NCBI GenBank assembly: GCA_001787755.1
Contig: MFYJ01000011.1
Location: forward strand, 62,001-126,000
Origin: Candidatus Peribacteria bacterium RIFOXYB1_FULL_54_35
GTDB taxonomy: Bacteria > Patescibacteriota > Gracilibacteria > Peribacterales > Peribacteraceae
Direction of reading: 5' to 3'
DNA: 64,000 nt
Below, piece after piece: positions 1 through 64,000 of the stretch. The notes under the pieces were generated by a model, which saw nothing but the letters and a program-made list of their open reading frames with translations, searched no databases and was not told where the DNA came from. Positions within the stretch are counted from its first letter, which is position 1; every line of letters starts with the position of its first letter. The translations under genes and the position numbers were made by a program.

Positions 1-33
1 CGAAGCTTCACTGCTGAACGGAACGCTCCTCTA

Positions 34-265
34 CAATGTATGGGGTCGCTTCTGGCTTCGGGAATCCTAAGAGATATATTTCCAGTCCTTGAGAAGCTTT
101 TAGCTTGTTAGCTTCATTAGCTGATTAGGGATCTGGTTTTTTTAGATATGATCCCTTGTTTCCCTTTCTAACGCAGCTAATGAAGCTATAAACCTAATAA
201 GCTCCAAAGGAACAAGGACAATAAATCCCAGCTCCACAGAATCCAAAAGTGACCCCACACATTCA
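34..265 (-). other. Intervening-sequence-like insertion in 23S rRNA helix 45
   Basis: Conserved 23S sequence on both sides (GAACGCTCCTC on the plus strand at 20-30, and the block from about 264 on) is separated by about 230 bases, where E. coli has a helix-45 hairpin of about 20. The two arms pair throughout: AATGTGTGGGGTC with GACCCCATACATT at the base, then CCTTG/CAAGG, then AGCTT and AGCTAATGAAGCTA/TAGCTTCATTAGCT near the tip. Helix 45 is one of the two classical sites of intervening sequences that RNase III removes without religation (known for Salmonella and others). Whether this one is cut out is not visible from DNA. Confidence 0.8.
91..214. repeat. Dispersed palindromic repeat, copy inside the 23S insertion
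   Basis: The apical part of the helix-45 insertion is a palindrome with arms TAGCTTCATTAGCT and AGCTAATGAAGCTA. The same layout (TTAGCTTCATTAGCTG, then a GGGAT segment, an ATCTAACA-like centre, a CTTGTT segment, then AGCTATAAACCTAA) occurs at 58822-58924, which is intergenic. The two copies are clearly related but diverged. Confidence 0.75.
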
Positions 266-345
266 CTGCTTCGGTTGTCCGTTTTGCCCCGTTGAATTTT
301 CGGCGCATAAATGCAATAGACCAGTGAGCTGTTACGCTTTCTTTA

Positions 346-376
<31 letters not shown>

Positions 377-1660
377 TTGTCCATGCATCTACACCTCCTT
401 CTACACTGAACGGACATTTGGGACCTTAGCAAATGATCTGGGCTCTTTCCCTTTCGACGATGGCGCTTTGCCGTCACCGTCTCACTCCCGTCTCCTAAGG
501 ATGGGTATTCGGAGTTTGCCAGGATTTGGCAGGTCGAGGTGACCCCCGCATCCAAACAGTAGCTCTACCCCCCATCTTGCGAGACGAGGCTGCCCCTAAA
601 GGCATTTCGAGGAGAACCAGCTATCTCCGGGTTCGATAGGCTTTTCACCCCTACCCACAGGTCATCCCTAAGTCTTGTGACACTTAATGGTTCGGGCCTC
701 CAGACGTCTTCCGACGCCCTTCACCCTGCCCATGGGTAGCTCACCCGGTTTCGGGTCTAGTGCCAGCGACTATGTACGCCTTATTTAAGACTCGCTTTCG
801 CTCTGGCTCCGGCTAACTCTGCCTTAACCAGCCACTGACAACTAACTCGTTGGCTCATTATGCAAAAGGCACGCGGTCACCCCGCAACAAGTGCAGGGCT
901 CCCACTCCTTGAACGCAATACATTTCAGGGTCTATTTCATCCCCCTTCCGGGGTACTTTTCACCGTTCCCTCGCGGTACTATTCACTATAGATCTCTGTA
1001 CCTGTTTAGGCTTGGGTAGTGGTCCACCCAGATTCAGGCCGGATTTCACGTGTCCGACCCTACTCAGGGACACCCTACCGTGTTTCTACATTTCGGCTAC
1101 GGGGCTCTCACCCACTTTGGCCGCCCGTTCCAGGGTCGTTCGTCTATGCAGAAACAATCGGATATTGGGGCCCTACAACCCCCCACCAATAAAACAGTGG
1201 GGTTTGGCCTGTTCCCATTTCGCTCGCCACTACTTTGGGAATCTCTATTGATTTCTTTTCCTCTGCTACTGAGATGTTTCAGTTGTCAGAGTAACCTCCC
1301 TGTACCTTACGGTTCAGGGTCATCTCCCATAACGGAGATGGAGTTTCCTCATTCGGAAATCCCCGGCTATAGCGCCTGCCTAGCGGCTTACCGAGGCTTA
1401 TCGCAGCTGGCCACGTCCTTCTTCGGAGTACAGAGTCGAGGCATCCATGTAATGCGTATGAGTAACGTTTTTTCTTGCCCTGAAGTCATGCAAAGCATGT
1501 GCTTCGGGGCTTCCTACCACACAGTACGTGCTTGCGCACGGCTGCGTGATTAACTGTTCACGTGTCACCGAGCGGGCAGGACATGCTCACACGGCAACCG
1601 TGAAAAAAAATTGCAATATACTTTCATCTTCAGTGCCTGTGCTGTGAAGGATCACACGCT

Positions 1661-1707
1661 TTCACCCTTCGATGTGCTCGCCTTTTGGGCTCGCTTACTC
1701 AGGGTTA
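1661..1707. repeat. Short CPR-type repeat (CACCCTTCGA...CTCAGGGT family)
   Basis: The segment starts TTTCACCCTTCGA and ends CTCAGGGT. It belongs to the same family as the TTCGACAAGCTCAGG-type repeats seen at 13252-13302, 35265-35305, 40856-40900, 41043-41068 and 41256-41301. It lies in the spacer between 23S rRNA and ssb. Confidence 0.5.
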
Positions 1708-1746
1708 TCTCAGTTTCGGCTCGCTACGCTCGCACGTCACTGAGAT

Positions 1747-1827
1747 AAAAAAAGCGGGTGGCTCACGCACACCCGCAGAATCCGGTTCCTTTCTCCCTCT
1801 TTAGGAGAAATTCGATTCCTGCGGGTG
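1747..1827 (-). terminator. Terminator hairpin with a competing upstream hairpin (attenuator-like)
   Basis: On the minus strand three copies of a 7-base word follow each other: CACCCGC (1827-1821), GCGGGTG (1776-1770) and CACCCGC (1760-1754), then seven U residues (1753-1747). The middle segment can pair with the third to give a U-tailed intrinsic terminator. It can also pair with the first as part of a much longer hairpin (CACCCGCAGGAATC against GATTCTGCGGGTG). The two folds exclude each other. The element lies 3' of ssb and before the 23S gene. Confidence 0.6.
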
Positions 1828-1923
1828 GGCACGAGAACACATAGAGCCTACAGATTGTAATGAGACTCTCTCAGGAATCAAGTGGAAAAAGGCACCTCGC
1901 AGTAAAATTGCCGACTTTTTTTT

Positions 1924-2343
1924 CTATGACTCAGGCACGTCCTCAGAAGGCGCTGATGCATCGCTTCCCTGCGGCACATCGCCCGACGCAACTGGATCCC
2001 CTTCAAGATCACTTTTGGGGCCCAGGAGAATGATGTTCTCCACCACGATTTCGGTACGGAAGATTTTCGTCCCTTCGCCACTATCCCAACTCCGCGTCTT
2101 TAAATACCCCTCAACGAAAAGCGGCTTCCCCTTGCGTATATACTGCCCTGTAAACTCTGCCAAACCCCCCCATGCCACAAGATTGTGGTACTCAGGCAGG
2201 CTCTTTTTCTCCCCCTCGCTACCACGCCAAACCCTGTTGGTCGCAAGACCGAATGTCGCAACGGTCTGACCACCTGTTGTGCTCTTGAGTTCAGGATCCC
2301 GCGTGACGTTTCCAAGCAGAGTGACCCTATTCACAGATTTCAT
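1924..2343 (-). CDS. ssb: Single-stranded DNA-binding protein
   Basis: The 139-residue product binds single-stranded DNA during replication, repair and recombination. It begins MKSVNRVTLLGNVTRDPEL, the typical SSB OB-fold opening, and continues with the conserved TVATFGLATN strand, the YHNLVAWGGLAE segment and GKPLFVEGYLKTRSW. The C-terminal tail is acidic and serine-rich as in other SSBs, but ends SEDVPES rather than with the usual D-D-D-I-P-F tip, which is the docking site for partner proteins. An upstream in-frame GTG at 2385 would add 14 residues that do not look like SSB, so the ATG at 2343 is preferred. It lies downstream of rpoB and upstream of 23S rRNA on the same strand. Confidence 0.9.
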   Translation of the reverse strand: MKSVNRVTLLGNVTRDPELKSTTGGQTVATFGLATNRVWRGSEGEKKSLPEYHNLVAWGGLAEFTGQYIRKGKPLFVEGYLKTRSWDSGEGTKIFRTEIVVENIILLGPKSDLEGDPVASGDVPQGSDASAPSEDVPES

Positions 2344-2410
2344 AACAACGACGGAAATTGCACAAGTATCATAAAGTGATCGCACGCGGGATGCCAGTAA
2401 TTAGCGCATG

Positions 2411-2463
2411 GCGTATAGCTGCTAGCGGGTAGTCCGTCCTACTCGCTGCTAACCGCTATACGC
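2411..2463. repeat. Imperfect palindrome between rpoB and ssb
   Basis: Outer arms GCGTATAGC and GCTATACGC pair perfectly, with further inner pairing (AGCG/CGCT and GTAG/CTAC) around the loop. There is no U-run, so it is a hairpin or processing site rather than a classical terminator. Confidence 0.6.
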
Positions 2464-2480
2464 TAATCGCTAAACGCTCA

Positions 2481-5400
2481 TTAGGCTGCTTCCATGGCAT
2501 CTTCACTTACGGATTCCGCCATCTCCTCTTTCGCCGTAGCTCCGGAAGCCCCCACCCGTTTTCCCCCCTCTATGCCTCCCTGTACCTCCTCGGCACTCTC
2601 TGCACCTATTTCACCCATTTCGGCTATTTTGTCCTCCGGTGGCACTATTTCTTCCGCCTCCTCTTCCGCCTTCACACGGGAAGCAAGTTCCACTTCCTCT
2701 ACTTCCTCCTCCTCAACAGTTACACGCTCCTCGGCAACAACATCATCCTTAAACTTCAGAAGATCCACCTTCAGACCCAATGCCTGCAATTCCTTCACAA
2801 GCACATTGAATGACTCCGGAATGGAGGGGCGGCGGATGGGTTCATCTTTCACAATGGATTCATACGCCTTGCTGCGCCCAATGACATCGTCGGATTTGAT
2901 GGTGAGCATTTCCTGCAACGTGTGGGCCGCTCCATATGCTTCCAATGCCCAAACCTCCATCTCTCCGAAGCGCTGTCCACCATGCTGCGCTTTCCCGCCC
3001 AGTGGCTGCTGCGTGACAAGAGAGTACGGTCCCACGCTTCTCGCGTGGATCTTGTCCTCCACAAGGTGCAAAAGCTTGAGCATGTACACCTGTCCGACAG
3101 TAGTTTTATGGGCGAAAGGCTCCCCTGTGCGGCCGTCAAACAGCTGCACTTTCCCATCGCGAGGAAGGCTGGCTGCCTCGAGGAAATCTCCAATCTGAGT
3201 GGTCGTTATGCCATTGAGCGGCGGCGTCGCAATCTTGATGCCCAGAACCTGGCAAGCCCAGCCGAGGTGCGTTTCCAGCACCTGACCGATGTTCATACGG
3301 GAGGTGACGCCAAGGGGGTTCAAAATGACATCCACCGGCGTACCATCCTCGAGAAATGGCATGTCTTCCTGGGGCACGATGCGGGAAATGACTCCTTTGT
3401 TCCCGTGGCGGCCAGCCATCTTATCTCCTACCTGGACTTTGCGCGTCTGTGCCACAAACACCTTGATCTGCTTGATGACGCCGGTAGGGAGCTCATCGCC
3501 CTCTGCCCGGTCAAAAATATGCACATCTACCACTTTTCCACCCGCTCCGCCGGGGAGGCGCAGCGAGCTGTCTTTCACATCCTTTGCTTTATCTCCAAAA
3601 ATCGCCTGCAGGAGACGCTCCTCAGGTGTGAGTTCTGTCTCCCCCTTCGGAGTAATTTTCCCAACGAGAATATCTCCTTCATGGACTGTAGCACCGATGC
3701 GTACGATGCCATCGAGATCCAGATCTTTGAGCTTGCTCTCTCCAACATTCGGGATATCGCGCGTCATGGTTTCGGGACCGAGCTTAGTATCGCGCACATC
3801 AGTGGTATACGACTCAATATGAATGGAATCGTAGAGCCCCTTCTGCGCGACACGGTCGGAGATGATGATGGCATCCTCGAAGTTGTACCCCTGCCAGGAC
3901 ATGTACGCTACAAGCAAATTCTGCCCCAGTGCGAGTTCGCCGTTATCGACAGAGGCACCATCTCCGAGACTGTCCCCTCTCCGCACTTTGTCTCCGCGGC
4001 GCACGCGCGGGCGGACGTTGAAACACGTTCCCTGATTACTGCGCACAAATGAACTGAGACGGTAGGTGTTTTTGCGTCCGGATTTGTAGACAACAGAAAT
4101 CTCATTGCTATCCGCGTAAGTGATTTCTCCGTCCTCCTCAGCGAGAAGAGCATGGCCCGATGCGCGTGCTGCAAGTCCTTCTACCCCCGTGCCGACCAGC
4201 GGTGCGTGCGGCAAGACGAGGGGAACAGCCTGGCGTTGCATGTTCGTGCCCATAGAAGCACGCGTATTGTCATCGTGCTCGAGGAATGGAATGAGAGCTG
4301 TGGAGAGTGAGAGAATCTGCTTTGGAGATACGTCTACATGCGTGATGTCACGCGCGTGAGAGAATACGGGCTCCCCGCTCTTACGGGCGGAGACGCGTGT
4401 CGTCGTAATCTCATGCATCTCTGTGAGAACGTTCTGTGCCTGTGCAATCGTAAGGTGCCGTTCCCGCTCTGCATCGACATATTCCATCTTGCCCGTAAGG
4501 TATGCGCGGACGGGGATCTCTTTTGCCCCTTCTTTCTTCAGAAGAGAAATAATTTTCCGCGCCGTTTCCTTCTTATCCACCACCTCACCCGCTCTCGCAA
4601 TCACGTTCCTGCCATCTCTCACATCTTCACCCATCATACGACCCATGAGCTTCTCGGCGTCGAAAGGAACTGTTTGCTTTACCTCCCGGTACGGCGTCTC
4701 AAGGAAGCCGTACTCGTTCACGCGTGCATATCCTGCCAAGTGCACCACCAGACCGATATTCGGCCCTTCAGGTGTTGCAATAGGACAAATGCGCCCGAAG
4801 TGGCTTGGGTGCACATCTCGCACATCAAAGCTGGCACGCTCCCTGGAAAGACCACCCGGACCCATGGCAGAGAGCCTGCGCTTGTGTGCAAGCTCCGAGA
4901 GAGGATTCGTCTGATCCATGAACTGTGAGAGCTGCGAGGAGGCAAAGAACTCACGCATAGCTGCCGTAATCGGGCGACAGTTGATGAGTTGCATCGGTGT
5001 CACCGTCTCCTGGTCCATCACTGTCATGCGGTCCTTCACAATGCGCTCTGTCCGCACCAACCCCACACGATACTTGTTCTGCACCAGCTCACCGACGCTC
5101 CGTACGCGCCGGTTGCTCAGGTGATCAATGTCATCGGCGATACCCTCACCATTATTGAGGAGAATAAGCTCACGGAGAATCCCCACAAAATCCTGCACCT
5201 GGAAAACACGGTGATCCTCATCGCTCGGGAGGTTCAGGCCGAAGCGGCGGTTAAGCTTGTACCGGGCAATAGACCCCATGTCGTACTTCTTGAAATCGAA
5301 GAAAAGCCCGTCGATAAGCTGCTTCGCGTTCTCAGGCGTTGCCAGATCCCCCGGACGGATGCGCCGGTAAATACTCTGATAGGCATCTTCAACAGTCCGC

Positions 5401-6404
5401 GCCGCATCTTTCTCCAGTGTGGCAAGAATGAAGTCCTTCTCCCGGGTGATATCCCGGAAGAGATCAAGGATTTTCTGATCGGTCTCATAGCCAAATACCC
5501 GCAGGAGCTGCGTTACAGGAATTTTGCGCTTCCTGTCGATTTTACAGGCCAGTATCCCCTTGCGGTCCGTTTCTATTTCAAGCCATACACCGCGCTTCGG
5601 AATAATCTTTGCCGTGTGGTACTTCGTAACATCGGGCATTTTGGAGAAAAAAGCACCGGGACTCCTCACCAACTGGTGCACCACGACGCGTTCAATACCC
5701 CCGACAATGAATGTCCCGCCCTCCGTCATGAGGGGAATGGAACCAAGGAACACATCCTGTTCTTTTATTTCTCCGGTCTCTTTGTTAATGAGCTGCACAT
5801 GCCCCTTCATGACCGCCTCGAAGCTTAAGTTGCGGCGGCGGCAGGTGTCGGGGTCATACTTCGGAGGATCGAAGGTATGCCCAAGTATGCGCAATTCCAT
5901 CTTCTTCCCCGAAAAATCAGTAATGGGGCTAATTTCTTCCAGAAGCTCCTTCAATCCTTCTGTGAGGAACCACCGGTAGCTCTGCAGCTGCATTTCAATG
6001 AGAGACGGCAGATCGGTGTGCGAATCCTCCACAAAGAACAGCCGATTATCCTCGACTTTCACGGGCCGGAGATTGTTCGGTAACTTCTTGCATGCAGATG
6101 GAATCCGGTCGGCTGCAGGGACGACGTGCGGACGCACCTGCGGCATCACTTCCTCTTCCACACGCATCTGATACGCGCGCTTCGCCACTGGCCCCTTCTT
6201 CACCTTCTTCTGAAGGAGAAAAGACTTCTTCTTTGCGACAGTGCGCTTCGGGGCGGTTTTGGGGGTAAAGTGCTTCTTTGGTTGGGGTTTCCTCTTGCCG
6301 GCCGAAGCCTTGGCGGAGGCTGGGGCTGCGATCTTCTTTGCGGGTTTTTTGGAAACAGCCTTCTTTGTGCGCTTTCGAGCTGCAGGCTTCTTCTTTGTTG
6401 CCAT
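2481..6404 (-). CDS. rpoB: DNA-directed RNA polymerase beta subunit
   Basis: The 1307-residue beta subunit forms the catalytic core of RNA polymerase with beta'. Diagnostic blocks are present in order: GPGGLSRERA with the HFGRICPIATPEGPNIGL segment, GYNFEDAIIIS, GDKMAGRHGNKGVIS, and the GGKAQHGGQRFGEMEVWALE segment near the C-terminus. The rifampicin pocket keeps the D, H and S residues seen in sensitive enzymes (DQTNPLSELAHKRRLSAMG). Two features are odd. A lysine/arginine/alanine-rich extension of roughly 90-110 residues precedes the canonical start, and an acidic tail of about 90 residues follows the last conserved block. No rpoC follows: the next gene is ssb. A good promoter lies 150 bases upstream. 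No Shine-Dalgarno is seen; the region before the ATG is pyrimidine-rich. Confidence 0.97.
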   Translation of the reverse strand: MATKKKPAARKRTKKAVSKKPAKKIAAPASAKASAGKRKPQPKKHFTPKTAPKRTVAKKKSFLLQKKVKKGPVAKRAYQMRVEEEVMPQVRPHVVPAADRIPSACKKLPNNLRPVKVEDNRLFFVEDSHTDLPSLIEMQLQSYRWFLTEGLKELLEEISPITDFSGKKMELRILGHTFDPPKYDPDTCRRRNLSFEAVMKGHVQLINKETGEIKEQDVFLGSIPLMTEGGTFIVGGIERVVVHQLVRSPGAFFSKMPDVTKYHTAKIIPKRGVWLEIETDRKGILACKIDRKRKIPVTQLLRVFGYETDQKILDLFRDITREKDFILATLEKDAARTVEDAYQSIYRRIRPGDLATPENAKQLIDGLFFDFKKYDMGSIARYKLNRRFGLNLPSDEDHRVFQVQDFVGILRELILLNNGEGIADDIDHLSNRRVRSVGELVQNKYRVGLVRTERIVKDRMTVMDQETVTPMQLINCRPITAAMREFFASSQLSQFMDQTNPLSELAHKRRLSAMGPGGLSRERASFDVRDVHPSHFGRICPIATPEGPNIGLVVHLAGYARVNEYGFLETPYREVKQTVPFDAEKLMGRMMGEDVRDGRNVIARAGEVVDKKETARKIISLLKKEGAKEIPVRAYLTGKMEYVDAERERHLTIAQAQNVLTEMHEITTTRVSARKSGEPVFSHARDITHVDVSPKQILSLSTALIPFLEHDDNTRASMGTNMQRQAVPLVLPHAPLVGTGVEGLAARASGHALLAEEDGEITYADSNEISVVYKSGRKNTYRLSSFVRSNQGTCFNVRPRVRRGDKVRRGDSLGDGASVDNGELALGQNLLVAYMSWQGYNFEDAIIISDRVAQKGLYDSIHIESYTTDVRDTKLGPETMTRDIPNVGESKLKDLDLDGIVRIGATVHEGDILVGKITPKGETELTPEERLLQAIFGDKAKDVKDSSLRLPGGAGGKVVDVHIFDRAEGDELPTGVIKQIKVFVAQTRKVQVGDKMAGRHGNKGVISRIVPQEDMPFLEDGTPVDVILNPLGVTSRMNIGQVLETHLGWACQVLGIKIATPPLNGITTTQIGDFLEAASLPRDGKVQLFDGRTGEPFAHKTTVGQVYMLKLLHLVEDKIHARSVGPYSLVTQQPLGGKAQHGGQRFGEMEVWALEAYGAAHTLQEMLTIKSDDVIGRSKAYESIVKDEPIRRPSIPESFNVLVKELQALGLKVDLLKFKDDVVAEERVTVEEEEVEEVELASRVKAEEEAEEIVPPEDKIAEMGEIGAESAEEVQGGIEGGKRVGASGATAKEEMAESVSEDAMEAA
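6291..6326. repeat. Short repeat motif translated in the rpoB N-terminal extension
   Basis: The plus-strand text CTTGCCGGCCGAAGCCTTGG followed by CGGAGGCTGG resembles the CGCCAAGGCTTCGGCGG type of short repeat common in CPR genomes. It is read in frame as SAKASAGK in the basic tail of RpoB. Assignment to that family is from memory, not from a search. Confidence 0.4.
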
Positions 6405-6549
6405 AGGGCAGAGGAGAGGAAGGAATGACGCAGGAAGAACATGGAACGCCTGCCTTCACCCGCTGGTGGCGGGCGCACGAGGGCAGTTTCCTGCGGAAGA
6501 GAGGGTGCAGCACTCACAACACAAGGGAAATCCGCTGCAAATCGGGTGG

Positions 6550-6577
6550 ATTCTAGTGATTTCTCCTGAGAGGTCAA
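6550..6577 (-). promoter_or_regulatory. Sigma70-type promoter of rpoB
   Basis: On the minus strand, -35 TTGACC (6577-6572), a 16-base spacer and -10 TAGAAT (6555-6550) each match consensus at 5 of 6 positions. The predicted start near 6543 leaves a leader of about 140 bases before the rpoB ATG. Confidence 0.6.
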
Positions 6578-6680
6578 CTGTTTCTCACAAAAATGCCCCT
6601 CAGGAACGCTTGTGTACAATTCTTGACATGCTGTGCACTACAGTAGTCAAAGCAACACGGCACGCAATGCAGAGCCACTT

Positions 6681-6753
6681 GATTCGTTGGCTCGTTTGCT
6701 CGTGAGCTCGTTGCTCGTTTTCAACGAGCCAACCAGCGAACGAGCCAACGAGT
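6681..6753. repeat. Palindromic repeat (CTCGTTGGCTCGTT family)
   Basis: Repeated CTCGTT words on the left (CGTTGGCTCGTTTGCTCG) face complementary AACGAG words on the right (AACGAGCCAAC, then GCGAACGAGCCAACGAG), making a long hairpin between rpoB and the superoxide dismutase gene. Similar words flank the element at 17812-18003. Confidence 0.65.
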
Positions 6754-6770
6754 AACGTTGACCTGCCACG

Positions 6771-7379
6771 TTACCCAACCGCCTCCAGGTACCTCCTCTC
6801 CACTTCCTTCCAGTTGACCACGTTCCAGAAGGCTTCCACGAAGTCTGCCCGGCGATTCTGGTAGAGGAGGTAGTACGCATGCTCCCAGACATCCAGACAG
6901 AGTATGGGAGTTTTCCCACTGGAGAGAGGGCTATCCTGGTTTGCAGTGCTCTCGACATGCAGTTTCCCGCCGCTCACGACCAGCCATGCCCAGCCTGATC
7001 CAAAGCGCCCAACAGCCGCGGCTGAGAACGCTGTCCTCAAGTCAGCAAAGCTCCCGAAAGAACTGCGGACGGCTTCTGCAAGCTTCCCCGTAGGCTCCCC
7101 ACCCCCTTTCGGCCCCATGACGGTCCAGAAGAGGGCATGATTCGCGTGTCCGCCGCCATTGTTCTGTACCGCCGTGCGCTTGTCCTCCGGAACCTTCTTC
7201 AGATTTTTGAGTACCTCTTCAATAGGCCTTTCTGCCCAGTCAGTGCCATGAAACGCGGCATTGGCCTTATCGACGTACGCCTGGTGATGCTTTGTATGGT
7301 GAATCTGCATCGTGCGCGCATCGATGTACGGCTCTAGTGCGTCGTAACTGTATGGAAGTACTGGAAGCTTGTATGCCAT
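6771..7379 (-). CDS. sodA: Superoxide dismutase, Fe/Mn family (Mn-like)
   Basis: The 202-residue enzyme converts superoxide to oxygen and hydrogen peroxide. It contains the family metal-site segments: [14 protein letters not shown] (first His ligand near residue 27), [10 protein letters not shown] (second His) and [16 protein letters not shown] (Asp and His ligands). The GGHANH and NQDSPL pair is the arrangement of manganese enzymes; iron enzymes usually have an A-G-T-P version at the second place, so Mn or cambialistic use is inferred. The start at [19 protein letters not shown] matches the family; an upstream ATG would add 18 unrelated residues. It is divergent from the FemAB-like gene. An anaerobic fermenter carrying a dismutase would suggest contact with oxygen. 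Confidence 0.95.
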
Positions 7380-7468
7380 AGCAGCAGAAGGGAAAGTGGG
7401 AGAAAGTGTGACAGAGAAGGGGAAATCGATCAATCGACTGCACTCCCATCGCGTGGCCTGGATTACAT

Positions 7469-7477
7469 TGCTACAGT
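7469..7477 (+). promoter_or_regulatory. Extended -10 promoter at the FemAB-like gene
   Basis: TGCTACAGT (extended -10) ends exactly six bases before the ATG at 7484, so the predicted transcript begins with the start codon. No convincing -35 is seen. Confidence 0.5.
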
Positions 7478-7483
7478 ATTTCC

Positions 7484-8455
7484 ATGCCTGTGCGGCTCTT
7501 CACAACAGAGGAAAGCTTCTCTGCATACGACGGCTGGATTCGCCACCACCCACAGGGGAACCTGTGGCAGTCGCTCGAATGGAAGCGGTACAGAGAGGCT
7601 CTCGGCAAAAAAGTGCAGATCTATGTTGCCGAAGAGAACGGCTCCATAGCCGGATCTGCACTGGTGATGATTGACCGGACGAGCGGGGGCTTCTCGACGT
7701 GGGAAATCCCCCGGGGACCGGTGGGTGAGCGGAGAGGAGAGCTCCTGCAGGCAATCAGAGATGACGCAAAGGAGGACCGTTGCCTCGCTCTCTACCTCTC
7801 GCCACAGATGCCTCTCGGAGCAGAGGAGATCCCCCTCACGCCTTCCGGACGGATGGTATATGCGCAGGCAACCAGAATGATCGATCTCACTCTCCCGGAG
7901 GAAGAAATACTTGCCCGGATGAAACCCAAAGGACGCTACAACATGAGAGTGGCCCAGAAACACAACATGAAAGTGGATCAATCGGAAGATATCGACACTT
8001 TCTACGAACTCATACAGCAGACAGGGGAACGGGACACCTTTGGTACGCTCCCCAAAACGCACTACGAAACCTTCCTCAGGAGTGTAGACGGGAGTTTCCT
8101 TCTTCTGGCAAGGGCACCTGGGAAGCAGGAGCCCATTGCCGGCCTTCTGGGCGTTCTTTGGAACTCAGGAGGCATCTACTACTACGGAGCCTCCAATTAC
8201 GCCCACAGGGCCAGTATGGCGCCCTACCTGCTGCAGTGGGAAACCATGAAATTCTGCAAGGCCCGGGGGTGCAGAACCTACGACCTGCTCGGTATAGCGC
8301 CCGCCGGTGCTCCGGGAGATCACCCCTGGGCAGGCATCTCTTCTTTCAAGGAAAAATTCGGCGGGCAGGTAGTCCCGTACCCGCCGGAACAGCAAATTAT
8401 TCTCCGACCGATGGCGCATTATCTTCTACACCTCAAAAGAAGACTCTTGCGATAA
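7484..8455 (+). CDS. FemAB-type aminoacyltransferase / peptidoglycan bridge protein
   Basis: The 323-residue protein belongs to the FemABX/GNAT-fold group, which adds amino acids from aminoacyl-tRNA to lipid II or to the peptide stem of peptidoglycan. Recognisable segments are the N-terminal [18 protein letters not shown], the [14 protein letters not shown] central helix, [21 protein letters not shown] and the C-terminal block YDLLGIAP...[15 protein letters not shown], which is the family signature. It has no signal peptide, in keeping with a cytoplasmic enzyme. It is transcribed alone and ends at a bidirectional terminator shared with the convergent surface-layer gene. The exact amino acid donor and acceptor cannot be read from sequence; some FemAB-like proteins modify other substrates. 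Confidence 0.85.
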
Positions 8456-8457
8456 GC

Positions 8458-8552
8458 CCTCACCCCAATGTCCTCACGGGCATTTGCCCCTCCCCCGTCC
8501 GGGGGGAGGGGCAGCGAGTCCGCCTGGGGCGGGCGAGCGGGGTGGGGGCAAA
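8458..8552. repeat. REP-like GC-rich repeat (CCCTCACCCC / GGGTGGGGG type)
   Basis: A GCCCTCACCCCAATG start, a central hairpin TGCCCCTCCCCC/GGGGGGAGGGGCA and a GGGGTGGGGGC end form a palindromic unit. Related units occur at 13683-13719 and 13752-13792. Confidence 0.6.
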
Positions 8553-8565
8553 TTATCCCATTACC

Positions 8566-8600
8566 AAAAAGCCCCCCGGGGTAAACCGGGGGGCTTTTTT
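8566..8600. terminator. Bidirectional intrinsic terminator
   Basis: A strong GC stem, GCCCCCCGG with CCGGGGGGC around GGTAAA, is followed by six T on the plus strand and five T on the minus strand. It closes both the FemAB-like gene (plus) and the surface-layer gene (minus). Confidence 0.9.
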
Positions 8601-8635
8601 ATCTCAATCGTGAGATCAGAAGAACTGAATGTCCG

Positions 8636-11600
8636 TTAGCTCTGGTAGCTGGTGGACTTCACAGTCGCCTCTGGGTACTCAACCCACGTGAAGTTCGTTG
8701 TGGTTGTATCCACATCTGACCACTCGACATAGCTCGTAGCGGCAGCTGTGCCCACGTTGAAGCTCGTGCGGGTAATAGAGTTAAACCTCGTCAGAGAGAC
8801 CTGGAGCGTGCTCACGGCACCGACCGTGGAGTTGCTTGGGTCGGTCACGTTGGCCTCAAGAACGAGCGTGATGTCGTCACCCTGGTTGATTTCCGTGTCG
8901 ATGAGGGTGTTCGACTTCAGCTGAGGACAGTACACCGTGAAGGTGCCGGAGGCTGTGCCTGCCATAACGGTCGTGCCGTTGTAGCCGGTACAGGCAACCT
9001 TGTTGGCATCACTGGAGTTGTCCTTGTTGTAGATCTTGAAGGTGCTTGCATCAAGGGAGACATTCGTCGCATTCACATTGAAGACAACGCCCGAGAGCAC
9101 TGCATCATTCAGACCGTTCTTGGAGTTTCCGTGTGCAGCGGCAGCAAACTTAAATGCTCCGATGTCAGATACGTCGGCCGGAACGGCGGAGCCGTTCGCA
9201 TCCTGGCTTGCGTTGGTGATCGAAGTGAGCTTCGCAAGGACAGAGACGTTCTTGTTGCCGGTAATATCGGTGTTCGCAGCTGCAGCGGAGGAAAGGCCAA
9301 TGAAGACCTCGCCAATAGCTGAGGTATCTCCGTCGTTCGCAATGAGGTTGTTGCTGGACTCGTCTCCGCGTGCGCGGATGGCACCGGAACCGGTGGACTC
9401 GTCAGAAACAGCCTGCTTGGCGATGAAGAACCAGACTGTCTGGTTGGATGAACCACCATTCACGTCATTCTTCATCTTCGGGCGGACGAGGACATCCATG
9501 TCATCGCCCTCCGGAACAACGAGCTGGCGGCTCTCCATGTTGGCACAGAACGCCTGGGTCATGTCGATGGTCGAACCGGAAGACACACCCGTGTTCTGCG
9601 TCAGGACATCATCGTTTCCGCATCCACCGACGGTCGCAAGCGCGAACGGAGTGGACTCACCAGCCTTGTAGAGTTCAAGGCGGTCTACGGAGTTGGCGAG
9701 AGAACCGGAAGAGTTGATCTGGATATCCGTCACATCGACTGCCTCATTCTCTGCATGGAACTGCATGCGGAGCACCGGCTCACCGAGAACGCCACCAAGG
9801 AGCTGGCGGTTGGTGAGTGGCGTGGAGTCCTTCGTGACGAAGAGATCTCCCTGGGCTACGAGTGCCCAGAGCTGGGACTCGACAGTCGTGACGGTAATGT
9901 CGCAGGACGTATTCGTACCGTCATGACAGGTGCCTGCGGTGTATGCAGCGCCGGCGATAGAACCTCCGTTCACGAGAATATTCGAGAGGTTGCTGCCGTC
10001 ATCGAGTTCTTCTGCCTCCAGGAAGGTGACAGTGGTACCCGTGGCGAACTGCACCAGCAGGTCATCGTTTGTCAGTGAGGAGGCAATATCGCCATGTACT
10101 TCGAAGATCACTGTCTCTTCAGCCGGGATGACGTAACCGCCGCCTGCGAGATCGGAGAATGGAATCTGGGAAGACTGGGATGCCACACCGTCCTCAAGGA
10201 TGGTATCGACGACACCATCACCGTCGGTGTCTACCCACAGAGCGTAGTTGCTCGCATTCAGCAGAGAACCCGACTGGGCCTCAAGTGTTGCCTTGGTGAA
10301 GAGAATATCCTCGGCCTCACCTGCGCGTGCCTCGAAGCGGAAGAGGTTAACGTTCTTCGCGTTCTCCACAGCAGTGTCACCCGTGCCCAGTGCCTTGACG
10401 GCAATGGTGAGGGTGGCTGCGGAAATCCGGTGGAAGTTACCGGCAATGTTGCCGCGCGGGCGGACATCACCGACCTTGTCACCGGTGGAGAGACCTTCGA
10501 CCTGCATATGGTAGGCAGTGCTTGCAGTAGCAAGCAAGTCGCCGAAGTTGCAGGTTGTCGTGTTGGAAACAAGCGCGCCGCCACTCAGGATGTGCGTCGG
10601 CTCGCCGCAGATGTGGATGCGGAACTTGTCACCACTCTGAGGCTTGTTGCCGGATCCGTTGTCGATGAAGTCGACACGGAACTCCCAGGTTTCGCTGCCC
10701 TTGACGATGAAATCATCAAACCGGTAAATCTGGAACGTACCATAGTTGGTACCAGCTTGCCTCTGGCCACTGTCGGACGTGCCTGTCAGGCGTACGCCGT
10801 CGATCGTGCGGCCGGTGGTCTTGTTGCGGACTTCCACATCCTCGAGCACTTCGTGGATCTGGTCGTAGCTGTTTGTAGTGAGATTGCTCAGGGCATCGCC
10901 CGTGGAGGTCTGCGCCTGGATAGCAATGAAGAGGTCCTTCACGTCGACATCTTCGCCACCCGTCTGGAACTCGATGTTCCCGAGAACGGCGTCGTTGTCA
11001 TCACGTGTGTAGTCCTGCGTTGCAGGACCATCGATACCGAGAGTGAATTCTCCGGCATCGATCGTCACGGTGTCAGGCAGGGTGGCAGTCTCGGTGGGCA
11101 GGGCAATCTGCGAACCGTACAACTGGCCGTTGACGCCGTAACCGTAGAGGGAACCGACAGCAAAGAGGTCGGAGCTCTCCTCAAAGTGCATGATCATGGA
11201 ATCAGCTGCACCGCCGACGATATCGGCAATAATTTCAAGCGTGATCTTGTCACCCTCGAGAATGGTGAACGGAGGATCGAAGACGACCGTCACGAAGTCA
11301 CCAACTGTCTGGGAGACAGTGTTCGTGAGAACAGTGCCGTCTGTGCGGCGCACTGCAATGTTCACGAAATCCCCATCGGAAGCAGAGCTGTTCTGCTCCA
11401 ATGTCATGGAGTAGAACGTCTGGTCCTCCGTGGAGTTCACTGCTACTTCAAACTTACCAATGACCACTCCTACATCACCCACTTCCACCTCATCGGGGGA
11501 AACGGTGCGGTAGGTGAGAGTCACAATACCACTGGTCACAGCAGCGAGACGGAACGTGCTGCCGCGGACAGGGAAGTTCCCACTGACATCCTTCGCATTT

Positions 11601-12952
11601 CCGAAGACATCGGACGGGAGCTCAATAACCATATTGTGCTCTGCGGATGTCGCGGAAGTGGAAGAGAAGTCAGCAACAACATCTACTGTCACTGTCTCAC
11701 AGGGGTCAAGAACAAGCGGAGAGGAGAAGCGCAGATCGGAGGTCTGATCCTCGGAGTCGATGGTGCGCTTGCGGGTCACACGTGCGCCATTGATGGCGGC
11801 GTAGATACCGTCGACATCTGTTACGGCACCGAAACCTTCATGCAAAACAGTCAGGTTCTCGATTTTGACAGAATCATCGCAGGAAGCGGTGAAATCGGCA
11901 GAAAGCATCACCACGCCTACTGCACCCTTCGGCACAGTGTCGCCCACCGGGCTGCTGGCGGAGAGTGATACCTCGAGCTCGCCTTCGCCCTGCTCAAATG
12001 CAGTGTAGCCAAGGAAGCTCATAGCATCATCGAAGACAACGCCATCTGCTGTCATAAGATCGGTCACGGCAATCGTGTACTCATGACCTGGGTCCATCGC
12101 CTCGCCGAGCGTGAGCTCAACGACGGTGGCACCAAGCAGTTCAACAGCACTCACTGGCACCTCTGGAGAGCCTGTCACCGCGTAATTGGCGACTTCCTCA
12201 GCTGAGGCTTCATCGAGTGAAACATTGAACTCGAGTTCAACGGTTGTGGCGGATGTTGCGACGGCATCGGTGAGCATAGGCTCAGCGCTGACGTCTTCAT
12301 CACCACAGTCGACACCGTACTGCATGCCCTGGTCGACGCGGTAAAGCATCACCACCATTTCTGCACGGTTCATGTTGTCGCCTGGGCGAACACGACCGGT
12401 GCGGTCATCACCCTGCAGCACGCAGTGATCTGCGGCTGTCTGGATGACGTCGGTGTACCACTGGCCAGCAGGGTTATCGACGAACTGAGGCGCATCGCCG
12501 GTCGACTCAAGTCCGAAAGAGCGGACAATGAGGGCGGCAGCCTCTGCGCGATTGATGTTCGCGCCTGGACGGGCGTAGCACGGGCTACTGCCGTAGCAGT
12601 TGCCGTCACCACGTACCCATCCTTCTTTACCGGCTTCTTCGAAGTACCCGTAGTACCACGCGCCGGTTGGCACATCGTTAAAGCTCGGGACGGCTGGCGG
12701 GGTGGAGAGAATTCCACCATTCAGCTCGACCACAAGCTTGACGAACTCCGCACGGTTGGCAGGATCGCCACCGCGGAAGCGTGCCTGTGTGGAATCGAGG
12801 TAGCCTGCATCGACAAAAGCGCCGACGGCATCCTCGTACCACACTCCTGCAGGAACGTCGCTGTACGCAGCAAGCACGGTCCCCACTTGGGTGAGGGTGA
12901 GAGCTGCAACGGACATTCCGGCAAGGACTTTCTTCAAACGAGAAAGGTCCAT
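8636..12952 (-). CDS. SLH-domain surface-layer-like protein, secreted
   Basis: The 1438-residue protein starts MDLSRLKKVLAGMSVAALTL, a signal peptide with likely cleavage after VLA. Three S-layer homology domains follow (about residues 28-210). Each has the pattern F-D-V/SDVP...WY...A...G.......F.G...NRAE, for example YSDVPAGVWYEDAVGAF, GANINRAEAAALIVRSFG and GDNMNRAEMVVMLYRVD. The remaining 1200 residues are threonine/serine/valine-rich beta-sandwich-like repeats, beginning with an Ig-like unit (TSATTVELEFNVSLDEAS). SLH domains usually bind pyruvylated cell-wall polymers in monoderm cells, so this is a candidate S-layer or major surface protein. The start at 12952 is chosen because the upstream in-frame extension lacks signal-peptide character. 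A 624-residue antisense reading frame inside it is a coding shadow. Confidence 0.9.
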   Translation of the reverse strand: MDLSRLKKVLAGMSVAALTLTQVGTVLAAYSDVPAGVWYEDAVGAFVDAGYLDSTQARFRGGDPANRAEFVKLVVELNGGILSTPPAVPSFNDVPTGAWYYGYFEEAGKEGWVRGDGNCYGSSPCYARPGANINRAEAAALIVRSFGLESTGDAPQFVDNPAGQWYTDVIQTAADHCVLQGDDRTGRVRPGDNMNRAEMVVMLYRVDQGMQYGVDCGDEDVSAEPMLTDAVATSATTVELEFNVSLDEASAEEVANYAVTGSPEVPVSAVELLGATVVELTLGEAMDPGHEYTIAVTDLMTADGVVFDDAMSFLGYTAFEQGEGELEVSLSASSPVGDTVPKGAVGVVMLSADFTASCDDSVKIENLTVLHEGFGAVTDVDGIYAAINGARVTRKRTIDSEDQTSDLRFSSPLVLDPCETVTVDVVADFSSTSATSAEHNMVIELPSDVFGNAKDVSGNFPVRGSTFRLAAVTSGIVTLTYRTVSPDEVEVGDVGVVIGKFEVAVNSTEDQTFYSMTLEQNSSASDGDFVNIAVRRTDGTVLTNTVSQTVGDFVTVVFDPPFTILEGDKITLEIIADIVGGAADSMIMHFEESSDLFAVGSLYGYGVNGQLYGSQIALPTETATLPDTVTIDAGEFTLGIDGPATQDYTRDDNDAVLGNIEFQTGGEDVDVKDLFIAIQAQTSTGDALSNLTTNSYDQIHEVLEDVEVRNKTTGRTIDGVRLTGTSDSGQRQAGTNYGTFQIYRFDDFIVKGSETWEFRVDFIDNGSGNKPQSGDKFRIHICGEPTHILSGGALVSNTTTCNFGDLLATASTAYHMQVEGLSTGDKVGDVRPRGNIAGNFHRISAATLTIAVKALGTGDTAVENAKNVNLFRFEARAGEAEDILFTKATLEAQSGSLLNASNYALWVDTDGDGVVDTILEDGVASQSSQIPFSDLAGGGYVIPAEETVIFEVHGDIASSLTNDDLLVQFATGTTVTFLEAEELDDGSNLSNILVNGGSIAGAAYTAGTCHDGTNTSCDITVTTVESQLWALVAQGDLFVTKDSTPLTNRQLLGGVLGEPVLRMQFHAENEAVDVTDIQINSSGSLANSVDRLELYKAGESTPFALATVGGCGNDDVLTQNTGVSSGSTIDMTQAFCANMESRQLVVPEGDDMDVLVRPKMKNDVNGGSSNQTVWFFIAKQAVSDESTGSGAIRARGDESSNNLIANDGDTSAIGEVFIGLSSAAAANTDITGNKNVSVLAKLTSITNASQDANGSAVPADVSDIGAFKFAAAAHGNSKNGLNDAVLSGVVFNVNATNVSLDASTFKIYNKDNSSDANKVACTGYNGTTVMAGTASGTFTVYCPQLKSNTLIDTEINQGDDITLVLEANVTDPSNSTVGAVSTLQVSLTRFNSITRTSFNVGTAAATSYVEWSDVDTTTTNFTWVEYPEATVKSTSYQS

Positions 12953-13113
12953 AGGAATGAAGGGATGAAAAGAAATAAAAACAAGGTTAGAAAAAGAATT
13001 CTTTTTGTAGCTTTGTAGAGGAAAGAGCTTCTGCTCTGCCCATCCCGGCACTCTCGCGTGAGAGGCGAGTGTGATTCCACGTGGGAATCCTTCACTCCTC
13101 TCCTTATATATAA
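12953..13113 (-). promoter_or_regulatory. Structured 5' leader of the surface-layer gene
   Basis: Upstream of the ATG lie two stable hairpins: GATTCC/GGAATC around CACGTG (13073-13089), and CACTC..CTCTC/GAGAG..GAGTG (13050-13072). Further upstream is the AT-rich palindrome TTATATATAA (13104-13113), a possible -10 region. The last 50 bases before the ATG are pyrimidine-rich with no Shine-Dalgarno. A long, folded leader suggests an mRNA stabilised for high expression (inference). Confidence 0.45.
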
Positions 13114-13251
13114 AGAGGGAACACGAGTGCGGGACACATGAATGCAGGCAAATACTCTTCTAAGAAGGGCACGATCCCAAAGGGATGTGAGAGACTCGTC
13201 TCTCCTTCAGAAAGGAAAGGCAAGTTGCCGTGTTGTGAAGGAGCGTCGTCA

Positions 13252-13302
13252 TTCACCCTGAGCTTGCCTGCGCTGAGCGCAGCCGAAGCGTCGAAGGGTG
13301 AA
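13252..13302. repeat. CPR-type repeat, CACCCTGAGC...TCGAAGGGTG
   Basis: Arms TTCACCCT and AGGGTGAA enclose GAGCTTGCCTGCGCTGAGCG and further GC-rich sequence. It is a fuller version of the TTCGACAAGCTCA family found several times in this window. Confidence 0.6.
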
Positions 13303-13682
13303 AGGACATACACACGGATCCACTCTTCTTTGGAAGAGCGAGATCAGCGAGAATCCTAGCGAGAAGCGAATGCTAAGCGCAAGAGGACCACACTGATCCG
13401 TGCAATAAGAAGAACGGGGAAGAGGCATGCCCGTTACACCGCACCGAGAGAGATACATCGGGCTTTATGGCAAATATTGGCGTTTATTTTCGATTTCGCG
13501 TTCGAATACTGGAGAGGAACGCCGGAAGGAGCAGAGAATCCTGCATAGAAATTAAACTTGCCATATCACAATATTATTGTATGAATTTAGAAAAGAACGT
13601 GAACTCGGCTGTACATAGCGTTTACCCGGCTTCACATATGATACCAAGTTGTAATGAAAACATTACAAAATTTGGATCAAAT

Positions 13683-13792
13683 ACTCCCTCTCCCATAGGG
13701 AGAGGGTTGGGGTGAGGGGTACGGAACCTCTCTATGCGCCATACAGCCCCTGAGCCCCTCTCCCTCACCCTCCCCCGCTGGGGGAGGGAAGA
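13683..13792. repeat. Two REP-like units (CTCTCCC...GGGAGAGGG)
   Basis: The first unit is CTCCCTCTCCC with GGGAGAGGGTTGGGGTGAGG (13683-13719). The second is CCCCTCTCCCTCACCC with the CTCCCCC/GGGGGAG hairpin (13752-13792). The two are in opposite orientation relative to each other and resemble the unit at 8458-8552. Confidence 0.6.
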
Positions 13793-13892
13793 ATGTTCTA
13801 TTGGAACAAGCCACAAGCGAAAACTCCATGCAATTATAAGGAGGGGGTATTTGTTCCCGTATTCATCACGTTTCCATCGCGGCCTGGTATGA

Positions 13893-15437
13893 CTACATCT
13901 TCGTGATCTTCTGCCCCTCCGCGGTGTCCCGTACCTCGTACCCGAGGGCTGCTATCTCGTCTCTCAGGCGATCGGACTCTTTGAAGTCCTTCGCCGTTCT
14001 TGCCGCCGCGCGCTGGTCTACGAACTTCTGGACCTCCGCAGGAATCGCCTCTGCTTCTTCAGAATCGAAGCAGCCGAAGGTATGACGAATCAGTTGAATA
14101 AATTTATCCAGTTCCGTCTCAAAACCTAATACTGGTCTGTGTGCATGGTATGCTTGAGTTCTTAACTCAAAAACAGCGGCCAGTGCGGCTGGTGTGTTGA
14201 GATCATCGTCCATGGCTTCAGTAAATCTCCGGAGATACCTTCTTATATCTTCAACACTAAAATCAGCGTTGGGCGGAATACCACCGGAATGTGCGATGAA
14301 CCCAATGTCCCTGTTTTGCATCCATTTTTGCATCCATTCCACTAATGTTCTGCGTGCATTCTTTGCATCTTCCAATCCTTTCTTTGCGAACTTGAGCTGC
14401 GTGCGGTAGTGCACGGAGAGGAAGTAGTACCTTAGATCGAGCGGCGAGTACCCCATGGCCTGAATGTCCGGAACGCTCAGCACGTTGCCAATACTCTTAG
14501 ACATTTTTTCTTTGCCTAAACCAAGCCAGAGCACCTGCATTTTAGGCATCGCAATTCGCCGCTTATGCACCCAGTACTTCACGAAGGGCGCGGGTCCGCT
14601 GCACTCGCTCTGCGCGATCTCGCACTCATGGTGAGGAAAGATATTATCCTCCCCGCCAGTGTGGATGTCGATCTGGCCCCCTAATAAAGAGGAGCTCATC
14701 GCTGAGCACTCGATGTGCCAGCCGGGGAATCCCGACTCCTCGTCTTCGCCGACGGTGTCGCTTCTTTTTCCCGTCGCAAACGTCCAGCGGAGGACGTGCC
14801 GCGCGTTGTCGCCGACGCACTTCTTCCACAGCGCGAAGTCCGCCGGGTGCTTCTTCTTCTCATCCACCGCGATGCGCGCGCCGGCGGAGAGCTTGTCGAT
14901 GGTATTGCCGGAAAGGGCTCCGTACTGCGGAAAACTCTGCACCGAGAAATAGATGCCATCGTCCGTTTCGTACGCATGCCCGGACTGCAGCATCGTCTTG
15001 ATCATCGCGAGCTGCTCTGCGATGAACTCGCTCGCACGGGGGCGCTTCCACGGATCCAGAATGTTGAGTGCCTTCTCGTCTTCCAGAAATTCGTTCGTGT
15101 GCTTCTCCACCACCGCCATCACGTCCTCCCATGTGACGCGCGCGGCTCCCCCCCCGCCTTTGCTCTTCTCCGCCTCCCGCTGAATCTTGTCATCCCCTTG
15201 ATCCGCGTCATGAAGCAGGTGCCCCACATCCGTGATGTTCTTCACGTGTATGACCTCGTAGCCGGAAACCTCCAGCCACCGGCGCAGGAGATCCGCCATG
15301 AGAAAGGAAGAGTAGTTGCCGATGTGCGGGCGCCCATAGACTGTGGGCCCGCAGGTGTACATGCGCACCTTCCCTTTCTCGAGCGGGACGAATTCTTCCT
15401 CGCCTTTGGAGAATGTGTTGTAGAGCTTGAGAGGCAC
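13893..15437 (-). CDS. cysS: Cysteinyl-tRNA synthetase
   Basis: The 514-residue class I enzyme charges tRNA-Cys. It shows the MYTCGPTVYGRPHIGNY segment (zinc-ligand Cys and the HIGH-like HIGN motif), the zinc-site block GFPGWHIECSAMS, the DIHTGGEDNIFPHHECEIAQSE stretch and the KMSKS loop in EKMSKSIGNV. A DALR-like anticodon helical domain makes up the C-terminal third. The GTG at 15437 (VPLKLYNTFSKGEEEF) is chosen as start: it gives the normal family N-terminus, and a -10 box TATCAT (15449-15444) lies exactly six bases before it, implying a leaderless message. An upstream ATG at 15485 would add 16 hydrophobic residues not expected in CysS. It is a single-gene unit on the minus strand. Confidence 0.96.
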   Translation of the reverse strand: MPLKLYNTFSKGEEEFVPLEKGKVRMYTCGPTVYGRPHIGNYSSFLMADLLRRWLEVSGYEVIHVKNITDVGHLLHDADQGDDKIQREAEKSKGGGGAARVTWEDVMAVVEKHTNEFLEDEKALNILDPWKRPRASEFIAEQLAMIKTMLQSGHAYETDDGIYFSVQSFPQYGALSGNTIDKLSAGARIAVDEKKKHPADFALWKKCVGDNARHVLRWTFATGKRSDTVGEDEESGFPGWHIECSAMSSSLLGGQIDIHTGGEDNIFPHHECEIAQSECSGPAPFVKYWVHKRRIAMPKMQVLWLGLGKEKMSKSIGNVLSVPDIQAMGYSPLDLRYYFLSVHYRTQLKFAKKGLEDAKNARRTLVEWMQKWMQNRDIGFIAHSGGIPPNADFSVEDIRRYLRRFTEAMDDDLNTPAALAAVFELRTQAYHAHRPVLGFETELDKFIQLIRHTFGCFDSEEAEAIPAEVQKFVDQRAAARTAKDFKESDRLRDEIAALGYEVRDTAEGQKITKM

Positions 15438-15443
15438 GTGGAG

Positions 15444-15449
15444 ATGATA
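15444..15449 (-). promoter_or_regulatory. -10 box placing transcription start at the cysS start codon
   Basis: TATCAT on the minus strand is followed by exactly six bases and then GTG. No clear -35. Confidence 0.4.
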
Positions 15450-15534
15450 GCGAAGCGGGAAAAAGAGATACAGGAAAACAGGCACGCCTCACATGTGAGG
15501 CGTGCCGTAAGCCCGACTCCGGATCTCCCCCGTC

Positions 15535-15957
15535 TCAGGCAGCATCGTGCACTTCGGCCCGACTGATCGGTGTCACCGACACCGCCGCCATGGAGCGGCA
15601 GTGGAAGGTGGCAGCAAGTGATCCCCCGAAGTGGATACGCAGGAAGATGTGCTCCCCGATGCGCAGGTAGGGATCTGTCTTGCTCAGCATGCGCTTGCGA
15701 TGCCAGATCCCCATTGCATCGGAAGGCGGCTCAATGTCCTGCCCGGGGACGTCTCCCCCCTCAAGCTCAACATGCTTGAGAGATGCAATCTCGATGCAAA
15801 CACTGCTTGCGCCAGAGGTGAGGAAGCGCACCTCGATATTGCTCCCGAGACGGAACCCGCCGCCGAGCGTAACTACCCTGCGCTGGTTGCGCCACCTTCC
15901 GGTCTTGTCCTGGTGGAACTGCTGTTCCACACCGGACAGTTTCTTCTTGTTCGCCAT
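15535..15957 (-). CDS. Hypothetical protein, two short CsrA-like beta segments
   Basis: I do not recognise this 140-residue protein with certainty. It starts MANKKKLSGVEQQFHQDK and is basic at the N-terminus, then has two similar beta-rich segments: GGGFRLGSNIEVRFLTSG near residue 40 and YLRIGEHIFLRIHFGGS near residue 100. Each resembles the 'R-x-G-x-x-I-x-V/L' strand pair of CsrA-family proteins, and the neighbouring small gene on the same strand resembles CsrA more clearly, but the match is weak. The start at 15957 is supported by a GGAG element (TATGGAGAACACGA before ATG) with ordinary Shine-Dalgarno spacing, unusual in this window. It could equally be an unrelated beta-barrel nucleic-acid-binding protein. 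Confidence 0.55.
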   Translation of the reverse strand: MANKKKLSGVEQQFHQDKTGRWRNQRRVVTLGGGFRLGSNIEVRFLTSGASSVCIEIASLKHVELEGGDVPGQDIEPPSDAMGIWHRKRMLSKTDPYLRIGEHIFLRIHFGGSLAATFHCRSMAAVSVTPISRAEVHDAA

Positions 15958-16195
15958 TCGTGTTCTCCATAACTGTAGGTAACCGCCGACAACCAACTCC
16001 CCAATGGAGTCAGGAATGGAAGCGCAGAAGGTGCGCCTTCAGCCCTGACTCAGGTGATGTGAAAGAGCAAAACAGAGAGAAGCATAGCGTTGCATAGGCA
16101 ATTCTCCGCAGAGAAAAAGTGGGAAAGTCCGTCGTCCTGACGTCCTTTCCCGAATCCGTTCGCGGCATCGCATCCTTTCGACACCGGCATCGTGG

Positions 16196-16390
16196 CTACG
16201 CCGCCCTTGCCAGAGGCAGTGCGGCGGCGTCGATGGCCGCGAGGACTTCGTCGGGTCCGAGAATCTCGAACCTCACCTCGTCGCCTTCGACTGCAGCCAC
16301 GGTGACAGTGATGTCACCCTGAGGGGCCCGAATGGTAATCCCCTCTCCAACGCCGCGGTCCACAGGACCGCGCAACGACGTTCCGTGCAT
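16196..16390 (-). CDS. Small CsrA-like protein
   Basis: The 64-residue product contains [20 protein letters not shown] followed by [18 protein letters not shown]. This lines up with the CsrA/RsmA core (R-x-V-G-E-x-x-x-I-G-D-x-x-x-V-x-V-x-x-V-x-G-x-x-V-R-x-G-x-x-A-P-x-x-V) apart from a four-residue insertion. CsrA dimers bind GGA motifs in mRNA leaders and block translation. The conserved C-terminal Arg of CsrA (in V-H-R-E-E) is not evident, so RNA binding is uncertain. The gene has a textbook Shine-Dalgarno, AAGGAGGT, six bases before the ATG, rare in this window. A GGA-loop hairpin lies just upstream. The similarity is from pattern reading only. Confidence 0.5.
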
Positions 16391-16445
16391 GGTGATACCT
16401 CCTTACATGCACTGGGTGAACGGGCTGGTTGCTCCTTGCAACGGC
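16391..16445 (-). promoter_or_regulatory. Shine-Dalgarno plus GGA-loop hairpin upstream of the CsrA-like gene
   Basis: On the minus strand the hairpin GTTGC-AAGGA-GCAAC (16442-16428) presents GGA in its loop, with further GGGC/GCCC pairing outside it. About 25-30 bases later the Shine-Dalgarno AAGGAGGT (16404-16397) contains a second GGA. Two GGA sites, one looped and one in the ribosome site, are the layout recognised by CsrA/RsmE proteins, which often regulate themselves. Upstream to 16726 nothing else coding is seen apart from the leader of the aldolase gene on the other strand. Confidence 0.5.
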
Positions 16446-16726
16446 CCGTGACGCGGGAGGAGAGACCTCCCCCCATGTCACGGGCCCAAGCAGGAACAGG
16501 GTGCGGGATGAAAACGAACGGAGCGGCAGTATCTTCGTCACACAGAACCATGACACGCGTTTTGAGCTGTAAAACTATCTGTACATCTGTCTTTGGCTTA
16601 CAAATGCCAAGAGATAGGGTGCTCCGAACAGACAAACGCTTGTTCCCTTCTTGTGATCAATGTCCTAGAAAGGGGGAGGAGGGCATGATAGCCTACAGGT
16701 ACCACACAATTTTCCTGCCCCTCACT

Positions 16727-17794
16727 ATGGACTACACAGCAATTCAATCCCTTCTCGGCGAAGAAGCTGAGAGCCTCCTTTCTCATGAGTGCAAAACGAT
16801 CAGCAAAGACCGGCTGCATCTCCCGGGGCCGCACTCAGTGAAGAAGATCTTCGCACAATCGGACCGCTCCGGTGCCGTGCAGAAGAATCTGCAGGCACTC
16901 TACGGGCACGGCAGGCTCGCCGGCACCGGCTACCTCTCCATTCTCCCGGTGGACCAGGGAATAGAACACTCCGGTGGCGCTTCGTTCGCCAAGAACCCCG
17001 ACTTTTTCGACCCGGAGAACATTGTGAAGCTTGCTGTGGAAGGAGGGTGCAATGGCGTAGCCTCAACATTCGGGGTGCTGGGGATGGTCTCCAGAAAGTA
17101 TGCGGACAAGATTCCGTTCATCGTGAAAATGAACCACAACGAACTGCTCAGTTACCCAAACAGCTTTGACCAGATCATGTTCGGCACAGTGCAGCAGGCG
17201 TACGACATGGGGGCCGTGGCCGTAGGCGCAACCATCTACTTCGGCTCACCGGAGAGCGGCAGGCAGATAGTGGAGGTGGCTGCGGCGTTTGCCGAAGCAC
17301 ACCGGCTCGGCATGTTCACCGTGCTGTGGTGTTACCTGAGGAACAGCGCATTCAAAAAGGATAAGGACTACCACGTCTCCGCAGATCTCACGGGGCAGGC
17401 AAACCATCTCGGCGTCACCCTGGAGGCGGACATCATCAAGCAGAAGCTCCCCGAGAATAACGGCGGTTTCAAAGCGATGAACATGGAAGGGAGTTCCTAC
17501 GGGAAAATCGATGACCGCGTGTACACGGAGCTCACGACCGATCATCCGATCGATCTGTGCCGCTACCAGGTGGCCAACTGCTACATGGGCCGCATCGGGC
17601 TCATCAATTCCGGCGGTGCCTCCGGCAAGAACGATCTGCAGCAGGCGGTGAAGACGGCAGTGATCAACAAGCGCGCGGGCGGAGCAGGGCTCATCTCCGG
17701 ACGGAAGGCATTCCAGAAGCCGATGGCACAGGGTGTGGAGATTCTGAACGCCATCCAGGACGTGTATCTGTGTAAAGAGGTGACTGTGGCATAA
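16727..17794 (+). CDS. fbaB: Fructose-bisphosphate aldolase, class I (archaeal/DhnA type)
   Basis: The 355-residue enzyme cleaves fructose 1,6-bisphosphate in glycolysis, or runs the reverse in gluconeogenesis, through a Schiff-base lysine. Features of the FbaB group are the [22 protein letters not shown] segment, [25 protein letters not shown] and the phosphate-binding C-terminal part [18 protein letters not shown] followed by [15 protein letters not shown]. The start at [16 protein letters not shown] fits the family length. A longer reading frame from 16385 covers non-coding leader sequence, and an in-frame ATG at 16685 is possible but less likely. The leader just before the ATG is pyrimidine-rich (TTTTCCTGCCCCTCACT) with no Shine-Dalgarno. 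The gene stands alone and is followed by a structured repeat. Confidence 0.93.
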
Positions 17795-17811
17795 GTTTTT
17801 GCACTGTCCTG

Positions 17812-18003
17812 ATTCGTTTGCTCGTTCTCTGGTTTGCTCGTTCGCTTGTTAGGGAACCTCTGAAAAACACAAAAAGCATGTCATGGTGAGCTCTGTCGAA
17901 CCACGACATGCGCCAAATTGTCGCAGTTCGTCAGGGCTCACTGTGACAATTTGGGTGTTTTTCAGGGGTTCCTTAGCTCGTTTTGAAACGAGCGAACAAA
18001 ATC
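17812..18003. repeat. MITE-like nested palindromic element
   Basis: An 18-base inverted repeat (GGAACCTCTGAAAAACAC at 17853-17870 and its near-perfect complement at 17955-17972, one mismatch) bounds a 120-base element. Two inner hairpins lie inside it: GCATGTC/GACATGC and CCAAATTGTCGCAG/CTGTGACAATTTGG. Outside it lie CTCGTT-type words like those at 6681-6753, with AACGAGCGAAC facing them. A fragment of the same terminal repeat (TTTTTCAGAGTTCC) occurs near 25168. No transposase is present. The remaining bases 18004-18212 contain nothing recognisable. Confidence 0.65.
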
Positions 18004-18212
18004 TCATGCACAAAAAAACCGGAGCACCCCATTGCATAAAAGAGTTGCTTCCCCCACAATGCGCGCCCCCTGCTCTACGGATGGAGCCAGGGAATACGCT
18101 TCGCTCTTTTCGGCACCGGTGAAAGGAGAGAGAACATACGGCTACTGCATGGTGCAGGGGCAGCCGCAGGGTGAAGCACATACTTTTTCATCTCAAACGA
18201 GGAAACGGAAGA

Positions 18213-18446
18213 ATGACGACATTCGATGTCCAAGAGGCCTGGGGCGAGCTGCTCGCCGCACTCCACAACCGCGAGTGGCGGATGGTCAAAGAGTTGGCCG
18301 CCGCTCTCCGCACACACGTGAAGGGTGGGGGCACTCTCCCACGGATCTTCGCGGAGGATGTGGAACTCCCGGAAGAGTTTGTCCGGGGCTGCGTGCTCTT
18401 CGACTGCGAGCTGGCACTGCAGCTTGCGGAAGCCAACCTGTCCTAG
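18213..18446 (+). CDS. Hypothetical small protein
   Basis: This 77-residue, mostly helical and acidic protein starts MTTFDVQEAWGELLAAL and ends LALQLAEANLS. I do not recognise a family. The start is supported by a purine-rich stretch (ACGAGGAAACGGAAG) just before the ATG, a weak Shine-Dalgarno, and by the sensible position before a bidirectional terminator. It is transcribed towards the S23-like gene (convergent). Its size and two-helix appearance would fit a small regulatory or adaptor protein, but no function is claimed. Confidence 0.5.
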   Translation: MTTFDVQEAWGELLAALHNREWRMVKELAAALRTHVKGGGTLPRIFAEDVELPEEFVRGCVLFDCELALQLAEANLS

Positions 18447-18516
18447 AGGAGATTCACCAGCCACAGAAGCGAAGCGTCCCCGTATCCCACATGGATACGG
18501 GGCGCTTTGTATGCAA

Positions 18517-18543
18517 GAAAAAGGACGCCCGAGGACGTCCTTT
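18517..18543. terminator. Bidirectional terminator
   Basis: GGACG and CGTCC arms flanked by AAAAA and TTT sit between two convergent genes. A second GC-rich hairpin (CCCCGTATCC/GGATACGGGG, 18479-18502) precedes it on the plus strand. Confidence 0.65.
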
Positions 18544-18555
18544 CATTCATCCAAA

Positions 18556-18981
18556 CTAGTCTTCTTTTTTCTTGCTGCGCACCTTGTACAGAATTGCGCC
18601 GAAGATCTTCTCGAGTTCTCCTGCTTCCTGCACGAGCTTCGCGTGCATCTGCTCCCCCTTCTCATCCAGATCGCCGCTGAGCAGGTGCAGCCAGTGGCCT
18701 GTCTGCCGCGCCTCGCGGCAGCAGTCGGTGATGTGGAAGAGGAAAGCTTCCCTGCTCGGTGCGATGTCCGCCTGCAGGTAGGAAGACCCTATCTCGCCCG
18801 AGGAGCGCGCAAGTCTGCGGCAGTCGCCCATGCTCGCGAGGGTTTTGGGGGTGCGGCGCACGAACGTGCGCACGTTGTAGGCAAACTTGCTGGTGCGCTC
18901 CGCAAGGTTGCGCTGTGCGGTACGGTCGCCCTTCTGCGCTGTGCCGGTGGTGTGGGTAGGAGTGGAGGATGTGGTGATCAT
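18556..18981 (-). CDS. Four-helix-bundle protein of the S23 (23S rRNA intervening-sequence protein) type
   Basis: The 141-residue protein has the S23-family pattern: a first helix (FAYNVRTFVRRTPKTLAS), then the helix CRRLARSSGEIGSSYLQAD, where the family usually has Q-x-R-R-A-A-x-S-I-x-x-N-I-A-E-G, then the SREAFLFHITDCCREARQTGHWL helix and a final long helix ending in KKKED. S23 proteins were first found encoded inside 23S rRNA intervening sequences and form pentamers, but their function is unknown; many bacteria carry them elsewhere. The ATG at 18981 is chosen because a -10 box TACAGT lies exactly six bases upstream (leaderless), and because upstream residues to 19071 look random. The gene is convergent with the 77-residue hypothetical. 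Confidence 0.65.
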   Translation of the reverse strand: MITTSSTPTHTTGTAQKGDRTAQRNLAERTSKFAYNVRTFVRRTPKTLASMGDCRRLARSSGEIGSSYLQADIAPSREAFLFHITDCCREARQTGHWLHLLSGDLDEKGEQMHAKLVQEAGELEKIFGAILYKVRSKKKED

Positions 18982-18987
18982 GCCCTC

Positions 18988-18993
18988 ACTGTA
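18988..18993 (-). promoter_or_regulatory. -10 box of the S23-like gene (leaderless spacing)
   Basis: TACAGT on the minus strand is followed by exactly six bases (GAGGGC) and the ATG at 18981. A weak TTCTTC lies 17 bases upstream at the -35 position. Confidence 0.4.
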
Positions 18994-19194
18994 CGAAGGG
19001 GAAGGGAGAGGAAGAAGACCCTGGAGGAATCCTCTGAAAGTATGCTTTGGTTTTTGTTTATTTGAAGCCAAGAAAATGGTTCCACGTTCGTACAGAACAG
19101 GAGGAAGGAAGATGGGGTAAGGGACAGGGGAAGCCCTAAATAACCAAATGTCTCAAAAAAGCCCCCGTACCCCGTACTACTTTCTCCTTATCCC

Positions 19195-20430
19195 TTACCT
19201 CAGTTCTTTCCTGTTCACCACAATCTGCTGTCCAATGGCGAAGACCGTGCTCACGCCCCAGTAGAGGGAGACGGCTGCCGGGAACTGGAATGCGAAAACA
19301 CCGATCATCACCGGCAGGCCATAGAGCATCATGCGCTGCTGCATTTCCTGCTGCGAGTGTTCCTTCTTCTTCTCCTGGCCGTCCTTCTCACTCTTCCTCT
19401 TGGCGATGGCAAAGCTGAGTTTCATCTGAATGAACTGCAAGATGGCGAGGAGCGGAGGAAAGAGGATTTTGCTCGGCAGCACAAGATCCAGCCCGAGGAA
19501 CATGGTGCCAAATCCCCAGGAGAGGTTGCTGTAGAAGGGGTACACCAGGTGCCGGGAGAGCTCGAGAGTGGAACCGTCCCGTATGACGAAGAAGAGACCG
19601 ATGAGGATGGGAAACTGGATGAGCATGGGAAGGCACGATTGCATAGGATTCACCCCGTGCTCCTTCCAGAGCTTCATAACTTCCTTGTTCATCTGCTCGG
19701 GATTGTCCTTGTACTTCTTCTTGATTTCATCAAGTTTCGGCTGCAATTTTTGCAGCTTCTTCTGCCCCTCCATGGAATGCTGCGTGGGGAAAAAGAGTGC
19801 GAATTTCACGAGGAGAGTGAGCACAATGATGGCAACACCGAGGTTGTGGTCCGGCAGGAAGGAGGCAACGAAGATGAGGAAATTGAGGAATGGTTTTGTA
19901 ATGAACGTGCGGAAGAGCTTTGTAATGGGACCGGACTCGTGAATGGAAAACTGTGCAGTAAATGTTTCCGGCTCCGCATCCTGTGCAAGTGCGACCTTCA
20001 GGCGCATCTCGTACTTCCCGTACTCTGAGAAGAGGGAATACTTCCAGGGTGCAAGATCGATAGTGACGCGCTCGCCCTGCCCTACTTCCGTGAGCGGCTT
20101 GCAGGGCAACACCGTTTCTCCTGTCTTGAGCTCGGTCATCTGTTCACCTTCCCTTGCAAACCATACTTCCACCGGCGGCATAGGGCAGCGGTCAGAGAGG
20201 ACGATGCTTCCATCTGTTTTGTTGACGAGCGTGAGGAGCGGATGGTGGCCGCCCTTCACAGTTGCATCCACCGGACGGAGGACAACCGCTGAACCATTGA
20301 GTTTACTCTCAGGCCCAAACTGTTCAGGAAAGAACGCAGTGAGCACCACACGCGAACCCACGTACACGAGCGCGAAGATCAGGAAGAACTGCGCGAATTT
20401 AAACCGGGCGTTTGTTTTGGAGGGGGGCAT
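19195..20430 (-). CDS. yidC: Membrane protein insertase YidC/Oxa1
   Basis: The 411-residue insertase places proteins in the cytoplasmic membrane, alone or with SecYEG. An N-terminal transmembrane helix (about residues 10-32) is followed by a modest extracytoplasmic domain, then the conserved five-helix core: the LLVKFALFFPTQHSMEGQKK region, a basic cytoplasmic coiled-coil (LQKLQPKLDEIKKKYKDNPE), PMQSCLPMLIQFPILIGLFF, and the C-terminal LPVMIGVFAFQFPAAVSLYW with GQQIVVNRKEL. Between the later helices is a charged, lysine-rich loop (KRKSEKDGQEKKKEHSQ). The start overlaps the 3' end of rnpA by 52 bases, so the two are co-transcribed, the usual rnpA-yidC pairing, though rpmH is not found upstream. 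Confidence 0.95.
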   Translation of the reverse strand: MPPSKTNARFKFAQFFLIFALVYVGSRVVLTAFFPEQFGPESKLNGSAVVLRPVDATVKGGHHPLLTLVNKTDGSIVLSDRCPMPPVEVWFAREGEQMTELKTGETVLPCKPLTEVGQGERVTIDLAPWKYSLFSEYGKYEMRLKVALAQDAEPETFTAQFSIHESGPITKLFRTFITKPFLNFLIFVASFLPDHNLGVAIIVLTLLVKFALFFPTQHSMEGQKKLQKLQPKLDEIKKKYKDNPEQMNKEVMKLWKEHGVNPMQSCLPMLIQFPILIGLFFVIRDGSTLELSRHLVYPFYSNLSWGFGTMFLGLDLVLPSKILFPPLLAILQFIQMKLSFAIAKRKSEKDGQEKKKEHSQQEMQQRMMLYGLPVMIGVFAFQFPAAVSLYWGVSTVFAIGQQIVVNRKELR

Positions 20431-20783
20431 GAATCGAGTATAGAGAGAAAGGCATGAACATCCTGCGCGATGTCATGGAAGTCGCACGTTAGACTAGGGG
20501 AACGGGGAGAAAGTAACAACTGAACAGTCGGAAGTTTGTTGCGCTCGCGCACGATGGTGCGCAGTGCCTCGCGGCACCGGCGCCGCATGCGGTTTCTCTT
20601 CACGGCGGATTTATGCAGCTTGCTCGAAGCGAAGGTGCCGACGAAGATCCCCTGTGCATCACGGGGCAGTGTGCGTGGCGTGCCGGGCAGCCAGCGTATG
20701 AGCATCGTTTTGCCCTTCCACACGGTGCCGTTCCTCATCACGCGGTCACACACCTTGCGGCCGCGCAGGCGCGAAAGCTTCAT
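20379..20783 (-). CDS. rnpA: Ribonuclease P protein component
   Basis: The 134-residue basic protein assists the RNase P RNA in trimming tRNA 5' ends. It begins MKLSRLRGRKVCDRVMRNG and contains the family RNA-binding signature SAVKRNRMRRRCREALR (usual form: A-V-x-R-N-x-x-K-R-x-x-R-E). The C-terminal tail (about 16 residues, PPPKQTPGLNSRSSS) is beyond the usual family end and overlaps the start of yidC by 52 bases. No rpmH (L34) gene is seen upstream, where it usually sits; the next gene is the divergent gatC. Confidence 0.88.
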   Translation of the reverse strand: MKLSRLRGRKVCDRVMRNGTVWKGKTMLIRWLPGTPRTLPRDAQGIFVGTFASSKLHKSAVKRNRMRRRCREALRTIVRERNKLPTVQLLLSPRSPSLTCDFHDIAQDVHAFLSILDSCPPPKQTPGLNSRSSS

Positions 20784-20891
20784 GGGGATTAGTATTCAGG
20801 GATACGGGAGAGAGGGAAAGTGGAAACCCGTTCAATACCGGGCGTTTCCCCCTTACCCCTTCTTCTGAACTTCGGTATCCTCGTAAGCGCT

Positions 20892-21191
20892 ATGGCCAAT
20901 CTCAGCCACGACGACGTCCGGCACATCGCAAAGCTCGCCCGCCTGCATTTGCGCGAGGAAGAGGTGGAAAAATTCTCCAGAGAACTCACCTCTATCCTGC
21001 AGTACGTGGAAAAACTGCAGACAGTGGACACGAAGAGTGTGGAACCCACTGCACAGGTGACAGGTCTTGCCAATGTTTTCCGTAAGGATGAAGTGCAGGA
21101 GAGTGATGCTACCGCAGCAGACCTCCTGAGCTGCAGCCCCCTGCCAATCATTGAGAAGCAGATTCAAACACCTTCCGCCCATGGCTCCTAA
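20892..21191 (+). CDS. gatC: Aspartyl/glutamyl-tRNA(Asn/Gln) amidotransferase subunit C
   Basis: The 99-residue subunit stabilises GatA and GatB in the complex that converts misacylated Asp-tRNA(Asn) or Glu-tRNA(Gln) to the correct amides. It shows the GatC pattern DDVRHIAKLARLHLREEEVEKFSRELTSILQYVEKLQTVDT, with the VEPTAQV segment. The start at MANLSHDDV matches the family; in-frame sequence upstream to 20820 does not. A TATCCT hexamer about ten bases upstream could be a -10 box for a near-leaderless message. The 3' end overlaps gatA by 11 bases, so the two are translationally coupled. gatB is not in the window. Confidence 0.93.
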   Translation: MANLSHDDVRHIAKLARLHLREEEVEKFSRELTSILQYVEKLQTVDTKSVEPTAQVTGLANVFRKDEVQESDATAADLLSCSPLPIIEKQIQTPSAHGS

Positions 21192-22659
21192 CACGCTCAC
21201 CATCGCAGAGGCACACGAACAACTGAAGGGTAAGAAAATCTCTTCAGCGGAGCTCACGCAGGCATGCATAGACCGCATAGAAAAAGTAGATGGTACCCTG
21301 AATGCCACAGTATTCAGAAATTTTGAGCGAGCCCTGGAAGAAGCCAAAAAGATTGATACGAAAGGAGAGTTCACTCACCCGCTCTCCGGTATCCCCTACC
21401 TCACAAAAGATGTGTTCTGTGAGAAAGGTGTTCCCACTACTGGCTGCAGTAACGTGCTGCGCCGGAAGGACTATATCCCCGCATTTGACTCCACAACAAC
21501 AAAGCGGCTCAAGGCGGCTGGCGCCCTGAGTCTCGGCAAGACCAACACAGACGAGTTCACCATGGGGGCAAGCACAGAGACTTCCTGCTATGGCGTTACA
21601 CGCTGCCCCTGGGATACGAAGCGCGTGGCCGGCGGCTCCTCGGGCGGCTCCGCTGCTGCCACTGCAGCAGACGAATGCCTCTTTGCCCTCGGCACAGACA
21701 CGGGCGGTTCCATCCGCCAGCCGGCGAACTTCTGCGGCTGCACGGGGCTTCGCGTTACCTACGGACGCACGAGCCGCTACGGAGTGATGAGCATGGCAAG
21801 TTCGCTCGATACCATCGGGCCGCTCTGCAAGAGCATCGAAGACATTGCCATCGTGCTGGAAACCATTGCCGGCAAAGACCCGCTGGATGCCACCACATCC
21901 GATGTCCCGGTACCGCATTACCGGCAGGCACTCTCCGGAAGTATCAAGGGGATGAAGTTGGGCATGCCAAAGGAGTACTTCATCAAAGGCATGCACAAAG
22001 ACACTGAAGCAGCTGTACGCGATACAACCAAAGTCTTTGAGAGCGCCGGAGCAACAGTGGAGGAAATCTCTCTGCCACACACAGAGTACGCAGTCCCGAC
22101 GTACTACATCATCTGCCCCTCGGAGGTGAGCTCCAACATGGCCCGGTACGACGGCATCCGCTACGGGCATACGACAGGCGATGCGAAGGACCTCATCGAC
22201 TACTACCACAGAGTCCGTACCGAGGGGTTTGGCAATGAAGTGAAACGGAGAATTATGATAGGAACGTACGCCCTCTCTGCCGGCTATTACGACGCCTACT
22301 ACCGGCAGGCCCAGAAAGTGCGCACGCTCATCAAGCGCGATTTCGACGAAGCATTCCGGAAGGTCGATGCCATCATCGCTCCTGTCTCACCTACACCCGC
22401 ATTTACCGTGGGCACGCACGAGAATGACCCTGTCGCAATGTACCTGGAAGATGTCTTCTCCGTGTCGCAAGCCATGGCCGGCATTCCGGCTCTCTCCGTC
22501 CCCTGTGGATTTTCAAAGAGTGTCACCCCAGGCTTCGTTGAGGGGCTCCCCATTGGCCTGCAGATTATGGGGCCACAGTGGCAGGAGGAACGGATACTGA
22601 AAATCGCGTATGCCTATGAACAGGCAGCGGAGTGGCACGAGAGGAAACCGAAGCTGTAG
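21181..22659 (+). CDS. gatA: Aspartyl/glutamyl-tRNA(Asn/Gln) amidotransferase subunit A
   Basis: The 492-residue amidase-signature enzyme releases ammonia from glutamine for tRNA transamidation. The catalytic Ser-cisSer-Lys triad is visible: Lys in IPYLTKDVFCEKGV, the Gly/Ser-rich RVAGGSSGGSAAATAADE, and the nucleophile Ser in GTDTGGSIRQPANFCG. The C-terminal half contains MAGIPALSVPCGF and GLPIGLQIMGPQW, typical of GatA. Length and organisation are normal. It is coupled to gatC by an 11-base overlap. No terminator with a U-run is obvious after the stop. Confidence 0.97.
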   Translation: MAPNTLTIAEAHEQLKGKKISSAELTQACIDRIEKVDGTLNATVFRNFERALEEAKKIDTKGEFTHPLSGIPYLTKDVFCEKGVPTTGCSNVLRRKDYIPAFDSTTTKRLKAAGALSLGKTNTDEFTMGASTETSCYGVTRCPWDTKRVAGGSSGGSAAATAADECLFALGTDTGGSIRQPANFCGCTGLRVTYGRTSRYGVMSMASSLDTIGPLCKSIEDIAIVLETIAGKDPLDATTSDVPVPHYRQALSGSIKGMKLGMPKEYFIKGMHKDTEAAVRDTTKVFESAGATVEEISLPHTEYAVPTYYIICPSEVSSNMARYDGIRYGHTTGDAKDLIDYYHRVRTEGFGNEVKRRIMIGTYALSAGYYDAYYRQAQKVRTLIKRDFDEAFRKVDAIIAPVSPTPAFTVGTHENDPVAMYLEDVFSVSQAMAGIPALSVPCGFSKSVTPGFVEGLPIGLQIMGPQWQEERILKIAYAYEQAAEWHERKPKL

Positions 22660-22700
22660 ATTTTCAGTGAAGAAATACAAAGGAAGAGTCCATCCGGAAC

Positions 22701-22729
22701 TTCACTAATACGCATTTTTGTGGTATAAT
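22701..22729 (+). promoter_or_regulatory. Extended -10 promoter
   Basis: A TTCACT -35, 17-base spacer and perfect extended -10 TGGTATAAT (22721-22729) precede the hypothetical gene at 22745. The predicted start lies about nine bases before its ATG. Confidence 0.7.
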
Positions 22730-22744
22730 TATATATACAGCCAC

Positions 22745-23518
22745 ATGAACCACCGTCGCATTGATCAATGCCACAGCAGACCCTCCGGGCGTGGTGAAAC
22801 GGGGCATACCTGGGAGGTTGACTACCTCTACAGTACTCAGGAGCAGACGGATTTACGTATCCCTGCAACTGCGAGCCAGATACCGGGGAATATCCCGCAG
22901 GATCTCACCTTTCGTGATGCACTGCGGTACTGCATCGAGAAGAGCCCCTACCGGTACACGCCCGAGAATGTCAGCGATCCTCGTGCGCGCAATATGAATG
23001 CGCTGCACTACTTCCTCTGCGAAGAGTTAGAGTGTGAAACCGATGCACTGCGTGTCTACCCTGGAATCTGCACATCTGCAGACAGGCGGGGAGCAGACTT
23101 CATCATCATCTATCACGATCCAATCACCGATTCAGAAATTCATGTGACCGCAGACCTCACAAGAAACAATGTGAAAGTGGAAAACGAGGACTTCTGCGCA
23201 GACATCCTCATTACTCCGTACGGCTGCATCGCCCACCCTGAGTACTACAAGAAATTCGAGAAACAGTACGCGGACGAGGGAGGACGACGCTTCGCGCACT
23301 ACGGAGGCCAAGACGACAACGAGAAGGATGATGAGGTGCGGGCAGAAGGAGCCGCAAAACTCATCGGCAAGATCATTCATGAAAAAATGCGGGCGCGCAT
23401 TCACGCTGAACCGGAACCAAACCAGGTCCACCGCATCGACAGGCACACTCACTCTTTGATTGCGCACCTGTTTGGAGACGATGCTCATTCTCCCGGACAT
23501 GCAGCCGCTGTGCACTGA
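22745..23518 (+). CDS. Hypothetical protein
   Basis: I do not recognise this 257-residue, soluble, acidic protein. It begins MNHRRIDQCHSRPSGRGETG and includes a block around residues 60-140 (FRDALRYCIEKSPYRYTPEN, ADFIIIYHDPITDSEIHVTADL) that looks like a compact alpha/beta domain. It then has a Tyr/Glu-rich segment and a His-rich C-terminus (RIDRHTHSLIAHLFGDDAHS). No signal peptide or membrane helix is seen. The strong promoter immediately upstream supports it as a real gene with an almost leaderless transcript. Its last 34 bases overlap the 3' end of a convergent small gene. Confidence 0.7.
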   Translation: MNHRRIDQCHSRPSGRGETGHTWEVDYLYSTQEQTDLRIPATASQIPGNIPQDLTFRDALRYCIEKSPYRYTPENVSDPRARNMNALHYFLCEELECETDALRVYPGICTSADRRGADFIIIYHDPITDSEIHVTADLTRNNVKVENEDFCADILITPYGCIAHPEYYKKFEKQYADEGGRRFAHYGGQDDNEKDDEVRAEGAAKLIGKIIHEKMRARIHAEPEPNQVHRIDRHTHSLIAHLFGDDAHSPGHAAAVH

Positions 23519-23838
23519 ACGACAGCACTGCGGACATGGGCAAGAAGAGGATTCTTCTCCTCGCGCATTCTCGGATCCACGTACTCCCAAGGATCTTCGT
23601 CTGTACCAAGCTCCGCATCTGCCAGGCACGCCAGCATAGCTTCTTCCACGATCTGCCCGATGGGCACCTGCTGCTGCGCGAGCAGACCTCTCACAGTGTG
23701 TTCCGTAATGCCACAGGCAGAGAGGACATTGCGATCGGCCTCTCCTGTGTGCACCAAGTACTGAAGAGCGCGGGGAACCAGCCTCCGTTCCAAGAGTGCT
23801 TTTGCCGCCTCAAATTGTGGTCCCTCTGCAACTGTCAT
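23485..23838 (-). CDS. Hypothetical protein
   Basis: This 117-residue protein starts MTVAEGPQFEAAKALLERRL and is mostly helical. It contains the segment HTGEADRNVLSACGITEHTV-RGLLAQQQVPIGQIVEEAML, which could form a helix-turn-helix-like bundle, and an acidic stretch DAELGTDEDPWEYVD. No family is recognised. An AT-rich region upstream with TATAAT (23868-23863) could be its -10, leaving a leader of roughly 18 bases; no -35 is convincing. The upstream in-frame extension to 24144 runs antisense through the neighbouring SGNH gene and is not coding. The 3' end overlaps the convergent hypothetical by 34 bases. Confidence 0.55.
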   Translation of the reverse strand: MTVAEGPQFEAAKALLERRLVPRALQYLVHTGEADRNVLSACGITEHTVRGLLAQQQVPIGQIVEEAMLACLADAELGTDEDPWEYVDPRMREEKNPLLAHVRSAVVQCTAAACPGE

Positions 23839-23946
23839 ATCTTTTGTATTTACACACAAAATATTATAACAGTCAAATTTATCAGAAATATTCTGCACAC
23901 ACTTCAAATTGTGAGGGATGCACCTCCGTGTTAGCGTGCAGCAGAC

Positions 23947-25044
23947 GTGCTTCGCCCAAAACGCTTCCTCGGCAACCTCCTCCTCAGCATCGCGGTCACC
24001 GCAATCGCACTGCTCGGTGCCGAATTGGCGTGGCGGCAGATCTTTGAGAATGGGGATGTATCCCGGGAGTTCAATGAGAAGTTGCGGTTTGTGAACCCCC
24101 CGAATGCGGAGTGGGTGATCCGCACGAAGGATTACAAAACACAAATCCGCACGAATTCTCTCGGCTTCCGCGGCCCGGAGATGCCGACGGAGCAGAAGGG
24201 TGACGAACTACGCATACTCTTTCTGGGGGACTCGTTCGTGGAAGCAAAGCAGGTGAAAGAGGAAAAGCGTTTTGCAGAACGAACAGGAGCACTGCTTGCA
24301 GCAAAACTTGGAAAACCTGTGGTGACCCGTGCACTCGCAATAGGAGGATCGAACCCCGCGCTGGAACTCCTGTACTACCGGGAAATCGGAAGAGAGTTTG
24401 ACCCGGACATTGTGGTGCAGGTGCTCTTTCCGGAGAATGATCTGCTCCCCATGGAAGGGCCCTACACCTTCCACACGGAAAGCGGCGGTCTTGTGCTTGA
24501 AGACATCTGGGTGGAACCAGCTCCTCCCTGCCCCTGGAAGTGCGAGATGCTGAAGAGGAGTTCCATCCTCCGTGCTTTCTACCATTCCTCCCGCCGGAAA
24601 GAAACCCGTGAAACGATGGACCCAAAGCAACTCGGGGATTACTACTGGTACACCAACGAGGGGCAGGACGTGCTCGAGAGAGAGAACCGCTGGGAAGTGT
24701 TGCAGGCCCTCGTAGATACTCTCCGCAGAGAAGTGGAAAACGATGGTGGGAAATTCTTTGTGCTTCTCATGCCGAGCGGATTTGAGATGCAACCCGTATG
24801 GCAGGAGGAGTACTTGAGCGAGTCCCCTCTCCCGCGTGAATCCTGGAACACCAGTCAACTTCTCTCTACTGCAGAAGATGTACTGCACCGGAAGAGCATT
24901 CCCGTACTCGACCTCCGCGATGCATTCTTGGGAACCGTTTCGGATGAGGATCCCCTGTACTACAAATCCGATCCGCACTTAAGTCTGCGGGGCCATGAGG
25001 TGGCAGCGCAGGCGATTGCAGAGGCTCTCCTTCGTTTAAGATAA
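23947..25044 (+). CDS. Membrane-anchored SGNH/GDSL-type hydrolase
   Basis: The 365-residue protein starts with GTG and has an N-terminal hydrophobic helix (FLGNLLLSIAVTAIALLGAE) that anchors it outside the membrane. The SGNH hydrolase blocks follow: the nucleophile Ser in ILFLGDSFVEA (near residue 97), the oxyanion-type Gly in ALAIGGSNPALEL, Asn in LFPENDLLP, and the catalytic Asp/His pair in SDPHLSLRGHEVAAQAIAEAL near the C-terminus. Such proteins remove or add acyl groups on surface glycans (AlgX/DltD/OatA-like roles), but the substrate is unknown. It is a single gene with no obvious promoter at the usual spacing, followed by a long palindrome. Confidence 0.8.
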   Translation: MLRPKRFLGNLLLSIAVTAIALLGAELAWRQIFENGDVSREFNEKLRFVNPPNAEWVIRTKDYKTQIRTNSLGFRGPEMPTEQKGDELRILFLGDSFVEAKQVKEEKRFAERTGALLAAKLGKPVVTRALAIGGSNPALELLYYREIGREFDPDIVVQVLFPENDLLPMEGPYTFHTESGGLVLEDIWVEPAPPCPWKCEMLKRSSILRAFYHSSRRKETRETMDPKQLGDYYWYTNEGQDVLERENRWEVLQALVDTLRREVENDGGKFFVLLMPSGFEMQPVWQEEYLSESPLPRESWNTSQLLSTAEDVLHRKSIPVLDLRDAFLGTVSDEDPLYYKSDPHLSLRGHEVAAQAIAEALLRLR

Positions 25045-25090
25045 TCTTAGAAAACTATCTGAAGAAAGCAGAAGCCAACAAACTGAATTG

Positions 25091-25159
25091 AATATGGAAT
25101 GTGGTATGTCGTATGTGGGATTCCCCACATACCATATTCCATATACCACATTCCATATT
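25091..25159. repeat. Long near-perfect palindrome
   Basis: The 17-base arms AATATGGAATGTGGTAT and ATACCACATTCCATATT pair perfectly, with an inner GTGGG/CCCAC stem. A fragment of the MITE-like terminal repeat (TTTTTCAGAGTTCC) follows at about 25168. Confidence 0.75.
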
Positions 25160-25197
25160 GAGATTTGTTTTTCAGAGTTCCTAAGGAATACTAAAAA

Positions 25198-25231
25198 GCG
25201 AGACTCTGTAACCTCCGGTGGAGAGTCTCGC
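25198..25231. other. Ten-base-pair hairpin upstream of relA
   Basis: GCGAGACTCT and AGAGTCTCGC pair perfectly around a 14-base loop. It is followed by AGCCT/AGGCT and an AT-rich stretch with TATAAT (25302-25307) that may drive the synthetase gene at 25386. Confidence 0.5.
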
Positions 25232-25385
25232 GTAGGGATCCGTCGTCGGGCTTGAGCAAAGAAACATGTAAGCCTCCGATGTGGTAGGCTCTGAATATTA
25301 TTATAATATATATTTTATTAAAAATAAGTACCTCCGCAGCAAGAAAATCTGGTTCCAATTTGCATTTTCTCGTAAAAGGCCGAGA

Positions 25386-26561
25386 ATGAATTATCCCACT
25401 CGTATGGCATCAAAGACCACCAGCGGGAAGAAAGACACGCAGGGACTCCAGTACCAGCGCTGGATCAGTTTTCTCACATGTGTACGTGACACTCCCCAGA
25501 ACCAGGACCTGCTCTTGCAGTACTTTCTGGAACAGTTTCTGGGTGCGCCGGAACTGTTCTACGAGTTTCTCTTCACTCTGCAGAAAAAGCTGGAACTCGG
25601 CAGGAAGAAAACTGTGAAGGAACAACTAGCGCGGGAGTACCTGCGGGTACTCTCCCCGCTCTGTGAGCGCTTCGGCATGTTCGAGGAGAAAGAAACTCTC
25701 GACCACCTTTGTTTCCGCATTGCATACCCCACAGCATACCGGGAGGTGGAGCAGGTGCTCTCGAAGTATCAAAAGACTGCCGAACATACCATTCAGAAAA
25801 TTCTGCGCATACTGCGTACCCTGCTGAAGAAGGAGCACTTCACCTGCACAGTGAAAGGGCGCTACAAGAACGTCTACAGCATCTACCAGAAAATGCAGAA
25901 AAAGAGGTATGTAAGCCCTATTGCCCTCAACGACATCTTCGCTTTCCGCATCATCGTGAAAAGCAACGATGCAGAGAAGTGCTTTGAGATCATTAATCTC
26001 CTCCATGACTATTTCCATCCGAGTGTGGACCGGTTTAAAGACTACATCTCTGTGCCCAAGGTCAACGGGTACCAGAGCATCCACACAACCCTGCGCGGTG
26101 TCATACCGGATTTCGATCTCCCCGTAGAAATACAGGTACGCACAGAGATGATGGATGGCTTCGCGGATCGGGGAATAGCCTCCCACTGGATTTACAGCCG
26201 GAACAAAAAAACCAGCCTCCTCACGGAGCCGGAGCGGAAGCTCCTCGATCACTACACATCACTCTCGGAGAGATTACAACAGGAGAGGAACGTGTACTTC
26301 TTCTCATTTGAAGGTGACATCAATAAGCTCCCCGAAGGATCCAGCGTGCTCGACTTCGCGTACCGGATCCATACGGAAATCGGTAACCATGCAGAGGCTG
26401 CCCTGGTGAACGGGGAAGAGCAACCCGTACACTACCGTATCAACGAGGGAGACCGTATCCGCATACTGACAGCAGAGAGTCTTCAGGTCAGTGGACAGAG
26501 GCTCTCCTGCGTTCATACTTCTCTTGCCCGCCGAAAGATCCATGAATACGCAGAACCCTGA
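25386..26561 (+). CDS. RelA/SpoT-family (p)ppGpp synthetase lacking the hydrolase domain
   Basis: The 391-residue protein should make (p)ppGpp. The synthetase motifs are complete: GRYKNVYSIYQKMQ, LNDIFAFRIIV (catalytic Asp), the DYISVPKVNGYQSIHTTLRG loop, and VEIQVRTEMMDGFADRGIASHW. A TGS domain follows (YFFSFEGDINKLPEGSSVLD to GDRIRIL). The N-terminal 60-70 residues carry no HD-x-x-H hydrolase motif, and there is no C-terminal ACT domain, so it is shorter than bifunctional Rel (about 700 residues). The start is placed at MNYPTRMASK; ATG at 25404 is an alternative. It overlaps the PAS-GAF gene by 20 bases, suggesting coupled translation. Confidence 0.9.
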   Translation: MNYPTRMASKTTSGKKDTQGLQYQRWISFLTCVRDTPQNQDLLLQYFLEQFLGAPELFYEFLFTLQKKLELGRKKTVKEQLAREYLRVLSPLCERFGMFEEKETLDHLCFRIAYPTAYREVEQVLSKYQKTAEHTIQKILRILRTLLKKEHFTCTVKGRYKNVYSIYQKMQKKRYVSPIALNDIFAFRIIVKSNDAEKCFEIINLLHDYFHPSVDRFKDYISVPKVNGYQSIHTTLRGVIPDFDLPVEIQVRTEMMDGFADRGIASHWIYSRNKKTSLLTEPERKLLDHYTSLSERLQQERNVYFFSFEGDINKLPEGSSVLDFAYRIHTEIGNHAEAALVNGEEQPVHYRINEGDRIRILTAESLQVSGQRLSCVHTSLARRKIHEYAEP

Positions 26562-28164
26562 CACCCTCTACCGCAAGCTCGTCGAGAACATGAACGAGGC
26601 CGTCTGGATGGGAGACGAGCAGGAGCGCACAGTGTACGCAAACCCCAAATTCTGCGAACTCATGGAGATGACACTGGAGGAGATGCTGGGGAAGCAGTCG
26701 TATGAGTTCTGGGATGAGGATAGCGCGAAAAGGGTACGGCAGGTGAATAGTACGGACCGGAAACGAGGCATCAGTTCCAGCTACGAGGGAACGCTTGTTT
26801 CCAAGAGCGGAAAGCGCACACCTGTGCTGCTCAGCGGCACCCCCCTTCCCGGTGGGGGGACGATTGGAATCATGACGGATCTCACGGCCCTCAAGAAACA
26901 GGAATCTATGTACCGCAAGCTCGTCGAGAACATGAACGAGGCCGTCTGGATGGGAGACGAGCAGGAGCGCACGGTGTATGCAAACCCCAAGTTCTGCGAA
27001 CTCATGGAGATGACACTGGAGGAGATGCTGGGAAAGCAGTCGTATGAGTTCTGGGACAAAGAGAGCGCCAAGAAGGTGCGCCAGGTGAATAGTACGGACC
27101 GGAAACGAGGCATCAGTTCCTGCTACGAGGGAACGCTTGTCTCAAAGAGCGGAAAACGCACACCCGTACTGCTCAGCGGTACCCCCCTCCCCAGCGGGGG
27201 GACGATCGGGATGATGACCGATCTCCGTGAACTCAAAAAAAAGGAGGAGAAGGAGCGCGTGCTCTCCAGTGCCATCATGTATGGAACAGATGCTGTGCTC
27301 TCCGTAGACAAGAAAGGAAATATTCAATCGTGGAACAAGGGTGCAAAAATGATCTTCGGGTACAGCCAGAACGAGATTGAGGAAAAACCCCTCAGTACTA
27401 TTTTCAGTACGGAGGACTACGAACCACTCCTTTCAAAAAGTAATATCCAGTACAACATTGAACTGACAGGAAAGCACAAAAACGCACAGGACACAGTGGT
27501 GAGCGTCACGGTCTGTCCCATTATCCATAGTGAGGAGAAAATTCCTTCTGCATTCATCCTCATTGCAAGAGATATCACCGCACAGCGGAAATTTGAGGAG
27601 GAGGTGATGCTGAAGTACCAGAAGATCCGCGACGCATACAACAAGTTTGGAATTATCCGGAGGCAGATGGACTACATTTTCGATCTCACGCTCCTCTACG
27701 CAAGCACGCACGATGCCAAAGCTCTCGGGGATTTCATTGTAAACTCCGTCATCATGCTCTCCCGTGCCGATGCGTGCACTCTCCGCCTCCATGATAGAGA
27801 GAAAGGGAACCTCGGGCTGCTCGCTTCGTTTGGAGTGACAGGAGATTGGCTCGGAAAATCCATCGTGAAGTACAAAGACAGCCTGGTGGAGAAAGCCTAC
27901 GAACAGGGTGCCCCCATTAAAGTGATCGATATTATGAAGGAACCGAAGTATTCCTCTCCTCATCTCGCGAAGAAGCACAACTTCTGTTCCGTGCTGATCA
28001 TTCCTCTCACATTCCGCGGTGAACTCATAGGGGGGCTCTCGCTGTATGTTTCCCCGCAAAAAAAACTGGAGCTCTTCGAGAACGACTTCATAGAGAAGTA
28101 CGCTCTGCTCATTGGCATTGTACTGCATTCATCGCGACCGCCTGCCCCATCCGCGTCGGTATAA
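26542..28164 (+). CDS. Triple-PAS, GAF sensor protein without an output domain
   Basis: The 540-residue soluble protein has two almost identical N-terminal PAS domains (about residues 10-122 and 124-236). Each opens YRKLVENMNEAVWMGDEQER and includes the KFCELMEMTLEEMLGKQSYEF helix. A third, different PAS (LSSAIMYGTDAVLSVDKKGN to ARDITAQRKFEEE, about 245-355) and a C-terminal GAF domain (about 375-530, with LGDFIVNSVIMLSRADACTL and VLIIPLTFRGELIGGLSLY) follow. No histidine-kinase, GGDEF or DNA-binding output is present, so signalling must be through a partner. Its start lies inside the end of the (p)ppGpp synthetase gene (20-base overlap), making that synthetase the obvious candidate partner (inference). 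The 3' end overlaps a convergent gene by 36 bases. Confidence 0.88.
   Translation: MNTQNPDTLYRKLVENMNEAVWMGDEQERTVYANPKFCELMEMTLEEMLGKQSYEFWDEDSAKRVRQVNSTDRKRGISSSYEGTLVSKSGKRTPVLLSGTPLPGGGTIGIMTDLTALKKQESMYRKLVENMNEAVWMGDEQERTVYANPKFCELMEMTLEEMLGKQSYEFWDKESAKKVRQVNSTDRKRGISSCYEGTLVSKSGKRTPVLLSGTPLPSGGTIGMMTDLRELKKKEEKERVLSSAIMYGTDAVLSVDKKGNIQSWNKGAKMIFGYSQNEIEEKPLSTIFSTEDYEPLLSKSNIQYNIELTGKHKNAQDTVVSVTVCPIIHSEEKIPSAFILIARDITAQRKFEEEVMLKYQKIRDAYNKFGIIRRQMDYIFDLTLLYASTHDAKALGDFIVNSVIMLSRADACTLRLHDREKGNLGLLASFGVTGDWLGKSIVKYKDSLVEKAYEQGAPIKVIDIMKEPKYSSPHLAKKHNFCSVLIIPLTFRGELIGGLSLYVSPQKKLELFENDFIEKYALLIGIVLHSSRPPAPSASV
26569..27252 (+). repeat. Tandem 342-bp direct repeat (PAS domain duplication)
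   Basis: Two 342-base units (26569-26910 and 26911-27252) encode the two N-terminal PAS domains with 114 codons each. They are nearly identical at DNA level over most of their length, with mainly scattered single-base differences, so the duplication is recent or kept uniform by gene conversion. Confidence 0.9.
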
Positions 28165-31100
28165 TTCTTCCTTGTTCCTCCCGCCCTTCCAAGGTCTGCC
28201 ATGGATGGGAATATCCGCGGAAAGCCCAAGGAGCGCGTTTGTGAGAATGTGCTCTCCCGCATTTTCTTGTATGTGTCCATCCGTCTCGGCCCACATTGTC
28301 CGTAGACGTTTTGTCCCCACATTGTACGTCTTCATGATGTCCTCTCCCTGCTTATCCACTTCGCCCATGATGCGGTCTCTGTCCCTCTCAGTCACAAGAT
28401 CCACTTCGGGATGCGTCTGCATGCTGTACGCTTTTCCCTGATATAGATCACACATGATGGGAAGGCCGGTAAGCTCACTGAGGGCAACAGGGCGTACGTA
28501 CCTCTGTCCATTCCCCTGAACATTGTCTAATCCGTCCACATGCCTGCCATGCGTGTTCATGAGTGTGAACCGGGAAGGGCAGTCCCGGAAGAGGGGATGC
28601 CTCGTATCTCTCACATGTACCGGCGTGGGACAGAATTCCAGCGCACCGGGCCCGGAGCGCACCTCCGGCAACTGCCCCCTGTGCGCTTCTCCGATAAGAT
28701 CCATCATATTCTGGTGCCCGAAACAGATGAAGAGCCCTCTCGCTGGCGATCCTTGGGTCGCAAGAGCGCTGTGGATCAGCTTGCCGTACGTCTGCTGAAA
28801 GAACTGGCCGTACGGATCGTCGGGATTAAACCAGCTCCCGCCCACGATGAAGATGACACCCTTCTTCGAAAGTTCATGAAGCCTCTCTTCGTTCTGCCTC
28901 TGAAAATGCGTCACAAGATGATCTATGCCCCTCTCGGGCTCAAAACGGATACTGATGTTCGCAACGGACTCACCGTAGCACTCCTCGCCCACAATGCGGC
29001 GCACTTCTCTCTCGAGGAAGAGATTCGTTCCGCAGTCCTGGAAGAGAATGAGCTGGATCGGAGCACTCCCCGTCATGAGCCGTATCTGCTGCAGATTCTC
29101 TCGTACCTGCCTTATTTTTGCGCCCTCGAGTGCCTGCATCTCCACAGTGCCGAATTCATGGTTTGTCGCGAGCCTCGCGATCGGGAATTCGCTGTGCGCA
29201 TTGGTGCGTGTAATGGGATCTGCGATGCGCGGTGCAACATGGAGGTACCCCTGCCGGAACGTTTCAAGCCCTCTTCCCACCGTCACCGGCTCCTGCACGC
29301 CAATGAGCTGCCTGACTCTCTCTCGCAGATCCAGCCCCATGCGCACAATAATCTCGCGTACATCTCTTGTGGTGAGTAAGGGGTCCTCGCGAAGTTCTGC
29401 ATTCCCCGCGTGCTGGCACGCCTCTTGCTTCCACGCTGCGTACTCCTGATCTGTGAGGGAAACATCGGAAGGCCGCTCTCCATGCACCGCACGGCAAACC
29501 CGCGCAGATAAAGCATGAAAGAGTTCGCTTTCATACTTCTGACGCACTTCTGCGGGGGCATCCTTTCCCACACCACAAGCCTCCATGAGGATATTTGAAA
29601 GCCCGAAGAAACTCTGCCCCTCTATCTTCTTTGGAGTCACTCTCAACGGGCAGCGGAGGTGCTCGCCATAGGAAGCCCCTGGGGCAAAAGAATCACCCAC
29701 CACCTCACACACCCTCTTCCGCGTGAGCTCGAGCAATCCCGGATCCACAAGATCGAGGTACCGTGCAAGGTTCGCCGTTGCCACCCGCCGGAGGCTGCGG
29801 TCCCTGTCATCACCAATATGCTGCTGGCAGTCTTTAAATGCCTGTGCGTTCCCTCCTGCAATGGCATCAATCTGGCGACGGATGACCCTCTCTACAAAAA
29901 GATCCGGACGCCTGCGCATCATGTGATCACACGGAACAAAGGAGACTTCTTCCTCGTTGAAAGGCATCGCAAGATCACTCTCACTAAGGTACCCACGCTC
30001 CGGATGTCTCCTCTGCACAAGAACGGAACGGGGAACGTGCGTTGCACGATCAACCACAAGCGTCACCCGGAAATCATCTCTCCCTTTGACCGCCCGCATA
30101 ATTTCCTCGAAGCGGTCTATGCGGGTGAAGGACTGGCGGTGTCCGTCTGTGAGGTACACGCCACCCGGCGCGAGAAGGTTCAGGGTGAGTCCCACATCCT
30201 CTTCGAATTCCCCGGGCGCATCTTCCAGATTGATGGTGAGTCCTGTGAACCCCTTGAGCGGCGTGGAAGGTTCATGGGAATCTGCACGGCTGGCAGAAAT
30301 GAGGAGACAGCTCTCAGAAGGTACCTGGCTGAGAGTTGAGGTAAAGCGGCCCGGAATGAACTGCCGGAAGTGCATCACCGGTCCGGATCGATTCAGGTCG
30401 ATGCGGACGCCTTTCTTCCGGTACTCCGGATCTTCGTACTGCTCATGCTCTGTAATTTCTGTTGCGAATGCATCTGTGAAGATTTCCTGGAGCTTCTCTG
30501 AGGCCGAGGCTGTCTGCTGGGCATGGTCTCTCACTTCCCCCTCCCTCTTCCTCGCTGCCTGGATCTGCCGCTTGAATCCTTGTGACTGCTCTTGGCACTC
30601 CTCTATCTCTTTCTCAACAGCATCCGCCAGCAGTGCATGTGTCCATCCCCCATCGGGAAGACTGGGATGCTCTGCAATGGCGGCAAAATCCGTAGCCAAT
30701 GTTTCTGTGTCCGCAGATGAGGAAGTTTGGGAAATCCTTGCCCGCAGTGTGTGGAGTCTCTGAACCCTCTTGTCTACTCCCTGTTTCAGATCGACGAGCT
30801 TCCTCGCAGGGGAGTCTTGCATCCGCCTCTGTCTGATCACTTCTTTCTCAGTGTTCAGTGTCTCCAGAATCTTTGCAGAGAGATCGGCCAAGGAAGAAAC
30901 ATCACGCAGCATGTGGCCGGTGATGAGCCAGAACTCATGGATAGAAGGTTCCAACGATTGTTCATCCCCCTTCCTCATGGCGGCAATGACCTTGCTGTGC
31001 AGCGCCTGCATCCTCTGGCACTGCGCTTGCGCGTAATCAACCTCGCAGTCTGCAAGCTGCACGATGTACTCCTGGGCAGCATGGGGAACCATGTCTACCC

Positions 31101-31959
31101 TATCGTCCTCAAATTCCTCCGAGGCCCTGTAGAGAGCCTTCATCATCTTCTTGTAGATGTTCGGCAGCCATTCCTGGGGGTGCGCGAGGAGCGGGAAAAT
31201 GTCATTGAGATCGCAGAGAAACCCCCTTGGCTGCCAGCGCTGAATGATGCCATTCTCATCGCTCACAGGCTCGAACCACCGCTCGTGCAGCGCACCCTGT
31301 AATGCCTGGGAAAGAGTGGCAATGATCTGACGCACTATGGGATCCCCTCTCCTCTCGGGACGAACGTACTGCAGAAGTACACTCTCGATCGTGAAGTACA
31401 ACCGGTCCCCCACACCCACTTCCTCCATGTGGCGAGATCCCGTACGGAGGTGGTGCATGAGCTGCCCATTCCCGGGCCCCTTATGCAGGTGGACTCTCGC
31501 GGGCTGGCGCACATGCGCTGGCGGTGCATACTGCTCAATGAGCAGCTCCTCCAGGAGTGCAGCCCCTCCTTCCCGGAGTCCCCACCGCTGCTCGGCTTCC
31601 GCCACCCTGTCCACTTTCCAGTCGCGGAAGGTGATGGGTATGGCAATGCCTGCAAGACAGAGGAGATTCGCCAGCTCCTGATATCTGCGTGCTCTCTCCT
31701 CGGTCTCTTCCTGCTCGTCTGTGCATTCGTTGTACTCACGGAATGTGGTCAAAATCCACTCCTGTACTGCTGCACACTCACTCGATGCTGTTGGGAGTGC
31801 TCCTATGGCAAAGAGGTGTTCCCGGCGTTCCTGGCTCTCCGGCCCGACGAGGAGGCTGAGCACTTCTTCCTGAAGAGCGGTGTCTGCCCGGGCAAGGAGT
31901 GCTTCTGCCCCCTCCGGAGCAGCGGAACCCCCATCGTTTCCTTCCGGAGACGTACGCAT
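28129..31959 (-). CDS. Giant protein: methyltransferase-like N-terminal part, long helical insert, class I glutamine amidotransferase domain
   Basis: I know of no named family for this 1276-residue protein. Near residue 158 is HKGPGNGQLMHHL, similar to the SAM-binding loop of methyltransferases. Residues about 200-540 are mainly charged helices. Around 570-640 the segment NLLAPGGVYLTDG followed by RFEEIMRAVKGRDDFRVTLV again recalls the later strands of a Rossmann methyltransferase. From about 1030 to 1200 there is a class I glutamine amidotransferase: nucleophile Cys near 1079 in GLFICFGHQ, MNTHGRHVDG, and His/Glu near 1183-1185 in MQTHPEVDL. No signal peptide or membrane helix is seen. A perfect -35 (TTGACA) with an almost leaderless start supports expression. 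Substrate is unknown; ammonia channelling or a non-catalytic role are both possible. Confidence 0.75.
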   Translation of the reverse strand: MRTSPEGNDGGSAAPEGAEALLARADTALQEEVLSLLVGPESQERREHLFAIGALPTASSECAAVQEWILTTFREYNECTDEQEETEERARRYQELANLLCLAGIAIPITFRDWKVDRVAEAEQRWGLREGGAALLEELLIEQYAPPAHVRQPARVHLHKGPGNGQLMHHLRTGSRHMEEVGVGDRLYFTIESVLLQYVRPERRGDPIVRQIIATLSQALQGALHERWFEPVSDENGIIQRWQPRGFLCDLNDIFPLLAHPQEWLPNIYKKMMKALYRASEEFEDDRVDMVPHAAQEYIVQLADCEVDYAQAQCQRMQALHSKVIAAMRKGDEQSLEPSIHEFWLITGHMLRDVSSLADLSAKILETLNTEKEVIRQRRMQDSPARKLVDLKQGVDKRVQRLHTLRARISQTSSSADTETLATDFAAIAEHPSLPDGGWTHALLADAVEKEIEECQEQSQGFKRQIQAARKREGEVRDHAQQTASASEKLQEIFTDAFATEITEHEQYEDPEYRKKGVRIDLNRSGPVMHFRQFIPGRFTSTLSQVPSESCLLISASRADSHEPSTPLKGFTGLTINLEDAPGEFEEDVGLTLNLLAPGGVYLTDGHRQSFTRIDRFEEIMRAVKGRDDFRVTLVVDRATHVPRSVLVQRRHPERGYLSESDLAMPFNEEEVSFVPCDHMMRRRPDLFVERVIRRQIDAIAGGNAQAFKDCQQHIGDDRDRSLRRVATANLARYLDLVDPGLLELTRKRVCEVVGDSFAPGASYGEHLRCPLRVTPKKIEGQSFFGLSNILMEACGVGKDAPAEVRQKYESELFHALSARVCRAVHGERPSDVSLTDQEYAAWKQEACQHAGNAELREDPLLTTRDVREIIVRMGLDLRERVRQLIGVQEPVTVGRGLETFRQGYLHVAPRIADPITRTNAHSEFPIARLATNHEFGTVEMQALEGAKIRQVRENLQQIRLMTGSAPIQLILFQDCGTNLFLEREVRRIVGEECYGESVANISIRFEPERGIDHLVTHFQRQNEERLHELSKKGVIFIVGGSWFNPDDPYGQFFQQTYGKLIHSALATQGSPARGLFICFGHQNMMDLIGEAHRGQLPEVRSGPGALEFCPTPVHVRDTRHPLFRDCPSRFTLMNTHGRHVDGLDNVQGNGQRYVRPVALSELTGLPIMCDLYQGKAYSMQTHPEVDLVTERDRDRIMGEVDKQGEDIMKTYNVGTKRLRTMWAETDGHIQENAGEHILTNALLGLSADIPIHGRPWKGGRNKEELYRRGWGRRSR

Positions 31960-31972
31960 AGTAAAGGGGATA

Positions 31973-32000
31973 TATATACTATTTATTGTGAATTTGTCAA
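31973..32000 (-). promoter_or_regulatory. Promoter of the giant GATase-domain gene
   Basis: On the minus strand TTGACA (32000-31995), 16-base AT-rich spacer and TATATA (31978-31973). The predicted start is about seven bases before the ATG at 31959. Confidence 0.65.
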
Positions 32001-32102
32001 TTTCTCAGCATCCGCGGATTGCGCAATGACGTCTTGAACGAGATGCTGTAATGGCACAACTTCTCTTTCTCACATTCACTGTTACCAATCTCCTCCACCC
32101 GC

Positions 32103-32240
32103 ATGGACATCGAACGACTCGCCATAGAGTGCTCCGAGAAGGGAGAATGAAAAGATCTCCTGCGCGGTTGCTACGAACACGCATTACAGGGAAATCATCC
32201 CCCGGCACACAACGCTGCTTTGCATCATTTTTGCGTTTGA
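32103..32240 (+). pseudogene. Degenerate 5' fragment of a dCMP-deaminase-like gene
   Basis: The frame from the ATG at 32103 reads MDIERLAIECSEKGE, then an in-frame TGA at 32148-32150, then KDLLRGCYEHALQGNHPPAH and NAAL. It aligns without gaps to the first 40 residues of the intact deaminase at 40313 (MDTEALGIPLTQKEQY, RLLLHDCYEHASTSNHP), with about 21 identities. After NAAL the similarity stops and a TGA follows at about 32238. Other genes here end in TGA, so recoding is unlikely. Even the promoter-like TGTTACCAAT upstream resembles TGCTACCATC of the intact copy. The rest of 31960-32378 holds only promoters. Confidence 0.75.
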
Positions 32241-32318
32241 CGACCCTTGAAATTTCCACACTCCTGTGATAAGAAGTGCGCCAGAAAAAGCCGCAGAGAC
32301 GCAAACGTGAATCAATTC

Positions 32319-33749
<1,431 letters not shown>

Positions 33750-33784
33750 ACCACATCCATTCCTTCGGCTCCTTATCAATCATT

Positions 33785-34216
33785 ATGCTCCACATCGAAA
33801 TCGTCACTCCTGAAGGCGTTCTGTACAGCGCCGCGGCGGACTCCATCTCTCTGCCAACACCGGACGGGGAAATAACAATCCTTCCTCATCACATCCCGCT
33901 CATCAGCAGTGTGGCGCCGGGTGGCATTCTCATCCGCCACGGGAAGGAGGAATTCTTCTTCGCGGTTTCCCGCGGGGCCGTGGAAATCGACGGCACAACT
34001 GTCCACGTGATTGTGGATTCCGCTGATCGTGCGGAAGAATTGGAAGAACAGGTGATCCTGGAGGCGAAAGCAAAAGCCGAAGCACTCCAGAAAGAACGCC
34101 GCGGGGACCTGGAAGGTTTCGCCGAAGCCACTGCCGCGCTTGAACGTGAACTTGCCAAACTCCATGTGGTTAGGCGCCGCAAGCCGGGCCGTTCCATGCC
34201 CCCAGCTTCACAGTAA
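33785..34216 (+). CDS. atpC: F-type ATP synthase epsilon subunit
   Basis: The 143-residue subunit sits on the central stalk and inhibits ATP hydrolysis. It starts MLHIEIVTPEGVLYSAAADS and includes the beta-sandwich signature PTPDGEITILPHHIPLISSV and the helical C-terminal region (RAEELEEQVILEAKAKAEAL). After the usual end there is a short basic tail (VVRRRKPGRSMPP). It directly follows atpD, and the next gene begins six bases after its stop. Confidence 0.93.
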   Translation: MLHIEIVTPEGVLYSAAADSISLPTPDGEITILPHHIPLISSVAPGGILIRHGKEEFFFAVSRGAVEIDGTTVHVIVDSADRAEELEEQVILEAKAKAEALQKERRGDLEGFAEATAALERELAKLHVVRRRKPGRSMPPASQ

Positions 34217-34221
34217 ATCCC

Positions 34222-34495
34222 ATGCATCCTCTTACTCCAGCACGGGCACGAGAGCAGGAATCCATTGTCCCTGCGCTTCTCCTCAGTCTCCGGCTCGCCT
34301 GGAACCTTGGGTACATCATCGCCATCCCCGTCGTTCTGTTCGGATTCGGGGGCGCGTATCTCGATAAACATTTCGGCACATCTCCTTTCCTGGTGCTCTC
34401 CGGCTTCACCCTTGCGGCAGTGCTTTCCGCGATCGGTGTGTACCGCAAGGTCAAGGAAATCTTCAAAGCCACCGTTCTTCCTCCTTCTGCCCCGC

Positions 34496-34509
<14 letters not shown>
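34222..34509 (+). CDS. Small membrane protein of the ATP synthase operon (AtpI/AtpQ-like, 'ATPase gene 1' family)
   Basis: The 95-residue protein has two transmembrane helices separated by the pattern GGAYLDKHFGTSPFLVLSGF, which matches the gene-1 family that accompanies F- and N-type ATPase operons (Y/W-L-D-x-x-F-G-T-x-P). Such proteins help assemble the c-ring or affect Mg2+ uptake. It lies between atpC and atpB and overlaps atpB by 14 bases. In N-type ATPase operons a similar gene (atpQ) occupies the same place after D and C, but the partner atpR is not seen here. Confidence 0.75.
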
Positions 34510-35714
<1,205 letters not shown>

Positions 35715-35765
35715 AGAAACGACCAGCGATGTGAGCAATCGAATCTTTCCTACCGCTCTGCAACT

Positions 35766-36272
35766 ATGGAACTCCTGACAAAGCTTGGCATCAATTGGCA
35801 GCTTCTCCTTGCGCAAATCGTGAACTTCGCGATTGTCGTCGGCGTGCTCTCATTCTTTCTGTACAAGCCTCTGCTCAATCTTATTGATACCCGTCGTGAG
35901 CGCATCCGGAAAGCAATGGAAGATGCGCAGCGCATTGAGAACCAGGCGAAGGAGATGGAGGAATTGCGCCAGCAGCACCTGCAGAAGCTGGATGCGGAGA
36001 GCGGAGTCCTCTTCGAACAGGCACGCAAACAGGCGGAGGTTATCCAGAAGGAGCTCATTGCTTCCGCAAAGAAGGAAGCGGAGCACATGCTGGAGATGGC
36101 ATCGAAGCGCGCGGAGGAAGAACGTCGCCTGATGCTCGAGGAAGTCCTGAAAACGGTGCACAGAGTTGTTCTGACGATGACGGAGAAGATCCTCGAGCGC
36201 GAGTTCGGTGAGGCGGATCAGAAACGTATTACAGAATCCCTCGTTCGGGAGCTCCCCAGCCTGATGCCATGA
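35766..36272 (+). CDS. atpF: F-type ATP synthase subunit b
   Basis: The 168-residue peripheral-stalk subunit has one N-terminal membrane helix (LLLAQIVNFAIVVGVLSFFL), then the conserved YKPLLNLIDTRRERIRKAM and a long charged helix rich in Glu, Lys, Arg and Ala (coiled-coil dimer), ending with a delta-binding region. Length is normal. Its stop codon overlaps the atpH start (ATGA). Only one b-type gene is present, so a homodimer is expected. Confidence 0.94.
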   Translation: MELLTKLGINWQLLLAQIVNFAIVVGVLSFFLYKPLLNLIDTRRERIRKAMEDAQRIENQAKEMEELRQQHLQKLDAESGVLFEQARKQAEVIQKELIASAKKEAEHMLEMASKRAEEERRLMLEEVLKTVHRVVLTMTEKILEREFGEADQKRITESLVRELPSLMP

Positions 36273-36685
36273 AAGTGAACGCTCTCTCCATTGCCCGGGC
36301 ATTCGTGGACATCGCAAAATCCCTTGCAGCCGAAGACCAGGGCGCCCTTGCAGATGCGGCTATTCACCTGCTCGTCGAGCAGGGACTTCTGAAAGAATGC
36401 AGAACGTTCCCTGCGCTCGTGGAGCGCGTTTGGCGCAAGCAGGAGGGAATCGTTCCCGTTCGTCTTACGACGACCTCCGGCAACGCTGGTCCCGCTGCTC
36501 AGCACCTGCTCCATATCATCGAATCTTCTCTCAAGAAATCCTGCGTTCTTGAAGAGCGGGCCGATGCTTCCATCGTGGGAGGGTTGCTGCTTTCCGTGGG
36601 AGATGAGCGTTTCGATGCAACGCTGCGCTCTTCTCTGGTACATCTTGCTTCCCGTCTTCTTGAGCCGCTTCCCTTGTCATCCTGA
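36269..36685 (+). CDS. atpH: F-type ATP synthase delta subunit
   Basis: The 138-residue subunit links the b stalk to the top of F1. It is shorter than the usual 175-180 residues, but the C-terminal strand [20 protein letters not shown] matches the family pattern G-G-x-x-I-x-I-G-D-x-x-x-D-x-S-I-R. The N-terminal helical bundle begins [20 protein letters not shown]. It overlaps atpF by four bases (ATGA) and lies 16 bases before atpA. Its presence distinguishes this operon from N-type ATPase operons, which usually lack delta. Confidence 0.88.
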
Positions 36686-36701
36686 TTACCCCCTCTTCCC
36701 T

Positions 36702-38225
36702 ATGGTTATGAATCAAACACTGCTCAAAACGCTCGAAGAGCGCATCTCCTCGTATCGAAAGGAGGTGAAACACGAACATGTCGGAACCGTTATCCAGGTC
36801 GGCGATGGCATTGCCAAGCTCAGCGGACTCTCACGTATCGGCGCATCCGAAATGATTGATTTCGGTCAGGGTGTGCCCGGTGTTGCATTCAACCTGGAAG
36901 AAGATCACGTCGGTGCGATTATTCTGGGAGACTTCGCCAAGGTGAAGGAGGGAGATACGGTGAAAGCCATGGGACAAATTCTCTCCGTCCCTGTGGGGGA
37001 GGAAATCATCGGCCGCGTTGTTTCACCGCTCGGAGAGCCTAAGGACGGCGGTCCGTCCATCAAGGCAGAGAAACGCTATCCTGTGGAGAAGATCGCCCCC
37101 CGTGTCATTGAGCGAAAGTCCGTCTCCCTTCCTCTGCAGACCGGCATCCGTGCCATTGATGCGATGATTCCGATCGGGCGGGGACAACGGGAACTCATCA
37201 TCGGAGACCGCCAGACAGGCAAAACAGCTATTGTCATTGATACGATTTTAAACCAGAAGGAAACGCAGAAGAGTGACCGGCCGGTTATTTGCATCTATGT
37301 TGCAATCGGCCAGAAGGAATCCAAAGTCGCCAAAATCGTCAGTGAGCTCCAAAAGCACGGCGCGATGGAGTACACCACCGTCGTAAGTGCCGCGGCTTCC
37401 GAGCCTGCCTCTCTCTCCTATATTGCTCCGTTTGCCGGTTGCGCGATGGGCGAATATTTCCTGGACCAGGGCAGGGATGTGCTGTGCGTGTATGACGATT
37501 TGAGCAAGCACGCCTGGGCATACCGCCAGCTTTCACTCCTGCTTCGGCGTCCGCCCGGACGCGAAGCGTATCCCGGTGATGTCTTCTACCTCCACTCGCG
37601 GCTCCTGGAGCGTGCGGTGTGTCTGGATGAGAAACACGGAGGAGGGACGCTCACGGCGCTCCCCATCATTGAAACACAGGCAGGCGATGTCTCGGCCTAC
37701 ATTCCAACCAATGTCATTTCCATCACCGACGGGCAGATCTACCTTGAATCGGATTTGTTCTACAAAGGTATCCGCCCCGCGGTGAACGTCGGACTTTCCG
37801 TTTCCCGTGTGGGCTCCGCGGCGCAGCGGAAATCGATGAAGAAAGTCGCCGGCAAGCTCCGTATGGAACTGGCCCAGTACCGGGAACTCGCGGTCTTTGC
37901 CCAGTTCGGATCGGATCTCGATGCGGAAACCAAGAAACAACTCGATCGTGGCGCCCGTCTCACGGAACTTCTCAAGCAACTCCAGTACGAACCGGTGCCC
38001 GTTGGCGAACAGGTCGCCGCCCTCTATGCCGGTATCAATGGTTTCCTCGATGACATCCCCGTTGATCAGGTAAAACAATTCGAGAAAGAGTTCACCTCCT
38101 TCCTCATAAAGAAACATCCCGTGGTGCTTGAAGCTCTTTCTCTGGAGATCAAGCCTGAAGTTGAGGAGAACCTGAAACGTCTGCTCGATGCGTTCAAGCG
38201 CGATGAATGGAACGCGAAATCATGA
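36702..38225 (+). CDS. atpA: F-type ATP synthase alpha subunit
   Basis: The 507-residue non-catalytic nucleotide-binding subunit of F1. Walker A is [16 protein letters not shown]. Other diagnostic segments are [60 protein letters not shown], and [20 protein letters not shown] with [14 protein letters not shown]. The start is [15 protein letters not shown]; the second ATG at 36708 is equally possible. Before it lies a pyrimidine-rich stretch CCCCCTCTTCCCT. It is followed nine bases later by atpG. Confidence 0.98.
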
Positions 38226-38234
38226 TCTCCTCCT

Positions 38235-39161
38235 ATGGCCAGTAACCTCCGCGACCTCCGGCGCAAAATGAAAGCGATTAAGTCGACTCGCCAGGTGACG
38301 AAGGCGATGGAACTGGTCGCCGCATCAAAGATGCGCCGCGCTGTCCAGAATGCCCAGAAGCTGCGCCACTATGCCCTGACGGCATGGCATATTCTGGAAA
38401 GGATTGCGAGCGTCCAGCCGGATCTACACCCGTACCTTCAGCAGCGGGAACCCCGGAAGATTCTCGTGCTCCTCTTCACGCCTGACCGGGGACTCTGCGG
38501 CAGCCTGAATGCGCAGCTCCTGAGAACGCTGACGCACTATCTCAAGGGGCTCAAAGAACTGGCAACGTTTGAGAAAGTGGATTTTATCGCGGTCGGGAAG
38601 AAGGGGCAGCAATTTTTGCCGCGTCTCCAGGAAAACATGATCGCCGCGTTCCCGGGATTCTCCAGTTTTCCAACTTTCAAGGATGTGCTCCCCATCACAC
38701 GTCTTGCGACCGAGAGTTTCCTTCAGGGAACGTATGACCATGTGGTGCTTCTGTACCCTGATTTCATCTCCGCTATCGCCCAGGAACCTACCGTGAAGGT
38801 GCTGCTGCCATTCTCGAAGACGGGACTCAAGGACATGCTCTTGAGCCTGCTCCCGCAGCGCTATCGCCGGGACACAGAACAGGCCATGGCAGCGAATGCC
38901 GTACGCGAGTATCTCTTCGAACCGTCCCAGGAGACGATTCTCAGCACCATCCTCCCCCAGCTCACCGAAATCCAAATCTATCAGGCCGTTCTGGAAACCG
39001 CCGCATCCGAACACTCCGCACGTATGGTAGCGATGCGCAATGCTTCGGATAATGCCTCCGATTTGCTCGACGACCTCACCCTCACTTACAACCAGACGCG
39101 ACAGGCGGCCATCACGGGCGAGCTTGCGGAGCTCTCAGCCAGCAAAGCAGCGCTTGAATAA
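38235..39161 (+). CDS. atpG: F-type ATP synthase gamma subunit
   Basis: The 308-residue central rotor shaft begins MASNLRDLRRKMKAIKSTRQ with VTKAMELVAASKMRRA, the family N-terminal helix. It has the KILVLLFTPDRGLCGSLNAQLL beta strand and ends with the C-terminal helix SARMVAMRNASDNASDLLDD-LTLTYNQTRQAAITGEL. It is the last gene of the operon; D and C, which usually follow, are at the front. The leader contains CTCCTCCT directly before the ATG, the complement of a Shine-Dalgarno. Confidence 0.96.
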   Translation: MASNLRDLRRKMKAIKSTRQVTKAMELVAASKMRRAVQNAQKLRHYALTAWHILERIASVQPDLHPYLQQREPRKILVLLFTPDRGLCGSLNAQLLRTLTHYLKGLKELATFEKVDFIAVGKKGQQFLPRLQENMIAAFPGFSSFPTFKDVLPITRLATESFLQGTYDHVVLLYPDFISAIAQEPTVKVLLPFSKTGLKDMLLSLLPQRYRRDTEQAMAANAVREYLFEPSQETILSTILPQLTEIQIYQAVLETAASEHSARMVAMRNASDNASDLLDDLTLTYNQTRQAAITGELAELSASKAALE

Positions 39162-39211
39162 CCTGTCCGTTCTCTCGTTCGTTCCATCTCACTCTCCCAT
39201 ACACCCCCACC

Positions 39212-40255
39212 ATGGCCTCTCCAGATCAGCATAACAGCATTGAATCCTCCCCCCAGAGCAACATCGGCACGCCACAGCTCTTCCCGCGGCGTGATTTTCT
39301 TGCCTACGGTGCGATGGTGACGCTCCTGGATGGAACGGCAGCCTCTGATACCGAATGTCTATCTCCCCCCTCTCCCTCTATGCACAACCATCCAGACATG
39401 ACTGCCGAACTCAAGACGCAGATACAGCACGGCTTCAATAAGAATCCGGAGAAGTGGCTCGAAGAGCACGGAAAGGAGTTCGATGCCTGCTTCGACTGCT
39501 CGAACGACCCTGTAACAGAGGTTGTTGTACTCTGCATCGACGAGCGCATGCTGACGGCTGTGCAGACAAAATCCGGCGTCCGGGTACTGCGCATGGCAGG
39601 TTCCGGCGTGCTGTTCTCCAAGCAGCCCACAGAGGATCTGGAAATCGAAGTGCTGGCAGACAGCTACGCGCGGTACATCAGAGAGCTCGCGAAGCAGAGC
39701 GGACAGCCTGTGGATTCCATCACCCTCAAAATCACCTCCCATAAGACCTGCGGCGCGGCAGGCGAGAAGTTTGGAGAAACGAGCGATGACCCGGATGAAA
39801 GCGCCAGGGTATACCAGAAGAAATTGGTCGCAGCACTCAAGAAACGCGGCATTCGCGCGGAATTCACCAACGATGTCCCCATGAACGGCAAGACCGTGCA
39901 CAACACGCTCGGAACAATTTTTGATCTCTCCGGCGGCCGTTTCCAGCGACTGCCTATGACCAAGGAAACCATCGATGGGAAAGAACGCCCCGTGTCTCTC
40001 AACACATTCGTTGTCTCTCCAACTGAGGACGGCAAGGGAGTGGAAGATGCTCTCCTCTCGCTGAAAATTGCTTCAGGATCGCATAGCTACGGTGAGCAGC
40101 TCCCACAGTACACCTTCCTCGCCCTCATGAACTCCGACGAGCCGGAGCGGTCTGCAAAGATTATAAGAGAGCTCACCGCCGGCGTGCGTCCGTACGAGGC
40201 GAAAGGCATCAAGGTGAAGATCGTAACGAGGGAAGCTCCGGCTGTGAAGAAATAG
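39212..40255 (+). CDS. Beta-carbonic-anhydrase-like protein with a twin-arginine-type signal
   Basis: The 347-residue protein contains VVVLCIDERML (C-x-D-x-R) and, about 75 residues later, ITSHKTCGAAG (H-x-x-C). These are the zinc ligands and Asp-Arg dyad of beta-class carbonic anhydrases, which interconvert CO2 and bicarbonate. The spacing and surrounding sequence differ from standard enzymes and the C-terminal 150 residues are unfamiliar, so enzymatic activity is inferred. The N-terminus has PRRDFLAYGAMVTLLDG, resembling a Tat export signal with a short hydrophobic core; a later start (MHNHPDMTAELK) would remove it. It begins 50 bases after atpG and may be part of the same transcript. Confidence 0.65.
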   Translation: MASPDQHNSIESSPQSNIGTPQLFPRRDFLAYGAMVTLLDGTAASDTECLSPPSPSMHNHPDMTAELKTQIQHGFNKNPEKWLEEHGKEFDACFDCSNDPVTEVVVLCIDERMLTAVQTKSGVRVLRMAGSGVLFSKQPTEDLEIEVLADSYARYIRELAKQSGQPVDSITLKITSHKTCGAAGEKFGETSDDPDESARVYQKKLVAALKKRGIRAEFTNDVPMNGKTVHNTLGTIFDLSGGRFQRLPMTKETIDGKERPVSLNTFVVSPTEDGKGVEDALLSLKIASGSHSYGEQLPQYTFLALMNSDEPERSAKIIRELTAGVRPYEAKGIKVKIVTREAPAVKK

Positions 40256-40312
40256 GGATGCATCCATTGGTACGGCCTGCACCACAAGAATCTGCTACCA
40301 TCACCGTGCACT

Positions 40313-40831
40313 ATGGACACAGAAGCATTGGGTATCCCCCTCACGCAGAAAGAACAATATCGGCTCCTCCTGCATGATTGCTACGAGCATGCCTCCACGA
40401 GCAATCACCCCTCCACGCACAACGCTGCGCTGCTCGTACGTGACGGCACGGTCGTTCTGCGGGGCGTGAACCGGCTGCCTCCGGGAGTGCGCGCATTGCC
40501 GGAGCGATTTGAAGGAGAAAACAAGCACAAGTATCCGAACCACGCGGAGCGGGACGCCATTTATGGAGCAGCCCGTAAGGGGATTCAAACGGAGTCACTG
40601 ACGATGGTCATGCCCTGGTTGCCGTGCATCCCCTGCGCGAACGCAATCATCACTGCAGGTATACGCACGCTGATCGTCCACAAGCAAATGATGGAGAAAA
40701 CCAATGACCGCTGGAAAGAAGAACTGGCAGCAGCCGTTGGCATCCTGCAGGAAGCCGGTATCTCCATCTTCGCATACGACGGCACGGTGGGAAAAAAGTC
40801 CTACATGCATGACCAGTGGTGGGACGCATAG
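40313..40831 (+). CDS. dCMP/cytidine-deaminase-family zinc enzyme
   Basis: The 172-residue protein has the deaminase signature: NHAERDAIYGAAR (H-A-E with the catalytic Glu) and, about 35 residues later, MPWLPCIPCANAII (P-C-x-x-C zinc ligands). The C-terminal SIFAYDGTVGKKSYMHDQWWDA is typical of the dCMP deaminase/ComEB side of the family. The likely role is dCMP to dUMP in thymidylate supply, though related enzymes act on other bases. A TGCTACCAT extended -10 lies 11 bases before the ATG, giving a leader of about five bases. A broken paralogue of its first 40 codons lies at 32103, on the far side of the ATP synthase operon. Confidence 0.85.
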   Translation: MDTEALGIPLTQKEQYRLLLHDCYEHASTSNHPSTHNAALLVRDGTVVLRGVNRLPPGVRALPERFEGENKHKYPNHAERDAIYGAARKGIQTESLTMVMPWLPCIPCANAIITAGIRTLIVHKQMMEKTNDRWKEELAAAVGILQEAGISIFAYDGTVGKKSYMHDQWWDA

Positions 40832-40855
40832 CAACGGTTGTCGATCTGAGTGATG

Positions 40856-41068
40856 TCGGGGATGGTGAGGCTTCCTTCGACAAGCTCAAAATACATCTCC
40901 ATGAAGCGATCAAAAAAAGCCGTCGCGAAGCGCGGGTCTCGCGGGTCCCGCGCTGGAGCGACACCGCTAAGGGAAGAGAGAGCTTGTGGGAGAGAAACCG
41001 CAGGTTTCTCTTCCACGAAATGTGGCGGGGATGACGAGGCTCCCTTCGGCAAGCTCAGGATAAACTTC
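40856..41068. repeat. Two diverged copies of a GGGGATG(A/G)(C/T)GAGGCT..AAGCTCA repeat
   Basis: TCGGGGATGGTGAGGCTTCC then TTCGACAAGCTCAAAATAC (40856-40894) and GCGGGGATGACGAGGCTCCC then TTCGGCAAGCTCAGGATAAA (41026-41062) are copies of one unit. The front half of the second equals the 3' end of the tRNA-Asp gene. Between them is a hairpin GAGAAACC/GGTTTCTC. No gene is seen between 40832 and 41118. Confidence 0.6.
41023..41042 (-). other. 20-bp duplicate of the tRNA-Asp 3' end
   Basis: TGGCGGGGATGACGAGGCTC is identical to 41119-41138, the last 20 bases of tRNA-Asp including the encoded CCA. Confidence 0.8.
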
Positions 41069-41086
41069 TCGCCTCTTTCCTCAATT

Positions 41087-41113
41087 GAAAAAGCCACCAC
41101 TGTCTGTGGTAGC
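41087..41113 (-). terminator. Terminator of tRNA-Asp
   Basis: Directly 3' of the tRNA on the minus strand, GCTACCAC and GTGGTGGC pair around AGACA and are followed by TTTTTC. Confidence 0.8.
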
Positions 41114-41118
41114 TATTC

Positions 41119-41195
41119 TGGCGGGGATGACGAGGCTCGAACTCGCGACCTTCCGCGTGACAGGCGGACGCTCTAACCAGCTGAGCTACACCCCC
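41119..41195 (-). tRNA. tRNA-Asp (GTC)
   Basis: The minus strand folds into a complete 77-base tRNA: acceptor GGGGGTG/CATCCCC, D-arm AGCTCAGCTGGTTAGAGC, anticodon arm TCCGC-CTGTCAC-GCGGA with anticodon GTC, T-arm GCGAG-TTCGAGC-CTCGT (one G-U pair), discriminator G and an encoded CCA. G73 and GTC both fit Asp. Confidence 0.97.
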
Positions 41196-41255
41196 ATAGT
41201 TGAATTCGCGCTAAGCGCGAGTCCGAAGGACGAAGCGCGAAGCCGAAGATACTAT

Positions 41256-41301
41256 GTCCCGCACGCGACACTGAGCTTGTCGAAGTGGAGCGGTGCGGGA
41301 C
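41256..41301. repeat. Inverted repeat containing ACTGAGCTTGTCGAAGTG
   Basis: The 9-base arms GTCCCGCAC and GTGCGGGAC pair perfectly around a TTCGACAAGCTCA-family core, upstream of tRNA-Asp on its strand. It is preceded by CGCGCTAAGCGCG, another small palindrome (41209-41221). Confidence 0.65.
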
Positions 41302-41370
41302 AGATTGTATGAAAAGATCGGGCGGCGAAACAGTATCAGGCAGGCAAGAACCTGACAACGAAAATACATG

Positions 41371-42435
41371 TTATTGGATGTAGAGCATCGGATTCTTCTT
41401 CACCCCCTTCAGACGGACTTCAAAATGCACATGGATGCCTGTCTTCCCATAAACACGGCCAGTGTTCCCCATGGAGGCAATCTTGTCCCCCCGTTGCACC
41501 GTATCCCCTACATTCACAAGAATGTCCTTGTTGTGAGCGTAGAGCGACACAAGACTATTCCCGTGATCAATCTCCACAACGTTCCCATACCCCCCGTTCC
41601 AGCCGTAATCTGCGCGGAGAACAACGCCTGCCTCTGCCGCATAGATATTGCCCCCACCACGCTCCTGCAAATCCACTGCGTAGTGACCCGCGTGATAGTA
41701 CTGCGTCACGAAACAGGAGGCACTGCAGGGCTTCTGAAGCACCCCGCTCGTGATATCTGCCGCAGCAATCTGCTCGGATGTCACCACAACCGGAGCAGGA
41801 GCAGGACGGGAAACCGGCTTCTCCGCACCCTCTGCCGGGGTCACACCTGCAGCAGCTCCATCCGGGAGCAAGCCAGCTGAGGCGATCATCGTGCGCTTTC
41901 CTACAATCGGTTTCCCCCCAGGGATGATGAGTTCCTGGCCAGCCAGGATGAACGTATTCTCAAGATTATTCTGCTGAATGATGTTCTCGGACGGTGTGTC
42001 ATAGAGTTCCGCAATCCGAAGGAGGGTCTGCCCACGTGTAACCGTGTGAATGACACCATCGACCGGGAGTATGTGCAGCTCATCTCCGGGACGGAGCGTA
42101 CTGTTTTCACCAAGATCGTTTGCCCAGCGGATCGTATCCACACTCACTCCGTAGCGCCGTGCAAGACGCTCCAGGCTCTCGCCTTCCTTCACAACATGAA
42201 TCACTCCCTGTGCATACGCCCTGCGAGCCCCCTGACGTGTGAGAGAGGAGGATTTCATGAGGAAACCTTCTTCCACAAGAAGAAACTGCTGTTGTACGAG
42301 ACTTGCTTCCGGTTGTGCGAGCGCAGCCTTCGGTACGTAGGGGGGGAGAACCGACCCAATAACAAACGTAAGGATGCACACGATCCGGACGCGTAGAGAC
42401 AGCCAACGGCGGGTATTTTTCGCAGAGGAAGACAC
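41371..42435 (-). CDS. LysM and M23 peptidase-domain protein, secreted
   Basis: The 354-residue protein has an N-terminal signal or anchor (VRIVCILTFVIGSVLPPYV), two LysM peptidoglycan-binding repeats (VIHVVKEGESLERLARRYGV near residue 78 and VIHTVTRGQTLLRIAELYDT near 128), a Pro/Ala-rich linker, and a C-terminal M23 metallopeptidase domain. The zinc ligands are present: H-Y-A-V-D in HAGHYAVDL and H-V-H in GIHVHFEVR, with YGNVVEIDHGNSLVSLYAHN between. It should cut peptide cross-bridges in peptidoglycan or activate amidases. The start is GTG at 42435, 11 bases after the D,D-carboxypeptidase gene on the same strand, so the two form an operon. Confidence 0.92.
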   Translation of the reverse strand: MSSSAKNTRRWLSLRVRIVCILTFVIGSVLPPYVPKAALAQPEASLVQQQFLLVEEGFLMKSSSLTRQGARRAYAQGVIHVVKEGESLERLARRYGVSVDTIRWANDLGENSTLRPGDELHILPVDGVIHTVTRGQTLLRIAELYDTPSENIIQQNNLENTFILAGQELIIPGGKPIVGKRTMIASAGLLPDGAAAGVTPAEGAEKPVSRPAPAPVVVTSEQIAAADITSGVLQKPCSASCFVTQYYHAGHYAVDLQERGGGNIYAAEAGVVLRADYGWNGGYGNVVEIDHGNSLVSLYAHNKDILVNVGDTVQRGDKIASMGNTGRVYGKTGIHVHFEVRLKGVKKNPMLYIQ

Positions 42436-42446
42436 GTGAGGCGTGG

Positions 42447-43325
42447 TTATGCAGCCGGCAGCTGAGCCGCGCTAATCACTGGAGACACTGGTGCAATGGC
42501 TGCGAGAATACTTTGCATGTCCCTGTACCGCTGGAGGGAATGCAGAAGAACAACAACATACTCTCTGTCATCCTGTTCCACGACAGACACAAGACACTGG
42601 CCAGCAGCATCGGTGGTACCGGTTTTCCCGCCGATAATCGGCGTATCTCCGTGGAGCATCGCATGGGTGTGCGAGAGAGAAATAGCTGTCCCCTGCTTGC
42701 TGTAGACCATCTTGCTGCTCTGGCCCATGCGTTCGCGGATTTCAGGATGGCGCAGGGCGGAGATAGTCAGCCATGCAAGATCCTGGGGCGTGGACCACTG
42801 CCTGGGATGGTCGAGCCCGGACGGGTTTGCGAAAGAAGTGCCTTTCAGGCCAAGCGCCTTCGCGCGGATGTTCATATCGAATACAAAGGAAGCCTCTGTC
42901 ATGGAGTGATACGTCGCCAGAGCCAACGCTGCATCGTTCGAGGATGAAATGAGCAGGGCAGAGAGGAGATCCCCTACGGTGAATTGCTCGCCGGAGGGGA
43001 GATGCACAATGTTGCCCTCGACATCCTCTACATCCTGAGAAATAATCACAAGTTCATCCATCTCATGATTCTCCACAATGAGAAGAGCTGTCATGAGCTT
43101 GGTAATGCTGGCCATCGGCCGGCGTACCGCCTGCTGGCGACCATACAGTTGCTGGCCACTTTCCACATCCATGATGACAACACCTGATGCAGAGAGCCGC
43201 TCAGAAACTAACACAAGTGATGCGGGCGGTGCGACACTGATGTCGAGTGGTTGTAGCTGCAATACGGGGTGCATAGCAGCTGGAATCATCCCCAGAAAGA
43301 GCACCGACAGAATGGAATGGTACAT
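42447..43325 (-). CDS. D-alanyl-D-alanine carboxypeptidase (S11/PBP5 family)
   Basis: The 292-residue penicillin-binding protein trims the terminal D-Ala of peptidoglycan stem peptides. The three active-site motifs are present: S-x-x-K in MASITKLMTALL, S-x-N in LLISSSNDAALALA, and K-T-G in IGGKTGTTDAAGQ. An N-terminal hydrophobic segment (ILSVLFLGMIPAAM) serves as signal peptide. The start MYHSILSVLF at 43325 is chosen because a TATGCT -10 box lies seven bases upstream (near-leaderless). The ATG at 43337 is an alternative that lies within that box. There is no C-terminal amphipathic anchor of the PBP5 kind. It is the first gene of a pair with the LysM-M23 gene. Confidence 0.92.
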   Translation of the reverse strand: MYHSILSVLFLGMIPAAMHPVLQLQPLDISVAPPASLVLVSERLSASGVVIMDVESGQQLYGRQQAVRRPMASITKLMTALLIVENHEMDELVIISQDVEDVEGNIVHLPSGEQFTVGDLLSALLISSSNDAALALATYHSMTEASFVFDMNIRAKALGLKGTSFANPSGLDHPRQWSTPQDLAWLTISALRHPEIRERMGQSSKMVYSKQGTAISLSHTHAMLHGDTPIIGGKTGTTDAAGQCLVSVVEQDDREYVVVLLHSLQRYRDMQSILAAIAPVSPVISAAQLPAA

Positions 43326-43522
43326 CCCGTCCAGCATAAAACATTCGCCCCCCAAAGGGAAGCCTCACAGCTTGCTGAAAAGCAGCAATTTTTGTGCTGT
43401 TTAGCGCTTTTCCAAGCGGAACCTGCCAAAGCTATCGTGTACGATGGCACAATCATGCGGAAACGGCTGAAATTCCGATCTCCCATCCCTCCATTGCGAG
43501 AGAAAAAATGCCTTCAAACACT

Positions 43523-44437
43523 CTACCGGTACACAATACGATCTGTGAGGCGGAGATCGACGTACTGATGGACTTCTGACCTTGGAACAGACTGGAGGAA
43601 GATACGGTACTGCTGCAGATGCTGCTCCAAAGAACTTCGCATATCAAACCAAAGACTCATGCCATCTGCGAGCAGGTGGTACTCCTGCGCACGCAGGTAG
43701 ATGGTTTGCAGCTCTATGGTGTGGCCGAACTGCAGGCGCAACGCCTCACGCGTTTCCTGCAGACGCGCGAGAATTTCCGGCGGCACCAGTGCCTCACCCG
43801 GAGCAGGCCGTACCCCCCAATCGACAAGACGAATTGTTTGCAGTCCCTCGGCTTCCTGCTGCGTCGCTGTGGTAACGTACACTCCTTCTTCCGTGAGGAA
43901 ATCCACCCCGGTGCCTGTACCTGCTTCCGGGGCAGCCTCTGCATCAGGGTTTACGATCTCCAGCCGCGCGATGAGCGGATGCAAACCGATGGTGACGATG
44001 AGCTTTGATGGATACTCCTTCTCCACCTCAATAGTATTGATATCGTTCATATTCGCAGACAGCATCTCCTTCACTTCACTGGCCGGGAGGAAGAGAAGAT
44101 GCCTGCCGAAAATGGGGGAAAGAACCTGTTGCACATGCTCAATATCGAGGCGGGGATTCAGCCGCCTGACGGTAATTTCGCGAAGGTGGAGAAGAGGAGA
44201 GAACAGCAAGAGCAACAGAACACAGAGAATGCCTCCTGCGCTTGTGATGATCGCCCACCGCACTGCACTGCTCTTCCACTCTTTTGCGGCATGCTGTGTG
44301 CGCCTGAACACACGGCGGATGCGCTCCTTCTTGCACTCCAGACGACGCTTGTACCGGCGACCAACCAGGCGCCGGGTCTGCTCGCTCACACGGCGGTTGT
44401 AGCGCTTAGGAAGATGAGCAGACGGCTTCAGTGACAT
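43523..44437 (-). CDS. ftsQ: Cell division protein FtsQ (POTRA domain)
   Basis: The 304-residue divisome protein has a long, very basic cytoplasmic N-terminus (about 60 residues rich in Arg/Lys), one transmembrane helix (ITSAGGILCVLLLLLFSPLL), a POTRA domain (LREITVRRLNPRLDIEHVQQ to EKEYPSKLIVTIGLHPLIAR) and the FtsQ beta domain ending YVDLRLTDRIVYR, the family's characteristic end. The start at MSLKPSAHLPKRY (44437) is a choice; ATG at 44464 would add nine residues. ftsA, ftsZ and mur genes that usually accompany it are not adjacent. It is divergent from the glycosyltransferase. Confidence 0.85.
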   Translation of the reverse strand: MSLKPSAHLPKRYNRRVSEQTRRLVGRRYKRRLECKKERIRRVFRRTQHAAKEWKSSAVRWAIITSAGGILCVLLLLLFSPLLHLREITVRRLNPRLDIEHVQQVLSPIFGRHLLFLPASEVKEMLSANMNDINTIEVEKEYPSKLIVTIGLHPLIARLEIVNPDAEAAPEAGTGTGVDFLTEEGVYVTTATQQEAEGLQTIRLVDWGVRPAPGEALVPPEILARLQETREALRLQFGHTIELQTIYLRAQEYHLLADGMSLWFDMRSSLEQHLQQYRIFLQSVPRSEVHQYVDLRLTDRIVYR

Positions 44438-44500
44438 TTGCTTGAAGGGATGGAACGAACGCATGATAGTGCACAGAGGATCATGGATCGAGCAGAGAAC

Positions 44501-44509
44501 TGATATGAT
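44501..44509 (+). promoter_or_regulatory. Extended -10 promoter of the glycosyltransferase gene
   Basis: TGATATGAT ends exactly six bases before the GTG at 44516, so the message would begin with GTG. Confidence 0.5.
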
Positions 44510-44515
44510 GCTCCT

Positions 44516-45694
44516 GTGAACAAGCAGCACCTGCGTCTGGCACTCATAGCTGACTGGCTTCCCACTTTCGGTGGAGCAGAACATGTCATAGCAGAATTCC
44601 ACTGCCTATGGCCGGAAGCTCCCCTCTTCACCACAATTGCCAACCATGGACACATAGGCCCGCTCGATAGAGCGAACATACACACCAGCCGCCTGCAGTA
44701 CGCATACAATCTGCTGCATACGCACAGGCTTCTCCTCCCGTGGATGCCCCAGACCATGGAGAACATCGATCTGCGTCATTTCGATGTGGTTCTGAGCTCC
44801 TCCCATGCCATCGGCAAGGGAGTAATCCCCCCACCCACCGCCGTGCACATCTGCTACTGTCACACCCCTATGCGCTACGCATGGGAAATGGAAGCGCAGT
44901 ACCTCCAGGATTTCCATATCCCCAAGATACTGAAGGGTACGGTGCAAAAACACCTGCGGCGTCTGCGAAGGTGGGATCTCACAAGTGCGCAGCGTGTGGA
45001 CCACTTCATCGCAAACTCCAGCACGGTACAGCAACGCATTGAGCGGACGTACGGGCGAAAAAGCACCGTTGTCCACCCTCCGGTAAGCCAGCGTTTCTTC
45101 GACACACCACTCCACTCCTCCGTCCGAAAGGAGTACTTCCTCGCTCTCGGGAGACTGGTACCCTACAAGCGGTTCGATCTGCTGGTCGAGACCGCCAATA
45201 TGCTCTCCCTGCCGCTCAAGGTTGCCGGGAGCGGCCAGGACGCACAGAGACTCCAGCGCATGGCGGGCCCCAGCGTAGAGATGCTTGGATACGTCCCGGA
45301 TGAGGACCTGCCAGCACTCTACCAGGGGGCAAAAGCATTGCTCTTCCCACAGCTGGAAGACGCCGGAGTGACACCGCTGGAAGCACAAGCTTGCGGTACA
45401 CCTGTCATTGCACTCGGAAAGGGAGGAGCTCTCGATACGGTCGTGAACGGGAAAACAGGGTTGTTCTTTGAAGAACAGACCGTCGCCTCTCTCCAGAGCG
45501 CCCTCCGAAAATTTGAGGGTATGCAATTCGATGTGAAAGCCATCCGCTCCCACGCGAAAGCATTCTCTTCCGACAGATTCCGCTCAAAGATCGTGTCGAT
45601 AGTGGATGAGGCTGTTGAAGCTCAGGAGAAGAGGAAACGAGTGGGATTTTTTTCCAACGAATTCGCTGTATCACAGGCTTTCCCAAACGGGTAG
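44516..45694 (+). CDS. Glycosyltransferase family 4 protein
   Basis: The 392-residue GT-B enzyme moves a sugar from a nucleotide-sugar onto a lipid-linked or surface glycan. It starts LALIADWLPTFGGAEHVIAE (acceptor-side Gly loop) and has CYCHTPMRYAWEME in the N-terminal domain. The donor-site half includes YFLALGRLVPYKRFDLLVET, VAGSGQD, LGYVPDEDLPALYQGAKALL and FPQLEDAGVTPLEAQACGTPVI (E-x7-E motif). It is close to mannosyltransferases of the WbaZ group by the HTPMRYAW segment, but the sugar cannot be assigned. GTG start with leaderless spacing. The next gene starts nine bases downstream. Confidence 0.9.
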   Translation: MNKQHLRLALIADWLPTFGGAEHVIAEFHCLWPEAPLFTTIANHGHIGPLDRANIHTSRLQYAYNLLHTHRLLLPWMPQTMENIDLRHFDVVLSSSHAIGKGVIPPPTAVHICYCHTPMRYAWEMEAQYLQDFHIPKILKGTVQKHLRRLRRWDLTSAQRVDHFIANSSTVQQRIERTYGRKSTVVHPPVSQRFFDTPLHSSVRKEYFLALGRLVPYKRFDLLVETANMLSLPLKVAGSGQDAQRLQRMAGPSVEMLGYVPDEDLPALYQGAKALLFPQLEDAGVTPLEAQACGTPVIALGKGGALDTVVNGKTGLFFEEQTVASLQSALRKFEGMQFDVKAIRSHAKAFSSDRFRSKIVSIVDEAVEAQEKRKRVGFFSNEFAVSQAFPNG

Positions 45695-45703
45695 CATACA
45701 AAC

Positions 45704-46477
45704 ATGCAGAGGAGCCCGGATTCACATAAGGGGGAGAACGGAAAAGTAGCCGTCGTAGGGGGTTCCCGCTCCATGCATGGTGCGCCGCTTCTCGCGGCCC
45801 TCGCCGCAGAGGCAAGCGGCGTGGATCTTGTCTTCGTCTGCCTGCCAGCCTGCCATGAAGAGGTGGCTAAAGAAACGAGCCTGAACATGCAGGTACACCC
45901 GTTCCGGGGTGACGATTTGAAGGCCGCTGACCGCGAGCCCATTCTGGAACTGCTTGCGACCATGGACAGCGCAGTTATTGGACCAGGCATTGCCCGTACA
46001 AGCAGCAGTATCGCTGCTGTAGGAGACATTATCGCAGAAGCAACGTGCGCACTGGTGCTGGATGCTGCCGCACTCCAGAAGGATACATTGGATAAAGTGC
46101 GTGGGAAAAATGTCGTGCTCACGCCACACCTTGGTGAGCTGGAACGGATGGGGCTCACGCAGGAAAAACTCCCCAGTATCGCAGCGGAGAGGAGCGTAAC
46201 TTTCCTTCTGAAAGGAACCACCGACCATATTGCAGGTGCAGGAGGAACAGAACAGATCTCTGGAGGGAATGCGGGACTCACGGTCGGAGGTACAGGGGAT
46301 GCACTCGCCGGACTCATTGCTGGCCTCATCGCACAGGGAGAACACCCTTTCCAGGCCTGTACACGGGCAAGTTCCACTATCAAGAAAGCAGGGGAACTGC
46401 TCTTCCTGGATGTGGGGTACGCATACACAGCGAGAGACGTGATTACACAGATCCCCCATCTGCTCGCACATGATTGA
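45704..46477 (+). CDS. nnrD: ADP/ATP-dependent NAD(P)H-hydrate dehydratase
   Basis: The 257-residue ribokinase-fold enzyme repairs damaged NAD(P)H hydrate using ADP or ATP. Characteristic segments are KVAVVGGSRSMHGAPLLAAL, MDSAVIGPGIART, LVLDAAALQ, VVLTPHLGELERM (T-P-H-x-G-E), and the nucleotide-binding GNAGLTVGGTGDALAGLIAG. It is the stand-alone dehydratase domain; the YjeF-N epimerase domain often fused to it is absent. It follows the glycosyltransferase by nine bases and overlaps the next gene by eight, yet a TAGCAT hexamer lies exactly six bases before its ATG, so an internal leaderless start is possible. Confidence 0.9.
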   Translation: MQRSPDSHKGENGKVAVVGGSRSMHGAPLLAALAAEASGVDLVFVCLPACHEEVAKETSLNMQVHPFRGDDLKAADREPILELLATMDSAVIGPGIARTSSSIAAVGDIIAEATCALVLDAAALQKDTLDKVRGKNVVLTPHLGELERMGLTQEKLPSIAAERSVTFLLKGTTDHIAGAGGTEQISGGNAGLTVGGTGDALAGLIAGLIAQGEHPFQACTRASSTIKKAGELLFLDVGYAYTARDVITQIPHLLAHD

Positions 46478-47156
46478 CCAGCCATTCTCTCTCTTTGCCC
46501 CGTACGCAGATCGCATTTGTGTTGCTCTCTTCACGAAGGAAGATGCCATTCTCTCAGACACAGACGCAGCAAAACACCTCGGCCTTCAGAAAGCCGCAGG
46601 GCTGCACCAGGTACACGGAGGCAAGACAGTGGTAGTGCAGGAGGCTCACAACCGCACCATCCAGGCAGATGGCATGCTCACAGACACCAGAGAACTCCTG
46701 CTCGCCGTGCGCTGGGCCGATTGCCAGAACTTCGTGATGTACGCACCGGCTGCACACGTCGCCGGAGTACTCCACGTAGGGTGGAGGGGGCTCCTCGCAA
46801 GTGCAATCCCCGCATTCTTCTCTGTTCTGCAAAAGAAATGGGGCATACCGGCTTCCGAGGTGCTCGTTGGTGCAGGGCCCTCTCTCTGTCTCGCATGTGC
46901 AGAGTATGCCAACCCCGGGCATGAGCTGCGGAAGAGAGTGAGCAGTGCCTATGGCCGCAACTGCTGCATCGACCTGCAGCGCATGGCGGAAGATCAGCTT
47001 AAGAGCTGTGGTGTACTTCCGAAGCACACTGAGCGGCACTCCGACTGCACGAGATGCCACAGAGAAACGTACTGGACATACCGCGGCGGCCATCGGGAAC
47101 AAGTGCTCGCAGGGAAAACTAACATGCTCTGTTGTGCATTGCTGCAAGAAAAGTAA
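46470..47156 (+). CDS. pgeF: PgeF/YfiH-family peptidoglycan-editing or purine nucleosidase factor
   Basis: The 228-residue protein belongs to the former DUF152 'laccase-domain' family, reported as purine nucleoside phosphorylase/adenosine deaminase-like or as a peptidoglycan editing factor. It has the family blocks AAGLHQVHGGKTVVV, IQADGMLTDT, LLAVRWADCQNFVMYAP, VAGVLHVGWRGLLASAI and a late Cys/His cluster (HSDCTRCHRETYWTYRGGHR). His and Cys metal ligands are thus present. It overlaps nnrD by eight bases. Which of the reported activities applies is unknown. Confidence 0.88.
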   Translation: MIDQPFSLFAPYADRICVALFTKEDAILSDTDAAKHLGLQKAAGLHQVHGGKTVVVQEAHNRTIQADGMLTDTRELLLAVRWADCQNFVMYAPAAHVAGVLHVGWRGLLASAIPAFFSVLQKKWGIPASEVLVGAGPSLCLACAEYANPGHELRKRVSSAYGRNCCIDLQRMAEDQLKSCGVLPKHTERHSDCTRCHRETYWTYRGGHREQVLAGKTNMLCCALLQEK

Positions 47157-47181
47157 AGTATTGTTCACACAGTTCTCACCC

Positions 47182-47337
47182 ATGGGAAAACCCAAAAAAG
47201 ACGATGTAAAGTTTTTTATACTACATGCGAAGTTTTTTTACGCGTACATCGCACTGTGCAGACGTGCACTCGACACGCTGAAAAGGCTCACGCAAGCGAT
47301 AAAGCTATGTTCCGGAGTGCCAGAACTGATAGAGTGA
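47182..47337 (+). CDS. Possible small protein
   Basis: A 51-codon frame starts MGKPKKDDVKFFILHAKFF and is helical and basic. It begins 26 bases after pgeF. No family, no clear ribosome site and no other support are seen; it may not be a gene. Confidence 0.25.
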   Translation: MGKPKKDDVKFFILHAKFFYAYIALCRRALDTLKRLTQAIKLCSGVPELIE

Positions 47338-47670
47338 CTTTTATCTCGACTTCGCGTCAGAGTAGTTACGTTTCTTCTCTATCACATCATGAAGGGAGGC
47401 TCAATCACTCCGGTCCGTGGACCTGAGTTGCGGCCACCCACCTGGGACTATCCAGGGACGAGCGTTTCTACTCAACGGCTGTCTGGATGCCTTTCCGGCA
47501 AGGAGGTTGTCTGTGTTTGTGGATTGTTCCTTTGTGTTTGAATACTTGAGTACCGGAATACCAGAGTACGAGGGGATTCGTTCGGCAATAGGATTGCGAA
47601 ACACCCACGTATCCAAGTACTCAAGTATTCAAGTACTCCATACCACACTCTCCGGTACACTGAAATCTCC
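47338..47670. other. Intergenic region with inverted repeat
   Basis: A perfect 14-base inverted repeat, GAATACTTGAGTAC (47540-47553) and GTACTCAAGTATTC (47617-47630), encloses 63 bases. A further AAGTACTCC copy follows. Upstream, 47400-47480 can form small hairpins (GGTCC/GGACC and CCTGG/CCAGG), which I could not assign to an RNA family. Near the end, TACACT (47656-47661) could be the -10 for the dGTPase-like gene with a leader of about three bases. Confidence 0.55.
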
Positions 47671-48768
47671 ATGAAAACACTCGCCGAGAGACTGAAGGAG
47701 GCTTCCGCTCTGCTTGCCCCATACGCAGTGCCCATTGCAGGCACCCTTGGGCGCACATTTCCCGAGCCGGAAGATGACACGAGGTTCCCCTTCCAGCGGG
47801 ACAGAGACCGGATCATCCACACGCAATCTTTCAGGCGCCTGAAGGGGAAAACACAGGTGTTCGTTACCGGCCAAGGTGACCACTACCGCACACGCCTCAC
47901 ACACACTATGGAAGTTGCACAGATCAGCAGGGACATTGCACGTACCCTGAGCCTCAATGAAGACCTCACTGAGTGCATCGCACTCGCACATGACCTTGGG
48001 CATCCCCCATTCGGGCATGCAGGCGAAGAGGCGCTCAACACCTGGATGCAGGAATCCGGAGGCAGTTTTGAGCACAACCATCAGTCATACAAAATCGTGA
48101 CACTCCTCGAAGAACGAACAAACCAATACCCCGGGCTGAACCTGAACAGAGAAGTGCTGGAAGGACTCCTGAAACACCGCACCCCTCACGATCGCCCGAA
48201 AAGCATGATGGATCGGGGACCTTCTCTTGAAGCACAGCTCGTGAACATCGCAGATGAAATCGCGTACACCGGACATGATTGTGACGACGGCCTCAAGGCT
48301 GGACTCTTCACACTGGAAAATATTTGCAGCATCCCACTTGCAGCCCATGCATACGAACGCATCAGAGACCGGGGAACCTCTCTCCGCGGATCCATCATCC
48401 ACATTCTCGTCAGTGACCTCTATGGCATGTCATCCAAGAAATTGGACCGAGTGCGGACACTGGATGCCGTCTACGCATCGGCGGAACCACTCATTGAATT
48501 CTCAGAAGAAATGACTCGGAAACTGGGCGCTCTGAGGCAGTTCCTCTGGGATCACATGTATCTGCATCCGAAGGTGCTGGAGAAGAGTACCTCCGGGAAA
48601 GAAGTAGTTGGTACTCTCTGCAGACACCTCTTCAGCCACCCGACTGCCAAAGTGAAAGAGCTTCAGAAGAAAACCAAGGGAGCCCTAGAAGAAGCCGTAA
48701 AAGACTATGTCTCCGGCATGACTGACCGCTTCGCACTCGCACAGGCAGAAGAACTGCACCTACTCTAG
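47671..48768 (+). CDS. dgt: Deoxyguanosinetriphosphate triphosphohydrolase-like HD protein
   Basis: The 365-residue HD-domain enzyme hydrolyses dNTPs to nucleoside and triphosphate. It has the family motifs: RDRIIHTQSFRRLKGKTQVF, RTRLTHTMEVAQISR (first His), LAHDLGHPPFGHAGEEALN (H-D pair), FEHNHQSYKIV and NIADEIAYTGHDCDDGL (final Asp). Length and domain order match the shorter, dGTPase-like group in bacteria. The 3' end overlaps the convergent M23 gene by nine bases. Confidence 0.92.
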   Translation: MKTLAERLKEASALLAPYAVPIAGTLGRTFPEPEDDTRFPFQRDRDRIIHTQSFRRLKGKTQVFVTGQGDHYRTRLTHTMEVAQISRDIARTLSLNEDLTECIALAHDLGHPPFGHAGEEALNTWMQESGGSFEHNHQSYKIVTLLEERTNQYPGLNLNREVLEGLLKHRTPHDRPKSMMDRGPSLEAQLVNIADEIAYTGHDCDDGLKAGLFTLENICSIPLAAHAYERIRDRGTSLRGSIIHILVSDLYGMSSKKLDRVRTLDAVYASAEPLIEFSEEMTRKLGALRQFLWDHMYLHPKVLEKSTSGKEVVGTLCRHLFSHPTAKVKELQKKTKGALEEAVKDYVSGMTDRFALAQAEELHLL

Positions 48769-49680
48769 AAGTTTGTACGCTGCTTCTCCTGCAATCTCCA
48801 GACCAGCCATGAACGGCAGGTGCGCAAGAGGATCCACATGCTCTCCTCCCACCATGATCTCGAAGTGCAGGTGCGGCCCGGTGGAAATTTCTCCAGCGCC
48901 TGGCGTGCCTTTGCGTCCTCCGCTCTGCCCAATCACCTGCCCCTCTTTGACCTCCTGTCCTTCTCCCACTCCAAAGGAAAGAACGTGCCCGTAGAGAGTG
49001 GCATACCCGGGGTGCTTGAGAATGAGATAGTTGTACCCCATGCCATGGTCTACAACCGCCTCCACAGTGCCATCTGCAGCTGCATGAATGGGGGACCCCT
49101 GCTTCACAGGAATATCGATGGCGTTGTGTTCAAATCCGAACAGCTGCTCGTACTCCGGATCTTTGAACCCGGCTGATATGCCGTACCCCGGCTGAATCGG
49201 CCAGGAGACAAGCACTGTCACGCTGTCGCTGTCCATACCCATGGTCGCTACACGTACACGCCCTTCTGCCTCCCACATCTGCTTGAGATACTCCGTGACA
49301 CGCGTGTCCGCCTCCTGCTGATCGCGCAGGAGAACAACGAGCATATTCCTGCTCTTACGAAGCTCGTCCAGCAGCACAGGATCCACGCTTGTACCTGCAC
49401 GCTGCCGCTCATCTTCAAGAAGCCGCAGCTGGTAGCGCAGGATTTCTTCACGGCGACTCAACACCGCCTTCTTCGTCCGGAGGCTGCGGATTGTACTCTC
49501 GGCCTCCAAAGTGGCTTCTATGTCCTCTACTCCCACTGCACCCGGCCCGCCGAGCGCAGAGACGAGCTGTGTCCTCCAGCCCTCTGAGAGGAACTGCTGA
49601 TCATACACGAGCAATGCTGTGCCGCCCCCCCCAAGCACCAGGAGCAGAGCCAGAAGCTTTAGTGGTCTCATAACGCGCAT
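48760..49680 (-). CDS. M23-family peptidase with N-terminal coiled coil, membrane-anchored
   Basis: The 306-residue protein starts MRVMRPLKLLALLLVLGGGG (signal anchor), followed by a helical, Glu/Arg-rich region (about residues 55-135, likely coiled coil) as in EnvC/NlpD-like activators. The M23 domain follows: FGFEHNAIDIPVKQGSPIHA (H-x-x-x-D), VVDHGMGYNYLILKHPGYAT-LYGH and TGPHLHFEIMVGG (H-x-H). The zinc ligands are intact, so it may be an active endopeptidase. The start at 49680 is supported by a perfect extended -10 (TGCTATAAT) seven bases upstream. An open frame continues upstream to 50490 but overlaps the neighbouring gene and is not coding. Confidence 0.9.
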   Translation of the reverse strand: MRVMRPLKLLALLLVLGGGGTALLVYDQQFLSEGWRTQLVSALGGPGAVGVEDIEATLEAESTIRSLRTKKAVLSRREEILRYQLRLLEDERQRAGTSVDPVLLDELRKSRNMLVVLLRDQQEADTRVTEYLKQMWEAEGRVRVATMGMDSDSVTVLVSWPIQPGYGISAGFKDPEYEQLFGFEHNAIDIPVKQGSPIHAAADGTVEAVVDHGMGYNYLILKHPGYATLYGHVLSFGVGEGQEVKEGQVIGQSGGRKGTPGAGEISTGPHLHFEIMVGGEHVDPLAHLPFMAGLEIAGEAAYKLLE

Positions 49681-49687
49681 TCGGTTT

Positions 49688-49696
49688 ATTATAGCA
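49688..49696 (-). promoter_or_regulatory. Extended -10 promoter of the M23 gene
   Basis: TGCTATAAT on the minus strand, seven bases before the ATG at 49680; a near-leaderless transcript is predicted. Confidence 0.6.
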
Positions 49697-49791
49697 GATT
49701 CCGGAGGTCCCATACAGATAGAATGCCCGCGGTCATATGTGAAGAACAGGGCCGAGAGCAGCTGTGCAGCTATAATATATATAGCTGGTAT

Positions 49792-49820
49792 TTGCAAATA
49801 TATGCAAATTATATTATAAT
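49792..49820 (+). promoter_or_regulatory. Promoter of the multi-pass membrane protein gene
   Basis: TTGCAA, a 17-base spacer and TATAAT. The predicted start (about 49827) coincides with the TTG at 49828. The surrounding 49771-49826 is very AT-rich. Confidence 0.6.
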
Positions 49821-49827
49821 TATATGA

Positions 49828-51558
49828 TTGGTAGACACACAACCCACCACTTCTGCGCACTGGCTCAGTGAGAGCTTCATCAGAGCAAAGCATCTGATAG
49901 CACGGCATGCCGTGCTCTTTGCGAGCGTTGGCGTCCTTGTGTTCATTAGTGCATTCGCTCCATACAACATGGACGAATTCATTCACTACAACGCCATTCT
50001 TTCTTCCTTCCCCGGGAACAATATTTGGGGCGATTCCAATCCCTATAAACTCAACTTTCTCAATACAGGAATCATCCTGCCGCTCCGTGCATTTTACTAC
50101 GCAGGTAGTTTCCCTGCCCTGTACTACTACCCTATCTACTTTCTCTGGAGCAGCCCAATGTCTGCACGTGCGCTCGGTCTTGTGTTTCTCTGCACTGGCG
50201 CTTTCTTTGCTGCACGCACATTCAGACTCACATTCAAGTACACCGCACTCGGGCTGCTTCTCTGGTTCCCCTACACCTTTCAGCATGTGGTGGATACGGG
50301 CCCCGTAGGACTGCAAATTCTCTCCGTCTACCTGATGTATATCCTCATGGACCGCTGGTGCGCGACATTGCAGAAACGGTACATCGGCACGATGACCGTG
50401 CTTGCCTTTCTCTGCATTTGGACCAAGTTTTCCTACTTCTGGATGGCACCGGGCTTCGCTATCTTCTTCCTCATACAGGCCTGCCGGCACAGAACATTTC
50501 TCTGGTCACGGAAAAATATCCTCCGGCTGCTCGGCCAGTCCCTAGAAGCAATTGCGGTGCTCACCGTTCTTGTCGGAGCGCTGTTGCTCTCTACCTCACC
50601 GACAGATGCCGCATTCAAACCGTACCTGCATGAGCTCATGATCAGTGAGTCTTACACAGTTCGAGAGCTCTTGAACGGGGCATGGTTACGCTCCGGTGTG
50701 GTGTGGGCGCTCCTGCAACCCCTTGAAACAACTCACCGGATTTTTCTCGTAGTCATTCACGGGCTTCCGGAACGGCTGTACGCAAGGATGCTGTACCTCT
50801 TCGTCCCCGTGACACTCACCCTTCTCTTTGCCGCAGGCCTCTTGCGCAGGAAAGTCTCCCTGCGTTCCCTCATGCTGCCATTTGCCTTATACGCCGCGTT
50901 CTTCATAACGGTCGTGATGATCGCGCGTACGAAAAATGCAGGTGTCATGCACCACGCCGTACTCTCCCTGCCCTTCCTTGTTCTTGCCATTCTCTCAACC
51001 GTGCGGTGCGCGCTCGACAGTCAGCTCCCCCGGCACCTGGTACAGAGGACTCTCGCCGTCACCTGCAGTGTCTTCCTCGGCATCAACCTCTTCTTCTTCG
51101 CTGCCTTCCCGCAGCAGCCACTGCGCGCGTCAGAACACCCCTCAAAACTCCTCGCACACAGTATCGTAAACACCGGCACTGTTCCTGAACGCTTCACCAT
51201 TCTCATGGTCAACTGGGGAACGTACTTCTACGAAGGCCTGTACGGCTCCCGGAGCAAGAGCGCCATCTTGCTGGAGGGGCTGAGGGATCCGGTCGTTGTG
51301 AAGCAAATCCGGGATGAAGCCCACAAGCATGGCCGCAAGCTCATCGTGATGTACATGAGCGACGGAACAAATGCGTACCCGCAGCAGATTCAATCCGACT
51401 TCCCTCTGGTGAGCTGCAACGGCATCCCAAAGGACGCAATCTGGCAGATTCTCTATGAACCCGACAGAGAAATGCGGAGTGTATGCAACATCCACAACAA
51501 CGCTCAAAAGTCTTCCGGAGTGAAGAAGATGCTCTTGTATGCATCACTGCTGAACTAG
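49828..51558 (+). CDS. Multi-pass membrane protein, possible GT-C glycosyltransferase
   Basis: The 576-residue protein has roughly ten to twelve hydrophobic helices in its first 430 residues and a soluble C-terminal domain of about 130. After the first helix comes APYNMDEFIHYNAILSSFPG; an acidic D-E pair in the first outside loop is the hallmark of GT-C enzymes (PMT, ArnT, PIG-M types), which use lipid-phosphate sugars. The family cannot be named more closely. The start is read as TTG (49828), matching the transcription start predicted from the promoter; no ATG in frame lies near. Its stop codon lies inside the terminal repeat of the 51555-51844 element. Confidence 0.65.
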   Translation: MVDTQPTTSAHWLSESFIRAKHLIARHAVLFASVGVLVFISAFAPYNMDEFIHYNAILSSFPGNNIWGDSNPYKLNFLNTGIILPLRAFYYAGSFPALYYYPIYFLWSSPMSARALGLVFLCTGAFFAARTFRLTFKYTALGLLLWFPYTFQHVVDTGPVGLQILSVYLMYILMDRWCATLQKRYIGTMTVLAFLCIWTKFSYFWMAPGFAIFFLIQACRHRTFLWSRKNILRLLGQSLEAIAVLTVLVGALLLSTSPTDAAFKPYLHELMISESYTVRELLNGAWLRSGVVWALLQPLETTHRIFLVVIHGLPERLYARMLYLFVPVTLTLLFAAGLLRRKVSLRSLMLPFALYAAFFITVVMIARTKNAGVMHHAVLSLPFLVLAILSTVRCALDSQLPRHLVQRTLAVTCSVFLGINLFFFAAFPQQPLRASEHPSKLLAHSIVNTGTVPERFTILMVNWGTYFYEGLYGSRSKSAILLEGLRDPVVVKQIRDEAHKHGRKLIVMYMSDGTNAYPQQIQSDFPLVSCNGIPKDAIWQILYEPDREMRSVCNIHNNAQKSSGVKKMLLYASLLN

Positions 51559-51844
51559 ACACGGCGTCGTTTGTCGGTGAACATCATTGCCGCGATAACG
51601 GCTGCGCAAAGCCAGTGAAGCTCCACGCCTGCGTGCCGAAACGCACTCCGGCGTGCAGGCACGGCCTTACGGCCGTGGCATCTCTTTGATGCGCCGCCGC
51701 AAGGCGGCGGCGGAACCCGGCGTAGCGGGAGGCCACTTCGCCCTTCGGGCTTCGCGGCTTCACCCGCATTCCTCCACGGGCTTACGCCCGTGGCCTCCTG
51801 CGGAGTCGGGTGAAAGTTTGATTGGAAACGGCGCCGTGTCTAGC
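51555..51844. mobile_element. MITE-like element with 18-bp terminal inverted repeats
   Basis: The ends CTAGACACGGCGTCGTTT and the complement of AAACGGCGCCGTGTCTAG match with one mismatch over 18 bases and both carry CTAG. The 290-base interior consists of GC-rich hairpins: CACGGCC/GGCCGTG, GCCGCCGC/GCGGCGGC, CGGGCTT/ACGCCCG. No coding frame is seen. It fills exactly the gap between two convergent genes and supplies the TAG stop of the upstream one. It may act as a terminator or be a non-autonomous mobile element. Confidence 0.6.
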
Positions 51845-51847
51845 CAC

Positions 51848-52525
51848 TCAACTGCTCCGGGCATCTGCACCGAATACCCCCTCAACCAACACCGTATTGA
51901 GCATGTGGCTGCACTTCCCTGCATCGTTCATCCACTTGCGCGGGAGGTGCTTCTCCCGCCTGCTGCTGAGAGAGAACATGTTGGAATCCACAATAACAAT
52001 GCGCGCACTCACCCCATGCCCGACCACCACCAGATTGGACATCTGCGGAGTCCCCGCAAACACAGAGGAGAGAGCTGTCTGTATGCATCCTTCCTTCCCT
52101 AGGAAATCCAGAGCTTTGCCGTGCTGCTGCGAAAGCCTCTTGTTGCGGAGCAGGATGTCATTGAGCTGGCTGGCAAGGCTCTTGTTCGCGCGCAAATGTG
52201 CGCTTGTGAGATTCTCAAAACTCCCGAGTCTCTGCTGAAGAATGCAGTAGGAACTCCCTCTGCTGCTCGGATGGACGCTTGAACGCAGGCTGTATTCCCT
52301 AAAATGCATCTCAAGTACCCACAGGCTCTGCCTCGCATCTTCCGCAGTGATGATGGAGAGCCTTTCCTTGATCCACCGGATTTTGGGGATTTTCACTACC
52401 TGTGTCTCCCCATATTCATACACATCATGTCCGGCACCGGCTCCGCACCAACGACCAATATTCTGTGGATTCAGGCCACATTCCTCAAGGTGCGTACGAT
52501 CCAGTGGAGAGAGTCTCTTAGACAT
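51848..52525 (-). CDS. Kinase-like hypothetical protein
   Basis: This 225-residue soluble protein shows a glycine-loop-like segment followed by a lysine (WCGAGAGHDVYEYGETQVVK), similar to the ATP-binding start of small kinase-fold proteins. Later come HGKALDFLGKEG, PQMSNLVVVGHG and RIVIVDSNMFSL, which recall a catalytic-loop Asp/Asn and a D-x-x pair. The order fits a reduced kinase-like fold, but the canonical H-R-D and D-F-G motifs are not clear and it may be inactive. The upstream promoter is near-perfect with a leader of about three bases, the strongest promoter in the window. Confidence 0.5.
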   Translation of the reverse strand: MSKRLSPLDRTHLEECGLNPQNIGRWCGAGAGHDVYEYGETQVVKIPKIRWIKERLSIITAEDARQSLWVLEMHFREYSLRSSVHPSSRGSSYCILQQRLGSFENLTSAHLRANKSLASQLNDILLRNKRLSQQHGKALDFLGKEGCIQTALSSVFAGTPQMSNLVVVGHGVSARIVIVDSNMFSLSSRREKHLPRKWMNDAGKCSHMLNTVLVEGVFGADARSS

Positions 52526-52534
52526 ACGATTGAT

Positions 52535-52562
52535 ATTATAATAGAGAAATCGTAATTGTCAA
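52535..52562 (-). promoter_or_regulatory. Consensus sigma70 promoter
   Basis: On the minus strand TTGACA (52562-52557), 16-base spacer, TATAAT (52540-52535): both hexamers are perfect. The ATG at 52525 follows nine bases after the -10. Confidence 0.85.
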
Positions 52563-52623
52563 TTCCCTGCTGCCTGGAGGACAATAGCACAGTTTTCCCT
52601 GCATGCGATACTATTATCATCGT

Positions 52624-53613
52624 ATGAGTTTCATCCAAGATTTTCAGCAACTTCTCAGAGAGAAACCTCGCTACAACGTAAAGCATGTTATGGCAGAGAA
52701 TTGCGGCTTCTCCGATACTGCGATCAAATCCAAGAACTGCTACTACTGCTTCTGCGTCTTCTACTGTGAGGATGTGTACTACGCCCGGTACTCACGGAAA
52801 TGCACGAGCTGCAGCGGTCTCACGTTCTGCGTGGAGTGTGAGTGGTGTACAGAGTGCTCAGACTGTGCGAAATGCTACGGGTGTGGCTACTGCCGCGACT
52901 GCCAGAACTGCAGTACCTGCCAGTTTTGCAGTGATTGCTTTGGATGTAAGGATTGTTTTGGTTGCGTGGGATTGCACCAAAAACAGTACTGCCTCTTCAA
53001 CGAACAATTGCCGAAGGACGAGTATAGGAAGCGAATGCAGGAACTTCATTTGAAGAATAACGCCCACCGTCAACTTGTAGTGCAGCGCGTAGAGAAACTG
53101 CGCTCCAGACACCCCAATCTGGCACCGCACCAGTTCATGGCAGAAGACTGCACCGGCGACCACCTCACCGAGTGCAAGGGCTGTTATCAGTGCTACGACG
53201 CATTCACATGCGAGGATTGCCTGTACAACATAGAAGTCAACGGCAACAGAGACTGCAGTGACATCACCGTCTGCTTTGAAACGGAAGGATCGAGTAACTG
53301 CGTGCAAGCGCCACTCAACTACAACTGCCACTTCCTTATGCACACAGACCAGTGCAACGACTGCGAGTTCTGCGCATACTCCAAGAATCTCAAACACTGC
53401 TTCGGGTGCGTGTATCTTGCGGACAAGGAGTACCACATCCTCAATAAACCGTACTTGCCGGAAGAGTATGCAAAGGAAGTGGCAAAGATCCGTAAGGAGC
53501 TCTCTGCAGAGAACCTCCACAACATGGGCCTCCACTTTGTCTCAGACTACGAGAGAAACCGCTTCCTCTATGAGGAGGATTCCTGCATCCAATCTGTTCC
53601 TCCGTCCCTCTAA
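52624..53613 (+). CDS. Cysteine-rich repeat protein (CPR-type)
   Basis: The 329-residue protein has about 40 cysteines. Between residues 27 and 125 they occur every two to three positions (TECSDCAKCYGCGYCRDCQN, CSDCFGCKDCFGCVGL), followed by KQYCLFNEQLPKDEYRKRM; a second cluster lies around 190-285 (ECKGCYQCYDAFTCEDC, HCFGCVYLADKEYHILNKPY). The two halves have the same plan: Cys repeats, then F-G-C-V, then a Y-x-(I/L)-N-x-x-x-x-x-E-Y segment. Such proteins are widespread in CPR genomes, of unknown function; zinc or iron-sulfur binding is plausible. It has no signal peptide. ATG at 52624 is chosen over 52603. The zinc-ribbon gene starts 11 bases later. Confidence 0.8.
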   Translation: MSFIQDFQQLLREKPRYNVKHVMAENCGFSDTAIKSKNCYYCFCVFYCEDVYYARYSRKCTSCSGLTFCVECEWCTECSDCAKCYGCGYCRDCQNCSTCQFCSDCFGCKDCFGCVGLHQKQYCLFNEQLPKDEYRKRMQELHLKNNAHRQLVVQRVEKLRSRHPNLAPHQFMAEDCTGDHLTECKGCYQCYDAFTCEDCLYNIEVNGNRDCSDITVCFETEGSSNCVQAPLNYNCHFLMHTDQCNDCEFCAYSKNLKHCFGCVYLADKEYHILNKPYLPEEYAKEVAKIRKELSAENLHNMGLHFVSDYERNRFLYEEDSCIQSVPPSL

Positions 53614-53624
53614 CCTTCTCAGCT

Positions 53625-53906
53625 ATGGCGAAACGTGACTCAAAAACAGGCACCTGCACGAATCCCGCGTGCAAGAAAGAGTTCCTGATCATTGCCCAGG
53701 AAATCTCTTTCTACGAAGAGAAAGGCCTGCCAATGCCCGACCTCTGCCCGGCGTGCCGCCACCGCCAGCGGATGGCCCTGCGCAATGAGCGCAGGCTCTA
53801 CAAGCGCACATGCGCAAAATGCAACAAAGACATGCTCTCGACCTATCCTGAGGACGCCCCCTACACCATCTACTGTCAGAAGTGCTTCTGGGAGCATATT
53901 GGATAG
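53625..53906 (+). CDS. Zinc-ribbon protein, partner of the cysteine-rich protein
   Basis: The 93-residue protein has three zinc-site-like cysteine pairs: GTCTNPACKKEF, PDLCPACRHRQRMALRNERR, RTCAKCNKDM and a final YCQKCFWEHI. The sequence FYEEKGLPMPDLCPACR is a recurring CPR zinc-binding domain. In other CPR genomes I recall this segment attached to the end of the Cys-repeat protein; here it is a separate gene 11 bases downstream, so the two are probably co-expressed and may act together. No Shine-Dalgarno is seen. Confidence 0.75.
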   Translation: MAKRDSKTGTCTNPACKKEFLIIAQEISFYEEKGLPMPDLCPACRHRQRMALRNERRLYKRTCAKCNKDMLSTYPEDAPYTIYCQKCFWEHIG

Positions 53907-53954
53907 AGCATCCTTCTCTTCTGGAAACAGAATCTCATTCTGATGTTTTTGCTG

Positions 53955-53996
53955 TGGCAGGCGCTGTAGGGATCGAACCTACGACCTTCGGTTTTG
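53955..53996 (-). other. 42-bp duplicate of the tRNA-Trp 3' half
   Basis: Identical to 54112-54153, running from the 3' CCA through the T-arm to the anticodon loop. The sequence beyond it is unrelated, so it is not a functional tRNA. Between the copies lie 115 bases with small hairpins and a further GACCTTCGGTT fragment. Confidence 0.9.
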
Positions 53997-54111
53997 TCCC
54001 CATTTCGCTCGCTTTGCTCGCTCCAGGGGATCGCATGCTCTCGGCTTCACGCTGCGCTTCACTTGCGCTCAGCACGAGATCATCCGAGAGACCTTCGGTT
54101 ATACTTGTTAT

Positions 54112-54187
54112 TGGCAGGCGCTGTAGGGATCGAACCTACGACCTTCGGTTTTGGAGACCGACGCTCTACCGACTGAGCTAAGCGCCT
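54112..54187 (-). tRNA. tRNA-Trp (CCA)
   Basis: The 76-base minus-strand tRNA has acceptor AGGCGCT/AGCGCCT, D-arm GCTCAGTCGGTAGAGC, anticodon arm CGGT-CTCCAAA-ACCG with anticodon CCA, T-arm GTAGG-TTCGATC-CCTAC, discriminator G and an encoded CCA. Confidence 0.97.
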
Positions 54188-54231
54188 TTAACTGCACTAT
54201 TCTATCGGATATCTCCCCAGGAGAGAATACG

Positions 54232-54594
54232 TGATCCACAGTTTGGATGCACACACGGGCATACTCATTGGTTGATCATGATCATGATCATGAGATGATC
54301 ACCGTAGGGAAAGAGAAAAAAATGCACTACGCAAGAACATGCTCATGAACAAGATCAGCACATGCTCATTCAATTGAAATCATGCGAATGACACCGACGC
54401 GCACCCGGCGCACCTGTAATTTTTCGAGCCCTTACTGAACAATAAAATATGGTTCCTGCCACAGCGAGTGCTCAACAGCTCCTGTGGATTCTGCAACAAT
54501 GATGCGTGTACATGAGCATGCTCATTCTCCACAATGATCACGATCATCCATTGCGAGATAAATGAGCATGATCAGAGCATGATCAGAGTATATT
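54232..54594. promoter_or_regulatory. Operator-like array of ATGAGCAT/GATCATG palindromes, with DnaA-box-like words
   Basis: Repeated palindromic words: TGATCATGATCATGATCATGA and GATGATC (54274-54300), ATGCTCATGA (54339), ATGCTCAT (54362), the perfect palindrome ATGAGCATGCTCAT (54513-54526), and ATGAGCATGATCAGAGCATG (54562-54586). The last lies directly on a TATATT -10 box (54589-54594) of the HTH gene, which suits autoregulation. Three words one or two bases from the DnaA box TTATCCACA occur: TGATCCACA (54232), TGTGGATTC (54484) and TTCTCCACA (54526). An origin-like role is therefore an alternative. Confidence 0.55.
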
Positions 54595-54606
54595 CCCTCC
54601 CATTCT

Positions 54607-55143
54607 ATGCCGACATTCCTCTCCATTAAAGAAGCAGCCAGGCGGGCTGAGAAAGCAGAGATCACTGTCCGCAGGTTCGTGCAATCCATCGTGAAAAAAC
54701 AGACCAGCTCCTCGCAGCGCAAGCACATTCAGCCCACACCGGCAGAAGTGCGAACCCTGAAGAAGCAAAAACGTCCCTTCTCCTGGAAAATCTCGGAAGA
54801 GCTGATTTTGCAGCAGTTCCTGCGCAATACCACCCTGCAAGTTGCTGCAAAAACACAGGAGAAAACAAAGGAGGACTCCGCACTCTTCTCTCTCCTGCAG
54901 AGCGAGCTTGAGAGTAAGAAAGAACAGATGAAAGTGAAAGACGATCAGATACAGGCCCTCACAGAAATCGTGCATTCGCTCAACGAGAGAATGCGAGAGG
55001 GGAACGTACTCATGGCCTCACTCCAGAAGCACCTGGCGCTGCCTGCCGGAACGGATGCCGTTCACCTAGACAGGCGAGAAGGGGATAGTGAAAAGGATGA
55101 GAAGCAACCAAAGAAAACCTGGATAGAACGCCTGTTTGGTTAG
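54607..55143 (+). CDS. HTH and coiled-coil DNA-binding protein (KfrA-like layout)
   Basis: The 178-residue protein begins FLSIKEAARRAEKAEITVRR, an excisionase/MerR-type helix-turn-helix, continues with a basic region and RPFSWKISEELILQQFL, then a charged coiled coil (about 95-145: SLLQSELESKKEQMKVKDDQ) and an acidic/basic tail. The layout resembles plasmid KfrA-type repressors and other replicon-associated proteins, but no specific family is identified. The upstream region is packed with palindromic words that are likely its binding sites, and a -10 box overlaps the last one. Its stop codon overlaps the convergent topA stop by four bases. Confidence 0.65.
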   Translation: MPTFLSIKEAARRAEKAEITVRRFVQSIVKKQTSSSQRKHIQPTPAEVRTLKKQKRPFSWKISEELILQQFLRNTTLQVAAKTQEKTKEDSALFSLLQSELESKKEQMKVKDDQIQALTEIVHSLNERMREGNVLMASLQKHLALPAGTDAVHLDRREGDSEKDEKQPKKTWIERLFG

Positions 55144-57497
55144 CGTTTTCTGTACTTCACAGGACCTCTCTTCCGCTTCTTCGCAAGCAGCTCCACGGCT
55201 TTCTCAAACGTCACGTCCTCTGGCGTGAGCTTCTTTCCGAGGGATGCATTCGTCTTCCCATCGGTCACATAGGGGCCATAGCGGCCGTCTTTCACCTGAA
55301 TTTCCCCTCCGGTCTCGGGATCCTTCCCAAGAATCTTCAGGGGCTCTGCAGCCTTCTTGGCTTTCTCACGTCCCTCTTGAATGATCTGCTTTGCCTCTTC
55401 AAGTGAAAGGGAATAGGGATCCGCATCTTTGGGAAGCGACACTGTCGTTTTCCCCAACCGAAGGTAGGGCCCGAAACGACCGGTATTCACTTCCAGTTTT
55501 TCCCCTTCCATCCTCCCAAGTTCCCTCGGGAGCTCAAACAGCTTGAGGGCCTGCTCCAGCATTATTTCTTCCTTCGGAACACTCTTCGGGAGAGAAGCAC
55601 TTTTGGGTTTCACTTTCTTCTTCTTCTCTTCTTCTGAGAGATCTTCCAGCCTGCCAAGCTGCACGTACGGACCAAAGCGCCCAGTGCGGACAACTACCCT
55701 CAGACCTGTTTTTGGGTCCGTACCGAGCTCCCTTTCCTGCATGACATCCTCTTTCCTTACTTCTGCGTTCTTCTTCTCCACCAGTGCCTGGAAGGGGTTG
55801 TAAAAACCCCTGAGAAACACATTGCGCTTCTGGCTGCCCTCTGCGATGTCATCGAGGGATTGCTCCATCTTTGCCGTAAATTTGAGGTTCACAATATCGC
55901 TGAAATGATCGGCGAGAAGATCTGTGACTGTGAAGGCAATCTCCTGTGGCACAAGTTGTTTGCCATCCTTTGTAATGTAACCACGTTGCTGGATGGTGCT
56001 GATGGTTGGTGCGTACGTACTTGGTCTGCCTATGCCTTCCTCCTCCAGTTTCTTCACAAGACTCGCTTCGGTGTAGCGGGGTGGTGGCTTGGTGAAGTGC
56101 TGCTCTGGTGTTATCTCCTCGCACGTGAGTTTCTGCCCTTCGGAAAGTGGGGGGAGTATTTTCTCTCCATTCGCTTCCTCCTCTCCGCCATTGCGGTCTG
56201 CCGCTTCTGATTCGTCGTGACCCTCCCGGTACACACGGAAATACCCATCGAAGAGAACAGTCTGCCCTGTGGCGCGGAACGTGTACTTGCCAGTTTCGAT
56301 ATCGGCCCCTACGCGCTTGAGTTCGGCAGCAGCCATCTGTGTGGCAACCGTGCGATTCCAGATGAGTGTGTAGAGCTTGAGCTGCTGGTGGTCGAGTACA
56401 TCCTTGAGAGATTCTGGTGTGCGGGAAATTTCTGTGGGACGGATGGCTTCATGCGCCTCCTGCGCTGTTTTGCTCTTCGTTTTATACCGCCGCGGTTCAG
56501 TGAGCACATACTCACGGCCGTAGAGTTTCTCGATGGTTTGCGCCGCATCGGAAAGCGCCTTCTGGCTCAGATTGACACTGTCGGTGCGCATGTAGGTAAT
56601 GAGACCGGACTGCCCCTGCCCCTTCCCAAGACTCACTCCCTCGTAGAGTTGCTGTGCCACCACCATTGTCTGCTTTACAGAAAATCCCAGTTTGCGCCCT
56701 GCCTCCTGCTGCAGAGTGGAAGTGGTGAACGGCGGGGGTGGTGTTTTTTTGAGTTCTTTCTCCTCCACAGAGGCAACCACAAAATCATTCTTACCCTTGA
56801 TGCCTGCCAGCACAGCATCTGTTTCTTCTTTGGAAGAAGGAACGAATTTCTTCCCTTCCCTCTGCTTCAGCTCCGACGAGAAACGTTCTCCCTTCTCTGT
56901 CGCAAGATTCGCCTCCACTGTCCAGTACTCCTGCGACTTGAATGCCTGAATCTCCCGCTCACGATCGACAATGATGCGCACTGCGACAGATTGCACACGC
57001 CCCGCAGAGAGCCCGCGGTACACTTTCTTCCAGAGAAAAGGGGAGAGGGTATACCCGACGAGACGGTCGAGGATGCGACGAGCTTGCTGCGCTTCAATGA
57101 GATCCTCATCGAGCCCTCTTGGATGCTGCACAGCCTCCGCGATGGCAGTTTCGGTGATTTCATGGAAAACAATGCGCTTCACTTTCTGGTGCGCTTTGCA
57201 CCTGAGCACCTCAGTGAGGTGCCAGCCGATAGCTTCACCTTCACGGTCTTCGTCTGTTGCTATCCAAAGTTCATCGCACTCATCCAGCACCTTCTGCAGG
57301 TTCTTCACCACTGTCACTTTGTCCTTAGGCACCTCATATACCGCTTCAAAACCGTCCTCTATGTTCACTGCAATAGAATTGCTCGGCAGGTCGCGCACAT
57401 GCCCCATACTGGCGTGCACATCGTAATCCTTCCCTAAAAATCTCTTAATGGTTTTCGCCTTGGTCGGGCTCTCGACAATAACGAGATGCTTCGGCAT
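55140..57497 (-). CDS. topA: DNA topoisomerase I
   Basis: The 785-residue type IA enzyme relaxes negative supercoils. The Toprim domain begins KHLVIVESPTKAKTIKRFLG and has the acidic ATDEDREGEAIGWHL triad. The active-site tyrosine is in GLITYMRTDSVNLS. Domain IV-type segments EEGIGRPSTYAPTISTIQ-QRGYI follow. The C-terminus has three cysteine-free repeats, each with GRFGPY or GRYGPY (VRTGRFGPYVQLG, VNTGRFGPYLRLG, VKDGRYGPYVTDG), rather than the zinc ribbons of E. coli TopA, and ends in a basic tail (KKRKRGPVKYRKR). The long antisense frame at 56217-57437 is a shadow. Confidence 0.97.
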   Translation of the reverse strand: MPKHLVIVESPTKAKTIKRFLGKDYDVHASMGHVRDLPSNSIAVNIEDGFEAVYEVPKDKVTVVKNLQKVLDECDELWIATDEDREGEAIGWHLTEVLRCKAHQKVKRIVFHEITETAIAEAVQHPRGLDEDLIEAQQARRILDRLVGYTLSPFLWKKVYRGLSAGRVQSVAVRIIVDREREIQAFKSQEYWTVEANLATEKGERFSSELKQREGKKFVPSSKEETDAVLAGIKGKNDFVVASVEEKELKKTPPPPFTTSTLQQEAGRKLGFSVKQTMVVAQQLYEGVSLGKGQGQSGLITYMRTDSVNLSQKALSDAAQTIEKLYGREYVLTEPRRYKTKSKTAQEAHEAIRPTEISRTPESLKDVLDHQQLKLYTLIWNRTVATQMAAAELKRVGADIETGKYTFRATGQTVLFDGYFRVYREGHDESEAADRNGGEEEANGEKILPPLSEGQKLTCEEITPEQHFTKPPPRYTEASLVKKLEEEGIGRPSTYAPTISTIQQRGYITKDGKQLVPQEIAFTVTDLLADHFSDIVNLKFTAKMEQSLDDIAEGSQKRNVFLRGFYNPFQALVEKKNAEVRKEDVMQERELGTDPKTGLRVVVRTGRFGPYVQLGRLEDLSEEEKKKKVKPKSASLPKSVPKEEIMLEQALKLFELPRELGRMEGEKLEVNTGRFGPYLRLGKTTVSLPKDADPYSLSLEEAKQIIQEGREKAKKAAEPLKILGKDPETGGEIQVKDGRYGPYVTDGKTNASLGKKLTPEDVTFEKAVELLAKKRKRGPVKYRKR

Positions 57498-57894
57498 GGG
57501 CCAGAGACTAGTGGTCGCATGAAGAGGTTGTCAAAGAGTGTCTCAGTATTTTTCCCGGGCATGCAGAGGCTGATGCGTGAAAGGACAGGTATGGAAAAGA
57601 GAAAGTGGAAACAAAAAAAATGGACAATCGAAAGGCAGATCCTCTCTCCCATGGGATATTTTTCCCCTTCAGAGAGCACATCCGCATACGAGGCACTATG
57701 ACCGGAATAAGGCCAAAACTAGCCAGAATGTACAGAATTCCTGACTACCTTTCGTGCTCAGGCTTCTTGGCTTTTCCTAGCCACTTTTTCGAAAGAAAGC
57801 CAAAAAACAGGGGCTGATAATACACTTTTTGGCTTGCGCAAGCGCATCTGCAGCGTACCATGACTGTCGTCATATTCTTTTCCCCCCCTGCGAT
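57498..57894. other. Intergenic region between topA and HU
   Basis: No convincing gene. The region has a GGCTTTT/AAAGCC inverted repeat around TTTTTCGAAAG (57770-57805) and the palindrome TTGCGCAA near 57835. TATTCT at 57873 could be the -10 of the HU gene with a leader of about ten bases. Confidence 0.5.
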
Positions 57895-58170
57895 ATGACC
57901 AAGCAAGATCTGATCAATGCGATCGCAGATGCTTCCGGCATCACCAAGCGTGCTGCCGCTGATGCATTGGACGCTTTGATTTCCACCATCACCAAGCAGC
58001 TCAAGAAGGGTGAATCGGTGACCATCACCGGGTTTGGTACCTTCAAGGTATCCAACCGCAAAGCTCGCACTGGCGTGAATCCTCGCAATCCGAGCCAGCG
58101 CATTTCTATCCCTGCCATGAAGGTCCCATCCTTCAAGGCTGGTAAGACGCTCAAGGACGCTGTGCGATAA
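57895..58170 (+). CDS. hup: HU-family histone-like DNA-binding protein
   Basis: The 91-residue nucleoid protein bends and wraps DNA. It begins MTKQDLINAIADASGITKRA with the dimerisation helices, followed by ESVTITGFGTFKVSNRKART, GVNPRNPSQRISIPAMKVPS and FKAGKTLKDAVR. The DNA-binding arm has the R-x-x-R-N-P motif with the wedge Pro (NPRNPS). Length is normal and no extra tail is present. It ends at a strong terminator. Confidence 0.97.
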   Translation: MTKQDLINAIADASGITKRAAADALDALISTITKQLKKGESVTITGFGTFKVSNRKARTGVNPRNPSQRISIPAMKVPSFKAGKTLKDAVR

Positions 58171-58192
58171 GACTTTCTCAATGCTACGTGAA

Positions 58193-58220
58193 GAAGCCTC
58201 CGTAAACCGGAGGCTTTTTT
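58193..58220 (+). terminator. Intrinsic terminator of the HU gene
   Basis: AGCCTCCG and CGGAGGCT pair around TAAAC, followed by TTTTTT. Confidence 0.9.
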
Positions 58221-58269
58221 GCGTAAAGAAGTTTCCGTGAGAGCCCTGGGCTGCTACGCTCTGCTCTCG

Positions 58270-58821
58270 ATGGATACAGCACTCATTCAAACCACCCTCA
58301 AAGAACTCCTCGAGAGACTTGATCTCCCATTCAGTGCCATACAACTCTCTGAGGAGGAAGACATTGTGCGTGCGGAGATTACATCAGAGAAAGCCAATAA
58401 AATTATTGGATGGCATGGGGAAACTCTGAATTCTATTCAGCACCTCCTCAAAGCCATCATCCGCTCCAAGGAGAAGATGGACCGCAGCCCTTTCATTGTG
58501 GTGGATGTCGATGGATACCGCCGAATGCAGGAAGACAAGGTGCGAAAGATCGCAGAGCAGAAAGCAGACTTCGTCCGGCGAACAGGGACCCGTGTCGCAC
58601 TCGCACCCATGAGCCCGTACTTCCGCCGCATAGTGCATCTGCATATCGCCAACACTCCCGAGCTGCAGGACCTCACAACAGAGAGCACGGGAGAAGGGGA
58701 CTATCGGCAAATCGTGCTCCGGCTGAAAAAAGAGGGGAATGTGCGTGCAGCAGCTGACGCAGGTGAAGAGCTCTCTCCGGTGATTGAGGAGGACAACGGA
58801 CTGGAGAATCTGGATATCTAG
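58270..58821 (+). CDS. Jag/KhpB-like RNA-binding protein (KH and R3H domains)
   Basis: The 183-residue protein has a KH-type domain (DIVRAEITSEKANKIIGWHG followed by ETLNSIQHLLKAII) and an R3H domain (VDGYRRMQEDKVRKIAEQKA to MSPYFRRIVHLHIANTPEL, with R-x-x-x-H), and ends in an acidic tail. KhpB/Jag proteins bind RNA and affect cell-wall growth and division in Gram-positive bacteria; in many genomes they follow yidC, but here yidC is 38 kb away. The usual N-terminal Jag domain is missing. The start MDTALIQ at 58270 is supported by a TGCTACGCT extended -10 with a predicted leader of about three bases. Confidence 0.8.
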   Translation: MDTALIQTTLKELLERLDLPFSAIQLSEEEDIVRAEITSEKANKIIGWHGETLNSIQHLLKAIIRSKEKMDRSPFIVVDVDGYRRMQEDKVRKIAEQKADFVRRTGTRVALAPMSPYFRRIVHLHIANTPELQDLTTESTGEGDYRQIVLRLKKEGNVRAAADAGEELSPVIEEDNGLENLDI

Positions 58822-58924
58822 CTCCGTAGCTGATTAGCTTCATTAGCTGCATTAGGGATTCGGATTTTGGATCTAACACCTTGTTACTTCCCTAATAAAG
58901 CTATAAACCTAACAGGCTAAGAAG
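58822..58924. repeat. Dispersed palindromic repeat, second copy (related to the 23S insertion)
   Basis: TTAGCTTCATTAGCTGCATT, GGGATTCGGATT, ATCTAACACCTTGTT and AGCTATAAACCTAA follow the same order as in 91-214. It lies between the convergent jag-like and dnaJ genes and has arms that can form a hairpin (TTAGCTTCATTAG with CTAATAAAGCTA). No U-run. Confidence 0.75.
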
Positions 58925-60004
58925 CTACTCACGAGAAATGTCTTTCCACTGCTCGAGAAGTTCCCGCTCTTTCCTGCTGAGTTTTTTGGGAACCTCCACA
59001 TGTGCCGTCACGTAGTGATCGCCTGTGCGGCTCGTAGTACCCGCTACAGGCATGCCCTTGTCCTTCAGGCGAAATACTTGCCCTGGCTGCGTGCCCTGCG
59101 GAATCTTGAGTTCCACCGCCCCGTAGACCGTCTCCACGTGAACCTGGGTCCCAAGAATAGCATCCAGAGCAGAGAGAGTGATCTCGCTGTGGATGTCATC
59201 CCCCTCGCGCACAAAACGCTTGTCTGGCTTCACTGCTATACGTACAAACAAATCGCCTGATTCCGCCCCCTGTCTCCCCACATTGCCTTCGCCACGAACA
59301 CGGAGCGTCTGGCCGTCGTGAATGCCGGCAGGAACCCGCACCGTCACCGTTGCCTTCTCCTCCCTGCGCCCTTCGCCGCCGCAGGACACACACGCTTGTT
59401 CCGGCACTTCGCCGGAGGCATTGCAGCGCGTGCAGGCAAAACGCTGCGCAATGGTACCGAAGAACGACTGCTGCTGGCGCGTGATCTGTCCCGTTCCACC
59501 GCAGTCCGGACAGGAAACTATCCGTGCACCCTTCGCGGTGCCTGCCCCATCACATTCCTTGCACCGCACCATCTTGTTCAGATGTATTTCGCGCTGCGCA
59601 CCGGCCACTGCATCCTGAAAATCAGCAGTCAGTTGAATCTCTATATCCTCGCCACGTTTACTGGGCTTGCGACGGGCACCGCCTCCTCCCCGGAAGAAAT
59701 TTTCAAAAATATCTGCGAAACCGGAGAAGTCTCCACCAAATCCTGAGAATCCCTCAAATCCTCCTCCCATTCCCGGACCACTTGTGGTGCCGAACTGATC
59801 ATACATCTGCTTCTTCTGCGGATCACCCAGCACCTCGTAGGCCTCGTTGACCTCTTTAAACCGCTGCTCAGCGCTTTTATCTCCTTTATGCTTATCCGGG
59901 TGCAGCTCCTTACTGAGGCGTCTGTACGCTTTTTTCACTTCCTCTATAGTGGCCCCGCGGCTCAAGCCGAGAACTTGGTAATAATCTTTTGTCACTGGCT
60001 TCAA
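58925..60004 (-). CDS. dnaJ: Chaperone protein DnaJ
   Basis: The 359-residue Hsp40 stimulates DnaK and holds unfolded proteins. The J domain has HPD in LSKELHPDKHKGD, then a Gly/Phe-rich linker (GMGGGFEGFSGFGGDFSGF), four zinc-finger repeats (CKECDGAG, CPDCGGTG, CTRCNASG, CVSCGGEG), and the C-terminal substrate domains (VRVPAGIHDGQTLRVRGEGN). The start is a TTG at 60004, giving LKPVTKDYYQVLGLSRGATI; no ATG is close. dnaK and grpE are not adjacent. It is divergent from the TSP3-repeat gene. Confidence 0.97.
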   Translation of the reverse strand: MKPVTKDYYQVLGLSRGATIEEVKKAYRRLSKELHPDKHKGDKSAEQRFKEVNEAYEVLGDPQKKQMYDQFGTTSGPGMGGGFEGFSGFGGDFSGFADIFENFFRGGGGARRKPSKRGEDIEIQLTADFQDAVAGAQREIHLNKMVRCKECDGAGTAKGARIVSCPDCGGTGQITRQQQSFFGTIAQRFACTRCNASGEVPEQACVSCGGEGRREEKATVTVRVPAGIHDGQTLRVRGEGNVGRQGAESGDLFVRIAVKPDKRFVREGDDIHSEITLSALDAILGTQVHVETVYGAVELKIPQGTQPGQVFRLKDKGMPVAGTTSRTGDHYVTAHVEVPKKLSRKERELLEQWKDISRE

Positions 60005-60023
60005 AGCTTAGCGAAACCCTCTC

Positions 60024-60052
60024 TGGCAATGAAGGAGGAAAACTGATATAAT
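60024..60052 (+). promoter_or_regulatory. Extended -10 promoter of the TSP3-repeat gene
   Basis: TGGCAA, a 17-base spacer and the extended -10 TGATATAAT. The predicted start is the A of the ATG at 60059, so the message is leaderless. Confidence 0.65.
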
Positions 60053-60058
60053 ATTTTG

Positions 60059-61063
60059 ATGGCTTTGCGTCACAAACCACAGATACACCGCATTCTACGA
60101 TGGCTCACCATCGGGCTCGGAGCGAGCTCGTTCGCCCTCATCATGTATGCATTTACTGCCCCCACAGGAGAGAGCCTGGAAGGGAGACTCCTCCCAAGCC
60201 ACCTGCGAAAAGAGCAGGAATGGGTGACAATCTCAGCAGATCAAGTGCGGCAGGGAGTGACGCTTCCCTCACATTCCAACGTCATCATCCACATTCCGGA
60301 AGAAGTGACGCGCATTACCCGGCGAACGCTCTTCGGCCGAAAAGGCGACCAGATAAAGTACTGGGGCTACTGTTTCCCGGAGGATTACGACCAGGCACAA
60401 GCACTCAGGCGACGCGGCTTCCCGGGTGTGCTCTTTCTCTCCGAGAAAGAACAGGAGGAACGAGAGACATTCCAGCTCAAAAACCGGAAAGAATCGTTCT
60501 CGGTTACAGAGGATCTCGATGAAGATGAATTGAACCGTACGCGGGCGGTGCGAGGAACAATACGCCACCAGATGGAGATCTTTACGGGCGGGCAGTCGTG
60601 CTACATCATGACAGAAGAACCGCTCCCCATCGGCACAGACAATGACGGTGACGGTGTGAACATCGCAGTGGAAAGAGACTATGGATCAGACCCGAACAAC
60701 GCGGATTCCGATGGTGACGGCATACGCGACGGTCTGGAAATCTTCCAGTTGCTCTCCATGCCTACCCGAAGAGACACCGATGGAGACGGCCTCATCGATG
60801 GCATAGAAGATGCTGACCGCAACGGACGCGTCGATGAAAGAACAGAAACGAACCCGCGTGAATGGGACAGCGACCGCGATGGTCTGTGTGATGGTCTCTG
60901 TCTGGTGAATAAGGGATCCGAACTCCGTGGAGAAGACAAGAACCTCAATGGAATACTCGACAAAGACGAAACAGACCCCCGAAAGAAGGATACGGATGGC
61001 GATGGAATTCTAGATGAACAGGAGTACTTCAACTGCCTGCTCAGAAAAGGAAAGAATTGCTAA
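60059..61063 (+). CDS. Membrane-anchored protein with thrombospondin type 3 (calcium-binding) repeats
   Basis: The 334-residue protein has an N-terminal membrane helix (LTIGLGASSFALIMYAFTA) and an outside domain of about 150 residues of unknown fold. Its C-terminal third carries TSP3-type aspartate-rich loops: IGTDNDGDGVNIAVE, NADSDGDGIRDGLEI, RRDTDGDGLIDGIED, WDSDRDGLCDGLC and KKDTDGDGILDEQEYF. Each D-x-D-x-D-G unit can bind calcium, giving a stiff surface rod. It ends in cysteine (KGKNC). A perfect extended -10 makes the ATG at 60059 the first base of the transcript; an in-frame TTG at 60056 is rejected. The next gene begins 28 bases after its stop, with its own promoter. Confidence 0.8.
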   Translation: MALRHKPQIHRILRWLTIGLGASSFALIMYAFTAPTGESLEGRLLPSHLRKEQEWVTISADQVRQGVTLPSHSNVIIHIPEEVTRITRRTLFGRKGDQIKYWGYCFPEDYDQAQALRRRGFPGVLFLSEKEQEERETFQLKNRKESFSVTEDLDEDELNRTRAVRGTIRHQMEIFTGGQSCYIMTEEPLPIGTDNDGDGVNIAVERDYGSDPNNADSDGDGIRDGLEIFQLLSMPTRRDTDGDGLIDGIEDADRNGRVDERTETNPREWDSDRDGLCDGLCLVNKGSELRGEDKNLNGILDKDETDPRKKDTDGDGILDEQEYFNCLLRKGKNC

Positions 61064-61085
61064 AATGTACATTTTCCTGTACAAT
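61057..61085 (+). promoter_or_regulatory. Promoter of the LAPTG protein gene
   Basis: TTGCTA, a 17-base spacer and TACAAT; the predicted start is the ATG at 61092 (six bases after the -10). The promoter overlaps the end of the preceding gene. Confidence 0.55.
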
Positions 61086-61091
61086 ACTCTG

Positions 61092-61676
61092 ATGCGCTCA
61101 TCCAAAATCATCTTCATTGGCATCATTGCCGGCATCATGCTCCCCCTGCAGGGGATCGCATACTTCACACCGGAGGATGTGCTCCTCAGTAAGGAGTTCT
61201 TCCTGCCGCCCACAGCACGGGAAGGGGAAGACCGCATAGAACGGCAAGTCACAACGAGCACTGAACGCCGTGAGCGTGAGCAGGATATCATCTTCGATGC
61301 CCAACATGTCGCGGAACTGCGGGAATTGGGCGACACCGATCTCCTTGGGGAAACATTGAACAGCGATGAGACACTGCGGGCCGCCGCACCCGGTACTATC
61401 AATGTACTCGGCGGACTCGATGCCAGTGATTTGGAACTTCTGCAGACAATACAGCTCCTGCAGAGCCGTGAAAACCGCCTGCTCAATCGGGTGAATACAA
61501 ACCAGCAGGTGCTCCAGTACTACGGCAACCAGCCGAATGTCCTCCATGGGGGCGCACCCTTACTCGCTCCTACAGGAGCCGGAGGGATACTCGCAGCAGT
61601 CACCATGGTCGGCGCTGTCCTCTGGACACTGCGCCGTGCCCACAAAGCAGAGCGCGCGGCCAGGGCAAGTGCCTAA
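61092..61676 (+). CDS. Secreted protein with C-terminal LAPTG sortase-type sorting signal
   Basis: The 194-residue protein has an N-terminal signal peptide (KIIFIGIIAGIMLPLQGIAY), a mostly helical, charged middle part (ERREREQDIIFDAQHVAEL, then a segment with repeated leucine/asparagine), and a C-terminus of LLAPTGAGG, a hydrophobic helix (ILAAVTMVGAVLWTL) and a basic tail (RRAHKAERAARASA). LAPTG plus helix plus Arg/Lys is the layout of a sortase substrate of the L-A-x-T-G (class E) type; no sortase gene is in the window. The start at 61092 is supported by the promoter; the upstream ATG at 61065 is less likely. Confidence 0.7.
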   Translation: MRSSKIIFIGIIAGIMLPLQGIAYFTPEDVLLSKEFFLPPTAREGEDRIERQVTTSTERREREQDIIFDAQHVAELRELGDTDLLGETLNSDETLRAAAPGTINVLGGLDASDLELLQTIQLLQSRENRLLNRVNTNQQVLQYYGNQPNVLHGGAPLLAPTGAGGILAAVTMVGAVLWTLRRAHKAERAARASA

Positions 61677-61681
61677 GAGGA

Positions 61682-61833
61682 AGATCCAAGATACAAATCA
61701 CAAGATGCAAATAAAAAACAAGGAACAGAATCCAAGTTCCAGAAGAAGGTTCGAGTTACAAACCACCTTGGGATTTGGATATGTTGGAGGTTGGATGTTG
61801 TTTGGAACAACTTGTAATTTGTATCTTGGATCT
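61682..61833. mobile_element. MITE-like element, copy 1
   Basis: The 152-base element has 23-base terminal inverted repeats: AGATCCAAGATACAAATCAC-AAG and CTTGTAATTTGTATCTTGGA-TCT, with one mismatch. A GTTGTTTGGAACAACTTGT palindrome lies before the right end. A second copy lies at 63217-63363 on the other side of the permease gene. No coding sequence inside. Confidence 0.8.
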
Positions 61834-61880
61834 TGTGGGACAGGTGGCTCACCGCAGGCGTGCGAAGTGGCATGAGTACC

Positions 61881-63089
61881 TCATCCAAAGAAAAATGAAT
61901 ACGTCTGCAGGGCCATTACGGCTGCGGTCACGAGAAATCCTACGAAAGAAATTGCCATGCTGCCATAGCGCCCCGTCCGGCGGCACAACGTCGCGCAGGA
62001 GAGATTGATGAGGATGAACACGCAGAGGATGACGGCGCTCGTCGCCTGCGCAAGTTGGACGATTGGAAATGCGAGGGCGAGAATGAGAATAAGCACCACA
62101 ACGACGATCGTGGAGAACACCGGCGTCTGTGTCCGTGCATTGACCGCACTGAATACGGAAGGCAACCATCCTGCTTTGCTTAAGCCGTAGAACATGCGCG
62201 ACGCCATGATCATCTGCACCACGAGTCCGTTGAGCACCGCAAGGAGACCGATTGTCGTGATGAGGACGGGCTTTGCACCCGTGCTGTGCTCGTAGAGGAG
62301 CGCGAGCGGCGCGTCGCTCTGAGAGAGAACATCAGCCGGGAGTGTGAGCACGGCAAGCAGCGCGAGCATGCAGTACAGAATGGTGACTACCAAAATGGCA
62401 AGACCGATGGCGCGCGGCATGACATGCACGGGGTCTTTCACTTCTTCGGCGACGTTCACCATATCTTCAAATCCTATGAACGCGAAGAACGAGAGGAATG
62501 CGCCGGACAAAATCCCTTTCCAAACTGAAATGTCGGAAGAGGGGATCATCTCCGGGAACCGGGAGGGGAGCATCGCGATATTGTCCCACGTCACACCAAT
62601 GATGATGAGGAGCCCCACCACCTCCACCACTGTGACGACTGCGACTGCGAGGGCCGATTCTTTGATACCCCATATGGCGAGCAGCCCCATGAGAACAGTG
62701 ATGGTGATGATGATGACGGGAGCCGGCACGGAGAAGAACACCTGGAAGTACCCAACGAAGCCGTGGATGATGGCACCGGCGGAAATGATTCCGGCAACGG
62801 CGACCGACAGCCCGACAAGCAGGGAGAGCCACCGTACACCGAATGCCTCGAAAATGTACCGGGCTTCTCCGCTGCTCACCGGAAAGCGCGACGAGAGGAC
62901 GGCAAAGGAGTACCCCGTGAGAGCCGAGAGGACCGCAGAGACCAGAAACGCCACGGGCGTGTGCATGCCCGACATGCCGGCAACCTTGCCGATGAGTGCG
63001 TAGATGCCCGCCCCCATGATGGTGCCGACGCCGTAGAACACGAGGAGAGGCAGATTGAGGGAGCGGCGGAGAGTGGGGGTGGCGGGCAT
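61881..63089 (-). CDS. Amino-acid permease (APC superfamily)
   Basis: The 402-residue transporter has about twelve hydrophobic helices. The start, MPATPTLRRSLNLPLLVFYG followed by VGTIMGAGIYALIGKVAGMS, is the classical APC TM1 with the unwound G-x-G segment. Further family features are VAFLVSAVLSALTGYSFAVL, a conserved helix-6 region (SFFAFIGFEDMVNVAEEVKD, with F-x-G-F-E-x) and the later helices. It imports amino acids or polyamines; the substrate is not assignable. A longer upstream reading frame runs into a repeat element, so the start at 63089 is chosen. The gene is flanked on both sides by copies of the same inverted-repeat element in the same orientation. Confidence 0.9.
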   Translation of the reverse strand: MPATPTLRRSLNLPLLVFYGVGTIMGAGIYALIGKVAGMSGMHTPVAFLVSAVLSALTGYSFAVLSSRFPVSSGEARYIFEAFGVRWLSLLVGLSVAVAGIISAGAIIHGFVGYFQVFFSVPAPVIIITITVLMGLLAIWGIKESALAVAVVTVVEVVGLLIIIGVTWDNIAMLPSRFPEMIPSSDISVWKGILSGAFLSFFAFIGFEDMVNVAEEVKDPVHVMPRAIGLAILVVTILYCMLALLAVLTLPADVLSQSDAPLALLYEHSTGAKPVLITTIGLLAVLNGLVVQMIMASRMFYGLSKAGWLPSVFSAVNARTQTPVFSTIVVVVLILILALAFPIVQLAQATSAVILCVFILINLSCATLCRRTGRYGSMAISFVGFLVTAAVMALQTYSFFFG

Positions 63090-63216
63090 GTATGCTAAAA
63101 AGGAAGAAACAATCTGAGTATACAGGATGTTTGGTTTGGAGCGTGCGAGCAGAATGGAACCGCCATCCCCATCTTGGAAGGCTGGCATACCAACTGCTAT
63201 ACAACGCCCGCTTGAA

Positions 63217-63363
63217 AGATCCAAGATACAAATTACAAGATGCAAATAAGAAACAAAGTACAGACTCCAATCCGCAACAAATCCTCAAATGGCAAACCTC
63301 CTTTGAATCTGGATTGAATGTTGGATGTTGTTTGGAACAACTTGTTATTTGTATCTTGGATCT
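63217..63363. mobile_element. MITE-like element, copy 2
   Basis: The 147-base copy has the same ends (AGATCCAAGATACAAATTAC and GTATCTTGGATCT) and the same GTTGTTTGGAACAACTTGT core as copy 1. The middle differs (about 60 bases diverged). Confidence 0.8.
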
Positions 63364-63441
63364 CGTAGATAGTGTTCTTCTCCTCCCCCATAGGATCTCC
63401 TCTATTTGTCTCCGCAGGGATCTGCTAGGGTGGGCATCCTG

Positions 63442-64000
63442 ATGCCTGAGGACGTTTCCCTGACCGGAAAGAGGTGGCTGCCTCCTGAAAAGAGCGGCCA
63501 GACTGCGGGCGACGCCATTGCGTATCTGCTCCACTCTCGGAAGCTCGATATTTCCGTTTCCCCCCCTGTCTTCCCACACATGGAACAGGCGGTGGAACGT
63601 ATCTTTGCGGCAGTGAAACGCAGAGAACGCATTGCTATCTTTGGCGACTACGACTGCGACGGCATCACTGCAACCGCACAGCTGGTTCGCTTCTTCCGGC
63701 GAAGAGGACTAGATCCTCTCATCCGTCTCCCTCACCGCGTGCACGACGGGTACGGCCTGAACACGGCCATCGTGGAAGAATTCCATAGGGCAGGAATACA
63801 ACTCCTCATTACTGTGGACAACGGCATCTCTGCGGTACAGGAAATTGCGCTCGCGAAGCAGTACGGGATGGAAACGATTGTGACAGACCACCACACCGTG
63901 GGAACAGAAATCCCTCCGGCAAGCATCATTCTGCACCCGGAACTTGCCGGGTGTCCCGGGCCGCACCCTTCCGGTGCAGGCGTAGTGTTCCTCCTTCTCC
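63442..64000 (+). CDS. recJ: Single-stranded-DNA exonuclease RecJ (N-terminal part, runs off the window)
   Basis: The visible 186 residues show the DHH-family start of RecJ: RIAIFGDYDCDGITATAQLV (motif I with D-Y-D-x-D-G), LITVDNGISAVQEIALAKQY, and TIVTDHHTVG (D-H-H motif), followed by LHPELAGCPGPHPSGAGVVF. RecJ digests 5' ssDNA ends in recombination and repair. The ATG at 63442 gives MPEDVSLTGKRWLPPEKSGQ. A TGCTAGGGT extended -10 would put transcription start about four bases before it. The upstream 63364-63441 has no other feature. Confidence 0.93.
   Translation, partial: MPEDVSLTGKRWLPPEKSGQTAGDAIAYLLHSRKLDISVSPPVFPHMEQAVERIFAAVKRRERIAIFGDYDCDGITATAQLVRFFRRRGLDPLIRLPHRVHDGYGLNTAIVEEFHRAGIQLLITVDNGISAVQEIALAKQYGMETIVTDHHTVGTEIPPASIILHPELAGCPGPHPSGAGVVFLLL

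Follow-up and report, generated by a model that had tools for sequence, protein, structure and literature searches.

The window analysed here is a stretch of 64,000 nucleotides from Candidatus Peribacteria bacterium RIFOXYB1_FULL_54_35. Two small genes, referred to below as gene 1 and gene 2, lie on its reverse strand between the divergent aldolase gene fba and the cysteine--tRNA ligase gene cysS. The features of this region, in window coordinates, are the following:

13893..15485 (-): cysS, cysteine--tRNA ligase, the downstream neighbour (TIGR00435, 381.8 bits)
15481..15506 (-): terminator-like hairpin after gene 2 (3 such sites found, against 1.5 expected in shuffles)
15535..15957 (-): gene 2, a 140-aa probable degenerate tandem-CsrA protein, from the pair alignment to tandem CsrA and the strand pattern of the model
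15965..15968 (-): GGAG before gene 2, read from the sequence (GGAGG at the G020 ortholog)
16196..16390 (-): gene 1, a stripped CsrA-type protein of 64 aa with an ATG start, from the ORF, profiles, alignment and the G020 ortholog
16398..16404 (-): Shine-Dalgarno sequence (SD) AAGGAGG of gene 1, which includes a GGA, read from the sequence 7 nt before the ATG (AAAGGAGG at the G020 ortholog)
16428..16442 (-): GGA-loop hairpin GTTGC-AAGGA-GCAAC, extendable to 16420-16449 (GGA-loop hairpin in both orthologs)
16443..16486 (-): large hairpin (-39.4 kcal/mol) located upstream of the GGA-loop one, whose 5' arm it overlaps, in the extended form, with its own 3' arm
16730..17794 (+): fba, class I fructose-bisphosphate aldolase, the divergent neighbour (NF006707, 654.7 bits)

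A scan of positions 15400-16800 for sigma-70 promoters found none. Elsewhere in the window, 8636-13051 (-) encodes a protein of 1471 aa that appears to be a surface protein with S-layer-homology repeats.

Gene 1, divergent to fba and followed by gene 2 and then cysS, occupies the csrA slot of its relatives. PF02599 was matched at E <= 0.001 in 51 of the 74 family genomes and above its cut-off in 48, and fba was found in 55. The slot was surveyed in 60 fetched regions and the window (61 in total), among which fba could be placed in 52; a divergent CsrA-profile gene was present within 2 kb in 25 of these loci, cysS in 35 and both in 23, the window included. True CsrA genes in Ca. Peribacteraceae are often divergent to fba, mostly between fba and cysS, and several genomes (e.g. 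G058, G071 and G061) encode a tandem CsrA with two PF02599 matches in one frame. The fba-linked slot is empty in G019, G013 and G015. A search for canonical CsrA in G000 (the window genome), G019 and G020, which are 97.85%, 89% and 98% complete, respectively, found none even at E <= 10, and canonical CsrA was probably lost in the genus of the window. Records labelled as Verrucomicrobia, Acidobacteria, Chloroflexi and others (L151, L153, L155-L165 and more) also contain aldolases 74-80% identical to the fba product of the window, through either a wide sharing of the enzyme or mislabelled bins.

CsrA was the best family for gene 1 in both Pfam and NCBIfam. The match to PF02599 scored 24.1 bits (E 3.5e-5), below the curated cut-off of 27 bits, and that to TIGR00202 scored 22.9 bits (E 7.1e-5), far below the cut-off of 70.1; a GreA/GreB match was also returned by Pfam. 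The profile score of gene 1 was 28.0, compared to a maximum of 19.3 among 150 column shuffles, and its own 1.56-Mb genome gave no further match to PF02599 at E <= 0.001. By protein search it was found in only 2 of the 74 family genomes, and the G020 ortholog gave no match in a CsrA profile search at E <= 1. Identity between gene 1 and this ortholog was 0.54, 0.68 and 0.44 at codon positions 1, 2 and 3, respectively; gene 1 is conserved as a coding sequence and is intact in two genomes. CsrA folds as a strand-swapped dimer; the predicted model of the gene 1 monomer has three strands and a helix. CsrA (2bti_A) ranked third in a fold search of this model against the PDB with a non-significant E of 0.61, and this match was set aside as fold support. 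The relatedness to CsrA proposed in the first-pass annotation was thus borne out by profile and synteny, with scores that fall under the curated cut-offs, and gene 1 probably shares common descent with CsrA, judging from its position and profile match.

The alignment of gene 1 to CsrA runs through the central strands. The MLVLxR first strand of CsrA is replaced in gene 1 and in its G020 ortholog, and R44 has no counterpart in either. In 37 aligned single-domain CsrA rows (36 from the family and one E. coli sequence), no row departs from R6, R44 or E46 (37/37) and L4 is a leucine in 36. L4 and R44, described as critical to CsrA RNA binding in PMC7652899, with R44 the most needed residue, are both absent from gene 1, whereas one arginine near R6 may remain at a place where the alignment is uncertain. 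The pI is 4.45 for gene 1 and 4.05 for the ortholog, compared to 4.9-11.6 for the 37 CsrA rows. The earlier proposal that the gene 1 product represses its own translation by binding to GGA RNA is not supported by these observations: with neither R44 nor the first strand left and with both orthologs acidic, autoregulation by the window protein is doubtful and is not a fair inference. Like the CsrA/RsmA/RsmE family (PF02599, TIGR00202), gene 1 has the central strands, the fba-cysS slot common to the true CsrA of relatives and an SD before its start; unlike this family, it lacks the MLVLxR strand and Arg44, is acidic and scores under the curated cut-offs. Its sequence suggests that it is probably a CsrA descendant which no longer works as CsrA.

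Gene 2 is 43% identical to its G020 ortholog. When both were used as a pair, 104 columns aligned to tandem CsrA with a score of 28.7, compared to a maximum of 21.5 in 150 shuffles. The evidence is carried by the pair, because the single sequences scored 16.7 (gene 2) and 21.0 (the other of the pair), whereas 100 pieces of window ORFs used as real-protein controls reached up to 19.9. An alignment of gene 2 to L149 had a poor second half and was left out of folding. The AlphaFold model, built from two input sequences, had a pLDDT of 67 and a pTM of 0.66, and the other four models scored 36-45. It shows a five-strand pattern twice over, with strands at 25-28, 34-37, 41-48, 52-59 and 65-67, then at 85-92, 97-100, 104-110, 116-122 and 128-131, plus a helix; this spacing is consistent with the strand order of CsrA. 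In searches of the model against the PDB, no CsrA was present among the 50 matches listed by Foldseek or among the matches listed by VIA-align 2, where the best Z (7.1) belonged to an unrelated beta domain, and the fold searches thus lend no support to gene 2 as CsrA. By eye, the second half of gene 2 in the window has an arginine where R44 would fall, which is absent in G020, so that gene 2 may have some RNA-binding activity. Gene 2 resembles the tandem CsrA-domain proteins of G058, G061, G071, G050 and G052-G054 in aligning over both halves, in the two rounds of five strands in its model and in its slot, but differs from them in that most RNA-binding positions are changed and a Pfam search gave no match. 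It is probably a degenerate tandem-CsrA protein, in line with the earlier suggestion of a second CsrA-like gene next to gene 1 with a GGAG before its start.

Other CsrA-like forms were observed in the family. Proteins of ~113-154 aa that begin like CsrA and continue into an extended, helical-looking tail were recognized by eye (L126, L140, L104, L108 and L124, in G069, G041, G047, G048 and G070, respectively). Most of them lie upstream of fba in the csrA slot, that of G041 not being beside a placed fba, and possibly form a CsrA-helix fusion family. In addition, several CsrA paralogs, single and tandem and some with a degenerate half, are clustered within a genome (L138 in G071, L120 in G052 and L111 in G061).

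SDs are otherwise rare in the window. Among its ORFs of at least 120 aa, AGGAG, GGAGG or AAGGA was found before the first ATG in 0 of 46 and before any of the first four ATGs in 2 of 46. In the whole genome of the organism, AAGGAGGN{4,9}ATG occurred 45 times, compared to 66 times for the reversed control pattern. Over the 74 family genomes, AAGGAGGN{4,8}ATG occurred 1814 times against 1561 for the reversed-pattern controls, or about 3.4 more per genome, and strong SDs are hardly enriched genome-wide; in the three genomes of the window genus this motif was below control (100 vs 149, hand-summed). The CsrA-type genes of the family behave differently, since an SD 4-mer was found before 50, a 5-mer before 47 and a 6-mer before 35 of 53 such genes, the window included. 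The controls were ORFs with a minimum length of 200 aa at these loci, their starts being set mechanically; before the first ATG of these 187 ORFs the counts were 18, 5 and 3, respectively, a contrast that is flattered by the mechanical starts, and the fairer count over any of the first four ATGs gave 46, 22 and 10. The near-absence of SDs outside gene 1 that had been pointed out from the window alone therefore held at first ATGs both there (0/46) and among the family controls (5/187, against 47/53 CsrA-type genes). Reading by eye of 15 CsrA loci from lineages elsewhere in the phylum showed a GGAG-, GAGG- or AGGA-type site before the start in all 15. The fba rows with a clear start showed no SD, tblastn-placed starts being wrong in many other rows.

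The 3' end of the 16S rRNA was readable in 28 of 30 family loci (own L228, relatives L229-L257) and was CACTTCCTTA in 12, CATCTCCTTA in 9, GTTTCTGTA in 1 and the canonical CACCTCCTTA in 1. According to these counts, the anti-SD drifted across the family, yet AAGGAGG stayed on csrA. The SD of gene 1, which had been called perfect, is so with respect to CCUCC, but the organism's own 16S rRNA ends in CACTTCCTTA, so that AAGGAGG pairs with one G-U. A scan of the genome for AAGGAGG, proposed earlier as a way to find further such genes, gave 40 matches in 39 stretches outside four window-region matches (one pair overlapping); most were inside longer open frames, and a regulon did not emerge from them. 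Two of the stretches (L261 on C2 and L279 on C10) look like true gene starts after AAGGAGG, as does possibly L288, and the genes of L261 and L279 are candidates for a small SD-bearing set.

The leader of gene 1 combines this SD with the GGA hairpin, both at the positions listed above, as the first-pass annotation had described. Its GGAs are located at about -45 and -12, a spacing of 33 nt. The conservation of GGA in orthologous leaders, whose absence would have counted against the first-pass annotation, was found in the one ortholog available: the G020 leader consists, in order, of a large hairpin, a GGA-loop hairpin, AAAGGAGG and a GTG start. The large hairpin of G020 (-31.8 kcal/mol) shares its outer stem with that of the window, whereas the inner stem is largely different; with only two sequences, covariation is not provable from the leaders. 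As 5-bp hairpins with a GGA in the loop occur at about 0.54 per kb per strand in the window, the GGA hairpin alone is weak evidence. The hairpin is predicted to form with a probability near 1 only in short leaders (<=90 nt for the window, <=80 nt for G020), and in the folds predicted for leaders of at least 130 nt the loop GGA is sequestered by another pairing in both. Whether the loop is open or hidden would depend on where transcription starts. Across the family, 22 of 54 CsrA-type leaders have a GGA in the loop of a predicted hairpin compared to 5.9 expected from shuffles, the related genomes in this set not being independent; at the leader length chosen, those of the window and G020 do not count among the 22. 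Similarly, a GGA over the SD and upstream GGA sites are described in PMC7652899 for the csrA and glgC leaders of E. coli, but the window genome is poor in SDs, its anti-SD has drifted, and no canonical CsrA able to bind the leader in the same cell was found in it.

Several explanations of this locus were considered. According to the first-pass annotation, gene 1 would still function as a CsrA despite its divergence, binding the GGA hairpin and the SD of its leader and thereby repressing its own translation. The coding sequence intact in two genomes, the similar leader layout in G020 and the 33-nt spacing, which is within the 10-63 nt range for bridging between GGA sites given in PMC7652899, are in its favour; however, the protein is acidic and lacks both Arg44 and the first strand, and the GGA is sequestered in long leaders, which makes this explanation very unlikely. 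It is even more improbable that two small genes of unrelated origin ended up in the slot as genes 1 and 2, their resemblance to CsrA being due to chance among short beta-rich proteins. The weak scores, the additional GreA/GreB match, the lack of a significant fold match and the gene 1 ortholog without a CsrA match would fit such a coincidence, but the slot and the SD are the same as in relatives, CsrA is the best family in both Pfam and NCBIfam, and the tandem alignment extends over both halves of gene 2.

The SD and the leader structure may also be unrelated to CsrA binding, if high expression or a structured leader makes strong recruitment of ribosomes necessary for csrA-type genes. In the window the SD persists though canonical CsrA was not found, it is present on csrA in the 15 loci inspected by eye in the rest of the phylum, and csrA is reported among the highly expressed genes of ultra-small prokaryotes in PMC9938205. 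The GGAs in hairpin loops (22/54 vs 5.9) and the fact that AAGGAGG stayed while the 16S anti-SD drifted speak against it, and we regard this explanation as possible but rather unlikely.

The explanation that we favour, with moderate confidence, is that genes 1 and 2 are stripped descendants of a csrA cluster kept in the same slot by many relatives, that canonical CsrA was probably lost, and that the translation signals of the family were retained. Gene 1 would derive from a single CsrA-type domain which kept its central strands, lost the RNA-gripping ends (the first strand and Arg44) together with RNA binding, and turned acidic; gene 2 would be the tandem, single-chain version, likewise largely stripped. 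The two genes retain family signals, namely an SD that most genes of these genomes lack and a GGA hairpin. In the relatives, the motifs suggest that true CsrA might bridge the GGA loop and the SD GGA of its own leader and so block translation, and autoregulation of their canonical CsrA through GGA sites is plausible. Gene 1, if still functional, may act as a protein partner, for example by pairing with gene 2, and its leader would be either a relic or read by gene 2. The first-pass interpretation as a whole is thus partly supported.

In a wider and more tentative reading, which we consider unlikely as a whole, the SD would survive in this SD-poor lineage mainly as a CsrA operator, on few genes with csrA first among them. 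The slot would be a nursery of single, tandem, stripped and helix-fused CsrA folds, some of them RNA-free partners or antagonists, and in the window genus such derivatives would have replaced canonical CsrA altogether.

The literature that we found hardly deals with CsrA in candidate-phylum bacteria. Searches, by which subscription journals were scarcely covered, on CsrA in the candidate phyla radiation, Peregrinibacteria and Patescibacteria, on SDs in the candidate phyla radiation and anti-SDs in Patescibacteria, and on tandem or fused CsrA listed nothing on this locus; PMC7366521 treats CsrA in Pseudomonas. If SDs are rare yet kept on csrA-type genes, the genes within reach of CsrA could be recognized in these bacteria by their sequence and would make up a small regulon that can be listed. 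SD-poor genomes with an SD-bearing csrA would let nature itself show whether an SD can be maintained for a regulator and not for the ribosome. In the slot between fba and cysS, all grades are seen between canonical CsrA and stripped derivatives, and this series may be useful for understanding what role the CsrA fold can play without RNA binding.

Follow-up and report, generated by a model that had tools for sequence, protein, structure and literature searches.

A glutaminase and methyltransferase-like fusion protein encoded tail-to-tail with a PAS-GAF sensor gene in Peribacteria, a possible output enzyme of a sensory module

We analyzed a 64,000-nucleotide stretch of DNA (the window) from Candidatus Peribacteria bacterium RIFOXYB1_FULL_54_35, which corresponds to positions 62001–126000 of contig C11 in a genome of 1.56 Mb (G000). 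The gene under study occupies 28129–31959, as an earlier note on this DNA had correctly placed it, and lies on the minus strand with its ATG at 31959 and its stop codon at 28131–28129. It encodes a fusion protein of 1276 aa, in which a methyltransferase (MTase)-like domain in two halves is followed by a class I glutamine amidotransferase (GATase) domain. The gene, its parts and two neighboring genes are as follows.

25281–26561, plus strand: RelA/SpoT-type (p)ppGpp synthetase gene with a TGS domain (RSH), synthetase motifs intact
26491–28164, plus strand: PAS-PAS-PAS-GAF sensor gene, probable ATG at 26542, without a kinase or DNA-binding domain
28129–31959, minus strand: fusion gene (MTase-like N half, helical insert, MTase-like C half, linker, class I GATase)
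31063–31662, minus strand: MTase-like N half, aa 100–299, with DWxVxR at 113–118 and the glycine loop G161/G163/G165; family profile E 3.1e-64
30415–31062, minus strand: helical insert, aa 300–515, differing in length between relatives and with a PAS domain inside it in locus L053
30001–30399, minus strand: MTase-like C half, aa 521–653, with R558..S561 H562, PGG at 598–600, D605, S610 and R616
28387–29067, minus strand: class I GATase domain, aa 965–1191; PF00117 E 0.0018 alone
28723–28725, 28411–28413 and 28405–28407, minus strand: codons of the GATase triad Cys1079, His1183 and Glu1185, respectively
31973–32000, minus strand: promoter-like element read from the sequence, TTGACA at 32000–31995, 16 nt, TATATA at 31978–31973

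The open reading frame (ORF) is real beyond chance, with relatives of 911–1437 aa in other families sharing its motifs in register. The TATATA hexamer ends 13 nt before the ATG, and this candidate element is plausible as the promoter that had been claimed for the gene; the pair of hexamers was not listed by an automatic promoter scan because the scan rule accepts only second hexamers that end in T. When the full-length protein was searched against Pfam, NCBIfam, PADLOC and PHROGs, only the GATase came near significance and no library model spanned the protein, in agreement with the previous view that no known family covers its full length. No paper on the fusion or its neighbors was found in the open-licence literature. 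The protein belongs to an undescribed family, in which the folds are known and the architecture and coupling are undescribed.

The only library domain in the fusion protein is the class I GATase, matched by Pfam at aa 1009–1191. The PF00117 score of the window protein was 18.4 bits alone against a gathering cut-off of 22.8, and 23.3 bits with neighbors in frame, and the cut-off was exceeded by six relatives. The catalytic triad reported near the C-terminus is intact, with Cys1079 in FICFGHQ and His1183 and Glu1185 in THPEV. Across 23 relatives, the catalytic columns held Cys in 22 and His and Glu in all 23, where the sole loss was a Gly in place of the Cys in G250 (L055), and the triad was preserved in both of the domain orders found in the family. 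The best structural match of the family GATase profile was the GATase of GMP synthase (2vpi, E 9.8e-7), and the profile aligned to the GATases of the same genome with 96% probability. The fusion protein shares the nucleophile elbow C-x-x-x-Q and the HPE triad with the GMP synthase GATase (PF00117), but its GATase is joined to an MTase-like domain instead of an ATP-pyrophosphatase or other synthase domain. An ATP-pyrophosphatase domain was not found in Pfam and NCBIfam scans of the protein, and the candidate of a GMP synthase variant was rejected because the synthase domain is absent. Neither a known synthase domain in the protein nor a conserved synthase neighbor was found, which leaves the MTase-like domain as the sole candidate to take the ammonia.

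The SAM-loop-like segment that had been noticed previously (HKGPGNGQLMHHL) was located at aa 159–171 and the later strand pair (NLLAPGGVYLTDG) at about aa 594–606. We compared the two MTase-like halves separately as profiles with the methyltransferases of the same genome, for which unrelated control profiles gave E-values of 0.06 or worse. The N half aligned at motif I (E 1.3e-4) and the C half at the strand-4/strand-5 P-G-G region (E 2.8e-4), each in register with real methyltransferases, which argues for the split Rossmann domain proposed before. In Pfam, Methyltransf_25 (PF13649) matched one relative (L057, E 1.2e-5). The glycine-rich loop after strand 1 is present (G161, G163 and G165), and the columns that are invariant in 11 members of the family alignment (A2) include D113, R118, G161, G163, H562, G599, D605, S610 and R616. 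The acidic residue two positions before the glycine loop is missing in the window protein, which has His159 instead, and this makes methyl transfer by the fusion protein a putative activity. This motif I acid is Asp in all ten reversed-order members analyzed and in four others; several members with the domain order of the window have His, Asn or Val at this position. Compared with class I SAM methyltransferases, the family has the glycine loop and the P-G-G region in register, but its domain is split by a variable helical insert, the window protein has His in place of the motif I acid, and the motifs DWxVxR and RxxSH...DGxxxSxxxxxR are invariant features of its own. A PDB search with the MTase-like alignment returned methyltransferases only at E-values of 0.6–1.7, among unrelated matches. 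The mean pLDDT values of two single-sequence AlphaFold models, 39.5 and 43.3, were too low to search for similar folds; in one of the models, only helices at approximately aa 380–481 reached moderate to high pLDDT and the remainder was unusable.

Those helices belong to the stretch described earlier as several hundred helical residues between the two segments. The insert is real, with approximately 220 aa in the window protein, ∼530 aa in G045 and ∼20 aa in G250, and its variable length marks it as an elaboration rather than part of the core. The insert of G257 (L053) contains a PAS domain related to those of the partner sensor.

Among the 59 relatives searched, two homologues of 1284 and 1437 aa were found, from two other families of the class. 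A three-protein profile run over 353 genomes of the class recovered further members, with many of the weakest matches being other GATases, and a profile of the C-terminal MTase-like half matched in 30 of the 353, although the two weakest matches (G244 and G186) are open to doubt. No family member was found in two genomes from the same genus as the window. In a sample of 380 genomes of the phylum, only two outside the class matched, and these weakly. One of these two matches is a 981-aa protein (L127 in G510, 560–3505 on the minus strand), in which a long unassigned region ends C-terminally in the two MTase-like halves and no GATase was matched, so the MTase-like family extends beyond the fusion. 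Two short-pattern contig scans beyond the phylum yielded no family member, and the same scans returned no member of the class either; two Bacteroidales matches from pattern scans aligned to the GATase only, at 28%. Phage and plasmid records had no match to the fusion protein, and a viral pattern scan likewise gave no family member. In the genomes searched, the family thus seems largely confined to one class and patchy there.

In the window, the RSH gene overlaps the PAS-GAF gene, whose 3' end in turn runs 36 bp into that of the convergent fusion gene. A PAS-GAF gene was adjacent and convergent in all of the 13 loci with the window's domain order, window included, where the 3' ends ranged from an overlap of 62 bp to a distance of 13 bp; these loci include one whose fusion gene is cut by a contig end (L049) and one whose fusion gene is split (L058). 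RSH precedes the sensor gene in 11 of the 13 and was not found next to L048 or L058. The GATase of L058 is a separate ORF with a possible ORF for the MTase-like N half nearby, a weak case of fission. Eight window genes were compared with ten related loci, and just three of them recurred (RSH, PAS-GAF and the fusion gene); the pairwise distances of these three proteins correlated over ten loci (Mantel p 0.0002, 0.0016 and 0.0011). A Fisher test of co-occurrence took no account of shared ancestry. The search of related genomes for the same fusion and its neighbors, advised in the earlier note, yielded relatives with a recurring sensor neighborhood. Identities across loci were 17–40% for the fusion protein, 47–66% for PAS-GAF and 36–54% for RSH, and the much faster divergence of the fusion protein fits either changing substrates or a conflict.

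The RSH protein resembles RelA/SpoT alarmone synthetases in its TGS domain and its synthetase motifs (GRYKNVYSIYQK, DIFAFR, NGYQSIH and EIQVRT), but differs from them in that no HD hydrolase domain was matched in Pfam and that its gene is paired with a PAS-GAF gene. A toxic small alarmone synthetase was rejected for this gene, which encodes a longer synthetase and TGS protein with canonical motifs. With a subfamily-specific GAF profile, this type of PAS-GAF protein was found in 19 genomes at E-values below 1e-70, 13 of which have the fusion gene. In G151, G195, G150, G207, G176 and G027, RSH lies beside PAS-GAF with no fusion gene on the sequence available, and RSH and PAS-GAF therefore form a self-standing pair to which the fusion gene is an optional third. 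The fusion gene with the window's domain order was not seen without the PAS-GAF gene. No paper on the RSH/PAS-GAF pairing was found in the open-licence literature.

The pair itself (25281–28164 in the window; L175–L180) is a candidate sensor-controlled alarmone synthetase. The PAS-GAF gene contains a recent tandem duplication, in which two 300-nt copies (26552–26851 and 26894–27193) are 90% identical and 342 nt apart, and the number of PAS domains varies between relatives. In 11 of the 13 loci, the PAS-GAF and fusion genes overlap at their 3' ends (28129–28164 in the window), which leaves no space for a terminator between them; antisense regulation is possible. Four genes with a RelA_SpoT domain were found in the 1.56 Mb genome (on contigs C12, C7, C11 and C13; L097–L100), seemingly many for its size. 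Membership of the fusion gene in an ATP synthase operon was rejected, as the gene is divergent from atpD; the readable stretches beside atpD in G004, G006 and G014 had no fusion or PAS-GAF gene, and atpD is on a different contig in G194. In G034 (C11, 44527–45817), atpD matches lie in two adjacent frames (query 3–290 and 308–454), perhaps by a frameshift or an assembly error. Elsewhere in the window, a 1471-aa ORF (8636–13051, minus strand) has an N-terminal part that by eye resembles SLH-type repeats, and is a candidate surface-layer protein.

Some relatives in the class have genes with many in-frame TGA codons that are read as sense, as in genetic code 25, which would fit a placement of the window genome among Patescibacteria of the Gracilibacteria type. 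Such TGA-reading relatives mostly have the reversed order of a GATase followed by an uninterrupted MTase-like domain in approximately 780–900 aa, with the exception of G147 (L046), which has the window's order. Four reversed-order loci (L054, L062, L064 and L102) adjoin a PAS-HisKA-HATPase kinase and a stand-alone receiver, and another four (L063 and L103–L105) adjoin a TrmB-like regulator with no PAS partner in the stretch available; Pfam scans covered two each of the kinases, receivers and regulators among these neighbors, and the others are homologous to them by BLAST. The MTase-like proteins of L059–L061 lack the GATase and carry an N-terminally fused receiver domain, which in L060 was just under the Pfam cut-off, and a PAS histidine kinase is encoded by the adjacent gene. 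From this arrangement, receivers seem able to act on the enzyme family, and the PAS insert of L053 points to the same ability for PAS domains. Response regulators with enzymatic output domains are known, following CheB-like logic. L059–L061 are similar to these in combining a receiver and an MTase-like protein beside a PAS histidine kinase, but the window protein lacks a receiver, its partner lacks a kinase, and as far as Pfam shows the window protein is unrelated in sequence to CheB and CheR.

We estimate a probability of about one half that the fusion protein serves a sensory module as its output enzyme and is not a housekeeping synthase. This reading is based on the convergent PAS-GAF gene in 13 of 13 loci, RSH in 11 of 13 and the correlated protein distances, together with the kinase and receiver neighbors of reversed-order members, the receiver fusion of L059–L061, the PAS insert of L053 and the GATase triad kept in both domain orders. 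The GATase fold and triad, the two MTase-like halves, the neighborhood and its variants are established by the data. The PAS/GAF sensor would detect a cue and, in the lineage of the window, would act on the fusion protein through physical contact, for which the helical insert is a possible site, and/or via the alarmone synthetase; the control by PAS/GAF and its route by contact are what we infer, and adjacency of the genes is no proof of contact. In sister lineages, this role would fall to a PAS histidine kinase paired with a stand-alone receiver, or to a receiver fused to the MTase-like domain. Once switched on, the GATase domain would hydrolyze glutamine and hand the ammonia to the adjoining Rossmann (SAM-type) domain, which would then modify a substrate; ammonia transfer to the MTase-like site, with SAM as co-substrate, is our guess. 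Rather unlikely is the more specific version of a sensor-gated enzyme that uses glutamine-derived ammonia and a SAM-type active site to make or modify a signal molecule, possibly with the RSH alarmone, in which the kinase/receiver and PAS-GAF/alarmone arrangements would be versions of the same switch. The TrmB-like loci without a PAS partner, the His in motif I, the single Cys loss and the missing RSH at 2 of 13 loci count against an output enzyme.

The main rival, which we consider somewhat unlikely, denies the MTase-like domain an enzymatic role and makes it a platform that senses SAM or nucleotides, beside a GATase that acts by itself as a glutaminase or gamma-glutamyl hydrolase; the protein would then read nitrogen and one-carbon status for the alarmone module. 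The His, Asn or Val at the motif I acid in several members of the window's order would suit such a platform, as would the receiver-fused members without a GATase, in which the two domains can be uncoupled; however, the glycine loop and the R/S/H, D, S and R columns are invariant or nearly so, suggesting an active site, and the fusion of the GATase in two different orders suggests coupling.

Two further readings, biosynthesis and conflict, have a lower probability. The protein might be an ordinary enzyme of biosynthesis, an amidotransferase/methyltransferase acting on a nucleobase, sugar or RNA base, whose gene just happens to lie near sensor genes; this would agree with the usual role of class I GATases in feeding a synthase and with the GATases of GMP synthase being the closest solved ones. 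We regard this as improbable, as sensors and not a synthase or biosynthetic partner are conserved beside the fusion gene, and the presence is patchy, in 30 of 353 class genomes and in neither of the two same-genus genomes. From the enzyme proposed in the earlier note, the MTase-like domain and the class I GATase were retained, whereas the plain biosynthetic amidotransferase was abandoned as the main story, given the sensors and signaling proteins as conserved partners and the members L059–L061 without a GATase. The patchy distribution and the faster divergence of the fusion protein than of PAS-GAF and RSH would also suit a conflict (defense) cassette made of a sensor, an alarmone synthetase and a fast-evolving large effector. 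This is very improbable, given that PADLOC returned only two weak matches to a coiled-coil stretch (E 0.025 and 0.15), phage and plasmid records gave none, and the RSH motifs look canonical.

Very small bacterial genomes keep few large genes, and their signaling is poorly known. A sensor-associated enzyme of 1276 aa, which different families retain with two domain orders and in more than one signaling context, points to an undescribed output reaction, and the occurrence of the RSH/PAS-GAF pair also without the fusion gene poses the question of direct PAS/GAF control of alarmone synthesis.
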